Shown piece by piece: positions 1-42,781 of a stretch of 42,781 nucleotides of DNA. The first letter of the stretch is position 1, and each line of letters begins with the position of its first letter. A program made the position numbers and the translations under genes. The stretch comes from Ignavibacteriae bacterium HGW-Ignavibacteriae-4 (GTDB taxonomy: Bacteria; Bacteroidota; Ignavibacteria; Kapaibacteriales; UBA2268), in NCBI GenBank assembly GCA_002839765.1, contig PGYR01000019.1, positions 1 to 42,781 of the forward strand, read 5' to 3'. Below the pieces are notes generated by a model. It did not search any database. It saw only the letters and a list, made by a program, of their open reading frames with translations, and had not been told where the DNA came from.

Positions 1-134
1 CAGATTTCGAACAAAAGAAAAAGGACGATAAAGAGTTCGCTGCTAGCTCGTGGGCTATGCTCTACTACATATACACGAACTCGAATTACTACGAAAAAAC
101 TCATAATAGATACCCAGTTTTTATGGTGATGTGA
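1..134 (+). CDS. 3' end of a truncated CDS, product unknown
   Basis: An open frame runs in from the left edge (first full codon at 3) and ends at TGA 132-134, giving 43 residues. The composition looks coding: lysine/acid-rich at first (FEQKKKDDKEF), then aromatic and amphipathic (SSWAMLYYIYTNSNYYEK). No family can be named from so short a tail. The reading frame and the sharp change to repeat-type DNA right after the stop are what support it as a real gene end. Confidence 0.6.
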   Translation, partial: DFEQKKKDDKEFAASSWAMLYYIYTNSNYYEKTHNRYPVFMVM

Positions 135-141
135 GGGGGGA

Positions 142-180
142 GTAGAGACGTATTGTTTACACTGAACGGCGTCGAAGTGC
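142..180 (+). repeat. 39-bp dispersed intergenic repeat, copy 1
   Basis: This 39-bp stretch matches 42399-42437 at 36 of 39 positions in the same orientation. It begins GTAGAGACGTATTG and ends CGAAGTGC. It sits just after the stop of the edge CDS, in non-coding DNA. The gap 135-372 otherwise holds only related repeat debris and the upstream region of the next gene. Confidence 0.7.
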
Positions 181-240
181 ATAGGTCTCATGAAATCAGG
201 ACAGGTTTGCAGAATGATTAGGATTATCAGGATATACAAC

Positions 241-322
241 GTCACTCTGAACGGAATGAAATGGAGTGAAGAGTCCAGGAGAATTATTCTGAATCACGGA
301 TTATTCGAAAAACGGAATGAAT
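241..322 (+). repeat. Dispersed intergenic repeat, ACGGAATGAAATGGAGTGAAG type
   Basis: Non-coding DNA with the blocks GTCACTCTGAACGGAATG and GAGTGAAGAGTCCAGGAG. Related blocks recur at 11742-11810, 24504-24522, 42273-42331 and 42473-42514. The internal CTGAAC, GGAATGAA and CGGAATGAATG segments suggest a decayed hairpin-forming element. Copies are found only between genes. Confidence 0.55.
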
Positions 323-372
323 GTATCAATAAATAATAAATATGAGTTTTAAGTAGAACAGGATATTAATTA

Positions 373-936
373 ATGGAAGTAATATTTCACTTCATATTTG
401 AACTTATAAAAATTTCCATACTTGGGACTCTATATGGTACTTTAACTTTCGCAACAATTCTATTAATTGGAATTGTTGAACCTGAGAGTTGATATGCAAA
501 AGTTTCAGAGAAAAAATTGAAATTATGGTTTTTAAGTGGACTCATTTTTTCTGTTGGACTCTTTCTGTTTATGATGACATATTGGGGCAATCATGGACTA
601 GGAGATAATTCAAGAGTACCGGTTGGACATTTCCAATTGGTTACTCATTCAAGTTATACAACAATAGATAAAGGAGAATTAGACAACCCTGTGATTTTGA
701 ATTTCGAATACGACGATGATAATCTATATGCACAATTGCACAAAGGATTTAATCGTGATAAAATGGAATATGTAGTATGGAATTTAAGGACTGATGATTT
801 AACCTTTTATAAAACCAAAGAAGACTATTTGAAGGCAGGGAAAAAATATAATTACATAAGTCCAGAAGAATTCAAATCATTTAATACTCATTATAATACG
901 TATTGGCATGGATGGAGATTCTGGTTATTACCATGA
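373..936 (+). pseudogene. Two-TM membrane protein gene interrupted by in-frame TGA
   Basis: From ATG 373 the frame encodes 39 residues (MEVIFHFIFELIKIS...GIVEPES), then TGA at 490-492. The same frame continues without a break to TGA 934-936 (YAKVSEKKLKLWFLSGLIF... to the end). Each half carries one hydrophobic segment (about residues 13-35 and 49-68), and a hydrophilic C-terminal domain follows. Read through, the product is 187 residues. A TGG-to-TGA change would restore tryptophan at codon 40. Neighbouring genes use TGA as stop and TGG as Trp, so recoding is unlikely. The downstream part could still be made from TTG 517 as 139 residues. A recent nonsense mutation or a sequencing error explains it best. 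Family not recognised. Confidence 0.6.
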
Positions 937-949
937 AAGACCAACTTAA

Positions 950-1597
950 ATGACAACACCCAAGAAAATACTCCTAGGTATCTTATCACTACTACTTGTA
1001 CCAGTAGTATATATTGTCGCCTCTATGTTGCTGACTACTATCACGATAGACCCCAATACAAATATAAAACAACCCAAAAAGCTGATATACCTTACTACTA
1101 ATGGTGTCCATCTGGATATTGTTATTCCCAGAAATGAATTAGATAGTTCGTTGTTAAGTGGATTAAAGCATAACTCTGATGATGAGTATTTTTCATTCGG
1201 TTGGGGCGATGAGAATTTTTATCTGAACACTCCAACCTGGGGAGATTTGACTATTAGTACTGCATTCAAGGCAATGCTGTTGAATAGCTCTACGCTAATG
1301 CATGTAACTCGCTACAAGGAGAAACGAGCAACTTGGGTCAAAGTAAGAGTGAATAATATAGAGCTGAATAAATTAAATAGATATATCCAAAATACATTCC
1401 AAGTTGAAAGGGATCGAATGAAAATTATCCTCGAAAACAGAGGTTACTCTTCGAATGATGATTTTTACAAAGCCAATGGAAGCTATACTTGCTTTAATAC
1501 TTGCAATACTTGGGTGAATACCGCGTTTCAGGAAAGTGGATTAAGGTCATGTCTTTGGACACCTTTCGATTACGGAGTAATTAATAAATACAAATGA
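950..1597 (+). CDS. DUF2459 (TIGR02117-type) family protein
   Basis: 215 residues with one N-terminal membrane segment (about residues 7-30), then an extracytoplasmic domain. The motifs match the DUF2459 family: TTNGVHLDIVIP near residue 50, FGWGDENFYLNTPTWGDLT near 83-101, a MHVTRY strand and a C-terminal CFNTCNTW segment. No biochemical function is established for the family, so none is assigned. The ATG lies 13 bp after the stop of the broken membrane-protein gene, and the next gene starts 9 bp after its own stop, so the three may be co-transcribed. Confidence 0.75.
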   Translation: MTTPKKILLGILSLLLVPVVYIVASMLLTTITIDPNTNIKQPKKLIYLTTNGVHLDIVIPRNELDSSLLSGLKHNSDDEYFSFGWGDENFYLNTPTWGDLTISTAFKAMLLNSSTLMHVTRYKEKRATWVKVRVNNIELNKLNRYIQNTFQVERDRMKIILENRGYSSNDDFYKANGSYTCFNTCNTWVNTAFQESGLRSCLWTPFDYGVINKYK

Positions 1598-1606
1598 GAG
1601 AAAGAT

Positions 1607-2455
1607 ATGAAAATAGCAGTAACAGCAGCAAATGGTAAATTAGGTTCGTCTATAGTTGAGGCTCTAAAAAAAGAGATAGGAGCAGAAAACGTAATCGGAA
1701 TAGTGCGAACTCCCGAAAACGCCACCCATCTTGGAATAGAAGTTAGAAAGGGCGATTACAATAGCAGAGATGAATTCAACGAAGCTCTAAAAGGAGTTGA
1801 TAAAGTGCTGCTTATTTCTGGAATGGACGACCCACAGAAAAGAATCCAACAACATAGAAATGTATTAGAAGCTGCCAAACAGAATGGAGTTACTAAAATA
1901 GTATATACTAGCATAGTTGGCGATGAAGTAAACAATGCATTTAGTCCAGTGGTACAGAGTAACCGCCAAACCGAAAAAGACGTACAGGACTCTGGGTTAG
2001 ATTGGGCGATAGGTAGAAACGGTATATATATAGAGCCAGATTTGGAGTATATAGAAAGTTATAAAAAAGATGGTGAGATTAGAAACTGTGCAGGTGACGG
2101 TAAATGTACATACACTAGCAGAAAAGAGCTAGGGTACGCTTATGCTAAAATGCTACTAAATGATGAACTAAATGGGCAAACATATAACCTAGTTGGTGAA
2201 CCAATTACTCAACAAAAACTAGCAGACCTAATCAATAAAACTTATAATACTGACCTGAAATTTACTCCTGTTTCTTATGAAGATTATAAAAAGGAAAGAG
2301 TAGAAGAACTAGGTGATTTCATAGGTAATATAATAGCTGGTATCTACAAAGGAATCAGCGATGGTGCTAATGACGTTCATTCAGATTTCGAGAAGGTAAC
2401 TGGTAGAGCCCACTTACCAACTATTGATATTATGAATGACTTTAAGAAGGGTTGA
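1607..2455 (+). CDS. NmrA-like / SDR-type NAD(P)-binding oxidoreductase
   Basis: 282 residues. The N-terminus (MKIAVTAANGKLGSSIVEAL) is a Rossmann beta-alpha-beta with an NGKLG glycine loop in place of the usual GxxGxxG. KGDYNSRDEF, VDKVLLISG and KIVYTSIVGDE follow at the positions typical of atypical SDRs of the NmrA / NAD(P)H:quinone oxidoreductase 2 type. Family knowledge suggests reduction of quinone-like or small electrophilic substrates, or redox sensing, in the cytosol. The sequence does not decide the substrate. It is the last gene of the 373-2455 cluster. Confidence 0.8.
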   Translation: MKIAVTAANGKLGSSIVEALKKEIGAENVIGIVRTPENATHLGIEVRKGDYNSRDEFNEALKGVDKVLLISGMDDPQKRIQQHRNVLEAAKQNGVTKIVYTSIVGDEVNNAFSPVVQSNRQTEKDVQDSGLDWAIGRNGIYIEPDLEYIESYKKDGEIRNCAGDGKCTYTSRKELGYAYAKMLLNDELNGQTYNLVGEPITQQKLADLINKTYNTDLKFTPVSYEDYKKERVEELGDFIGNIIAGIYKGISDGANDVHSDFEKVTGRAHLPTIDIMNDFKKG

Positions 2456-2520
2456 GAATTTACAAAGTTGATGTTCCTCATTCTAAAGAATTTCAGTAAG
2501 TTAAAATAAAAAAGAGAACC

Positions 2521-3183
2521 ATGATTACAAAAGAATACTTCGACTTTTTCGCTGAACTAGAGCAGAACAACAACAAAGAGTGGTTCGATGCTAACCGCAA
2601 GCGATACGAGAAACATGTAAAAATAGCTTTCAAAAATTTAGTAGAACAGATAATAACAGAAGTTTCTTTTGTAGATGATTCTATAGCTTCTCTCGAGGCG
2701 AAAGATGCTATATTCCGTATCAATCGTGATATACGCTTCAGCAATGATAAGACTCCTTACAAGACTCAAATGAGTGCTATAATTGCTCCACTCGGCAAGA
2801 AAGATAAGACCACACCGGGGCTATATTTCGAGATAGACAAATCTGGAATCAACGTATATGGTGGTACATACATGCCAGACAAAGACCAATTGCTCAATAT
2901 CCGCAATAGCATAGCTGAGGATATGGATGGATTCCACGAAGCATTGGCTAACCCAGAATTCGTCTCGCACTATGGAGGGTTAGCGGAAGCTGAAAAACAT
3001 AAGCGATTACCAAAAGAGCTACAACCAGCTGCCGATGAAGAGCCGCTTATCTACAATAAGGCTTTCTATTATGTTAGCCATGAAGAAATAGATATGAGCG
3101 ATCCACGAATAGTTGATATAGTAATGATCAAATATTTAGCTGCAAAGCCTGTCTCAGATTGGCTCACTAATGGGATAGAGTGA
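2521..3183 (+). CDS. DUF2461 domain protein
   Basis: 220 residues. The start (YFDFFAELEQNNNKEWFDANRKRYE) and the central RINRDIRFSNDKTPYKTQ motif are hallmarks of the DUF2461 (TIGR02453) family, found widely in Bacteroidota. A GGTYMPDKDQLLNIRNSI segment follows near residue 115. The length fits the family. The function is not established. It stands alone, 65 bp after the NmrA-like gene, and converges on the OsmC gene. No signal peptide or membrane segment is seen, so it is probably cytosolic. Confidence 0.85.
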   Translation: MITKEYFDFFAELEQNNNKEWFDANRKRYEKHVKIAFKNLVEQIITEVSFVDDSIASLEAKDAIFRINRDIRFSNDKTPYKTQMSAIIAPLGKKDKTTPGLYFEIDKSGINVYGGTYMPDKDQLLNIRNSIAEDMDGFHEALANPEFVSHYGGLAEAEKHKRLPKELQPAADEEPLIYNKAFYYVSHEEIDMSDPRIVDIVMIKYLAAKPVSDWLTNGIE

Positions 3184-3273
3184 GTTTATAATGATTTGAA
3201 TCAAACTCCCATTTCACAATTTATTTCCGACATATTATTGAACAGAAAAGTGTTATATATGGGAGCATCATTT

Positions 3274-3720
3274 TTAGCTATGCTCAATTCTAATTTGCGT
3301 AGCATGTTCTATATTATCTGTTACGGGACATCTAGATTCTGTTTCTTTTAGCCATTTATCTATTTCTTCATCCGTTGCACCCTCAAAATCGGGCTGCACG
3401 TTGATTATAACTTTTTGGAAACCAGCTCTTTCTTCATAAGAACAACCAATAAAAGTACAAGGATTCATAGTACCATCTATAATAATTTTCATACCGTTTA
3501 GTTTTAATCCACTTTGCAATGCAACCGCATGACCTGTTATATTAATACATCCAGCTAGGGACATCAACAAAACTTGAATTGGACTTGGCCCTTTATTAGA
3601 ACCACCCATATTCGCGGGTTCATCTATTATTAGTTCAAATTCCCCTGATTTTAATTTCATTCTTGTAGGAGATTCACTTTGAGCGTGTACCGTTACGTTT
3701 ATTTCTTTTATATTTTCCAT
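3274..3720 (-). CDS. OsmC/Ohr-family thiol peroxidase
   Basis: 148 residues from ATG 3720. An in-frame start 54 bases further upstream is less likely, because AAGGAAA stands just before 3720 and the extra N-terminus is basic and non-conserved. The two family cysteines are present: C58 in SLAGCINITGHA and C131 in ESRCPVTDNI. An NKGPSPIQVLLMSLAGC helix leads to the first. In characterised members this pair reduces organic or fatty-acid hydroperoxides with help from a cellular thiol. There is no signal peptide, so it is likely cytosolic. The gene is monocistronic and convergent with the DUF2461 gene. Confidence 0.85.
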   Translation of the reverse strand: MENIKEINVTVHAQSESPTRMKLKSGEFELIIDEPANMGGSNKGPSPIQVLLMSLAGCINITGHAVALQSGLKLNGMKIIIDGTMNPCTFIGCSYEERAGFQKVIINVQPDFEGATDEEIDKWLKETESRCPVTDNIEHATQIRIEHS

Positions 3721-3883
3721 TTCTGATTTCCTTTTTTGTTTAATTGTTATAATTATTTTTATAAGTTTATACACTAATATTATAGTATTATTGCATTAAC
3801 ATATATGCAATATAACGATAAAACATACCAATAAAAACAAAAGAGTATTTAATCTTTATTATGTGTTTTGTTTAACATTTGGT

Positions 3884-4585
3884 CTAGTGATTATTTTCAT
3901 TTTGCATTTTTCTATATTCCTCTTCCGTATAAACACAAGCTATAACACCACCATTCGTATAACATTTATAAGGAATTACCTTTGTAAATTTATCCCAATT
4001 CTCTGAAGCATTTGCTAATCTAGAAGCTTCTTCAATAAAATTACTAATAATAACAGATTCTTGTGTCGTATCAGTAATTGCTGGAGTCCAATAAGTTCTA
4101 TAATTATATTCAGTTTCGTTTGCAGTTTCAATTATATAATCTGTACCATCAGCAATACTTCTAAATCTTCCTGAAAAGTGGATGTCTGGAATTCCATTTA
4201 TTTTTAGTGAGTCAATCAATTTTAGAATTTGTACTGATTTATTAGAATCTAATTCATATGATTTATAAAAGTAATTTTCTGTTCTTTCCTCTTTAATTTG
4301 GTCATACTCTTGTGTCCATGAAGTTATTAAACCTGAAACCACTTTTGTGGGTTTTACCCAAACTTCTATTATTTGACGATAAATCCAAAGCCTACAATGA
4401 TATAAATTATCTGATTTCGGAATTGAGCTTAGTGCTATTCTTTTTGAAAATTCAGTATTGAAAGAATATGAAGATTTAGGATTACCATCTTTATTAGAAG
4501 GTATATGAAGTTGTCTTTTTTGTCCCCAAAGTGATGAAGATGCTAAAAAGAGAAGTATTAGTAAAGTAGTTGTCTTTTTCATCAT
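3884..4585 (-). CDS. Exported protein of unknown function
   Basis: 233 residues with a clear signal peptide (MMKKTTTLLILLFLASSSLWGQ). The mature part is hydrophilic with no recognised motif and two cysteines near the C-terminus (YKCYTNGGVIACVY) that could form a disulfide. The start lies 4 bases after the stop of the upstream YwqK-repeat gene, so the two are almost certainly co-transcribed. A lipobox is absent, so a periplasmic or secreted location is inferred. I do not recognise the family. Confidence 0.65.
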   Translation of the reverse strand: MMKKTTTLLILLFLASSSLWGQKRQLHIPSNKDGNPKSSYSFNTEFSKRIALSSIPKSDNLYHCRLWIYRQIIEVWVKPTKVVSGLITSWTQEYDQIKEERTENYFYKSYELDSNKSVQILKLIDSLKINGIPDIHFSGRFRSIADGTDYIIETANETEYNYRTYWTPAITDTTQESVIISNFIEEASRLANASENWDKFTKVIPYKCYTNGGVIACVYTEEEYRKMQNENNH

Positions 4586-4589
4586 TAAT

Positions 4590-6332
4590 TTATTCTAGAT
4601 ATTTTTCGGAGACTAGTTTACCTTCTTTATATTGTTCTTCTTTTGCCTCATAACCTAACTCAGAGTAAAAGATTTGTTTTCCTACTTTCTTACCTTCCTT
4701 ATATTCGACTATTGATGACATAGCCCCATTTTCATAGTACCATATCCAAGAGCCAGACTTTTTACCTTTCACAAATGTTCCTTCAGTGATTATAACACCA
4801 CTATCACTGTAGTTATAATATGCGCCTTCCTCAATACCCTCATTTAGATTAAATTCATGTTGGACTTGACCATTCTCGGCATAAAATGATTTCCAAAGTC
4901 CATGTTTCAATCCATTCTTGTAAGTACCTTTCTCAAATATATTATCAGTAGTATCGTAAAAAACTAAGTAATCACCATTTCCATTGACTATCATAGGATT
5001 TCCATTTCTATAAAATGCCTCTTTTATTATATACTTATTATCTACGATTGAAGCTATTTCAAATATTTCACCATTAGAATGATATATTTTCCACTCATCG
5101 ACTCTCTCTCCCGACTTTACTTTACCAACCTGTTTTAATTGTCCATTTTCATAATATGTTTTATAAAGACCATTGCCATTTGCAATATTCCTTTTTCCCT
5201 TACTATCCTGTTGATATATAAACGACACTTCTCCCGCTTTATAGCTATAACTCTCAACTAGAGTTCCTAATGAATCATAATAAGAACTAACACCATTCAA
5301 CTCGCCATCTTCAAAGTTACCTACAAAACTAATTGTCCCATTTTCATAATATGATTTCCATTCTCCTGTTTGCAAATCCCTAGTATAATTACCTGTCGTC
5401 ATCAAATTACCAGATTCGTAATATGAGATATAAGAGCCGTGTAATCGCCCCATAACGTAAATACTTGAATCATAGATGGTGCCACTCTCATAGTAACTAA
5501 CCAAGCTACTAGTAAATAATCCATTTCTGAAATTTGATATAGTGTTCAGTTTACCATTTTCATAATTTTGAATCCAAATACCTTCTTCTTTCCCATTTTT
5601 ATATTCACCATAATATCTTAAACTACCATCTATATTAAAATATTCCCATTTTCCAGTTTCTAATCCATTCTCTATTTTACCAGTATATTCAATATTACCA
5701 TTTAGGTCATAATGAACTATTTCACCATTGACACTGCTAGAGATATAGTAGGCCAATATCGCTAAAACAAAAAATGTAATCCCAACGGATGGCAGTCGCA
5801 TTCGATCATGTAGAGGAGATAGGTCTAAAGACTCTTTGTAGTTCTCAGGTATAGGTCTGAATGACATTCTATACCCTACGTAAATAGCAAAAGCATAGAA
5901 AAATACATCCATTCCTGAAAATGATTCTATAATTATAGTATTGACCAAACTCCAATCAAGGTATGTGAATACTTCTAAATATGTCATCCCATTCTCATTG
6001 ACCAAAAAACCAATTTGGCTAAAAAAATTTCCTAAAAAACAACCTAAGAAAGCTAAACTAGCACCGAGTACCCCATACCTAGTTTCAAACCCAGCACCAA
6101 AGAATTTCACCCCATGTCCTACAATCATCCCTACCCCTATGGCCATATATCCAATCTGCATTTCAGCAGCAACTGTAATAGCAGCCCAGATAATCGCACA
6201 CAATAAAGATAGGAATAATCCGCCTATCACTGCATAAGGGAAGTTTTGATGACTATTCAATCTATTTTGATAATCAAGTGATAAGCTTTCGAACTCTATT
6301 TTTTTTGTAGCTTCTTCTTTTTTATTAAACAT
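4590..6332 (-). CDS. Membrane protein with YwqK/MORN-type repeats
   Basis: 580 residues. The N-terminal 185 residues hold about four membrane segments, including a glycine-rich block (GYMAIGVGMIVGHGVKFFGAG). Another hydrophobic segment follows at about 183-203. From about 205 to the end runs an array of 20-24-residue repeats with the pattern YYENG, then a short strand, then NGxxxGxWxxY. These are typical of the YwqK family (MORN_2). Such repeats form beta-hairpin stacks. The antitoxin label often given to the family is an annotation convention and is not supported here, as no toxin neighbour is recognised. The gene leads a two-gene operon with the exported protein downstream. Confidence 0.75.
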   Translation of the reverse strand: MFNKKEEATKKIEFESLSLDYQNRLNSHQNFPYAVIGGLFLSLLCAIIWAAITVAAEMQIGYMAIGVGMIVGHGVKFFGAGFETRYGVLGASLAFLGCFLGNFFSQIGFLVNENGMTYLEVFTYLDWSLVNTIIIESFSGMDVFFYAFAIYVGYRMSFRPIPENYKESLDLSPLHDRMRLPSVGITFFVLAILAYYISSSVNGEIVHYDLNGNIEYTGKIENGLETGKWEYFNIDGSLRYYGEYKNGKEEGIWIQNYENGKLNTISNFRNGLFTSSLVSYYESGTIYDSSIYVMGRLHGSYISYYESGNLMTTGNYTRDLQTGEWKSYYENGTISFVGNFEDGELNGVSSYYDSLGTLVESYSYKAGEVSFIYQQDSKGKRNIANGNGLYKTYYENGQLKQVGKVKSGERVDEWKIYHSNGEIFEIASIVDNKYIIKEAFYRNGNPMIVNGNGDYLVFYDTTDNIFEKGTYKNGLKHGLWKSFYAENGQVQHEFNLNEGIEEGAYYNYSDSGVIITEGTFVKGKKSGSWIWYYENGAMSSIVEYKEGKKVGKQIFYSELGYEAKEEQYKEGKLVSEKYLE

Positions 6333-6337
6333 ATTGT

Positions 6338-6343
6338 CCTCCT
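6338..6343 (-). promoter_or_regulatory. Strong Shine-Dalgarno AGGAGG for the YwqK-repeat gene
   Basis: On the minus strand a perfect AGGAGG lies 5 bases upstream of ATG 6332 and fixes that start. Most genes in this window lack such a site, as is usual for Bacteroidota, so it is unusual here. Confidence 0.7.
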
Positions 6344-6449
6344 AAAGATTGATATTTAATCCAATTAAAATTCTATTGAAACTTTCTATTTACCTTTAAA
6401 TTACTCCTTTTTTATTAATTTTGCAACTCACTTTCAATTAGCATAAAAT

Positions 6450-7112
6450 TTGATTATCCCTGACAACATAATATACTCCAATAGGCAGACTTTTAGTTTA
6501 GAAATAGACGAATGGGGTAAGCTGACTATACGTGCTCCCAAGAAGGCCACAGAAAAGGAAATCCAACAAGTAATTGTTGAAAAACAACGATGGATAATTA
6601 CAAAGCAACAAACAGCAAAGGTTAAAAAGCCGAAAGACTATAGCTTTGATGGAACTGAAGATTTTTACTTTCTTGGAAAGAAATATCAAGTGCTTTTTCA
6701 TTCGGAGAGAGGTAAAGTTACTTTCGATGGAGAAAAATTCTTGATAAACGAAAAGTATCGAGAAAAGCTAAAAGATGTTATGACTGAGTGGTATAAGGAT
6801 AAAGCATTAAAACTTGCAACTTTTCTAACCGATAAATATACCGACAAACTAGGTATAAAACATAGAAATGTAAAAATTACATCTGCTAAAACCCGATGGG
6901 GCTCTTGTAGTAGCAAAAAGAATATAAACATCAACTGGCGGTTAGTACTTGCTCCATTGCAGGTTTTAGAATATGTAGTAGCTCACGAAGTAGCCCACCT
7001 AAAGTTCATGGATCATTCTACTAATTTTTGGCGAACTGTAGAGGAATTGCAACCAAGTTACAAGACTTACAAGAAATGGCTAAAAGATAATCATAATTTG
7101 CTAAGATTCTAA
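6450..7112 (+). CDS. YgjP-like (DUF45) zinc metallopeptidase
   Basis: 220 residues. The zinc motif is HEVAH at 179-183 with a third histidine in MDHS (H189). The preceding block, RWGSCSSKKNININWRL at 150-166, is characteristic of the YgjP/DUF45 group related to SprT and WLM proteases. TTG 6450 is the first possible start after an in-frame TAA at 6444-6446, so the gene has a TTG start unless it begins well inside. No signal peptide is present, so it is probably cytosolic. The substrate is unknown. It stands alone between two divergent or convergent neighbours. Confidence 0.8.
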   Translation: MIIPDNIIYSNRQTFSLEIDEWGKLTIRAPKKATEKEIQQVIVEKQRWIITKQQTAKVKKPKDYSFDGTEDFYFLGKKYQVLFHSERGKVTFDGEKFLINEKYREKLKDVMTEWYKDKALKLATFLTDKYTDKLGIKHRNVKITSAKTRWGSCSSKKNININWRLVLAPLQVLEYVVAHEVAHLKFMDHSTNFWRTVEELQPSYKTYKKWLKDNHNLLRF

Positions 7113-7121
7113 ATTGAATTT

Positions 7122-8201
7122 TTAGTCTATCTTAACAAACCTTCCAAATAAATTATCCTCGGTCCTGATAGTGTAAGTACCACTAGTAAGTTTAGAAATA
7201 TCTATTTCTTCATTAGGATTTACTCGTCTTGTTAATACTAGTGCGCCACTACTATTATATATTTCAATAGCTGCAGAGCCCGTTAAGCTTGGTATTGATA
7301 CAAAATCAGAGGAAGGGTTTGGTGAAATTGTGGCTTGTAAAAACTCTGGAATATCAATAGAAGTAACAACGTTTCTTACAACCATTATTTTTTGTTCTGC
7401 TTTCAAAGTAAAGTATAAATCACCTTTGTAAAACTCAGAATCAACAGCATTATAATCGAACTGTGTTACATATTCTATTTCAGGGGTAGTGTCTTCTAAA
7501 TTAAATCTGAAAACTTTATTTTCATTACGTTGAGTAATATAGACGTAATTTCCTTCAGCTTTCATTGATGTAGAAGGAGGAAGGTCAGAAAATACCTCAG
7601 TGGAAACCCTATCAGCTGTCAAGACAGATAATTTGGAAATTTTTGTCCCATTATCATGCATAACCCATAAATAGTCTCTATGGAAGAGAACACTAGTAGG
7701 GTTTTCAAAATGAGAGTAGATTAGTCTTTGTGTTGTGGTTCCAAAATCTTGCAAGCTAAATTTAGTAATATTATTTGAATATTCTTCAGTGTAGTATACT
7801 TCTCCATCCCCATTATAGCAAAGACTAGTTATTCTCTCTTTGCCTCCGAACGCTATGAGTTTAAACTTTTCATTGGATAAATCTATTTTTACTAATCGAC
7901 TGTAATAACCGGGGTCATCTTTTTGATTAAAATCAATCTGAGTTAGCAAAAATTCTTCGGAACGAAACAGGGATGCGGTCTCCCAAATATTTTTAGAAAT
8001 AATCACACTGTCCTCTTCCGGACTATTTAGATTATAACGAATTATACCTCCTGATCTGGGGCCAGTATATGAGATATAAATATTGTCATCTGATACATTC
8101 AACCATGTTGGATAACCTTCAATCAATTTATAGACGATAGGCTCGTTGCCATAAGCTATATCAAGGGAAAACATTAATAATATTAATACTACTAATTTCA
8201 T
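7122..8201 (-). CDS. Secreted protein with type IX secretion C-terminal sorting domain
   Basis: 359 residues. A signal peptide (MKLVVLILLMFSLDIAYG) leads. A body of repeated short beta blades follows (for example GEVYYTEEYSNNITKFSL and NYVYITQRNENKVFRFNL), resembling a beta-propeller of the SMP-30/NHL kind. The last 75 residues form a type A sorting domain: ISPNPSSDFVSIP, AIEIYNSSGALVLTR, ISKLTSGTYTIRTED and a final GRFVKID. This domain directs export through the type IX system and surface attachment or release. The gene is monocistronic. The ligand or enzymatic role is unknown. Confidence 0.85.
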   Translation of the reverse strand: MKLVVLILLMFSLDIAYGNEPIVYKLIEGYPTWLNVSDDNIYISYTGPRSGGIIRYNLNSPEEDSVIISKNIWETASLFRSEEFLLTQIDFNQKDDPGYYSRLVKIDLSNEKFKLIAFGGKERITSLCYNGDGEVYYTEEYSNNITKFSLQDFGTTTQRLIYSHFENPTSVLFHRDYLWVMHDNGTKISKLSVLTADRVSTEVFSDLPPSTSMKAEGNYVYITQRNENKVFRFNLEDTTPEIEYVTQFDYNAVDSEFYKGDLYFTLKAEQKIMVVRNVVTSIDIPEFLQATISPNPSSDFVSIPSLTGSAAIEIYNSSGALVLTRRVNPNEEIDISKLTSGTYTIRTEDNLFGRFVKID

Positions 8202-8395
8202 GCTATAATGCTCCCATCAAAGTTGTTTATCATTGTTACTACTAATAACAACTAATCCCTAAAAATGTTACAGCAAGTGCAGATAAAGTGTGCTATGAAA
8301 ACGTGAGGACAAAGAAAATTCGTTTATATCCGAAATATCATTAATTTGCGGTTATCCAAATGTAATATTATCATAATAAACTAATAGCTACAATT

Positions 8396-10246
8396 ATGTC
8401 TCCAAAAGAAATCTCCAAATTCCTAGTCGGTATAGAACTATTCAACGAATTATCTGATGAACAAAGACTCGTTTGCTCAACTAATATGAAAATATTAGAC
8501 GTAAAGAAAGGAACTATACTCATAGAGCAAGGTTCAGATAGAGATACTCTATTTATAATCCAGAAAGGAACAGTAACAGAGTATATAGAAAGAGATAAAA
8601 ACAAGCGAACGGTGCTCAATCATTACAAGCCTAGCGAAGTATTTGGTGAAGGGGCACTTATGGATAATTATCCTTATGCTATGTCTGCCAAAGCAGCTAC
8701 AGATTGTAGAATGATAATATTACGTAGAACTGAGTTTTCTAAAATGATGGAAACACACACTGGAATAGTAGTTAACCTCATATCCGCAGCGTCACGTATT
8801 ATCGCTAGACGTATGCGTAGTTCTTCGTACCAAGATAGTAATATCTCTATGAGATATGCAACAGGTGCTACGAGAATAGAAGAAGATATGATTGGTAAAA
8901 AGGAAGTTCCAGCTGATGCACTATATGGCATACAGACCCTTAGAGCGGTAGAGAATTTCAAGATAAGCGGAGTAACGCTTAGATTATATCCTAGATTTAT
9001 CAAATCACTAGCTATGGTCAAAATGGCTGCCGCTAAAGCAAACAAAGACCTAGGTGAATTAGAGCCACATATAGCAGATGCAATAGTAGAGGCATGCGAA
9101 GAAATAATAAGTGGTAGATACCACAATAACTTCGTAGTGGATATATTCCAAGGTGGTGCAGGTACTTCTACTAATATGAACGCAAACGAAGTGATTGCTA
9201 ATAGAGCTTTATTGATAATGGGTAAGCAAATAGCTGAATATGATTATTGCCACCCAAATAATCACGTAAACTATGCACAATCTACGAATGATGTATATCC
9301 AACTGCGCTCAAGATTACTTTGCTTTACTTCAATGATAAATTAGTACAAGCATTGAAACAGTTGATAGAATCATTTGATAAAAAATCAAAAGAGTTCGCT
9401 CACATACTAAAAGTTGGACGTACACAATTGCAAGATGCCGTACCAATGACATTAGGGCAAGAGTTTGCTACATTCGCAAACACTTTGCGTGAGGAAATAG
9501 ATAGATTGAAAGAGAATGCTAAACTATTCAACGAGATAAACCTCGGTGGTACTGCTATTGGGACAGGATTGAACGCCAACCCAAAATATAGAAAATTAGC
9601 TGTAAATTATTTAAAAGATATTTGTGAATATCCAGTCAAATCAGCGAAAGACCTAGTAGAGGCTACACAAGATACTGGAGCATTCGTTATGTATTCTTCG
9701 GCTTTGAAGCGTCTAGCTATAAAGCTATCAAAGATAAGCAATGATTTGAGATTACTAAGCTCAGGCCCAAGAGCCGGATTATGGGAAATTAATCTACCTG
9801 CTATGCAACCGGGTTCTTCTATTATGCCGGGGAAAGTAAATCCAGTAATACCAGAAGTAGTTAATCAAATTGCTTATAATGTAATAGGTAATGATTTAAC
9901 TATAACTATGGCTGCCGAAGCTGGTCAATTGCAATTGAACGTAATGGAGCCTGTTATAGCGATGAGTTTATTCGAGAGCTTGCAACACCTTAAAAATGGT
10001 ATTACGACACTTGCTACGCGCTGTATAGATGGAATAACAGCTAATGAAGATCATCTTCGTGAGATGGTTCAAAATAGTATTGGTCTAGTAACTGCATTAG
10101 TACCGAAGTTAGGATACGAAGTTTGTTCTAAACTAGCGAAGGAAGCTCTAGAAACTGGTGCTAGTGTATATCAACTTACTTTAGACAAAAAGTTAATGTC
10201 AAAAGCAGAGTTAGATAAAATGCTTTCACCAAAAAGAATGGTCTAA
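8396..10246 (+). CDS. aspA: Cyclic-nucleotide-binding domain fused to aspartate ammonia-lyase
   Basis: 616 residues. Residues 8-145 are a CRP-type cyclic-nucleotide-binding fold: ILIEQGSDRDTLFIIQKGTV, then FGEGALMDNYPYA at 83-95, then a long helix. The phosphate-binding arginine of the usual FGExALxxxxPRA cassette is Tyr94 here. Residues 160-616 are a full aspartase of the fumarase/aspartase superfamily. They include GGAGTSTNMNANE (253-265), STNDVYPTA and the signature GSSIMPGKVNP (473-483) with its catalytic serine loop. Aspartases make fumarate and ammonia from aspartate reversibly and are normally about 460-480 residues, so the N-terminal domain is an extra. Allosteric control by a ligand, perhaps not cAMP, is inferred. 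The stop codon overlaps that of nhaA. Confidence 0.9.
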   Translation: MSPKEISKFLVGIELFNELSDEQRLVCSTNMKILDVKKGTILIEQGSDRDTLFIIQKGTVTEYIERDKNKRTVLNHYKPSEVFGEGALMDNYPYAMSAKAATDCRMIILRRTEFSKMMETHTGIVVNLISAASRIIARRMRSSSYQDSNISMRYATGATRIEEDMIGKKEVPADALYGIQTLRAVENFKISGVTLRLYPRFIKSLAMVKMAAAKANKDLGELEPHIADAIVEACEEIISGRYHNNFVVDIFQGGAGTSTNMNANEVIANRALLIMGKQIAEYDYCHPNNHVNYAQSTNDVYPTALKITLLYFNDKLVQALKQLIESFDKKSKEFAHILKVGRTQLQDAVPMTLGQEFATFANTLREEIDRLKENAKLFNEINLGGTAIGTGLNANPKYRKLAVNYLKDICEYPVKSAKDLVEATQDTGAFVMYSSALKRLAIKLSKISNDLRLLSSGPRAGLWEINLPAMQPGSSIMPGKVNPVIPEVVNQIAYNVIGNDLTITMAAEAGQLQLNVMEPVIAMSLFESLQHLKNGITTLATRCIDGITANEDHLREMVQNSIGLVTALVPKLGYEVCSKLAKEALETGASVYQLTLDKKLMSKAELDKMLSPKRMV

Positions 10247-11604
10247 GATTTAGCAACTTCATCTTTTACTTTATCTTGCTTATTCAGATCTCTACGCATT
10301 AGGATATAACCAAGTGTACCAGCAAAAATAGATCCCAATAGGATACCTATTTTCGAATACATCTCTTGTGGTGCATCTGGTCCGAATGAAAGAGCTGAGA
10401 TAAATAATGACATAGTAAACCCGATACCTGTTAGTACAGCTACGTAGTAGTATTGTCTAAACGGTATTCCCGGTTGTAAACTCACAATGTTGAATTTATT
10501 TGCTAACCACACGAATGAGGCAACACCTATCTGCTTGCCTATGAATAGACCCGCAAATACACCAGTAGTCACTGGATTAATCAATGCGCCTAAATAGAAG
10601 TTTTCAAAGTGAATACCGGCATTTGATAGTGCGAAAAGTGGCATAATCAAGTAAGATACATATTCATCTATCCCTCTTTCTAATCTAAGTAATAGTGGTT
10701 GCACTTTGTCTGAAAGTAAATCCATATTATACAAAGCATCTGCTTCGTATTCTGTAAGGAAATCTGTTTTCGTTTGGAATAGTTTTGATCTGAATTTACG
10801 CCATAGTCCTTCCGTATTCTCCACGAATTTTTGCTTATCGATAAGGGCATAAGAAGGAATTGTGAATGCCGTTAGTACACCAGCTATAGTAGCATGTACG
10901 CCCGATTTGAGCATCGTAAACCAAACAAGACCACCAATAGCAAGGTAGAATAGTGGACTCATTACCTTTAATCTATTACCTACTAACATAATAAATAGGA
11001 ATAAGAAACTTAGTAATAAGTAATGAAGACTAATTGTAGAAGTATAAAAAACAGCTATAACTACTACTGCCGCAATATCATCAACTATAGCTAGAGCAGC
11101 TAAAAATATTTTCAATGATTGAGGGACCCTATCGCCAAGTAAATACAATACACCAAGTGCAAATGCAATATCCGTAGCCATAGGAATAGCCCAACCGTGT
11201 AGATTGTCTGTACCTAAGTTGAATAAAGTATAAATAGTAGCAGGTACTAATATCCCACCTAATGCACCCATAATAGGGAGCATAGCCTTCCTAAGGGATG
11301 ATAACTCACCTATTAGTATCTCTCTTTTTATCTCCAACCCTACTAGAAAGAAGAATACTACCATCAGTAGGTCATTTATCCAATGGTGTAGAGATTTGTC
11401 AAGTGTAAAATCACCAATACCAATAATAAAATGCGTGTGCCATAACTCAAAATAAGATTCCCACCAAGGAGAATTGGCCCAAATCATTGCTATCATAGTA
11501 CATATAATTAGTACTATTCCACTCGCAGATGCATTGGATGTAAATTCTTGGTAAGTTCTTGCTATAGGGAATTCGCTTTTTGCGAGATCAATTTTCTTTT
11601 TCAT
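10243..11604 (-). CDS. nhaA: Na+/H+ antiporter NhaA
   Basis: 453 residues from ATG 11604; a TTG one codon earlier is in frame but less likely. The ion-binding residues are visible: ATDIAFALG near 143-151 and LAIVDDIAAVVVIA near 171-184 with the paired aspartates. GVHATIAGVLTAF, ALSNAGIHF and GIGFTMSLFI are further family blocks. About 11-12 membrane helices are expected in the inner membrane. An insertion of roughly 50 residues (FRSKLFQTKTDFLTEYEADAL...) before the C-terminal helices makes it longer than E. coli NhaA but is common in Bacteroidota. Its TAG and the TAA of the aspartase share bases (10243-10246), so the two genes end inside each other. Confidence 0.93.
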   Translation of the reverse strand: MKKKIDLAKSEFPIARTYQEFTSNASASGIVLIICTMIAMIWANSPWWESYFELWHTHFIIGIGDFTLDKSLHHWINDLLMVVFFFLVGLEIKREILIGELSSLRKAMLPIMGALGGILVPATIYTLFNLGTDNLHGWAIPMATDIAFALGVLYLLGDRVPQSLKIFLAALAIVDDIAAVVVIAVFYTSTISLHYLLLSFLFLFIMLVGNRLKVMSPLFYLAIGGLVWFTMLKSGVHATIAGVLTAFTIPSYALIDKQKFVENTEGLWRKFRSKLFQTKTDFLTEYEADALYNMDLLSDKVQPLLLRLERGIDEYVSYLIMPLFALSNAGIHFENFYLGALINPVTTGVFAGLFIGKQIGVASFVWLANKFNIVSLQPGIPFRQYYYVAVLTGIGFTMSLFISALSFGPDAPQEMYSKIGILLGSIFAGTLGYILMRRDLNKQDKVKDEVAKS

Positions 11605-11741
11605 CAAGTAGTTTTTTATTTTCAGTCATTCTAATAATCCTAAAGATAGATAAAAAGCTAATTTATTTTAATTAAACCTGATATTTATGGTCTTTTGTTT
11701 CATTAGAAATCAGGTCATTGCTATAAAGGGAACAGAGTTCT

Positions 11742-11936
11742 TGTCACTCAGAGGATAGGCAGAGTAAGCCTGTGCTGTGCGCGAAGTCAAAGTAAAGAGT
11801 CCAAGAGAACTGCGTAGGAGTTCAACATTAGTAGTAACTGTTGATCAATCAAATACAACAACTCCACTAGGAGTAAGATAACTAGGGAACTAATTCCCTT
11901 GTTGCTGAAGCTATTCGTTGGCTGAAGCCATCGGGA
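11742..11936 (+). repeat. Dispersed intergenic repeat block between nhaA and an exported protein
   Basis: The gap 11605-12027 has no gene. From 11742 it carries TGTCACTCAGAGG, then GCGCGAAGTCAAAG and AAGAGTCCAAGAGAAC, like the blocks at 241-290 and 42273-42331. At 11901-11936 GCTGAAGCTATTCG and GGCTGAAGCCATCGGG add short imperfect inverted repeats. I see no ORF or RNA gene here. It may also contain the nhaA promoter close to 11605-11700, but no clear box is visible. Confidence 0.5.
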
Positions 11937-12027
11937 ATACTTTGAATTGTTTATGTTGAAATAAAGATTCTAGAAAAAATAGAAATCCGATGATTCATTT
12001 TTGAGATAATTACAAGAAAATCCTTAA

Positions 12028-12588
12028 CTAATACCGCCAAACTAAACCCATTTCATAGCTAGGTATTACACCTAGAAGCCTATAGCTAAATAAACCAGAT
12101 TGTAGCTCTATTTTTAGTTCTAAATCATTGAATATATTAAATAATAAACCAGAAGATATGAAAGGAAAACTATTAGCAGTTCGCATTGGAAAATTTACAG
12201 GTGCATTATAAATATAACTGATTTGACTACCAACATAGTAGTAAAAAACAACAATATCATGCAAAGTATATTTATCGCCTAACCCGACTTGTAAATCTAT
12301 CGAATTAACTTCATTTAGATTTGCATTTTCACTGAGACTATATTTAGAGTAGCCCAACTTAATTACAACTTTAGTATTTTCTAATAAATGTCTAAGTTCA
12401 ATATCACTATAATATGATACACTATATCTTTCAATTGATTGGAATATATCTGATTTGTCACTTAAATTAGGAGAAAGAGAATATATCCCAATCGTATTAG
12501 AATAATTAACTCCAATACGTTTATAGTCCTCAGAAATCAGGGTATTCCAAGAGAGGATAAATAGCGAAAGGGATATTAGTAACTTCAT
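12028..12588 (-). CDS. Probable small outer-membrane beta-barrel protein
   Basis: 186 residues with a signal peptide (MKLLISLSLFILSWNTLIS). The mature part has alternating hydrophobic/polar strands (for example VVFYYYVGSQISYIYNAPV and LELKIELQSGLFSYRL). It ends in GLVWRY, an aromatic C-terminus of the type recognised by outer-membrane insertion machinery. About eight strands are possible. No named family is recognised. It follows the CNNM-CBS gene by 18 bp on the same strand and is likely co-transcribed with it. Confidence 0.6.
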   Translation of the reverse strand: MKLLISLSLFILSWNTLISEDYKRIGVNYSNTIGIYSLSPNLSDKSDIFQSIERYSVSYYSDIELRHLLENTKVVIKLGYSKYSLSENANLNEVNSIDLQVGLGDKYTLHDIVVFYYYVGSQISYIYNAPVNFPMRTANSFPFISSGLLFNIFNDLELKIELQSGLFSYRLLGVIPSYEMGLVWRY

Positions 12589-12606
12589 AAAGCAGTCCTT
12601 ACGAAT

Positions 12607-13650
12607 TTACAAATCGTTCTTGCGTTCTATACGCTTGTCTCTTTGTTGTTTGGCTAGTACACGTAGATCGGCAACTTTGTCACCTTCATCTACTATTTCG
12701 ACACCTAGTATAGTCTCTAGCACGTCTTCCATAGTGATCAGCCCCTCTACTCCACCATACTCATCTACTACTACGAACATGTGTTTCTTGCGGCGCAGGA
12801 ACTCTTCGAGTGCTTTGTCCAATCTAGTATTTTCATTTATCAAGTTTAGTTCACGAGTGATAGAACTAACTTTTTTATCGGGCTCACCTTTTAGAGCAGT
12901 TAGGAATACATCTTTGGATAGTACATACCCTATGATTTCTTCTTCTTGGTGATCATCGCTCCATACTGGTATTCTGGAGTATTGGCTTAACTCTGCTATG
13001 TCTTGTACTTGAGCGATAGTCTGGCTTGCTCGGAGCGTTATCATCACAGTTCTAGGAGTCATAACATCAGTTACTAATACTTCACTAAAATTCATTATGT
13101 TTTTCAGTATTCGGTACTCGTCATCATCTAGTGAACCTTCGTCTTTTGCAGATTCGAATAGGGCTGTGATTTCCTCACGGCTGAATTCCTCAGCGTTTTT
13201 ACCACTAACTTTTTGAGACATTTTCTCATTAAGTAATTCAAGAGGTGAAAGTACAGTATAGAACAGCTCGAAGAATGGTACAAACTTGGTTGCAGCTGTT
13301 TTTGATAGTTTTATACCAATAAAATATGCTATAAATTTGAGTGATAAAGTAATAATAATTAGGATAAGAAATCCACTAATTATACCTAATAGGTTGCTAT
13401 TACCCATGTCAAATACAAGCCCAAAAGAGAAAAGAGCAATAGCATAGAGCGCTGTTTCAATCACCATAAAGGGATTGAAAGTATCGTCAAACTTTAGCCA
13501 TACTTTTTGGAGTTTACGTGCGTTAGGAGTTTCGTTTTCTATAAACATATCTATATCATCTTGGCTCAAAGCCGAGATCATATTAGATAGAAATGAAATA
13601 GAAGTAGCAATTAGTATAGATACAGCCGTTATAATCAGGGGTACGTCCAT
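12607..13650 (-). CDS. CNNM-CBS (hemolysin C/CorC-like) membrane protein
   Basis: 347 residues. The N-terminal CNNM transmembrane domain covers about residues 1-140 with three or four helices. Two CBS domains follow: VTDVMTPRTVMITL near 195-208 and VVVDEYGGVEGLITMEDVLETILG near 295-318. Both are signature blocks of the family. The usual C-terminal CorC/HlyC domain is missing; the chain ends in a basic tail after the second CBS. Relatives are linked to Mg2+/Co2+ efflux or resistance, with CBS domains sensing adenine nucleotides. The hemolysin name is historical. Confidence 0.85.
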   Translation of the reverse strand: MDVPLIITAVSILIATSISFLSNMISALSQDDIDMFIENETPNARKLQKVWLKFDDTFNPFMVIETALYAIALFSFGLVFDMGNSNLLGIISGFLILIIITLSLKFIAYFIGIKLSKTAATKFVPFFELFYTVLSPLELLNEKMSQKVSGKNAEEFSREEITALFESAKDEGSLDDDEYRILKNIMNFSEVLVTDVMTPRTVMITLRASQTIAQVQDIAELSQYSRIPVWSDDHQEEEIIGYVLSKDVFLTALKGEPDKKVSSITRELNLINENTRLDKALEEFLRRKKHMFVVVDEYGGVEGLITMEDVLETILGVEIVDEGDKVADLRVLAKQQRDKRIERKNDL

Positions 13651-13728
13651 AAAAAGCTACAAAGCTCCGTTATAATTTGAGATATAAGTAAGGACAATAT
13701 ATGAAATAGTTGAAGTAAATTCAAACAT

Positions 13729-14358
13729 TTAGTTTGTCCAACCCTTATCAACTATAGTGATACGGTTAGGATAGTTTATATTGCCTAATGGAGTTTTGAC
13801 TGTTGGTCTTGCGTCTAGTTTTAGTCGAGCAGCGCTTCCGCTCTGTCCGCCTATTGCTAATGCTAGATTAATCATATCTTCGTACCCTTTGTTACCAAAG
13901 AATTCGTACAAATCGATATTCATAACCAATGGGATAGTCTCAGAGCTACCAGTACCTGGAATAACAAATTCTTTGTTGATATTCCCAGCTATAGTTTCTT
14001 TGTCGTCTATATATAATTTCCAATCGAAAGAAGATAATGTAGCAGCAGATTGCTTTGTGCCACCTTTACCGTCATTTGGATTCTTTGCATCTACGTTGAG
14101 TACAAATTGAGCGGGTAATTTCTTATCAGAAAAAGCTTTTGTTAGCTTGATACCATCCATTAATGAGATATCACTAACGGATTTGATATTACTCAAATTC
14201 ACACCAGCTAATTTAAAATTATTCACATCGTCTAGTTTGAATTCTAGACGTTGCAAATTATTCAATGAATCTGCGAACTGATTCAATGTCTTACAGCTAC
14301 CTAAGAAAAGAGTAGCTACCATAACCGACAATGCAGTTAAATATATTCTTTTATTCAT
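13729..14358 (-). CDS. LEA14-like (LEA type 2) lipoprotein
   Basis: 209 residues. The N-terminus ends in a lipobox (LFLGSCKTL), so cysteine 22 should be lipidated and the protein anchored in the envelope. The body (RLEFKLDDVNNFKLAGVNLSNIKSV and FVLNVDAKNPN) follows the LEA-2/WHy pattern of a beta-sandwich. ATG overlaps the TAA of the upstream response regulator as TAATG, which implies translational coupling. The function is unknown; related proteins are tied to envelope or stress roles by inference only. Confidence 0.7.
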   Translation of the reverse strand: MNKRIYLTALSVMVATLFLGSCKTLNQFADSLNNLQRLEFKLDDVNNFKLAGVNLSNIKSVSDISLMDGIKLTKAFSDKKLPAQFVLNVDAKNPNDGKGGTKQSAATLSSFDWKLYIDDKETIAGNINKEFVIPGTGSSETIPLVMNIDLYEFFGNKGYEDMINLALAIGGQSGSAARLKLDARPTVKTPLGNINYPNRITIVDKGWTN

Positions 14359-14861
14359 TATTCTACGTTTAGTCCAGCTTGTGTAAGTACAGCTTCAGAA
14401 GATTGACCAGCACTGTCTAGTGCCGCTGCTAGAGCTATTACTTTCTTTTGAGCTATGTTTAAATTAGATAATAATCTCACTTTTGCTACCAATAATTTTT
14501 CTTCAATTGGCTTGCTTAGGAAATCATCAGCACCAGCTTCAATTGATTTCAATTGATTAGCTGTATCATTAAGTGCAGTTACGATAACTACAGGTATTAG
14601 TGCATCTTCTGCATTTGCTTTCAGATTACGCACTGTTTCGTATCCGTCCATTCTCGGCATCATAACGTCAAGCACTATAGCGTACGGCTTTTTTAGTTTA
14701 ACGGCTTCTAAACACTCGATTCCATCGTGTGCTACCATCACTTCGTAGCCATGTGACTCTAAATATCTTTTTAGCAATTTCGTAGTGATTTTATTATCAT
14801 CGACTACTAATATTGGTTTTGTATTCACAACTAAACCCCATTTTGTTAATTTACGTTTCAC
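14358..14861 (-). CDS. Single-domain response regulator
   Basis: 167 residues with one receiver domain at about 14-130: acidic pair D21-D22, phosphoacceptor D65 in AIVLDVMMP, T95 and K117 in LSKP. The C-terminal 35 residues are helical (AQKKVIALAAALDSAG) and carry no DNA-binding motif. The start is GTG 14861 or, less favoured, GTG 14825, as no ATG precedes the receiver. It overlaps the lipoprotein gene by one base. It may pass phosphate to another protein or act by binding one. The cognate kinase is not next to it. Confidence 0.85.
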   Translation of the reverse strand: MKRKLTKWGLVVNTKPILVVDDNKITTKLLKRYLESHGYEVMVAHDGIECLEAVKLKKPYAIVLDVMMPRMDGYETVRNLKANAEDALIPVVIVTALNDTANQLKSIEAGADDFLSKPIEEKLLVAKVRLLSNLNIAQKKVIALAAALDSAGQSSEAVLTQAGLNVE

Positions 14862-14894
14862 AAAGATAAATATAATGTATATATAAATAAAAGA

Positions 14895-15425
14895 CTAAAT
14901 TTTATTTATACTTAATCTAACTATTCCTAATATCTTGTATTTGACTAAACTATCTATTTCAATATTGCTGAATCGTCCATTGGACGTACTTAGTATGATT
15001 TTATCGTTTTTCTTCATGTAGTTTTTTACCATTACCTGATTTTTGTATTCTATCATAACAATGTCATTATTTTTTGGTAATGTGTTTTTCTCATATAGAA
15101 CATATTGACCATCTATCAAACCTTGACTTTTCATCTCATCACCACTTATCTCAGCTAAGCCGTAATTAGTATTCTGAAGTGATTTATTAAGTATAGTTAT
15201 ATACTCTGGTACTTCGTAATCGTCATCTATGGCTGGTATATAAGGAATATGATTAGACATAGCTTCGTTCAATGCTTTGTCGTACAGTCCATCTTCTCTA
15301 TTATCGGCTACTGTTTTCAATAGCTTTAGCTGATCTGATTTATCGAAGCCACTTAGCTGTAAAGTAACGTAGTCAAATATCAAATCATAGAGTTGGCGAG
15401 TGTTAAGGTCCGAATAGTTAGGCAT
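14895..15425 (-). CDS. S24-peptidase-like protein with catalytic serine replaced
   Basis: 176 residues. The C-terminal half matches the LexA/UmuD S24 fold: EISGDEMKSQGLIDGQYVLYEKN at 92-114 and NQVMVKNYMKK at 129-139. In LexA the first block is SGxSMxxxGIxDGD with the nucleophile serine. Here that position is Glu97, while the general-base lysine (K134) is kept, so self-cleavage should be lost. The N-terminal 70 residues are helical, acidic and not a helix-turn-helix. ATG overlaps the end of the upstream repressor gene by 8 bp. It may act as a partner or antirepressor of that protein. Confidence 0.7.
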   Translation of the reverse strand: MPNYSDLNTRQLYDLIFDYVTLQLSGFDKSDQLKLLKTVADNREDGLYDKALNEAMSNHIPYIPAIDDDYEVPEYITILNKSLQNTNYGLAEISGDEMKSQGLIDGQYVLYEKNTLPKNNDIVMIEYKNQVMVKNYMKKNDKIILSTSNGRFSNIEIDSLVKYKILGIVRLSINKI

Positions 15426-15765
15426 TTATCACCCCAGCTGCGGCTAGTATTATCTTGTTTTTGGATTCCAGCTTTCCCTTCTCGTAGTTCTGCTTTATGA
15501 TTTCTCTCCGTTTTTCGCCTGCCTTATTATCAGCGAATATATCGCCTTCACCAGTGATAACGTAAGTTGGATTTATCCCTTTCTCGTGCAATTTGCGGAG
15601 TAGCCGCACGCTGATAGCAGCTCTACCCAATTCGTAGTTGCGAATTTTGTCACCAGTTTCGTCTAGTATGAATGCGAATTGGTCGGCGGATAGCTTCACC
15701 CCTTCGTGGAATATATCACGTATCTCGCGTAGCCGGTTTCCTATTTCTTGGTTTATATTTTCCAT
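15418..15765 (-). CDS. XRE-family helix-turn-helix repressor, phage CI type
   Basis: 115 residues. A helix-turn-helix spans about residues 6-65 (GNRLREIRD...LSADQFAFILDETGDKIRNYELGRAAISVRLLRKL), followed by INPTYVITGEGDIF, a phrase common in Bacteroidota phage repressors. The C-terminal 35 residues are basic. In most such repressors an S24 domain follows in the same chain; here it is in the next, overlapping gene. Palindromes at 15788-15834 directly in front of the start suggest autoregulation. Confidence 0.8.
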   Translation of the reverse strand: MENINQEIGNRLREIRDIFHEGVKLSADQFAFILDETGDKIRNYELGRAAISVRLLRKLHEKGINPTYVITGEGDIFADNKAGEKRREIIKQNYEKGKLESKNKIILAAAGVINA

Positions 15766-15787
15766 ATTACATTCACTTAGTTATGAT

Positions 15788-15834
15788 TATGTAGATATTA
15801 CATATCTGTAATAGGTAACTTACATAAGATATGT
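15788..15834 (-). promoter_or_regulatory. Operator cluster in front of the XRE repressor gene
   Basis: Three overlapping or adjacent palindromes lie 23-69 bp upstream of ATG 15765. They are TATGTAGATATTACATA (15788-15804), ATTACA-N4-TGTAAT (15797-15812, perfect arms) and ACATA-N3-TATGT (15822-15834). The first recurs almost unchanged at 16921-16937. Binding by the XRE protein is inferred. Confidence 0.65.
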
Positions 15835-15870
15835 GATAATTGCAAAATTATGACTTGAGAGATGTGGCTA

Positions 15871-16344
15871 TTAAAAGATTGAAGCACCAATTTTAAGACT
15901 TACTGGATAGAAAGGTTTATTTTCTTTGCCATAAGTTGGATTGAAGGCAAACCCTACAAACCAATTTTTGCCTAATCTATGTCGATATCCAAAATTAAAA
16001 GAAACCGAAGTCCCCGTCTGAAAAAGATAATAATCTTCAAGTTCTTGATAAAGAATATTTATTCCTAAATCTAGCTTATGTTCTCTGCCTACAATATAAT
16101 GAAAGCCACCGAGATAGCTCGGATACATCGTAAATAGTGCTAAGCCAGAAAATCGTATTGCCCCCCTTAATCTTAGACTACCATCACCATATTCTTCACT
16201 TACAGTCCTAAGAAGAGTAATCTCCAAATTTGGGGCCCAAAGAGATTCTTGAGGTCCATAGATCTCGGTGTACATATAGGCATCTTCGTCTTCGACAGAT
16301 AAGAGTGTTGTAGTAAGTAATATAAATATTAGGAAATATTTCAA
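15871..16344 (-). CDS. Exported beta-rich protein, second of a pair
   Basis: 157 residues from TTG 16344, whose TTG overlaps the TGA of the upstream gene as TTGA. This start gives a clean signal peptide (MKYFLIFILLTTTLLS); a GTG three codons earlier is in frame but breaks the pattern. The mature part alternates polar and hydrophobic residues and ends VSLKIGASIF with a terminal Phe, which fits a small outer-membrane barrel. No named family. Translational coupling to the preceding gene implies a joint role. Confidence 0.6.
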   Translation of the reverse strand: MKYFLIFILLTTTLLSVEDEDAYMYTEIYGPQESLWAPNLEITLLRTVSEEYGDGSLRLRGAIRFSGLALFTMYPSYLGGFHYIVGREHKLDLGINILYQELEDYYLFQTGTSVSFNFGYRHRLGKNWFVGFAFNPTYGKENKPFYPVSLKIGASIF

Positions 16345-16841
16345 AATCCCCACCCAAAGCTTAAACTGAATGAAGTAGTAAATTTCTTTGTGTCTAATCT
16401 ATAAAATGGAGTGTAAGTTATTCTAAACAGGAAAGTCTCGGAACATTCCCTATATCCAGCTTGGAAACCAATAGCATCGTAATGATCCAAATCATAAATC
16501 GAAGATACGTTATCAAAGTCTGTATCTTGATCACCTTTGTATTGACGGAAATAATTAGCCCCAAACTCTACCCCAGCTCCATCTCCAATTACTTGTGTAA
16601 TTCCAATAACTGGTGATGAATAGAACATACCTCCATTGATAACCCCCATCATAGAAGCACCAAAATTAATGTATGTAATCTGAGATTCACCTAAAAACTC
16701 AAAAGTATTAATATTATACTCAATAGTAGGCTTGAACCCAATAGTATTACCAATTATTTCTACATATACATTAACATCTTTTGCCTTAGAATATGAAGCA
16801 GTAGTGGACAATAATAGAAATATGGTGATAATTATTTTCAA
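16341..16841 (-). CDS. Exported beta-rich protein, first of a pair
   Basis: 166 residues from TTG 16841, the only good start. The signal peptide is MKIIITIFLLLSTTASYS. The mature part is glycine- and aromatic-rich with strand-like alternation (IGFKPTIEYNINTFEFLGES, FGASMMGVINGGMF) and ends TSFSLSFGWGF, a terminal Phe suited to outer-membrane insertion. It resembles its downstream partner in size and build. The operator at 16921-16937 lies 80 bp upstream, so it may belong to the repressor's regulon. Confidence 0.55.
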   Translation of the reverse strand: MKIIITIFLLLSTTASYSKAKDVNVYVEIIGNTIGFKPTIEYNINTFEFLGESQITYINFGASMMGVINGGMFYSSPVIGITQVIGDGAGVEFGANYFRQYKGDQDTDFDNVSSIYDLDHYDAIGFQAGYRECSETFLFRITYTPFYRLDTKKFTTSFSLSFGWGF

Positions 16842-16920
16842 ATATAAGTTCTATTAATAAATATAGTTAATCAAAAATACAAAAAATAATTCAAAAACTG
16901 AATATGATTTATTTGCATAA

Positions 16921-16937
16921 TATGTAGATTCTACATA
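16921..16937. promoter_or_regulatory. Perfect 17-bp palindrome, second copy of the XRE operator
   Basis: TATGTAGATTCTACATA has 8-bp perfect arms around one central base. It differs from 15788-15804 at 2 of 17 positions, both central. It lies between the divergent genes 16341-16841 and 17041-17301 and could control either. Confidence 0.65.
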
Positions 16938-16963
16938 AAATTGCAGTAATAAATTAATTATTT

Positions 16964-16998
16964 AATCAATAATCAATAATCAATAATCAATAATCAAT
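16964..16998 (+). repeat. Five perfect tandem copies of AATCAAT
   Basis: The 7-bp unit AATCAAT is repeated five times without error in the leader of the Mor-like gene, between the palindrome and the Shine-Dalgarno site. It could be a protein-binding array or a slippage-prone spacer that changes promoter geometry. Confidence 0.85.
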
Positions 16999-17040
16999 TT
17001 AATTATTTTTTTTTCAATATTCAAATTATTAGGAGATATT

Positions 17041-17301
17041 ATGAATATACTTAAAGACTTGCAATACGGTGATTTGACCGAAGATTTGCAAATGATATAC
17101 GATGTATGCGGCGAAGCAGTCGTGATTCAGATGATAGAGAACCTTGGTGGTCTTAGCTTTTACGTGCCTAAGATTACCAGATTCGATGACCTGATATACA
17201 GATATATCAGAGAGAACAAGGCGGAAACACTGAAGAAACTTGCTATGCGATTGGGCGTGACAGAGCAATATCTAAAGTGTCTAGTCAAAAAATACAATTA
17301 A
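17041..17301 (+). CDS. Mor-like transcription activator
   Basis: 86 residues. The layout resembles the Mor/C activator family of phage Mu: an N-terminal dimerisation part (IYDVCGEAVVIQMIENLGGLSFYVPKI), then a helix-turn-helix (ETLKKLAMRLGVTEQYLKCLVKK). AGGAG at 17031-17035, 5 bases before ATG, fixes the start. The upstream region has the 17-bp palindrome and the AATCAAT array, so the gene may be silenced by the XRE repressor. No phage structural genes are nearby, so it is either a domesticated regulator or a prophage relic. Confidence 0.7.
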   Translation: MNILKDLQYGDLTEDLQMIYDVCGEAVVIQMIENLGGLSFYVPKITRFDDLIYRYIRENKAETLKKLAMRLGVTEQYLKCLVKKYN

Positions 17302-17302
17302 T

Positions 17303-17334
17303 GAAAAGAAATCTCCACCTCTCTTTTTCTTTTC
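17303..17334. terminator. Possible AT-type hairpin after the Mor-like gene
   Basis: GAAAAGAAA and its exact complement TTTCTTTTC flank a 14-base loop directly after TAA 17299-17301. The stem is not GC-rich and no U-tract follows, so terminator function is uncertain. Confidence 0.3.
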
Positions 17335-17348
17335 AATAATTATTTAAT

Positions 17349-17366
17349 AAGTTGTATGTACAACTT
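17349..17366. promoter_or_regulatory. Operator of the MarR-family gene
   Basis: AAGTTGTATGTACAACTT is a perfect inverted repeat (8-bp arms, 2-bp centre), typical in size for a MarR-dimer site. It lies 20 bp before ATG 17387. TATTTTGC between the palindrome and the ATG resembles the Bacteroidota -7 element TAnnTTTG, so binding would block the promoter. Confidence 0.7.
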
Positions 17367-17386
17367 TAGTTTTCTATTTTGCATTT

Positions 17387-17806
17387 ATGAATTACACAGA
17401 AATAGAAAAAACAGATTTTTCATCATGCATAGCTGGTAAGGTTGGACTAATTTCCAGACTGACTTCCAATATATTCAGGAAACATCTAGCTAAGCATGAC
17501 ATAACGGAAAGTCAACTAAGCATACTATTCATCACTTCTAAGATGAAAGAAATAACCCAAAAGCAAATAAGTGAATTTTATTGTCTTGAAAAATCCACTG
17601 TTAGTCGCAATCTGAAGCGGTTAGCAGACAAAGGGTATTTAGAGCAAAAACAACTACCAAGGCTTGTGATAACAGAATCGGGAATGAAGTTCGTAACCGA
17701 AGTCATCCCTAGTTGGAATAATGCGATGAATGAGATAAAAGCAGAACTCGGCGAAAATGGCGTTAATGCCATAGATGAAGTGATATCAAAACTAACCAAT
17801 AATTAG
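17387..17806 (+). CDS. MarR-family transcriptional regulator
   Basis: 139 residues. A winged helix-turn-helix is visible at about 45-105 (LSILFITSKMKEITQKQISEFYCLEKSTVSRNLKRLADKGYL) with helical dimerisation ends, and the length is normal for the family. Its own promoter carries a perfect 18-bp palindrome, so autorepression is likely. The next gene starts 8 bp after its stop and a TonB receptor follows, so it probably controls a small uptake or efflux operon. The ligand is unknown. Cys16 near the N-terminus could allow redox sensing, but this is speculative. Confidence 0.87.
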   Translation: MNYTEIEKTDFSSCIAGKVGLISRLTSNIFRKHLAKHDITESQLSILFITSKMKEITQKQISEFYCLEKSTVSRNLKRLADKGYLEQKQLPRLVITESGMKFVTEVIPSWNNAMNEIKAELGENGVNAIDEVISKLTNN

Positions 17807-17814
17807 GATTTACT

Positions 17815-18516
17815 ATGTTAGAATTATCTTATATACTACTTACACTTATTATGAACTTAATTCTAGCTGGAATAGGATTCTACGCTATTAATAAGTCAAT
17901 ATCTGAATCAGTAACTAGGAAAAAGAAAAAGGCAACGGTAGTAATTGGATTAATCCTCTGGCAAGTTTATGTTTACTTGCTTTCTAAATCTGGGTTCTTA
18001 GAAAACCTAGATTTTCCACCTCGGTTCGTATTATTCCTTATACTTCCACTCTTCATTTTCACTGGGGTATTCCTTTACAAAAACAGAAACGAAAAATGGA
18101 TAAAAGTCATTCCACCGCATTGGCTTACTTATTACCAATCATTCAGAATTGGGATAGAAACTATATTCGTATATACAGTTGCAGCTGGTATTTTACATAC
18201 TAACGTAACAATTGAGGGCTATAATATGGACTTATTATATGCCCTATCTGCACCGGTAATAGGAACAAAAATATATAAGAAAGGTATGCCGACTGGAAAA
18301 TTCATCAGAATCTGGAATTATCTTGGTCTGACTGTAATAGCATCTATTATATTCCTTTTTATTACTTCTATGTATGCACCGCAATTATACGGAAGTGAAG
18401 TCGGACTTTTATCTACTAAATTGGGAACGTATCCATTCACATTGGTAGCTGGTTTCTTGATGCCATCGGCAGTGTTTATACATGTATTATCACTAGTACA
18501 AGCAAGAAAGAGTTGA
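17815..18516 (+). CDS. Polytopic membrane protein of unknown function
   Basis: 233 residues with about six or seven membrane helices (for example LSYILLTLIMNLILAGIGFYAI, VLFLILPLFIFTGVFLY, LTVIASIIFLFITSMY and FTLVAGFLMPSAVFIHVLSL). No transporter signature is recognised. It is 8 bp downstream of the MarR gene and 67 bp upstream of the TonB-dependent receptor, so it is likely a target of the MarR protein and an inner-membrane partner in the same process. Confidence 0.65.
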   Translation: MLELSYILLTLIMNLILAGIGFYAINKSISESVTRKKKKATVVIGLILWQVYVYLLSKSGFLENLDFPPRFVLFLILPLFIFTGVFLYKNRNEKWIKVIPPHWLTYYQSFRIGIETIFVYTVAAGILHTNVTIEGYNMDLLYALSAPVIGTKIYKKGMPTGKFIRIWNYLGLTVIASIIFLFITSMYAPQLYGSEVGLLSTKLGTYPFTLVAGFLMPSAVFIHVLSLVQARKS

Positions 18517-18583
18517 ATTGAGATAATAATATTTTAATTCACTTTGCTTACATTGCACTATATTAGAAAAGCAAAAAATTGAA

Positions 18584-20629
18584 ATGAAATATATTCTCAT
18601 ATTATTACTATTGATAACTGTCACTGGTTTGTACGCACAAGACAGCACGACCACTCGTGATTATCCAACTTTCCGATTGGATGAAATAGAGGTAACCGAT
18701 TCGCGCACAGGAATTGAACTCAAAGATCTCGGAAAACAAGTCGAGGTAATTACTCAATACGAAATCAGCCAGATGCCTGTCAACTCCGTAGATGAGCTAC
18801 TCCGCTATATACCCGGTGTGGAAGTCCAGAGCCGAGGAATGTACGGCACCCAAGCCGATATCACAATGCGTGGCGGTACATACAACCAAACACTAATCCT
18901 CCTTGATGGTATTCGTATAGGCGACCCGATGACTGGTCATTTCAATAGCAATATACCAGTTTCGCTATCCGCTATCCGCCGAATAGAGATAATCAAAGGA
19001 GCAGGCTCCGTTATCTATGGTGCTGATGCAGTCGGTGGTGTGATTAATATAGTGTCTAAAAATGTTGGAGGGTTTATAAAAAAGGGAACACGTCATTCTT
19101 ACTGTGGTCTAGGGAATTACTTGGCTCGTGAAAAATATTTAGATAATAGAATAGAAGAACAGATAAAAACAATGGATCTTGGTTTATCTGTAGGTCAGTA
19201 TTCTACTTTTGCCGGTAAATTGTATGGTCTTGCTACGTTTGGTGGTGGAGGTTTTAACCTTGAGTTTTCGTATGACCATTCTGAGTCTTATGGCTACCCT
19301 GCATTTAACAATACACATAACTATAGTTTTGATATCCGTAACTTTGGTACATCGTTAAACTTTGAATTGAATGATAAAGACTACTTAGCCTTTCGTTTTT
19401 CAAAAGATTCTAGAGAATTTGATGCTCGATATTTTTATACTGCATCATCTTTCGATAAATCGAAAGAGAAAGTAGAAAGGTATTTTGGGCAAACAAAATT
19501 GAGTATTGGTAGCTACAAAGGGCATGATATAACAGCAAATCTGGGTCTTATATATACTACAGATGATTTTGTTTTTAACCCAGATTTTACATCAAATAAT
19601 CACAAGACAATAAGTGGTGATATGAATATACACGACCAGATTAAGTTAGGTGAAAGCACGGCAATGACGTTCGGAACAGAGTTGCAGTTCAATAATATGC
19701 GAAGCACAGATAGAGGAAACCGTAGCCAACAACAGCTAGGAATATATGCGGTTGGAGTACATGATTTCAGTTCAGAATTCAATATAAATACGGGGCTTAG
19801 GGGAGAGTATTTACCAACTAATAATTGGGAAGTAGTACCGACTATTGGTGCGAATTATTACTTAACCGACAAAATAAAATTAAGAGCAAATGCAGGCCGT
19901 TCTATCCGTACTCCAGACTATACCGAGCGATTTGTTTCAACTGGATTAGAAGGAATACTTTCTGCAGGCAGAAACTTAGGAAATCCTGATTTACTACCAG
20001 AAATATCGTGGAACTATGAAGCTGGAACAGATATACAATTAGCTCAGAAAATATCTCTAAACGTAACGGGATATATGCGAGATTCGAAAAACATAATAGA
20101 CTATGGCTTCAAGAAAGGCAGTGAGATTACTAATAATCAGAATCTAGACCCAACTTTTGATTATCTCTACGCTCAGAACTTAGCTGAACTGCAAGTTAAA
20201 GGGGTAGAATTTAAGATAAGTGGATTTGAAGGTGTTAGTATAAAGACTTTCAATTGGTATGTAGGTGGTAATGTATTGGATATCTCTGTTGCCGATGATG
20301 CGAGTTCTAAGTATATTACCAACGCTGCAGGATTGAATTTTTCAGCGGGGTTGTTCTACATCATGACGGATTATCTAAAAATTGGTACAGATGCAATTTA
20401 CCGCAAACGTGATGTAACACAAGACCAATCACAAGAGTTTGGGTTGACTCCAGAGTATTTTGTTATGGATAGTAAATTGATCTACAAATATAATAAGATG
20501 TTCAATTTCGATTTAACAGTTAAGAATATATTTGACAAGGAATATTCTGATATATTGGGTGTGCAGTTACCTGGGCGTTGGATTATGTTAGGCGTGAGTA
20601 TATCTGACGATATGTTTATAAGGGAATAG
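18584..20629 (+). CDS. TonB-dependent outer-membrane receptor
   Basis: 681 residues. A signal peptide (MKYILILLLLITVTGLYAQ) is followed by a plug domain (DEIEVTDSRTG, then SVDELLRYIPGVEVQ, ITMRGGTYNQTLILLDGIRIGDP and SAIRRIEIIKGAGSVIYGADAVGGVINIVSK). A 22-strand type barrel then ends in LLGVSISDDMFIRE-like residues. The length fits BtuB/CirA-type receptors for siderophores, cobalamin or similar ligands. No riboswitch is visible upstream, so cobalamin control is not indicated. The order MarR - membrane protein - receptor suggests one regulon. Confidence 0.9.
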   Translation: MKYILILLLLITVTGLYAQDSTTTRDYPTFRLDEIEVTDSRTGIELKDLGKQVEVITQYEISQMPVNSVDELLRYIPGVEVQSRGMYGTQADITMRGGTYNQTLILLDGIRIGDPMTGHFNSNIPVSLSAIRRIEIIKGAGSVIYGADAVGGVINIVSKNVGGFIKKGTRHSYCGLGNYLAREKYLDNRIEEQIKTMDLGLSVGQYSTFAGKLYGLATFGGGGFNLEFSYDHSESYGYPAFNNTHNYSFDIRNFGTSLNFELNDKDYLAFRFSKDSREFDARYFYTASSFDKSKEKVERYFGQTKLSIGSYKGHDITANLGLIYTTDDFVFNPDFTSNNHKTISGDMNIHDQIKLGESTAMTFGTELQFNNMRSTDRGNRSQQQLGIYAVGVHDFSSEFNINTGLRGEYLPTNNWEVVPTIGANYYLTDKIKLRANAGRSIRTPDYTERFVSTGLEGILSAGRNLGNPDLLPEISWNYEAGTDIQLAQKISLNVTGYMRDSKNIIDYGFKKGSEITNNQNLDPTFDYLYAQNLAELQVKGVEFKISGFEGVSIKTFNWYVGGNVLDISVADDASSKYITNAAGLNFSAGLFYIMTDYLKIGTDAIYRKRDVTQDQSQEFGLTPEYFVMDSKLIYKYNKMFNFDLTVKNIFDKEYSDILGVQLPGRWIMLGVSISDDMFIRE

Positions 20630-20638
20630 GGACTTAAC

Positions 20639-20700
20639 CTTTATACCTTTTAGTATAAAATAATTTATACCTTTTGGTTTTATACCTTTTGGTATAAAAT
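20639..20700 (+). repeat. 62-bp direct repeat, left copy, made of three palindromes
   Basis: The repeat holds three 22-bp units of the form TTTTATACC-N4-GGTATAAAA starting at 20639, 20663 and 20678. The third is a perfect palindrome with 9-bp arms. It matches 21839-21900 at 48 of 62 positions with the same internal spacing (24 then 15 bp). It lies between the TonB receptor stop and the stop of the ATPase gene. Confidence 0.8.
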
Positions 20701-20706
20701 AAATCA

Positions 20707-21837
20707 TTACGCAAATTCCCTTCTGAACCACAACCCAAATGCTGGGTCTAAGAATATATAATCATTTTCACTTTGGTGGATCAAATCCTTTTCCATTAGA
20801 ACATTTCTGTTTTTTGTTACGTTGTTGGGGCTTCCCAGATCATACTCATCCATTGTTGATTTGCTAGTTAGCTGCTCTTCATTATTAGCAATTGCCTTTA
20901 GTAGATTAAGCTGTGTTCTGCTGATACTACTAGTTTCAAGTAGATAATATGGTGAGTTAGTAGTCAATAATTCATCTATAGCTTCTTCGAGGTTACGGTT
21001 AGTCGCTTTTCTATTTGTGTTCAGCCAAGTATAATGCGATAATTGCTGTACGTACCAAGGGTGATTATCCATTGCCTCAGCTATAGATTTTGCAAGCTCT
21101 GGAGTAATTTCCTTTTTCGTATTAGCGAACCCCTTAACAATAAAGTCAATCCATTTTTTTGTGCTGATTTTGGGTAAAAGAATTATATCCCCAAAGCGAT
21201 AAAAAGGACGTGAAGAATTATCAAATATATCAAGCATCATGTGCCTCATACTACCGTACAGACAGTAAGTGACATTAGTCTGCCGTTGCCAAGCCGAGCG
21301 CATTTTCTTCTCAAATTGTTCGAAATTATCGAAAGAAGCTAAGTTCTGAAATTCATCTATACAAATAACGAATTGTATATTCCTTTCTTCAGCAAGTTTC
21401 TGAGGTAAATCGAGTATTTCTTTTATATTTTTTGCTGGCTGATTCCAATTGAACTGCAAGCTAAAATCTGTCATTGGCTCAACCCCCAATGATATAGAAG
21501 GAGTAATAGATTTCAATAGATTCTTAGCGGAATCAATCCAATCGTCTAGCTTATTGGATGAAGCTTTGACAATCTCGCTAGCGAATACTTCGAGGAATTC
21601 TCTTTGAGAAGATGTTGCAAATAAGTCGAGGTTAACGACTTTGATTTTCGAATTTTTGTTAGCTATTTGTTTTGATACTTTTTCTACAAGTGAAGTCTTG
21701 CCCCATCGGCGAGGAGAAATAATCATCGTATTGATATTATTCAGTAGATTACTTTTGAGTCGTTTTATTTCATTCTCGCGGTTAGTGAAGGCAGCATCAC
21801 TAACTGTCACGCCATATACGAAGGGAGACTTTTTCAT
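20707..21837 (-). CDS. Archaeal-type AAA/STAND ATPase with C-terminal winged helix
   Basis: 376 residues. The Walker A region is SPRRWGKTSLVEKV near 41-54, and Walker B with sensor is FVICIDEFQNLASF near 156-169. The rest follows the archaeal ATPase_2 (STAND-like) group. Residues about 305-376 look like a winged helix (ISRTQLNLLKAIANNEEQLTS... to LDPAFGLWFRREFA). The gene lies exactly between two 62-bp direct repeats, leaving 6 bp at its 3' end and 1 bp at its 5' end. Such ATPases are common and patchily distributed in Bacteroidota and archaea, with no agreed function. The winged helix may bind the flanking palindromes. Confidence 0.8.
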   Translation of the reverse strand: MKKSPFVYGVTVSDAAFTNRENEIKRLKSNLLNNINTMIISPRRWGKTSLVEKVSKQIANKNSKIKVVNLDLFATSSQREFLEVFASEIVKASSNKLDDWIDSAKNLLKSITPSISLGVEPMTDFSLQFNWNQPAKNIKEILDLPQKLAEERNIQFVICIDEFQNLASFDNFEQFEKKMRSAWQRQTNVTYCLYGSMRHMMLDIFDNSSRPFYRFGDIILLPKISTKKWIDFIVKGFANTKKEITPELAKSIAEAMDNHPWYVQQLSHYTWLNTNRKATNRNLEEAIDELLTTNSPYYLLETSSISRTQLNLLKAIANNEEQLTSKSTMDEYDLGSPNNVTKNRNVLMEKDLIHQSENDYIFLDPAFGLWFRREFA

Positions 21838-21838
21838 A

Positions 21839-21900
21839 TTTTATACCATTTACTATAAAATTTGTTTTACCAAAAGGTATTATACCATTTGGTATAAAAC
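21839..21900 (+). repeat. 62-bp direct repeat, right copy, covering the ATPase promoter
   Basis: Three units start at 21839, 21863 and 21878, with the same 24/15-bp spacing as the left copy. The last is TTATACC-N4-GGTATAA. The offset between the two copies is exactly 1200 bp. It sits directly upstream of ATG 21837, so it must also overlap the ATPase leader, which suggests operator use as well as a boundary role. Confidence 0.8.
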
Positions 21901-21945
21901 TAATTATAATATTTGTTATATGCAAAATTTGTTAGATTGGAGTGG

Positions 21946-22221
21946 TTACTTCTTCTTATTTATCTCGTATTCGCGGCGGGTAACTTCGTCCATCAACTTC
22001 TTGGACTTGCTGAGTAGTAGGTTGTAGTTTAGTCGTTTGTCTAGGTCACCCAGAACTTCGTAGGCCTCCTTTATCTCGCCGAATACACGTTGTACTTTCT
22101 TATCATCGGGATGCAAATCGGGGTGGTATTTGCGAACCAAACGCTTGTATGCCATCCGAATTTCATTGGAGGTGGCAGAGCTTTCTAGCCCAAGTATTCT
22201 ATAATAATTTTTGATTTTCAT
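21946..22221 (-). CDS. Short J-domain (DnaJ-like) protein
   Basis: 91 residues. A J-domain fills residues 4-65 (NYYRILGLESSATSNEIRMAYKRLVRKYHPDLHPDD...FGEIKEAYEVLGD), including the HPD motif that stimulates Hsp70 ATPase activity. The G/F, zinc-finger and substrate-binding parts of DnaJ are absent. A lysine-rich tail ends the chain. It lies 35 bp downstream of flhA on the same strand and may be co-transcribed, which could link an Hsp70 function to flagellar export. That link is only positional. Confidence 0.85.
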   Translation of the reverse strand: MKIKNYYRILGLESSATSNEIRMAYKRLVRKYHPDLHPDDKKVQRVFGEIKEAYEVLGDLDKRLNYNLLLSKSKKLMDEVTRREYEINKKK

Positions 22222-22256
22222 TTTTTAGGATTATGAAAATAATGAAAATATTTGGA

Positions 22257-24395
22257 TTATTGTGCAGGTTCAAGAATATTTACGCTACTTAGTATTTCTA
22301 TATCTGTATCAGAAGGTAATTCTGAATAGCTGATAACGCTAACAACAGGGAATGTAGTCTGTATCATTTTCTTGAAATATGGTCGCACTTGAGCTGAGCA
22401 GATAACTACTGGCAGATGCCCTGCTATAGTAGTATCGTCAATAGCTTTAGATACCCCCTCTTTGATACGAGTTATATACTCGGGCGATAGTCCCATAGAT
22501 GGACTTATCTGGTTACCACCACTCTTTTGCAGTGATTGAGTAATGCTATCTTCTATCTCTGGGTCTAGTGAAATAGCATGTACTATACCATCTACATCTT
22601 CGTAGAGTGTTTTGATTGTCTCTGATAGATTGTGGCGAACGTATTCGGTCAGCACATCTATATTCTGAGTTACTCTATAATACTCGAGCAATGATTCTAA
22701 TATCAAAGGCAAATCTCGAATCGGTATCCCTTCTTCCAATAGGTTTTGTAGCACTTTCTGTATAGTAGAAAGTGGCAGATTATCAGGAGAAATCTCATCC
22801 GTCAAAGCAGGATAATCTTCTTTCAGATTATCAACTAACTGCTTAGTATCTTGTCTAGTTAATAGCTTATCAGAGTTACGTTTTAGTATTTCGGTTAAGT
22901 GAGTAGTCAGCACCGTCGCCGATTCCACAACTGTGTAGCCCATTATCTCGGCATTCTCACGCTCATTTTGGTCTATCCACTTAGCTGGCAAACCGAAAAC
23001 TGGCTCTGTTACGTGCTTACCACGTAGCTCACCCTCAGCAGTTCCGGGGTTCATTGCCAATAGCATATTCGGAAATAGGAAATTGGAAGCAACTTCATTC
23101 CCACGAATTTTGATTATGTAATTCTCAGGGTCTAATTGCAGATTGTCTCGCACACGAACTGGTGGGAGGATAATCCCTAGCTCTGTTGCTAACTGCTTAC
23201 GGACGTTTGTTATTCGCTTGAATACATCTCCACCTTGCGCCTCATCTACGAGAGCAATTAGTGAGTAGCCAAGTTCTATTTCAACTGGATCAACTTTTAA
23301 CAAGTCTTCCACAGGTGATTCGCTTGGTTTTTCGACTTCATCTGCTGCTTGTAAACCTTCGCGAATCTCATCATCAGCTTTGTTTTTAATTGCATTAGTT
23401 CTATTGTAAGCGATAGCCGCAATTACCACTGCTATTAGCGTAAACGGGATAATTGGGAAACCGGGCAATAGTCCAATTAGGAACAAAGCCACAGCCGATA
23501 CATACATCGCCCTTGGCTTAGCACCGAATTGCTGACCGAATTCCGTTTCCAATTGGTCACGAGCACCCGAACGAGTAACAACCAAACCACCTGCAACTGA
23601 TATCAAAAGTGCTGGTATTTGAGATACTAGACCATCACCAATAGTAAGTGTTGAGTAAGTAGATATCGCTTCGGAAAACGACATATCACGTTGGAGCATA
23701 CCAATAGCGAACCCACCAATCAAGTTGACGATAGTGATAATAATACCAGCAATCGCATCACCTTTTATAAACTTAGCAGCACCATCCATTGACCCAAAAA
23801 AGTCAGCTTCGTGTGCTAATTCATCACGTCTAGACTTAGCCGTCTGCTCATCTATATATCCAGCGTTCAAATCAGCATCTATACTCATTTGTTTACCTGG
23901 CATAGCATCCAAAGTAAACCTTGCAGAAACCTCTGCAATACGAGTAGAACCCTTGATTACAACTATGAAGTTAATAACTAATAGGATTAGGAATATGATA
24001 ATCCCTACAACTATATTACCACCAACTACGAAATCACCGAAAGCGTGTATAATCTTTCCGGCTTCCCCCTCTCCTAATATAAGCCGAGTGGAGGCGACGT
24101 TAAGTCCCAACCGGAGCATAGTAGTAATTAGTAGAATAGCTGGGAAAGCTGAAAATTCAAGAGGTCTGACCAGATAAACTGCCACCATCAGTATCATAAC
24201 CGATAGTGCTATATTCAGCGTTAGAAATAAATCTAGCGCAAAAGGAGGCAACGGCAATAATAGAAGTGCAAGAATAAGTAATATACCACCAGCTAAAACA
24301 ATATCGGGATTGTTAAAGATTGGTGAAAGAACAGTATTCTTCAATCTGTTTAAAGTTGGGTTATCTAGTAGAGCCAATTGTCTATTTATAGCCAA
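22257..24395 (-). CDS. flhA: Flagellar type III export gate protein FlhA
   Basis: 712 residues, normal for the family. The N-terminal half has about eight membrane helices with the FHIPEP signature region (YLVRPLEFSAFPAILLITTMLRLGLNVASTRLIL). A conserved cytoplasmic loop follows (STRIAEVSARFTLDAMPGKQMSIDADLNAG...DFFGSMDGAAKFIKGDA). The C-terminal half is the soluble platform that docks chaperone-substrate complexes. The only usable start is TTG 24395, because TGA lies in frame just upstream. No other flagellar gene is in view. FlhA rather than a virulence homologue is favoured by overall pattern and length. Confidence 0.92.
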   Translation of the reverse strand: MAINRQLALLDNPTLNRLKNTVLSPIFNNPDIVLAGGILLILALLLLPLPPFALDLFLTLNIALSVMILMVAVYLVRPLEFSAFPAILLITTMLRLGLNVASTRLILGEGEAGKIIHAFGDFVVGGNIVVGIIIFLILLVINFIVVIKGSTRIAEVSARFTLDAMPGKQMSIDADLNAGYIDEQTAKSRRDELAHEADFFGSMDGAAKFIKGDAIAGIIITIVNLIGGFAIGMLQRDMSFSEAISTYSTLTIGDGLVSQIPALLISVAGGLVVTRSGARDQLETEFGQQFGAKPRAMYVSAVALFLIGLLPGFPIIPFTLIAVVIAAIAYNRTNAIKNKADDEIREGLQAADEVEKPSESPVEDLLKVDPVEIELGYSLIALVDEAQGGDVFKRITNVRKQLATELGIILPPVRVRDNLQLDPENYIIKIRGNEVASNFLFPNMLLAMNPGTAEGELRGKHVTEPVFGLPAKWIDQNERENAEIMGYTVVESATVLTTHLTEILKRNSDKLLTRQDTKQLVDNLKEDYPALTDEISPDNLPLSTIQKVLQNLLEEGIPIRDLPLILESLLEYYRVTQNIDVLTEYVRHNLSETIKTLYEDVDGIVHAISLDPEIEDSITQSLQKSGGNQISPSMGLSPEYITRIKEGVSKAIDDTTIAGHLPVVICSAQVRPYFKKMIQTTFPVVSVISYSELPSDTDIEILSSVNILEPAQ

Positions 24396-24503
24396 TAATT
24401 CATAAAAATCATGTCACAAAAGTAGTATTGCAAGTTGCTTGCCAAATAATTGTTGGCGGTCATTTATTATTATTTCTGGGGTGGGTGAAGGGCACAGAGT
24501 GTA

Positions 24504-24522
24504 TGTCACTCAGAACGAAGTG
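24504..24522 (+). repeat. Short dispersed-repeat fragment left of the island
   Basis: TGTCACTCAGAACGAAGTG repeats the block type of 241-290 and 11742-11810. The gap 24396-24728 otherwise holds the integrase leader. This fragment is the last piece of the repeat family before the island. Confidence 0.45.
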
Positions 24523-24655
24523 TTTTATAGATATTTCAAGTAATTTCATTAAATTAAGATTTCATTCAATACGCTCATAACTTATCGTAGTAACAATACA
24601 TAGTAATTTCATTGTGTTTCAATTAGTCCTAAATTAATCCTAAGTATTTTCAGTA

Positions 24656-24677
24656 TTTGTTTAACCTTTTGTTAAAC
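24656..24677 (+). other. Candidate left att or integrase operator sequence
   Basis: TTTGTTTAACCTTTTGTTA matches 42192-42210 at 17 of 19 bases in direct orientation. It contains a perfect inverted repeat GTTTAAC-N5-GTTAAAC (24659-24677), 51 bp before the integrase ATG. It could be an att core or the site through which the integrase controls its own gene. Confidence 0.35.
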
Positions 24678-24728
24678 ATAATTATATTCTTTACGTTATA
24701 CTATTTAATCATTATCTAAAGGTTAAAT

Positions 24729-25946
24729 ATGTTACGTGTAAATTACAATATTCAATTTAAAAATAGAAAAGTATCTCCTATAATCATTTCTATTACATGG
24801 AAAGGACATAGAATACAAAAGTCTATTGGACAATCTATTGAAACTACTAATTGGGATTTCAAAAAGAATAAAGCAAAATCCACTTTTAAAGATGCTGTGA
24901 ACTTTAATGCTTATCTACAAAACATTGAATCTGCATTACAGAAATATTATTCTGAATCATCCAGTTATGGTAAAGTAATTAATAAGAGTAAGGTAAAGAG
25001 CATATTAATTGAAATACTTAATAATGGTATAGTAGAAGAGAATAAGAATGTAGGGGTTGTTAAAACATTTGAGAGATTTCTTAAAGAATATAGAGTTGAT
25101 GGAAGTAAATTAAGAGCTTCCACATTAGTTAATTATCAGAGTTGTAGAAATAAACTAAAGCTATTTGAAGAAAGAAAAAAGACTAAACTTCAGTTTGACG
25201 ATATTACTTCTCAATTCTATAACGAATTTGTTGATTTTCTTTACGAATCTAGTAGCAATAATACTGTTGGCTCAATCATTAAGAATCTAAAAACTTATAT
25301 GAAATGGGCTGAGAAAATGAAATTTCATAATAATACTGATTATAAAGAATTTAAACCACCATCAGCTGAACCTTCATTTAGCATAGTGTTAACTAAAGAT
25401 GAGTACGACAAGATTTTAGAACTAGAGACAAACAAACCATCACTTGAATTTGCCAAACTATTTATGATAGTCAACTGTAGAATTGGATTAAGGTCTATAG
25501 ACTTGATTGAAGTAATAAAAGAATTTGAGATAAACTCTAATAAGATCAGATTTTTTCAAACTAAAACAAGCTCACTGCAAACATTAATAATTCCAGATGA
25601 TGTAATTAGTATGATTAGAAGATTAAAAGAGTTGTTTAGTGATGGATTAAGTAGAGACTATATTAATAATAATCTTAGGGAAATTGGAAAGATGGTAGGA
25701 ATGAACGAAATTGAAACTTCTGTTAAATTTTATGGTTCTAAACGTGTTATTGTTAAAAAGCCAAGATGGAAGTTACTAACTACACACGTCGGAAGAAGAA
25801 CATTTGCCACAAGAGCTATGGAAAAAAGAATACCTATTCATATTATAATGGAGTTTACTGGTCATAAAACACTAGCCTCATTTCAAAGATATGTGAATCC
25901 TGCTAGCTATGATAACAAAGATATACTAAGTCAATTGTGGAAATAG
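24729..25946 (+). CDS. Tyrosine recombinase (integrase) of the island
   Basis: 405 residues. An N-terminal arm-binding domain (about 1-100) and a SAM-like core-binding domain (110-205) precede the catalytic domain. The active-site set is visible: R255 in RIGLRSIDL, K279, H353 and R356 in THVGRRTFAT, H379 in TGHK, and nucleophile Y388 in FQRYVNP. The architecture is that of Bacteroidota transposon and phage integrases. No tRNA gene is next to it, so the target is probably intergenic. It is transcribed toward the island interior. Confidence 0.92.
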   Translation: MLRVNYNIQFKNRKVSPIIISITWKGHRIQKSIGQSIETTNWDFKKNKAKSTFKDAVNFNAYLQNIESALQKYYSESSSYGKVINKSKVKSILIEILNNGIVEENKNVGVVKTFERFLKEYRVDGSKLRASTLVNYQSCRNKLKLFEERKKTKLQFDDITSQFYNEFVDFLYESSSNNTVGSIIKNLKTYMKWAEKMKFHNNTDYKEFKPPSAEPSFSIVLTKDEYDKILELETNKPSLEFAKLFMIVNCRIGLRSIDLIEVIKEFEINSNKIRFFQTKTSSLQTLIIPDDVISMIRRLKELFSDGLSRDYINNNLREIGKMVGMNEIETSVKFYGSKRVIVKKPRWKLLTTHVGRRTFATRAMEKRIPIHIIMEFTGHKTLASFQRYVNPASYDNKDILSQLWK

Positions 25947-26030
25947 AAATTGAATAATCTGTGCGTTTTAAGATTATCTTTTTAAAACATTTATCACTTT
26001 AATTAAAAAGACTAAAAGTAATTTTTCAAA

Positions 26031-29000
26031 TTAAGGTAAATTAGAACTCTCACTATTATCTAATAAAAAAATATCAATAGATTGTAATACTTTACTCAAT
26101 TCTTCTATTAGTTCTTTTGTATTCTCTTTTGTTGGGATTAAATCTTCAGAAATTAACTTCTGATATTCTGAAGATATCGAATATAATTCCTCTGCACCAA
26201 CATCAGCTGCTGATCCTTTCAGTGAGTGAACTAGACGCACAGCTGGGGCTCTATCATTATAATCAAATATATTCAATAACTCATTTAAGAAATTCTTATT
26301 ATTCTGGCTGAAAAGTGTTAAAATAATAATATATAAATCAATATTACCATCTAATCTAGATAAAGCTAATTCATAATTAATACCTTTTATACTAATTGTT
26401 TGAGTAGCAGAATCATTTTGATTATGCTTCTCCTGTTGTTTAACATCTGCACTACTACTCTCTTTTATGTCCTCAGGTTTTATCCATTCAACTAGTGTTT
26501 TAAATACTTGGTCTGGATCTAAAGGTTTAGAAATAAATCCGTTCATTCCACTTTTCAAACATTTTTCTTTTGTACCTGTCACGGCATCTGCAGTCAAAGC
26601 AATTATAGGTGTATTTTTAGCAAGTTTAATCTGGCGAATACCTTTCGTTGCTTCATAGCCATCTAATTCAGGCATTTGTATATCCATAAATATAAGATTA
26701 TATGGATTGTCATCTTTTTGTTCTTTCACCATCTCTATTGCTATTTTACCATTTTCTGCATATTCAACATTAAAGCCACTACTTTCTAATATTTCACCTG
26801 CTACTAACCTATTAATTGTATTATCTTCAACTAATAGAATTCTTGCTCCTCCTATTTTATCTAAGCCCAAACTTATTTTAGTTTCTTCAACTACGTGATT
26901 TTCCCTTGTTGGTGAAGTTAGCTTTTTAGCTGTAATAATTGAATCTAGTAATTTGGAACTGGAAATTGGTTTTACTAGGTAATCATTAATTCCATATGAC
27001 TTAGCTTGTTCTAGAATTTTGCCTCTGTCTGATTCAGTAATCATAATTATAATTGGAACTACCTGAATATTTCTATTGCTTCTAATTAATTTTATAGTCT
27101 CAATCCCATCTAATTCAGGCATTTTTGAGTCTAATAATAATATTTCAAATGGTTTGTTCTGAGCAGACTCCAATAAATTAATTGCTTCAGACCCAGATTC
27201 AGCAGCGGTAACGTCTAAGTTAAAAGTCTTTAATTTTTCTGCCAATATATTTCTTGAAGCTTCATTATCATCACAAATTAAAATTTTCATTCCACGTAGT
27301 TTTAAAATAGGAACTATGTTGTTTGTATCTTCAAAGCCAGAACAATTATAACTTAATTCAATACTAAAAGTGGTTCCAGTGCCAAGCTCAGATTCCACTG
27401 ACATTTTGCCACCCATTAATTCAACCAAATTCATAGTTATAGTAAGCCCGAGTCCAGATCCTCCATATTTTCTAGTGGTAGAACTGTCTGCTTGAGAGAA
27501 TGATGAGAATATTCTATCCATTCCTTCTTGACTCATCCCTATTCCAGTATCTTTTACAGAAATTAGAAGTGAAATTGAATTTTCTTTTTTTGAAATTTTC
27601 GAAATTCTAATAATGATTTCACCTGATTCTGTAAATTTGATGGCATTAGAACAAATGTTTGTTAGGATTTGATTGAGTCTCAATGGATCCCCAATTAAAT
27701 TAAGTGGTACATCAGACTCTATTATATATATCAATTCTAAGCCTTTCTCTTGTGCTTTAGAACTAATAACATTTGTTACAGATTCAAGAACTTGTTCTAA
27801 ATCAAATTCAATTTCCTCTATGGATAACTTACCTGCTTCAATCTTAGAAAAATCAAGAATGTCATTTATTATATTAAGAAGTGATTTGGCTGAAAAATCA
27901 ATTTTTTGAATGTAATTCAATTGTTGATTGTCTAAATTTGTTTTTAAAGCTAAATAACAAAGACCTATAATTCCATTCATGGGAGTACGGATTTCATGGC
28001 TCATATTTGCTAAGAATTGCGACTTGTAATTACTTGATGTCTCTAATTCTATTGCTTTACTTTCTAACATGATTTGAGTTTTTTCAAGTTCTTTATTTTT
28101 ATTCTCAATTTCAGTCAAATAAAGTTTTATGTTCTCGGTTTGAATTTCAAGATTTTTATTAGAATGCAACAACATATCTTTTTGTAACTTTAATTCTTCA
28201 GATTGTTCTTGCGTTTTCTCTAGAAGTAGATTTGTTTTAGATACATTATTAATATTATTAATTACAATTCCAATTTTAGAAACTGCTTCTTCTAGTATTT
28301 CCAAATTAAATTCTGTAAACTCCTCGAATGAGCCCAACTCGATTATTCCTAATAAATTGTCATAATACATAACAGGCATTATTAACAATTGCAAAGGAGT
28401 TTTCTCACCTAAAGAAGATCTAATATGAAAATAATCAGAAGGTATATTAGTAAGGAGTATTTTTTCTTTGTCCTTAGCACACTGTCCTAGTAATCCATCT
28501 CCGTATTTTATAGTAGAAGAAACGGAGTCTAATTTTTTAAAGGCGTAGGAACCTGATAAATGTAAACTTTCCAAATCGTCATCATTTATATAAAAAGCTC
28601 CATAACCAGCTCCCATTAATCTTGATATTTGTGCTATCAATTTTTCTGATAATATTTCAATATTAGTTTCATTGTGAGCCACATCTATTATTGATGAGAC
28701 CATAGTTTTGAAGTCATTTTGCTTCTTCAATTCTATATTATTCTCGGCAATCTGATTATGTAATAATTTACTTTCAGTAATATCAAATCTGAGAGATAAG
28801 AATCTATCAATCCTTCCTTTACTATTCATTATAGGTCCTATGACTGCATAAACCCAATAATAAGTTCCATCTTTTGCTTTGTTTTTTACCTCACCTTTCC
28901 AAATATTACCTCTATTGATTACTGACCACATTTCTTTCCAAAATTCTTTTGAATGATAATCAGAGTTTACAATATTTTGGTTTTTCCCAATTAATTCATC

Positions 29001-29996
29001 TCTGGTATATTTAGAAATCATTACAAATTTTTCATTTACATCTAATATATTTCCTTTTCGGTCGGTGGTTGAAACAATAACAGTTTGATTAAGGGCTTTT
29101 GTTTGCATTGATAATTCATTATTAAGTAACTCAAGTTGTTCACTAAAACTTTGACTATTTTCAATACTTTCATTTAGTGAAGCGGTTCTCTCTATTAACT
29201 GAGCTTGCATTTTCTTGAAGGACTCACCCAGTTTAGTAATCTCTAAGAAACCATCCAATTCAGTATTAACATGATAATTCCCAGAGCCAATTTCCTCTGC
29301 TATTTTTATTGATTTCTTTATTCTTTTGGTAATATAATTCGAAACAACATACATCATCAAGAACCCTATTATTCCAGCTATAATTCTGGCTGATACTAAA
29401 ATAAAAGTAATACTTTTAGTAGTTGTTTTACTATTACCTTCACTAACTTGTAACCGGTTTTTTTCCACTTCTATAAAGTTATGTATTTCTGATCTGAGTT
29501 CTTCAAATAATTCCTCTTTAATTCCATGCTTTGTAAGCTCAACTAGTTCCTTATAAGTAGCTTTCCCCTCGTTAACCTCTTGTCTTTTATTGATTTCATT
29601 TGTTATTGTTGTATTATATCGCACTTTCTCCAATCTCTTTATCACCTCAAGTTGCTTAACTTGTGAAGTGTTTTCTTTAACTAATTTTTCTAGAATTTTA
29701 AGTTGATTTAAATATTCATTTTTTTCTTCAGAAAAAGTAATTAAAAAATCACGCTCCCCAGTGATTAGATATGCTCTTTGAGATGTTTCCATATCAACAA
29801 TTTTGTTTTCTAGTTCTAAGGCATGTGAGATAACTTTAAGTGTATGACTTGACAATAAATTGGCTTCTTCTTTATCAACTATTTCAGAGTAACTGAGGGT
29901 CGAAAGGGTTACAAGAAATAACGTAAGAATTCCAATTCCAGATAATAGAATTGCTTTTAGTGGTAATGATTTTAAGTTCAAAATGTTGTTCTCCAC
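26031..29996 (-). CDS. CHASE3 hybrid histidine kinase with two REC and an Hpt domain
   Basis: 1321 residues from GTG 29996. In order: membrane helix (about 12-36), CHASE3 sensor (about 40-185, [16 protein letters not shown]), helix (195-220), HAMP, PAS (305-405), GAF (430-585), coiled coil, HisKA with H667 in [12 protein letters not shown], and HATPase with N784, D816 (DTGIGM) and GGSGLGL. Then come REC1 with D956, REC2 with D1105, and an Hpt with H1257 in [10 protein letters not shown]. All phosphorelay residues are present. CHASE3 binds unknown signals; its place here is in the inner membrane facing the periplasm. The output partner is not encoded with a DNA-binding domain in the island. 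Confidence 0.92.
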
Positions 29997-30122
29997 GTAA
30001 TAAAAAATTATGTGCTAATGAAAATATTATTAGAAACAAATAATAAGAGTACTATTATTTAAAGATCCATTCTTTATCAAAACATCTATTGATTCTCTTT
30101 TTAATGAGTTACGGATTCAATA

Positions 30123-30377
30123 TTACCAGTTATTGACTATCCACTTAAAAATTATTTCTTTACTATTCAAATGAATTGGAACATCTTCCCTTATCATTTT
30201 TTCTAATCTATGAGCTGTTCCTAATTTTTTAAAACCCCATTGCTTCATAATATAATTAATAAATAATAGGATTTCATTTCCATTATATCTATCAATTATT
30301 TCTAGCGATTCCAAATCAGGACATTCACTTTCCCAATTATAATCTGTATATTTAAGTTGAGTTTTATCCATATCCAT
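30123..30377 (-). CDS. Small acidic protein of unknown function
   Basis: 84 residues from ATG 30377; a TTG two codons earlier and an ATG two codons later are alternatives. It has an acidic start (WESECPDLESLEIID), a hydrophobic stretch (NEILLFINYIMKQWGF) and a tryptophan-rich end (IIFKWIVNNW). No known domain is recognised. It lies between the hybrid kinase and the divergent Hpt gene, 126 bp upstream of the kinase on the same strand, so it could be a kinase accessory. Evidence is limited to an open frame with good codon texture. Confidence 0.5.
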   Translation of the reverse strand: MDMDKTQLKYTDYNWESECPDLESLEIIDRYNGNEILLFINYIMKQWGFKKLGTAHRLEKMIREDVPIHLNSKEIIFKWIVNNW

Positions 30378-30477
30378 ATACAATATAATAAAATTATGTA
30401 TTAATTGTCGGTGTTGTTCTATATTTTTATATTGTAAATCATTAATATCTCAAATTTATATTTTAAAAGTCAATCAA

Positions 30478-30855
30478 ATGGAAAATGAAATAAAAACAAC
30501 ATTAAAGAATTATATTAACTCATCTGTAATTATTCAGCCAATAAATATATTAGAGATATTGTCAAATGATTACAATGCTTATAAGAGATTGTTGTTAAAA
30601 TATCGAAATAAATACGGTTTAATGATTGATCAGTTTAATGATGAATATCAAAATGATACTGAATCATACTACAAGACAATACATCAGTTAAAAGGTATTA
30701 CTGGCACCATTGGTGCTATGAAGTTATATGAACTACTAACAGAGATTGAACAAAACCGCGAGAACCATGAATTACTAGAAATCTACCACAATGAGTTTAA
30801 TAAATCACACAATGAATTTTTAGAATTCATTGAAAAATTAGATGATTTAAACTAA
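30478..30855 (+). CDS. Stand-alone Hpt phosphotransfer protein
   Basis: 125 residues. A four-helix Hpt core is centred on YYKTIHQLKGITGTIGAMKLYELL, with phosphoacceptor H69 and the HxLKG signature. It would shuttle phosphate between the REC domains encoded around it. It is the only plus-strand gene of the signalling set and converges on the REC-HD gene with 2 bp between stop codons. No membrane segment or DNA-binding region is present. Confidence 0.85.
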   Translation: MENEIKTTLKNYINSSVIIQPINILEILSNDYNAYKRLLLKYRNKYGLMIDQFNDEYQNDTESYYKTIHQLKGITGTIGAMKLYELLTEIEQNRENHELLEIYHNEFNKSHNEFLEFIEKLDDLN

Positions 30856-30857
30856 TA

Positions 30858-32117
30858 CTACTTATTGGTTTTTATGAATATAGGTCCCTTAATTCTATTT
30901 TTAGAAATCAGCTTCGATATATATGTTAAACTTTGAATGTCAATTTCTCCATTCTTTTCAATTACTACTACGTTTGAATTATCCAATAAATCAGCGAACA
31001 ATATCATTCCAACTTTTATTTCATTAATATTTATTGATTTAAAATTTGATTTAGTGATGTGTGTTTTTAATTCAAGGCTTTTAATTAAGTCAAGCAAATC
31101 AACTTCTTTCAAATGATACATTGCTTCCAATTCATTAAACGCTTCTTGTTTTGATATACCTTTAACCAAAATATCATCATATTCATTTAATATTTTTAAT
31201 AATCTACTTAACGTATTACTAGTACTTGTAATAGAAACTGAATCTATTAAATTGAATGAGAAGAACATATTTCTAATTCCATCAGTAATATCCTCTAGAA
31301 ATTTCAAATTAATCAATAGTTCAGAAGAAGAAGCCATACGATTTCTGATCGAATTTATTTCTAGTTGTGTTAATTCTTTACCAGATAGATAGCTCTCTAT
31401 CAGTTCTTTGTTGAAATTAATTATGTTAATATGAGAAAGTATATTTGCAATTTCAAATTGCCATTTTAAATCGGGATAGAATATTTTACAAACTTGAGTA
31501 CCTAGTTCATTTATTCTTTTAATTCTTTCAGCAATTCTAGTGTCCGAATTTGAAATAAAATTGATTAATATTAATAAGAGGCCTTTCAGTGTATTGTCAA
31601 GTACTGATTTCAGTTTTTCATTCGAATCGTTTAATTCAGAAGTTCTTTCTTCAAGTTTTAAATTCAAAATGCGGTTTAATTCTTCTAACTTTGATTCTTG
31701 AATAACAATTGACTTTTCTTTATAATAACTCTTGAACGCTTCGGTAAGTGTTAACTCAAGGTCATTACTGTCCCAAGGTTTTGTAAGGAATCTATACAAC
31801 CTTGCGTTTATCATTGCATTTCCTACCCCTTCATTCGAGGCCTGACCTGTCAACATAATTCTTTTAGAATCTGGGAGAAGTTTCATTGCTTCAATTAAAA
31901 AAATGTCCCCTGTCATATTTGGCATAATATAATCTGAAATTATAATTGGTACATCAATTTTCTTAGATTTGAATTCTTTAATTAATTCTATGGCTTCTTC
32001 ACCTGATTCAGCTATTTCAATTTGGAGCATTCCTTTAAAAATTGTTCGGATTTCATTCCTTAGACTTTCAAGAATTATTCTTTCATCATCAACACAAATA
32101 ATTACAGACTTCTTCAA
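30858..32117 (-). CDS. Response regulator with degenerate HD-GYP-like output
   Basis: 419 residues from TTG 32117, two bases after the stop of the upstream gene. Residues 4-130 are a REC domain (D10-D11, phosphoacceptor D62 in IIISDYIMP, K113 in LTKPWD). A coiled coil follows. The rest resembles the RpfG-type layout, with LTQLEINSIRNRMASSSELLINLKFLEDITDGI where HD-GYP proteins have LTxxE...HpxxGxxLL...LExVA. The metal-binding HD pair and the GYP motif are not recognisable (ANILSHINI in place of LHDIG), so c-di-GMP hydrolysis is not expected. A protein-interaction role is more likely. Confidence 0.7.
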   Translation of the reverse strand: MKKSVIICVDDERIILESLRNEIRTIFKGMLQIEIAESGEEAIELIKEFKSKKIDVPIIISDYIMPNMTGDIFLIEAMKLLPDSKRIMLTGQASNEGVGNAMINARLYRFLTKPWDSNDLELTLTEAFKSYYKEKSIVIQESKLEELNRILNLKLEERTSELNDSNEKLKSVLDNTLKGLLLILINFISNSDTRIAERIKRINELGTQVCKIFYPDLKWQFEIANILSHINIINFNKELIESYLSGKELTQLEINSIRNRMASSSELLINLKFLEDITDGIRNMFFSFNLIDSVSITSTSNTLSRLLKILNEYDDILVKGISKQEAFNELEAMYHLKEVDLLDLIKSLELKTHITKSNFKSININEIKVGMILFADLLDNSNVVVIEKNGEIDIQSLTYISKLISKNRIKGPIFIKTNK

Positions 32118-32119
32118 AA

Positions 32120-33532
32120 CTACCTCGGTATTAAAATATTAAAACATGTACCAAAATCTATTTTGGATTCTACACTAATCGATCCACCATGCTTTTCAAT
32201 TATTCTCTTGACTATATCTAACCCTATTCCTGTCCCTTCTTCCCTAGGTTTTGTAGTGAAGAATGGGTCGAAGATTTTTTCTTTGACCTCATCCGGAATA
32301 CCTTTACCTGTATCACGGAATGAGACTTTGACGAAATTATCTATATCTTCTATTGTAATTTCAATAGTACCTTCATTATTCATGGCTTGTAATGAATTAG
32401 TAAGTAGATTTGTCCAGACTTGGATTAGTTCATCCTCATAAACATTTATATATTCATCAGAAACGTAATTCTTTATAATTTTTACTGAATTCTTCATCTT
32501 GTATTGATAAATCACTAACACAGTATCTATACCTAATGATAATTTCGTTGTTACTTTTTCACCAAGTTCATTCTTTCTAGAGTAATTCTTTAACGCCATT
32601 ACAATTTGTTGAAGCTTATTAGTAGCTATACTTATAATTTCTTGAGATTTAAAAATTTTCGAATAAGCCATTGCTGTATCTATTAAACTATTCAAATCCT
32701 TAACGGATGATAAATCATTCAAGAATTGATTGTGATTATAAATTCCTAATTCAACAAGTTGATCTATAAAGGGCAGAAATTCATTACAATTATTAGCTTC
32801 TAATTCTGATAATAAGATTTCTCTTTTACTCCTTTCTTCTTTGGTTGATAAGGTTGCAAAATCACTTTTTAAACATTTTAAGAATACATTTAGAGCCGCT
32901 ATTTGATGGTTATTTAGTATCAGTTGCAAATGAAAAAGATTACTAATAAATAGATTCAGGGTTAGAGCATTATTAGTATTAATTGATTTAATTGCACCTA
33001 ATGGAGTATTTACTTCATGTGCGACTCCAGCAATTATTTCTCCTAACGATACTAGCTTTTCATTTTGAACTAGTTTACTTTGTGCTAATTTCAATTCAAT
33101 TAGTGTACTTTCTAAGCTATTGTTTTTATCAATTATTATTTTTTGACTTTCTAGTAGTTTTACTTGAGTTTTAATTCTTGCAAGTAATATAGGTGGAGAA
33201 ATTGGCTTTTGAATAAAATCAACAGCACCTGTTTCTAACCCTTTTACTTCATCGTCAATTCCATCTTGGGCAGTTAAAAAAATCACTGGAATATCTTTTG
33301 TTCCTTCATCTAATTTTAGTTGACGACAAACCTCAAACCCACTAATTCCTGGCATCATAACATCTAATAATATAATCTGAGGTCTCAATCTGATTGCTAT
33401 ATCTATTGCTCTTTTGCCATTATTAGCAACTAGTAATTTATACTCGCTCAATATATTGGCTAGAATATCTATATTAGATGAACTATCATCAACTATTAGA
33501 ATGCTTATCGAATTTTTTGAATTTAGTTTCAT
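32120..33532 (-). CDS. Soluble histidine kinase with N-terminal receiver domain
   Basis: 470 residues. The REC domain (10-130) has D15-D16, phosphoacceptor D57 in IILLDVMMP, T87 and K109. A coiled coil (130-165) leads to an H-box, IIAGVAHEVNTPLGAI, with H172. A long helical insertion of about 150 residues precedes the HATPase: N-box NLLTNSLQAM, G1 DTGKGIP and G2 GTGIGLDIVKRI. No membrane helix or sensor domain is present, so input must come through its REC or a partner. It is the middle gene of a tight three-gene operon. Confidence 0.9.
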   Translation of the reverse strand: MKLNSKNSISILIVDDSSSNIDILANILSEYKLLVANNGKRAIDIAIRLRPQIILLDVMMPGISGFEVCRQLKLDEGTKDIPVIFLTAQDGIDDEVKGLETGAVDFIQKPISPPILLARIKTQVKLLESQKIIIDKNNSLESTLIELKLAQSKLVQNEKLVSLGEIIAGVAHEVNTPLGAIKSINTNNALTLNLFISNLFHLQLILNNHQIAALNVFLKCLKSDFATLSTKEERSKREILLSELEANNCNEFLPFIDQLVELGIYNHNQFLNDLSSVKDLNSLIDTAMAYSKIFKSQEIISIATNKLQQIVMALKNYSRKNELGEKVTTKLSLGIDTVLVIYQYKMKNSVKIIKNYVSDEYINVYEDELIQVWTNLLTNSLQAMNNEGTIEITIEDIDNFVKVSFRDTGKGIPDEVKEKIFDPFFTTKPREEGTGIGLDIVKRIIEKHGGSISVESKIDFGTCFNILIPR

Positions 33533-33539
33533 TTTAATG

Positions 33540-34580
33540 TTAGCCTATAACTTCCGACTTTAAGGAGGTTGCAATCACAAGCCCTTCTTCATAATTGAAA
33601 TCATTAACTTCTGATTCTAACTTCTCTATTAAAAATTTATTGTGCTCATTTTTATAGTTGGAAGCTTGTTTAACATATAGCTTTGCTTCATAATTGCAGT
33701 TATCTAATAATTCTATTAATTCTTGAAGAAAGTACTCGAAACTGAAATTATTGTCATTTATTATCTGATCAACATTACTATTGTCTATTAACAATAACTC
33801 ATCTAATTCTTCCATCCTATTAGCTAAATTTAATAATTCAATTTCAATACTTCCCATATTAATATTATTGGGCTTAAACGGATTTTGAATAAATAAGTAT
33901 TCAAATTTTTCGACCTCTGTACTTAATCTCAAAGCACCAATATTTCTTGAATCACCTTTCAATGTATGTAATTTTAATTTCATTATTTCAAAGTCATCGA
34001 CTTCAGAAAGGGCTATAAATTCTTTGACAAAGAATTTTTGATTTTTTGTAAATGTATAGATTAGATCTTTATAAAGAATTCGGTTATTATCTAACCTCGG
34101 TAATGTATTCTTAATGTCTAGAATAGAATTATCTTCCTTTGGATAATTCACTTCATCTGATATTTTATTCATTTCATTTGGTAAGTCCGAGAACAATTCA
34201 TTGAGTGTCTTAACTATAGAATCTTTACTTACTGGTTTCTTTGTATAACTATGTATTCCCTTTTCAATTAAGTTAAGGTTCGATGTTTCAATATCATCAG
34301 CAGATAAGATTATAATCTTAATTTTATCATAGCTTTTATTTTTTCTAATTTTCTCAACTGTTGTGATACCATCCATAATTGGCATCTGCAAATCCATAAA
34401 TATTAGATCAAAATAGTCTGATTTGTTGTTGGATAGTATCGATAGGCATTCACTCCCATTATAGGCACTGTGAACATTTAGGCCTAGTGATTCTAACAAG
34501 CTTAATGCTACTAAATGACTAATTTCACTATCTTCAACAAGAATAATATTAAGTTTAGTATATGATTTAATGCGATCCAT
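33540..34580 (-). CDS. REC-Hpt phosphorelay protein
   Basis: 346 residues. REC at 10-130 has E16-D17 in the acidic pocket, phosphoacceptor D63 in LIFMDLQMPIMDG and K114 or K115 in TKKP. An Hpt at about 165-255 has H205 in LHTLKGDSRNIGA. The C-terminal 80 residues match the tail that often follows Hpt modules in BarA-like kinases (LLDNCNYEAKLYVKQ...NDFNYEEGLVIATSL). It is effectively the back end of a hybrid kinase without its kinase. It leads the operon and the REC-kinase gene starts 7 bp after its stop. Confidence 0.87.
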   Translation of the reverse strand: MDRIKSYTKLNIILVEDSEISHLVALSLLESLGLNVHSAYNGSECLSILSNNKSDYFDLIFMDLQMPIMDGITTVEKIRKNKSYDKIKIIILSADDIETSNLNLIEKGIHSYTKKPVSKDSIVKTLNELFSDLPNEMNKISDEVNYPKEDNSILDIKNTLPRLDNNRILYKDLIYTFTKNQKFFVKEFIALSEVDDFEIMKLKLHTLKGDSRNIGALRLSTEVEKFEYLFIQNPFKPNNINMGSIEIELLNLANRMEELDELLLIDNSNVDQIINDNNFSFEYFLQELIELLDNCNYEAKLYVKQASNYKNEHNKFLIEKLESEVNDFNYEEGLVIATSLKSEVIG

Positions 34581-34793
34581 CTGTTACTTTTTTTATAATA
34601 TATTACTATTACTAAGATTAAAATATTAAAAAATACCATTATTTCCAATTTCTTTTAATCATGGCTTGAACTAGTATAGATTATAATCTTATTCATTGAC
34701 ACTCTACCTCTTTTATTTCAATAGTTAACAGGAACCCACTTTCTAAGGTAAATTGTGTTTTTTATTAATCAACTTTCTATTTAATGTTAGTAT

Positions 34794-35225
34794 TTAGTAG
34801 AGTAATTGGTTAACATCCGAGAATGATTTTATCATATTGATGATATCAATACTAGCTGAGTTAATGACTTGTGAAAATTTCTTAATATTGCTTATGTCTA
34901 TATGTCCTTTAAGTTCTGCCCAATCTTCAATAGATATTTGCTTAAAGCCCATTGACCACTCTTCGAAACTTCTATCCTTGATTTCATTGTTAAGCAATTC
35001 TATGATTCCATGGTGCCTTTTATCAAAGCATATTTTATTATAAAATAAGTCTTCAATAACCTCTTTTTCTCCCTCTAATACTTGAAGAATAGATCCATCA
35101 TGATAAAGTAGTAAACCTGTAATTTGATTTTGGGAGTTATATGCCCTACTTACATTTAGAATGTCAATAATAACATCGTTTGAATACATGTTTGTAGCCG
35201 AGCTTATATATAATAATGTATGCAT
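34794..35225 (-). CDS. BLUF blue-light photoreceptor
   Basis: 143 residues from ATG 35225, chosen because BLUF domains start close to YISSAT and an AGGAAA precedes it; an ATG 7 codons earlier is in frame. The FAD-photocycle residues of AppA-type domains align: Y6 (LLYISSA), N30, Q48 (SILQVLEG), W90 and M92 (EEWSMGF). Residues 100-143 form helices and carry no effector domain, like the short BLUF proteins that act by binding a partner. It is 213 bp upstream of the REC-Hpt operon on the same strand. Light input to that relay is inferred from position only. Confidence 0.9.
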   Translation of the reverse strand: MHTLLYISSATNMYSNDVIIDILNVSRAYNSQNQITGLLLYHDGSILQVLEGEKEVIEDLFYNKICFDKRHHGIIELLNNEIKDRSFEEWSMGFKQISIEDWAELKGHIDISNIKKFSQVINSASIDIINMIKSFSDVNQLLY

Positions 35226-35437
35226 AACAAATATTTCCTGTAACATTAATAAAATCTATGTTAATTCAAATTTAAGAAACCTTATTCATTATTGTTAATC
35301 TTTTCTAAAATAGTAAAGTAATCGTCTATAATTGAGATGAAAGTAATTAAAGTTTATCTTTCTAATTTCAATCTAAATTATTAATCAACTTTCCGTATAT
35401 TAGCACTATCAACAGTAGAACAAAACACCGAAAAATA

Positions 35438-35602
35438 ATGGCAATATTCCAAAAATCAGTACTCATTAAATACCTAAGGGAGAAAGACACAACAGATAAC
35501 AAGATAGTCCCGATGGTCTATAAGCTGTATGATTTAACCTATGACGAGGTACTTATAGTTGACCCTGAGACGAAGATAAGAAGGGAGGTTTATGGTGGGT
35601 GA
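35438..35602 (+). pseudogene. Deletion relic of a type IIG (Eco57I-like) restriction-modification gene
   Basis: A 54-codon ORF joins what look like the two ends of a large gene. MAIFQKSVLIKYL resembles the usual start of Bacteroidota Eco57I-type restriction-methylases. DNKIVPMVYKLYDLTYDEVLIVDPE resembles their common C-terminus, in which a VYxLYxLTxEE(I/V)xIV motif recurs. Roughly a thousand residues would be missing from between. GTATATTAG upstream at 35395-35403 resembles a -7 element. The end overlaps the DUF3800 start by 11 bp. Recognition of the two ends is from memory of the family, not from a search. Confidence 0.6.
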
Positions 35603-36749
35603 GGGGAAGAAAAGTGACTTAAATGATGTAATGTTATACATAGATGAATCTGGTAATACTTCAATAAAGAACACAGAAGGCGAAAACAGATTTTATATCA
35701 TAGTTTTGATAGTTGTAAAACAGGAATATTCTAAGACTTTTGAGAAAAAATACTTAGAGCTTGTAAAAAAGTATAATAAAAATACTTTTTTGAAGTATGG
35801 TAAATTTATTAAAATGCATAGTAATGAAGATTTTTTAAATGATTTAATAAAACTCAATTTTAGTTATATAACCATTTCTGTTGATAAATCTAGATTATTT
35901 AAGGATGGTGGTTTTGAGTACAGAAAGAGTTTTTATAAATATTTTCATAAACTAGCTTTAAAAAAAATCGAGAATATTTTTGATAGAATAAGTATAAAGA
36001 GTGACACTTATATTGATGATGATTTTCATGAATCATTTGTAGAATATGTTAAAAGGAATAGTAGTGATGAATCGTTATTCAAGTCTATTAAGTTTCTTAA
36101 TAGAGATGAAGTAATTCAGTTATCGGATATAATTGCTGGACTTTTTAGAAATATTAAACTAAATAGTAGTCCAGACTTAGATTCGTTAAAGAATATCATT
36201 GCAAATAGAGAATTGCTATTTATAAACTTTCCAAATGGTTTTTTGACTGAAGACAGAATTGATAATGATAGTAATGAGACTTATAATAATAATGAAATTT
36301 ATTTATATACACTTAAAATGATCCAAAAAAACTTTGACTCTCTTTCAGACGATGCTAAGTTGGTACTTTTCTATTTAATTGCTGAACTCGAATCAACCCC
36401 AAATAAATATATTTCTTCAAATGAACTTATTAGGATAATTCAAGATAATCACGATAAACTATTTGATAGAAATCAATTGAAAATGATTGTATTTAAAGAG
36501 TTAAGGAGAAATAATATAGATGTCTGTGGTAGTAGTAAAGGATATAAATTACCTTTTAGTTTGAACGATTATAAAGCAGATTTTTTATTAAATCGTAATA
36601 ATGCCATTCCAGCACTTATTAAAATAAATAATTATTCAAGTAGATTAGCTAGCAACTTAGGAATTACTCGGGAAGAGTTACTGGAGAAGTTTAGTAAAGA
36701 AAATGATTTAGAGCTTCTTAAATTGATATCTGAAAAGTATGGAAGATGA
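35592..36749 (+). CDS. DUF3800 family protein
   Basis: 385 residues. The N-terminal half fits DUF3800: MLYIDESGN with D18 and E19, and IQLSDIIAG with D179, the acidic residues of an RNase H-like fold. The C-terminal 140 residues are helical (LVLFYLIAELESTPNKYISSNELIRII... and GITREELLEKF) and could hold winged helices. DUF3800 genes are often found among mobile and defence genes, but no activity is agreed. The start overlaps the end of a restriction-modification relic, and the end overlaps a small ORF, so it sits in what was probably a defence cassette. Confidence 0.8.
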   Translation: MVGEGKKSDLNDVMLYIDESGNTSIKNTEGENRFYIIVLIVVKQEYSKTFEKKYLELVKKYNKNTFLKYGKFIKMHSNEDFLNDLIKLNFSYITISVDKSRLFKDGGFEYRKSFYKYFHKLALKKIENIFDRISIKSDTYIDDDFHESFVEYVKRNSSDESLFKSIKFLNRDEVIQLSDIIAGLFRNIKLNSSPDLDSLKNIIANRELLFINFPNGFLTEDRIDNDSNETYNNNEIYLYTLKMIQKNFDSLSDDAKLVLFYLIAELESTPNKYISSNELIRIIQDNHDKLFDRNQLKMIVFKELRRNNIDVCGSSKGYKLPFSLNDYKADFLLNRNNAIPALIKINNYSSRLASNLGITREELLEKFSKENDLELLKLISEKYGR

Positions 36750-36912
36750 AATGGTAAATAGAGATGAAGTAAAAGAAGTATTGCTATCTAAAAATCCTGA
36801 ATTTAAGACTATTTATAGTGATGATGAAATGGAGGAGATAGTAGATGGTATCTGGGATGTCGAGAAAGTCCGTAAGTTTATGAAAGGTGTAGATAAAATA
36901 AATTATACCTAA
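36739..36912 (+). CDS. Small protein, copy 1 of a paralogous pair
   Basis: 57 residues, overlapping the DUF3800 stop by 11 bp; ATG 36751 is an alternative start. The core LSKNPEFKTIYSDDEMEEIVDGI and VEKVRKFMK is repeated in the ORF at 37792-37998. It is acidic and helical with no recognised domain. The overlap suggests co-translation with the DUF3800 gene, perhaps as a regulator or antitoxin-like partner. That role is inference only. Confidence 0.6.
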   Translation: MEDEMVNRDEVKEVLLSKNPEFKTIYSDDEMEEIVDGIWDVEKVRKFMKGVDKINYT

Positions 36913-36997
36913 ACTTTTCAATGTGGTTTACGTATATCTTTTTAAATTATATCTATCATTACAGATAGTAATGTAAACTAACTCACAGGAGCTTCAA

Positions 36998-37651
36998 TTG
37001 TTAGAATTTATAAAATCTCATAAATTGATAATGTTTTTCTCAGTGCTTTTAATAGCAGGGTTAATAGCCTACTTAAATTTTGAAAACATAATATTAAGCC
37101 TTTACGGTGTTCATGACCCAAAGATTGAAAATGAACAATCTATAATTGAAACGGCTAAAGAGTATGGACTTGATACCAAGAATATACTTTCATCCAATGG
37201 TGATGACTTTTATGATGTAATTTCTGATGCAGGAATACCAGATTGTGATATTTATGATAGTAAAGGAAATTATATAGAATACAGAGCAACTGATACCTCT
37301 TGTAATGCAAACTTGTTTCAATTCATTCCAAATTTAGCTAAAAGTAAAAATTATAATAAAACAGGAAAGAGTTCTTTATCAGAGAAACTGAATAAATTAA
37401 GAACATTAAAAGGAAAGAGCGTCCCCCAACTAGAAGAAGCAGATTTTTATATTTTAATGTATTGGACTACTTGGACAGGGCACTTAAATAAAGACCACGT
37501 AAAAGCATGGGAAGATTTGGCAATGGCTAATAAGACTTCAAAAATTAAAGTTTTGAAAGTAAATCTGGATATACAAGAATATTGGGATGATAAACTTAAA
37601 GAAGAAGCTTTTGCAAACATGGGTAAAATTGTATCGGATATTCCTAAATAG
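36998..37651 (+). CDS. Membrane-anchored protein with thioredoxin-like C-terminus lacking CxxC
   Basis: 217 residues from TTG 36998; AGGAG at 36987-36991 is well placed for it. One N-terminal membrane segment (about 10-34) anchors an external domain. Residues 145-217 (ADFYILMYWTTWTGHLNKDHVKAWEDLAMANKTSKIKVLKVNLD) look like the beta-alpha-beta start of a thioredoxin fold, with WTTWTG where the WCxxC site would be. Catalysis of thiol exchange is therefore not expected. C75 and C94 outside that motif could pair. It separates the two copies of the small paralogous ORF. Confidence 0.55.
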   Translation: MLEFIKSHKLIMFFSVLLIAGLIAYLNFENIILSLYGVHDPKIENEQSIIETAKEYGLDTKNILSSNGDDFYDVISDAGIPDCDIYDSKGNYIEYRATDTSCNANLFQFIPNLAKSKNYNKTGKSSLSEKLNKLRTLKGKSVPQLEEADFYILMYWTTWTGHLNKDHVKAWEDLAMANKTSKIKVLKVNLDIQEYWDDKLKEEAFANMGKIVSDIPK

Positions 37652-37791
37652 TAAATAATTCGGATTAAATTAAACAAATTTAAGTTGGACAATTTCATTC
37701 CGCATAAATATATTTGTATAAGTTGCAGTCATTGGATAGTTGCCAATAGACTAGTATTAGTTAGGGAGGGATATGGTGAGCAAAAGAAATA

Positions 37792-37998
37792 TTGTTATCT
37801 AATAATCCAGAATATAAACTTCTTTATAATGAAGATGAGTTGGAGGAAATAATTGATGGAATATGCAAGGATGTTGAGAAAGTCCGCAAGTTTATGAAAT
37901 GTGTAAATGAATTGATAGCAGAGATTGAACAATCAGATCCAAAATTTGCGAAAATCCTCAAAGACTATTTTTCATGCTATAGACGGAGATTAAGATAG
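37792..37998 (+). CDS. Small protein, copy 2 of a paralogous pair, 5' end decayed
   Basis: 68 residues from TTG 37792. LSNNPEYKLLYNEDELEEIIDGI and DVEKVRKFMK match copy 1 closely. It then continues 25 residues further (AEIEQSDPKFAKILKDYFSCYRRRLR). The likely original start region around ATG 37773 is out of frame, and TGA 37777-37779 blocks the frame upstream, so a small deletion seems to have removed the normal N-terminus. It may be untranslated now, or use TTG. Confidence 0.45.
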   Translation: MLSNNPEYKLLYNEDELEEIIDGICKDVEKVRKFMKCVNELIAEIEQSDPKFAKILKDYFSCYRRRLR

Positions 37999-38178
37999 GT
38001 TTAACATTCTAGCTACATTCTAAAAATATACTAATTTATTCGTTCATCAATTAGTATTCATCGTTAAAACTACTATACAATTCAATATTTTTATGAATTT
38101 TATCCCTAAGACAGTCCATTCAACTCATATTATCATCAAATTATTCAATATTTTCGTCTATTTTTAGTGTTTTTATAG

Positions 38179-38361
38179 TACAACGATGTAATTGAAGACA
38201 AAAAAAGACTAATCACGACTTATAACGGATTGGAACAATACAACACGGATTATAAAAGACTAGAACAAGCCGTTCATACGCCGTCTCTACTGAAATACAA
38301 GAGCGATAGAGGGAAAATAGCTATAAATACATTGAATTTGGTGATTTCAGGGTCAGTATAA
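38179..38361 (+). pseudogene. Coding-like frame without a start, probable gene fragment
   Basis: The gap 37999-38466 lacks an ATG-started gene. A frame of 60 codons runs from a TAG at 38176-38178 to TAA 38359-38361 and reads like protein (EDKKRLITTYNGLEQYN...LLKYKSDRGKIAINTLNL). It is less AT-rich than its surroundings. With no ATG, GTG or TTG near its start, it is best seen as a leftover of a lost gene. No family is recognised. The rest of the gap shows nothing else apart from a hairpin near its end. Confidence 0.35.
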
Positions 38362-38424
38362 AGGGTTTATCTATTGTTACACAAAGCTGTTTTAATAGAT
38401 TGGGCTATGGATAGAATTAAAATA

Positions 38425-38459
38425 GACGGCAAACTTACTCTAAAGTAAAAAATACCGTC
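38425..38459 (-). terminator. Possible terminator after the 97-residue ORF
   Basis: GACGG and CCGTC enclose an inner TTACT-N4-AGTAA stem, 8 bp beyond the stop of the minus-strand gene 38467-38760. On that strand a T-rich stretch (TATTTTAATT) follows. Intrinsic termination is plausible. Confidence 0.35.
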
Positions 38460-38466
38460 CAATTAA

Positions 38467-38760
38467 CTAACGTTTACCTTCATTATTTGCTTTCCTTCGT
38501 TCCAGTATTTGATTATACTTAACTAATTCTTTGTTATATTCTAAATCAAAGACTGGTTCACCTATTTCATTGACTATATAATCAGCAATAAGCACTATAT
38601 CCCTTGGTTTTATTCTTCCTTCGCTAAATTTACCGCTTAAATAGTTAGGATGGTTATTGGGGTATATATTAATTGATATTTCTGATAACTTGAACCCTAA
38701 TCTGTAAATTGCATTTAGTAGCATATATGGTTTATGACTGACTATTATTGAATTTTCCAT
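38467..38760 (-). CDS. Small island protein of unknown function
   Basis: 97 residues. A helical body (YMLLNAIYRLGFKLSEISINIY) is followed by YLSGKFSEGRIKPRDIVLIADYIVNEIG, which hints at a phage-repressor-like helix pair but is not a confident helix-turn-helix. The tail is highly charged. It lies just downstream of the iteron-like array and the DUF3987 replication gene on the same strand. A role in replication or copy control is possible from position alone. Confidence 0.5.
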   Translation of the reverse strand: MENSIIVSHKPYMLLNAIYRLGFKLSEISINIYPNNHPNYLSGKFSEGRIKPRDIVLIADYIVNEIGEPVFDLEYNKELVKYNQILERRKANNEGKR

Positions 38761-38793
38761 TATTTTCTCCTTAAATTGTTAATTATGAAGCCG

Positions 38794-38851
38794 TGTCAAC
38801 TTGTCAACTTGTCAATATGATTTTTGAAATTGCCAAATTGCCAAATTGCCA
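38794..38851 (+). repeat. Two sets of 8-bp iteron-like repeats
   Basis: TGTCAACT occurs three times in tandem at 38794-38817, the last copy with two changes. AATTGCCA occurs three times without error at 38828-38851. Both units contain TTGYCAA, an imperfect dyad, so six such sites lie on one side of a short spacer. The array is in the 98-bp gap right after the DUF3987 replication gene, where an origin or operator might be expected. Confidence 0.75.
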
Positions 38852-38858
38852 TGTACTT

Positions 38859-40940
38859 CTAAATATTATTATTAAACTTGTATATACCATGTGCTTCTTT
38901 ATCAAAGTACCTCTTATTACTTAGTATTCTGTCAAGCGTTCTATCACTAACTACACCATTAATTAGAGTAATAGCTTCTGCTCTTGTAAACTCTCTTTTG
39001 AAATTCTTTATTTTTTCGATTACTCTTTGTGTTTCTGTTAGAGTATTAGATTTAAGATTAAACGACATATACTCTGCTGAGTATATTGACTCTCTAGTTA
39101 TCTCTAAACAAACTTTAAGCGTATTCATATCAATAACAATCTCATCTTCACTTGTGTAATCATTTTCAAAGAGCTTTAGAAGATATATTAATTTCCATGT
39201 ATAGAACCCAGATCTAACAACTACAGATAACATAACTTCATCATAACTATACTCTTCATATAGTTTACTCATAACAGAATCAAAATATTTCTCGACTTCT
39301 TCTGGAATAATGAACTTTGGAGTATTATTTATATAATGAAAATACTTTTTAGAAATAAACCCTAAGTCTTCTGTATTCTCTTCTACTACTTTTGTTGTAA
39401 TACCAGGAATCCAATAATCAACACCACCATAAATAAAATACATGAATCTTGAATAAAGACCGTTAAGCATATCAGGGAACATAGCTGATAACTGTGATGG
39501 AGTTCCTGTTAGATTCACACTAAAAGTTGGAAAATCAATATCAATTTCAGAGTTATCCGTTTTTCTGTATTTTGAAATGGTTTCATTTGATAATCCTTGT
39601 CTAATTATTGTATCATAATTTCCATAGTCTTTTGAGTTAGTATTAGTGAAGTCTGTTATCTCAGTCCCATTTATAATACCCTCCCCTCCATTTGCATTTA
39701 ATCGTTCTATTAACTCACTAGCCGAAATATTAGGAGGTAATAATATTGTTTTCTTTATTCCATTCACTTTAATCTTACTTAACTCATTATTAAGACCAGT
39801 GAACAATGCCCTAATTAGATTACTAGCATTCTTACCTTTTGATGATGAACCAAGTGCTATTGTACCTAAATTGAGTGCTTTATTTTGCCCCCCATAGGGT
39901 AAAAGTATTTTCGGAAATAGTATAGGTATAAAACCAAGCATAATAAATAGCATATAAGAGCGATTATTCTTATCAGAGTATTTATCTATTAGTTCTAGTA
40001 AGTTTTCAGGAATGTTATCAAATACAAAGTCACTATATAAAGTTTCTTTTTGCTTTTTAACTTCAACTTCATCAGTTTGAAGATTGTCAAATTCTTCGTC
40101 AAATTCAACATTAGTTTTATTTTGAAATGAAAATATATGTTCTTCAGTTAATGGAGCTAATAACCCTTTTGAAAATCCGTCCCTTATAGTCTTTTGTGCA
40201 TCCTTAAAACTATTAAGACCTCCTCTCTTATCAATAGACTGTTCAAGATGAGTTATAGCAGAGTTTGTATCAACAAGGTTTGAAGCCGAGTATCCACCAA
40301 TCAATCTAGATATATTAAACAATCTATGATGTTTCTCACCATCTTTAGATTCAAGAATATAGTTTCTAGCTCTTTCTAAGATTATATTGGCATAATCTTC
40401 ATTCAACTTGATTTCAGTAACTAGACTAGGGTTTTTAAAATAGACTTCCTTATCATAGGACAAAAAGCAAGTTCTTGATACATCTTTACAAGCCTTATCA
40501 ATTTGAATATTATAGTTAGTTTTGAAGTAATCTTCGTAATAATTAAAATAGCTCAGATGCTTATTTACATCTGAACAACTTACAAGAACTACTTTTAATC
40601 CATTCCCTGAAGGTGAAACAAACATCAAAACTATTGGTAGTTCAGACTTTATTAAATCTTGTTTTAGCTTTTTTGGACTGTCAATTTTATCTATGTCTAT
40701 ACATATTAAACCTGAGTATTCTATTAAATCCTCTTTCTTTCTTCTTTCAAATAATCCAGAGAAAGTGACATTATCTAATAGTTTAGTCTTATCCATTCCT
40801 CCAACTCTGATCTTAATTATTTTGGATCTCAACTCTTTATCAGATTTGATAAGATTTGCTATATCGAGTAGCCCTATTTTACTAGGGCTATTGATATTTG
40901 TAATTGGAGCTTTAAAGTAGCTAATTTGAATGCCTTTCAC
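38859..40940 (-). CDS. VirE-N (BT4734-like) / DUF3987 replication protein
   Basis: 693 residues from GTG 40940, whose GTG overlaps the TGA of the upstream gene as GTGA. Residues 40-125 match the BT4734-like VirE N-terminal domain (GLICIDIDK at 77-85, FVSPSGNGLKVVL at 107-119), related to archaeo-eukaryotic primases. Residues 300-640 match DUF3987, with a Walker A-like GSSSKGKN at 364-371 in which Asn replaces the usual Ser/Thr. Proteins of this build are typical of Bacteroidota mobile elements and are thought to act as primase-helicases. The iteron-like array follows its stop. Confidence 0.82.
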   Translation of the reverse strand: MKGIQISYFKAPITNINSPSKIGLLDIANLIKSDKELRSKIIKIRVGGMDKTKLLDNVTFSGLFERRKKEDLIEYSGLICIDIDKIDSPKKLKQDLIKSELPIVLMFVSPSGNGLKVVLVSCSDVNKHLSYFNYYEDYFKTNYNIQIDKACKDVSRTCFLSYDKEVYFKNPSLVTEIKLNEDYANIILERARNYILESKDGEKHHRLFNISRLIGGYSASNLVDTNSAITHLEQSIDKRGGLNSFKDAQKTIRDGFSKGLLAPLTEEHIFSFQNKTNVEFDEEFDNLQTDEVEVKKQKETLYSDFVFDNIPENLLELIDKYSDKNNRSYMLFIMLGFIPILFPKILLPYGGQNKALNLGTIALGSSSKGKNASNLIRALFTGLNNELSKIKVNGIKKTILLPPNISASELIERLNANGGEGIINGTEITDFTNTNSKDYGNYDTIIRQGLSNETISKYRKTDNSEIDIDFPTFSVNLTGTPSQLSAMFPDMLNGLYSRFMYFIYGGVDYWIPGITTKVVEENTEDLGFISKKYFHYINNTPKFIIPEEVEKYFDSVMSKLYEEYSYDEVMLSVVVRSGFYTWKLIYLLKLFENDYTSEDEIVIDMNTLKVCLEITRESIYSAEYMSFNLKSNTLTETQRVIEKIKNFKREFTRAEAITLINGVVSDRTLDRILSNKRYFDKEAHGIYKFNNNI

Positions 40941-41131
40941 TTTAGACCTCCTAAGCTACTGCTTTTCTTTAATGAAGCAATTACATCATTATAGTCAAAT
41001 AAAACGGTATTACCTGCCTTAATGAAAGGGATTTCTCCCTTTTTTCTTAATCTCCACAAAGTAGTGGACGAAATATTTAGATTATGACAAATCTCTGGGA
41101 TAGTTTGTAATCGTTTTTCATTTGATTCCAT
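40937..41131 (-). CDS. Excisionase-like helix-turn-helix protein
   Basis: 64 residues from ATG 41131, which follows GAGGTG at 7-bp distance; a longer ORF begins 22 codons earlier but adds a non-conserved hydrophobic tail. The core (QTIPEICHNLNISSTTLWRLRKKGEIPFIKAGNTVLFDYNDVIASL) is a MerR/Xis-type winged helix common next to integrases and VirE-N/DUF3987 genes. It overlaps the replication gene by 4 bp, so both are co-translated. It probably directs excision or regulates the operon. Confidence 0.8.
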   Translation of the reverse strand: MESNEKRLQTIPEICHNLNISSTTLWRLRKKGEIPFIKAGNTVLFDYNDVIASLKKSSSLGGLK

Positions 41132-41234
41132 CTTAACACCTCTTAATAAATTATATAAAAAACAAATTCTTTGAATTGAATTAATTGTTAAATACAACCT
41201 ATTGATATTAGAGGGTTAGCTTGTGCTGTAATTG

Positions 41235-41270
41235 TAGCAGGATTCGTAGCAGTTTTAGCAGGATTTGCAG
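41235..41270 (+). repeat. Direct 15-bp repeat with 21-bp period upstream of the excisionase gene
   Basis: TAGCAGGATTCGTAG (41235-41249) recurs as TAGCAGGATTTGCAG (41256-41270), 13 of 15 identical. The 21-bp offset is two helical turns, so both face the same side of the DNA. It lies 104 bp upstream of the excisionase start, so an operator or integrase/excisionase arm site is plausible. Confidence 0.5.
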
Positions 41271-41271
41271 T

Positions 41272-42084
41272 TTATTCTTTATAAACTGATATTTGTTTTT
41301 CTAAATTAGATTTGAATATTCTAAAATCTTTATCTGTAGTGATTCCCTTTTCTATTTCTCGTTCCTTATCTCTTAAAGCTTTTATAGATTCTGGGTAATA
41401 GAGTTCCGTTTTAATACCTTGACCTTCATATTTAAATAGGATTCTTTGTTGTATATTTTTATTAGAATCAAAGAAGAAATTGAACATAAAACCAATCATA
41501 TATTTAGGCAAATCTTTTTTCCAAAGTTTATGAGATTTTCCAGTAAGTGTAATATAGGATTTGTTACTCTCAGAAATAAACTCATTTTTCTCTACATCTA
41601 TATTAAAATTAAATGCTAAAAAGTCATATACATCTTCGATTGAATAACTTAAAACGTCCTCTTCTTGTTCATTTTGTGACTTTATTGTAATAGGTTCAGT
41701 TTTATTTATATCTTCATTTAGCTTTATTGATAGTTTTTCTAATTTAGGTAAATACTCTTCACAACACTGATGAACTTTTATGATAAAATTCTTTGTATTT
41801 CCTTCTGAGGGTTTACCGAATTGTGGTAAGCCATGTCTATCCGTATAATGAACGTGATTGGTTTCGTAAATGCCAGAAGTCATATTATATTTTTCAGCAC
41901 CAAGATATTCTGAATTATGCTTTGATGGCATCAACATTTGAGTATATTTAACTCTACCTAAAAGTTTAGAAAGTCTTTTAGTATTATGTTCAAACTCAAT
42001 AATATAAATTTCTCTTTCAATATTGAGATTAGTTACAAATCTTCCATACAAATATTGAAGAATATTAAGATGGGGTGCATCCAT
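41272..42084 (-). CDS. Unknown protein at the right end of the island
   Basis: 270 residues with no signal peptide or membrane segment. The N-terminal half is mixed (NILQYLYGRFVTNLNIEREIYIIEF, YNMTSGIYETNHVHYTDRHGLPQFGKPSEGNTKNF). A lysine- and glutamate-rich middle leads to a helical C-terminus ending KDFRIFKSNLEKQISVYKE. I compared it in mind with RteC and relaxase patterns and found no match. Its place outside the excisionase-replication operon and next to the candidate right att site suggests an element-maintenance or accessory role. Confidence 0.6.
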   Translation of the reverse strand: MDAPHLNILQYLYGRFVTNLNIEREIYIIEFEHNTKRLSKLLGRVKYTQMLMPSKHNSEYLGAEKYNMTSGIYETNHVHYTDRHGLPQFGKPSEGNTKNFIIKVHQCCEEYLPKLEKLSIKLNEDINKTEPITIKSQNEQEEDVLSYSIEDVYDFLAFNFNIDVEKNEFISESNKSYITLTGKSHKLWKKDLPKYMIGFMFNFFFDSNKNIQQRILFKYEGQGIKTELYYPESIKALRDKEREIEKGITTDKDFRIFKSNLEKQISVYKE

Positions 42085-42191
42085 AAAATTTTGTCCATTT
42101 AAATAATAAAATATTTTATATTAATAAACCAATCAGTTTTATAACGTAAATATAATATTATTCGTGAAGTCTAAAAGAAAATTTATATATT

Positions 42192-42210
42192 TTTGTTTAA
42201 CATTATGTTA
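42192..42210 (+). other. Candidate right att sequence
   Basis: TTTGTTTAACATTATGTTA matches 24656-24674 at 17 of 19 bases in direct orientation. It is in the non-coding stretch 42085-42272 between the last island gene and the dispersed repeats. High AT content makes chance matches possible. Confidence 0.35.
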
Positions 42211-42272
42211 TAATAATAGCATTAGTACTTATAACTAGTTATTATATAGCAAGATATAAAATAAGAAAATAC

Positions 42273-42331
42273 TCCAGAACGGAACAAAGTGGAGTGCCTG
42301 TACTGATCGACGTCAAAGTGAAGAGTCCAGA
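42273..42331 (+). repeat. Dispersed intergenic repeat right of the island
   Basis: CCAGAACGGAACAAAGTGGAG and CGACGTCAAAGTGAAGAGTCC resemble the blocks at 241-290 and 11790-11810. It marks the return of host-type intergenic DNA. The gap 42085-42687 holds only this, the two repeat features below, the candidate att sequence and no gene. Confidence 0.5.
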
Positions 42332-42391
42332 TAGAAAAGAATTCTGCAAATTCCCTCTTGAAGACTTAAGAGGGTTAGGGTGATTTGAAAA

Positions 42392-42440
42392 AAGCACGTA
42401 GAGACGTATTGTTTACACTGAGCGGCACCGAAGTGCTTTC
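42392..42440 (+). repeat. 39-bp dispersed repeat, copy 2, with inverted ends
   Basis: The core 42399-42437 matches 142-180 at 36 of 39 positions. This copy is bounded by AAAGCAC and GTGCTTT, a perfect 7-bp inverted repeat (42392-42398 and 42434-42440), so it has the build of a small hairpin or MITE-like element. Confidence 0.7.
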
Positions 42441-42472
42441 GTCACCTAATAGGTTCTGCCCTCTTGTAACCA

Positions 42473-42606
42473 AGTCATTCTGATAATGCTGAAAGCGTTA
42501 GAAGAATCCAGGAGAAATACGCTCCCTGAGCGAAGTCGAAGGGATAGTATTTCAGTTATTCCGCCTTCGATGGTTGCTGAGCGAAGCCGAAGTACTCCGC
42601 TCAGGC
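42473..42606 (+). repeat. CTGAGCGAAGTCGAAG-type intergenic repeat cluster
   Basis: The segment has GTCATTCTGATAATGCTG, then CCCTGAGCGAAGTCGAAGGG (42524-42543), then GCTGAGCGAAGCCGAAG. CTGAGCG at 42577-42583 pairs with CGCTCAG at 42598-42604. Motifs of this kind are familiar in Bacteroidota intergenic DNA. An open frame across it is a by-product of the repeats. Confidence 0.6.
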
Positions 42607-42687
42607 ATCATAATTCGTTTTCATCACCCCCATTCCAATTATTTTTATTAAATTGTGAGGATACCATTTTCTCCAATTAGGTGATTT

Positions 42688-42781
42688 ATGAAAACTCTAT
42701 TACTATTTATATTCCTATCAACTGTACTAAGCTCTCAGACTTGGACTAATTATAACTTGAAGGATTTAAACCTTTATACCA
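42688..42781 (+). CDS. 5' end of a secreted-protein gene, cut by the window edge
   Basis: From ATG 42688, 31 codons are visible and the frame is open to the end. MKTLLLFIFLSTVLSS is a good signal peptide, with cleavage expected before QTWTNYNLKDLNLYT. The family cannot be named from this much. It begins directly after the repeat cluster. Confidence 0.6.
   Translation, partial: MKTLLLFIFLSTVLSSQTWTNYNLKDLNLYT

Follow-up and report, generated by a model that had tools for sequence, protein, structure and literature searches.

The window analysed here, a stretch of 42,781 nucleotides from Ignavibacteriae bacterium HGW-Ignavibacteriae-4, contains on the minus strand at positions 20707-21837 a gene for an ATPase of 376 aa, recognised from its open reading frame and its match to PF01637 (ATPase_2). 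The gene is bordered by two direct repeats of 62 bp, one downstream (left, 20639-20700) and one upstream on the promoter side (right, 21839-21900), neither of which is assigned to a strand. The repeats are identical at 48 of the 62 positions, are offset by exactly 1200 bp and share the same unit offsets of +0, +24 and +39 (units at 20639, 20663 and 20678 in the left array, and at 21839, 21863 and 21878 in the right one). Six bases lie between the left repeat and the end of the gene, and a single base between the right repeat and its start. The original prediction had described both the repeats and a gene filling the space between them almost to the base, and was accurate in this; its three palindromes per repeat appear somewhat generous, since units 1 and 3 match well as palindromes (7-9 of 11 pairs) but unit 2, taken in a 22-bp frame, does so weakly (5-6 of 11).

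On the left the unit is followed, outside its border, by a gene for a TonB-dependent receptor (18584-20629, plus strand), and on the right by the minus-strand genes of a DnaJ-domain protein of 91 aa (21946-22221) and of a large protein that we take to be FlhA (22257-24395), which served as a landmark of the site. A tyrosine-integrase-like gene (24729-25946) adjoins the latter; the FlhA flanks of the three sister genomes, covered for up to 1.5 kb, did not show its N-terminal part, and no link between this gene and the ATPase was found. The repeat unit itself is local. The 22-bp unit has four matches in the window at up to three mismatches, all at the ATPase locus, where shuffled sequences lead one to expect 0.06. 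In the 3.36-Mb draft genome its 20-bp core, at up to one mismatch, occurs at three places at the locus and at one stray position on another contig, and at up to three mismatches the core is not enriched (62 matches versus 70 for the backward control). This led us to reject a palindrome family dispersed through the genome.

The match of the protein to PF01637 scores 41.7 bits against a curated cut-off of 33.2 and covers residues 17-266 and the complete profile (1-225 of 225); of the seven ATPase_2 matches in its own genome it is the sole one above the family cut-off. The protein contains the motifs PRRWGKTSL and ICIDEFQ, which we take to be Walker A and Walker B, and G46, K47, D161 and E162 are invariant in 13 of 13 relatives. 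The closest named record, a protein from a metagenome-assembled genome of an Ignavibacteriae bacterium, is 98% identical. Among the PADLOC profiles only partial and weak matches were obtained (PDC-S01, 3.8e-5; PDC-S20, 1.9e-4; mad8, 1.1e-3), and other profile libraries gave weak or partial ones; a match to PF24389 (ORC-CDC6-like) was weak and below the cut-off. A sequence search identified 2qen as the single solved relative (E 5e-4). The AlphaFold model, built from four sequences and with a mean pLDDT of 60, is reliable only in its C-terminal part, which forms a winged helix (residues 300-376, encoded at 20710-20940 on the minus strand; block pLDDT 82-94). The helix of residues 337-349 (20791-20829, minus strand) is presumably the recognition helix. 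The fold matches found with VIA-align were the nucleotide-binding regions of NLR proteins (Z up to 9.9), 2qen (8.6), 2fna (7.8) and ORC/Cdc6 proteins (7.4-7.6); these matches extend mainly over residues 178-376, and according to the tool a Z below 8 may mean just a common arrangement.

The ATPase is patchily distributed. It was found in 12 of the 123 genomes of the order (E<=1e-30), and at E<=1e-40 in 42 of 395 genomes in a sample of the phylum and in 55 of 391 in a sample of the class, two samples that overlap. An origin from phages or plasmids was rejected, as relatives were found in only two viral contigs, 18 plasmid records and two "phage" records, all below 60% identity; both "phage" records look bacterial by gene content. 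Inspection by eye of 11 larger regions, judged from the beginnings of the proteins, revealed no constant partner gene, the neighbours varying by site. In one genome (G237) a Type ISP restriction-modification gene (L142, 3765-6941) overlaps the end of the ATPase gene. In genus g109 the ATPase is the first part of a far longer open frame (loci L060-L067, of which one has an internal stop). The fusion that could be read furthest, 1580 aa before it is cut by the contig end, contains ATPase_2, a TIR domain (PF13676, 1.2e-9), a second P-loop region with weak AAA_22 and nSTAND3 matches, and WD40 repeats. The g109 fusion gene (L140, 1397-6136) has an upstream array of its own, of the TTATTA type. The TIR/WD40 fusion hints at immunity-like signalling, and we would guess that in the cell the ATPase takes part in a defence-like response, as its regulator or as a sensor.

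Solitary relatives in the phylum repeatedly carry an array at the start-codon end of the gene. When the 110 bp upstream were tested for all 68 genes with enough flank (including loci L019, L058 and L063), repeat structure was found at p<=0.05 in 41, compared with 14 of 59 downstream flanks and 10 of 73 flanks upstream of control genes from the same loci; the median ratios of observed to expected repeat structure were 2.92, 1.01 and 0.96, respectively. An earlier version of the test, with 200-bp flanks, gave 11 of the 13 loci of the order at p<=0.05. By eye, repeated upstream dyads appear to be present at all 13, with sequences that differ between loci (TATACC-N4-GGTATA, GTTAGTAAC, TTACG/CGTAA, ATTACGA and others). 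The spacing of the dyad centres is shared: in 87 genes with 95 bp upstream, after removal of near-identical proteins and of L219 and L220, a distance of 15.0 bp occurred in 20 and one of 14.0 bp in 12, where 1.2 were expected for each. Several site classes contribute to these two spacings, and there are additional upstream peaks (e.g. at 7.0, 7.5 and 22.5 bp). Downstream, 15.0 bp was found in 2 and 14.0 bp in 1 of 77 genes. The shuffled controls kept dinucleotides in the repeat and spacing tests and in the first of the two batches of the framing test described below, and single bases in the second. A promoter element TAnnTTTG upstream was rejected as too weak (13 of 62 genes versus 5.5 expected, at varying positions). 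The 27 of the 68 genes that lack significant repeat structure in the 110-bp test count against the explanation that we favour below, autoregulation through the array.

Several loci deviate in the layout of their dyads. At L022 a very long array of degenerate ACGTA-type sites, recognised by eye, extends across more than 200 bp upstream of the ATPase. At L212, L213 and L214 dyads of the GGCGTTACGC..GGCGTAAT type directly follow the stop codon and none were seen upstream; L059, with a similar dyad type, has its dyads upstream instead. The dyads could in principle be hairpins in the leader RNA, or weak terminators, and a sequence such as TATACC-N4-GGTATA could form a short hairpin; however, many arrays consist of dyads with little or no loop, e.g. 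TTACGTAA, and what they have in common is their spacing, so that sites in RNA are the least probable of the readings weighed here.

The multi-site arrays adjoining the gene, together with the combination of an AAA+ domain and a winged helix, the sub-threshold PF24389 match and the presence of ORC/Cdc6 among the fold matches, also recall an ORC-like initiator with its boxes. In that case the gene and array would serve a replicon, present or former, as its origin of replication or as its partition site. We regard this as very improbable: no replication genes adjoining the ATPase were recognised by eye in the 11 larger regions, the arrays lie at the start codon in the manner of operators, and the Z values for ORC/Cdc6 are in the range that may reflect a common arrangement only.

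In contrast to the upstream array, the frame of two repeats is rare. The upstream array recurs as a direct repeat behind the gene in the window and in G080 (at the same site) and at L056 and L130, which makes 4 of 54 genes (p 0.005), and at L211 in a second batch (1 of 26 genes, with L192, L197 and L209 left out for their short flanks). In total 5 of 80 genes are framed; they represent four distinct sites, whose site sequences are unrelated, and the orientation is always direct. The offsets between the array copies are 1200, 1199, 1190 and 1210 bp for the window, G080, L056 and L130, and about 1195 bp for L211; as the length of the gene fixes most of the offset, the spacing of about 1.2 kb is in itself not strong evidence. 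Terminal repeats as a general feature were rejected, since most relatives have the array upstream only; among the relatives carrying the ATPase an array on one side only is thus the rule, and the frame from which the original prediction started is the exception. No recombinase belonging to the unit was found. The ATPase is the sole gene between the repeats and the arrays stand in direct order, which led us to reject a DNA transposon or insertion sequence. Direct duplications of the flanks on both sides of the ATPase were observed at L130/L179 (362 bp, 91%), L203 (138 bp, 86%) and L206 (about 150 bp). Duplication of host sequence beside the gene was set aside: flank matches were found at 14 of 68 loci versus 2 of 32 controls (one of these two being itself an ATPase gene), and several of these 14 matches consist only of the arrays or of tandem repeats at the locus.

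The site of the window can be compared between four genomes of the genus, which share the order TonB receptor, site, DnaJ, FlhA. The gene is present in the window and in G080, and G082 and G081 have no protein match. Sites that are empty but keep a copy of the repeat were indeed found: G082 retains one three-unit array, which is related to the downstream array of the window and identical at 61 of 62 positions to the downstream array of G080, and G081 retains a single palindrome. FlhA identity to the window is 0.88 for G081, 0.84 for G082 and 0.80 for G080, and hence the presence of the gene does not follow FlhA distance. The dyad is absent from all 26 FlhA loci fetched outside the genus (30 loci were fetched, of 49 genomes with a match). 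Between the window and G080 the ATPase differs at 0.33 of the 4-fold sites (42 of 126), compared with 0.59 for FlhA, 0.48 for the TonB receptor, 0.48 for the gene at 17815-18516 and 0.44 for DnaJ (11 of 25), which suggests either exchange after the species split or constraint. The differences by codon position (13/2/87) are as under purifying selection. The promoter-side arrays of the two genomes are identical at 61 of 62 positions and the downstream arrays at 0.88.

The gene comes and goes among relatives, plausibly by recombination between the arrays. The site at IleS gives a different picture: two relatives of G375 (L097 and L099) lack, by eye, both the gene and the array, and two others (L092 and L093) have a different gene in the gap. 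A search for empty sites corresponding to L130 and L056 gave no relative at a useful distance that shares their neighbourhood, and at the LeuS site of G067 the two relatives are too different to define a clean empty site.

These observations bear on the suggestion in the original prediction of a mobile unit with terminal repeats. Here the arrays would be the working ends for integration and excision, with the ATPase as the guide and an enzyme supplied in trans. The gene-less sister sites, the direct framing at three sites besides that of the window, all with unrelated sequences, the low divergence of the ATPase relative to its neighbours and the patchy distribution are what such a unit would leave behind. 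The small proportion of framed genes, the absence of a recombinase from the unit, the IleS site that is empty without an array, the single site occupied by the gene in the species of genus g92 that were compared and a spacing that follows from gene length all speak against it, and we consider this reading unlikely on balance. A variant would be a minimal one-gene element, in which an ORC/NLR-like ATPase controls its own spread via its borders and the array is both operator and landing or exit site. The direct framing at four unrelated sites and the gene-less sisters with an array or palindrome are compatible with it, but we regard it as doubtful.

Similar palindromes also occur away from the ATPase. 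The double dyad TACC-N4-GGTATWATACC-N4-GGTA, at up to one mismatch, has 11 sites in 6 of the 395 genomes; nine of them adjoin this ATPase and the remaining two lie inside reading frames elsewhere (backward control 0). The exact pattern was found at 51 sites distributed over 48 viral-contig stretches (L223-L270), where the backward pattern had 3 and a base-swapped palindrome none, and the ATPase is encoded in none of the 48 stretches examined. A coding explanation of the viral double dyads was rejected as a general one, as only 1 of the 51 sites lies in an open frame of at least 100 aa. In three stretches (L238, L269 and L270) a gene that presumably encodes an HNH endonuclease is flanked by two double dyads, 1506 bp from one another. 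Palindromes without the gene, whose common occurrence the original prediction had named as an objection to itself, thus exist in G081 and G082 and, in the form of this similar double dyad, in the viral stretches.

The sequence of the array was also compared with that of the protein. Mean array similarity rises from 0.055 for pairs with a winged-helix identity below 20% to 0.236 above 70%, versus just 0.045 to 0.084 downstream (61 genes, after dropping L019 as a near copy, L058, L063 and L128 as broken or cut, and L082, L083 and L085 as distant or of uncertain start). In the same set, however, the correlation with the ATPase domain (r 0.47) is as strong as that with the winged helix (r 0.45), so that ancestry alone could yield it and the reading part is not identified in this way. 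Within the presumed recognition helix, N339 goes with TATAC/TTAGTAA sites in 10 of 10 classed genes and S or T339 with CG sites in 28 of 32 (Fisher 7e-7), where 12 of the 54 N or S/T rows fall in a different class or in none, and the other 7 of the 61 rows carry residues besides these; K342 goes with an AC-N4-GT dyad (9 of 16, versus 1 of 45). A family-wide code of residues 339 and 342 was nevertheless rejected, since tree-aware pairs were not significant and the independent changes are too few to separate a code from ancestry. For this reason only the case of genus g92 was used.

In genus g92 the gene is present in five genomes and its upstream flanks resemble each other; in the four whose sequence extends far enough, the downstream gene is the same as well. 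Two species have arrays of the TATACC type and three of the CATACC type. In residues 300-352 the CATACC trio groups together (0.87-0.93 within the trio versus 0.69-0.78 to the TATACC pair), whereas in residues 1-299 it does not, L209 being as close to L123 (0.89) as to L208 (0.88) and less so to L207 (0.76). The array lies upstream and the winged helix is encoded at the opposite end of the gene; they therefore co-segregate independently of the part in between. In these five sequences of one genus the type of array follows the winged helix at the C-terminus rather than the ATPase domain.

The winged helix of STAND proteins can serve within the protein instead of binding DNA. The winged helix could work inside the ATPase only, as in the NLR-type STAND proteins, with the arrays being read by another host protein. 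The best fold matches are indeed the nucleotide-binding regions of NLR proteins, and array similarity tracks the ATPase domain no less than the winged helix. But where a genome contains several copies of the gene, their site sequences differ (G375, G040, G229 and G404; in G441 two of the three copies have no clear site class), and in genus g92 the array co-segregates with the winged helix. We therefore consider a separate reader improbable.

The explanation that we favour, and consider probable from the comparison of sequences, is that the ATPase binds its own promoter array through its winged helix and regulates itself, so that a solitary gene travels with its own control region. It is supported by the upstream arrays, their shared spacing and subfamily-specific sequence, the co-segregation in genus g92, the winged helix of the model and the gene-less sites, and also by the near-identity of the promoter-side arrays of the window and G080 in the face of the 4-fold-site divergence of their genes. 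Of the two options in the original prediction, a winged helix that binds its own borders is thus the better supported, with the amendment that the array generally lies on the promoter side rather than at both ends. The STAND-like ATPase gene would carry a row of dyads at its promoter, with centres often some 14-15 bp apart, to which several molecules would bind side by side through their C-terminal winged helices. The bound protein would control transcription of its own gene and thus its own level, and the nucleotide state, i.e. ATP binding and assembly, may switch the bound form. The subfamily-specific site sequence would let several such genes coexist in one genome. Recombination between two rows could explain the gene-less sisters that keep one row or part of it; a doubled array would ease loss of the gene in this manner, and may or may not ease its gain.

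ATPase_2 proteins are widespread and, to our knowledge, mostly without an assigned function. Promoter arrays with a common spacing and a subfamily-specific sequence offer a handle on the DNA that each of these proteins most likely reads, and the two variants in genus g92 represent a natural experiment for recognition. If autoregulation through the array holds true, the ATPase would be a bacterial example of a STAND-like protein whose winged helix binds DNA in an ORC-like manner, and the TIR/WD40 fusion may tie it to immunity. In the titles and abstracts listed by searches of the open-access literature we found no description of such arrays at ATPase_2 genes.

The archaeal proteins SSO1545 (2fna) and PAB2304 (2qen) belong to the same Pfam family and are among the fold matches listed above; the accessible parts of the open-access literature yielded no report of arrays at their genes. 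Origin recognition boxes are found at archaeal Orc1/Cdc6 genes, and these initiators share with the window protein an AAA+ ATPase, a winged helix and repeated dyad sites adjoining their own gene. They differ in that the window gene shows no sign of an origin and has its arrays at the start codon, and the relation in sequence is limited to the PF24389 match. For the mycobacterial regulator IniR, which has an ATPase domain predicted to be SSO1545-like, promoter binding has been reported, but as far as described in the accessible text IniR is a protein of 818 aa with MalT-like and LuxR-like parts and acts on another operon, iniBAC (PMC5760070). The NLR Rx1 is a STAND protein that has been compared with Cdc6/Orc1 and binds and bends DNA; it is a plant receptor and, in the part of the report available to us, has no gene-side array (PMC4599002). 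BrxR (PMC9122589) and CapK/CapS (PMC13373217) are, by the accessible accounts, autoregulated DNA-binding repressors of defence islands that control immune genes at promoters. They are separate regulators of multi-gene systems, whereas here a single protein, without a constant partner gene, would be both regulator and ATPase. On this comparison the protein would most resemble the SSO1545-type ATPases and the arrangement an ORC gene with its boxes, with IniR as the nearest likeness for a regulator and Rx1 for a STAND protein that touches DNA.
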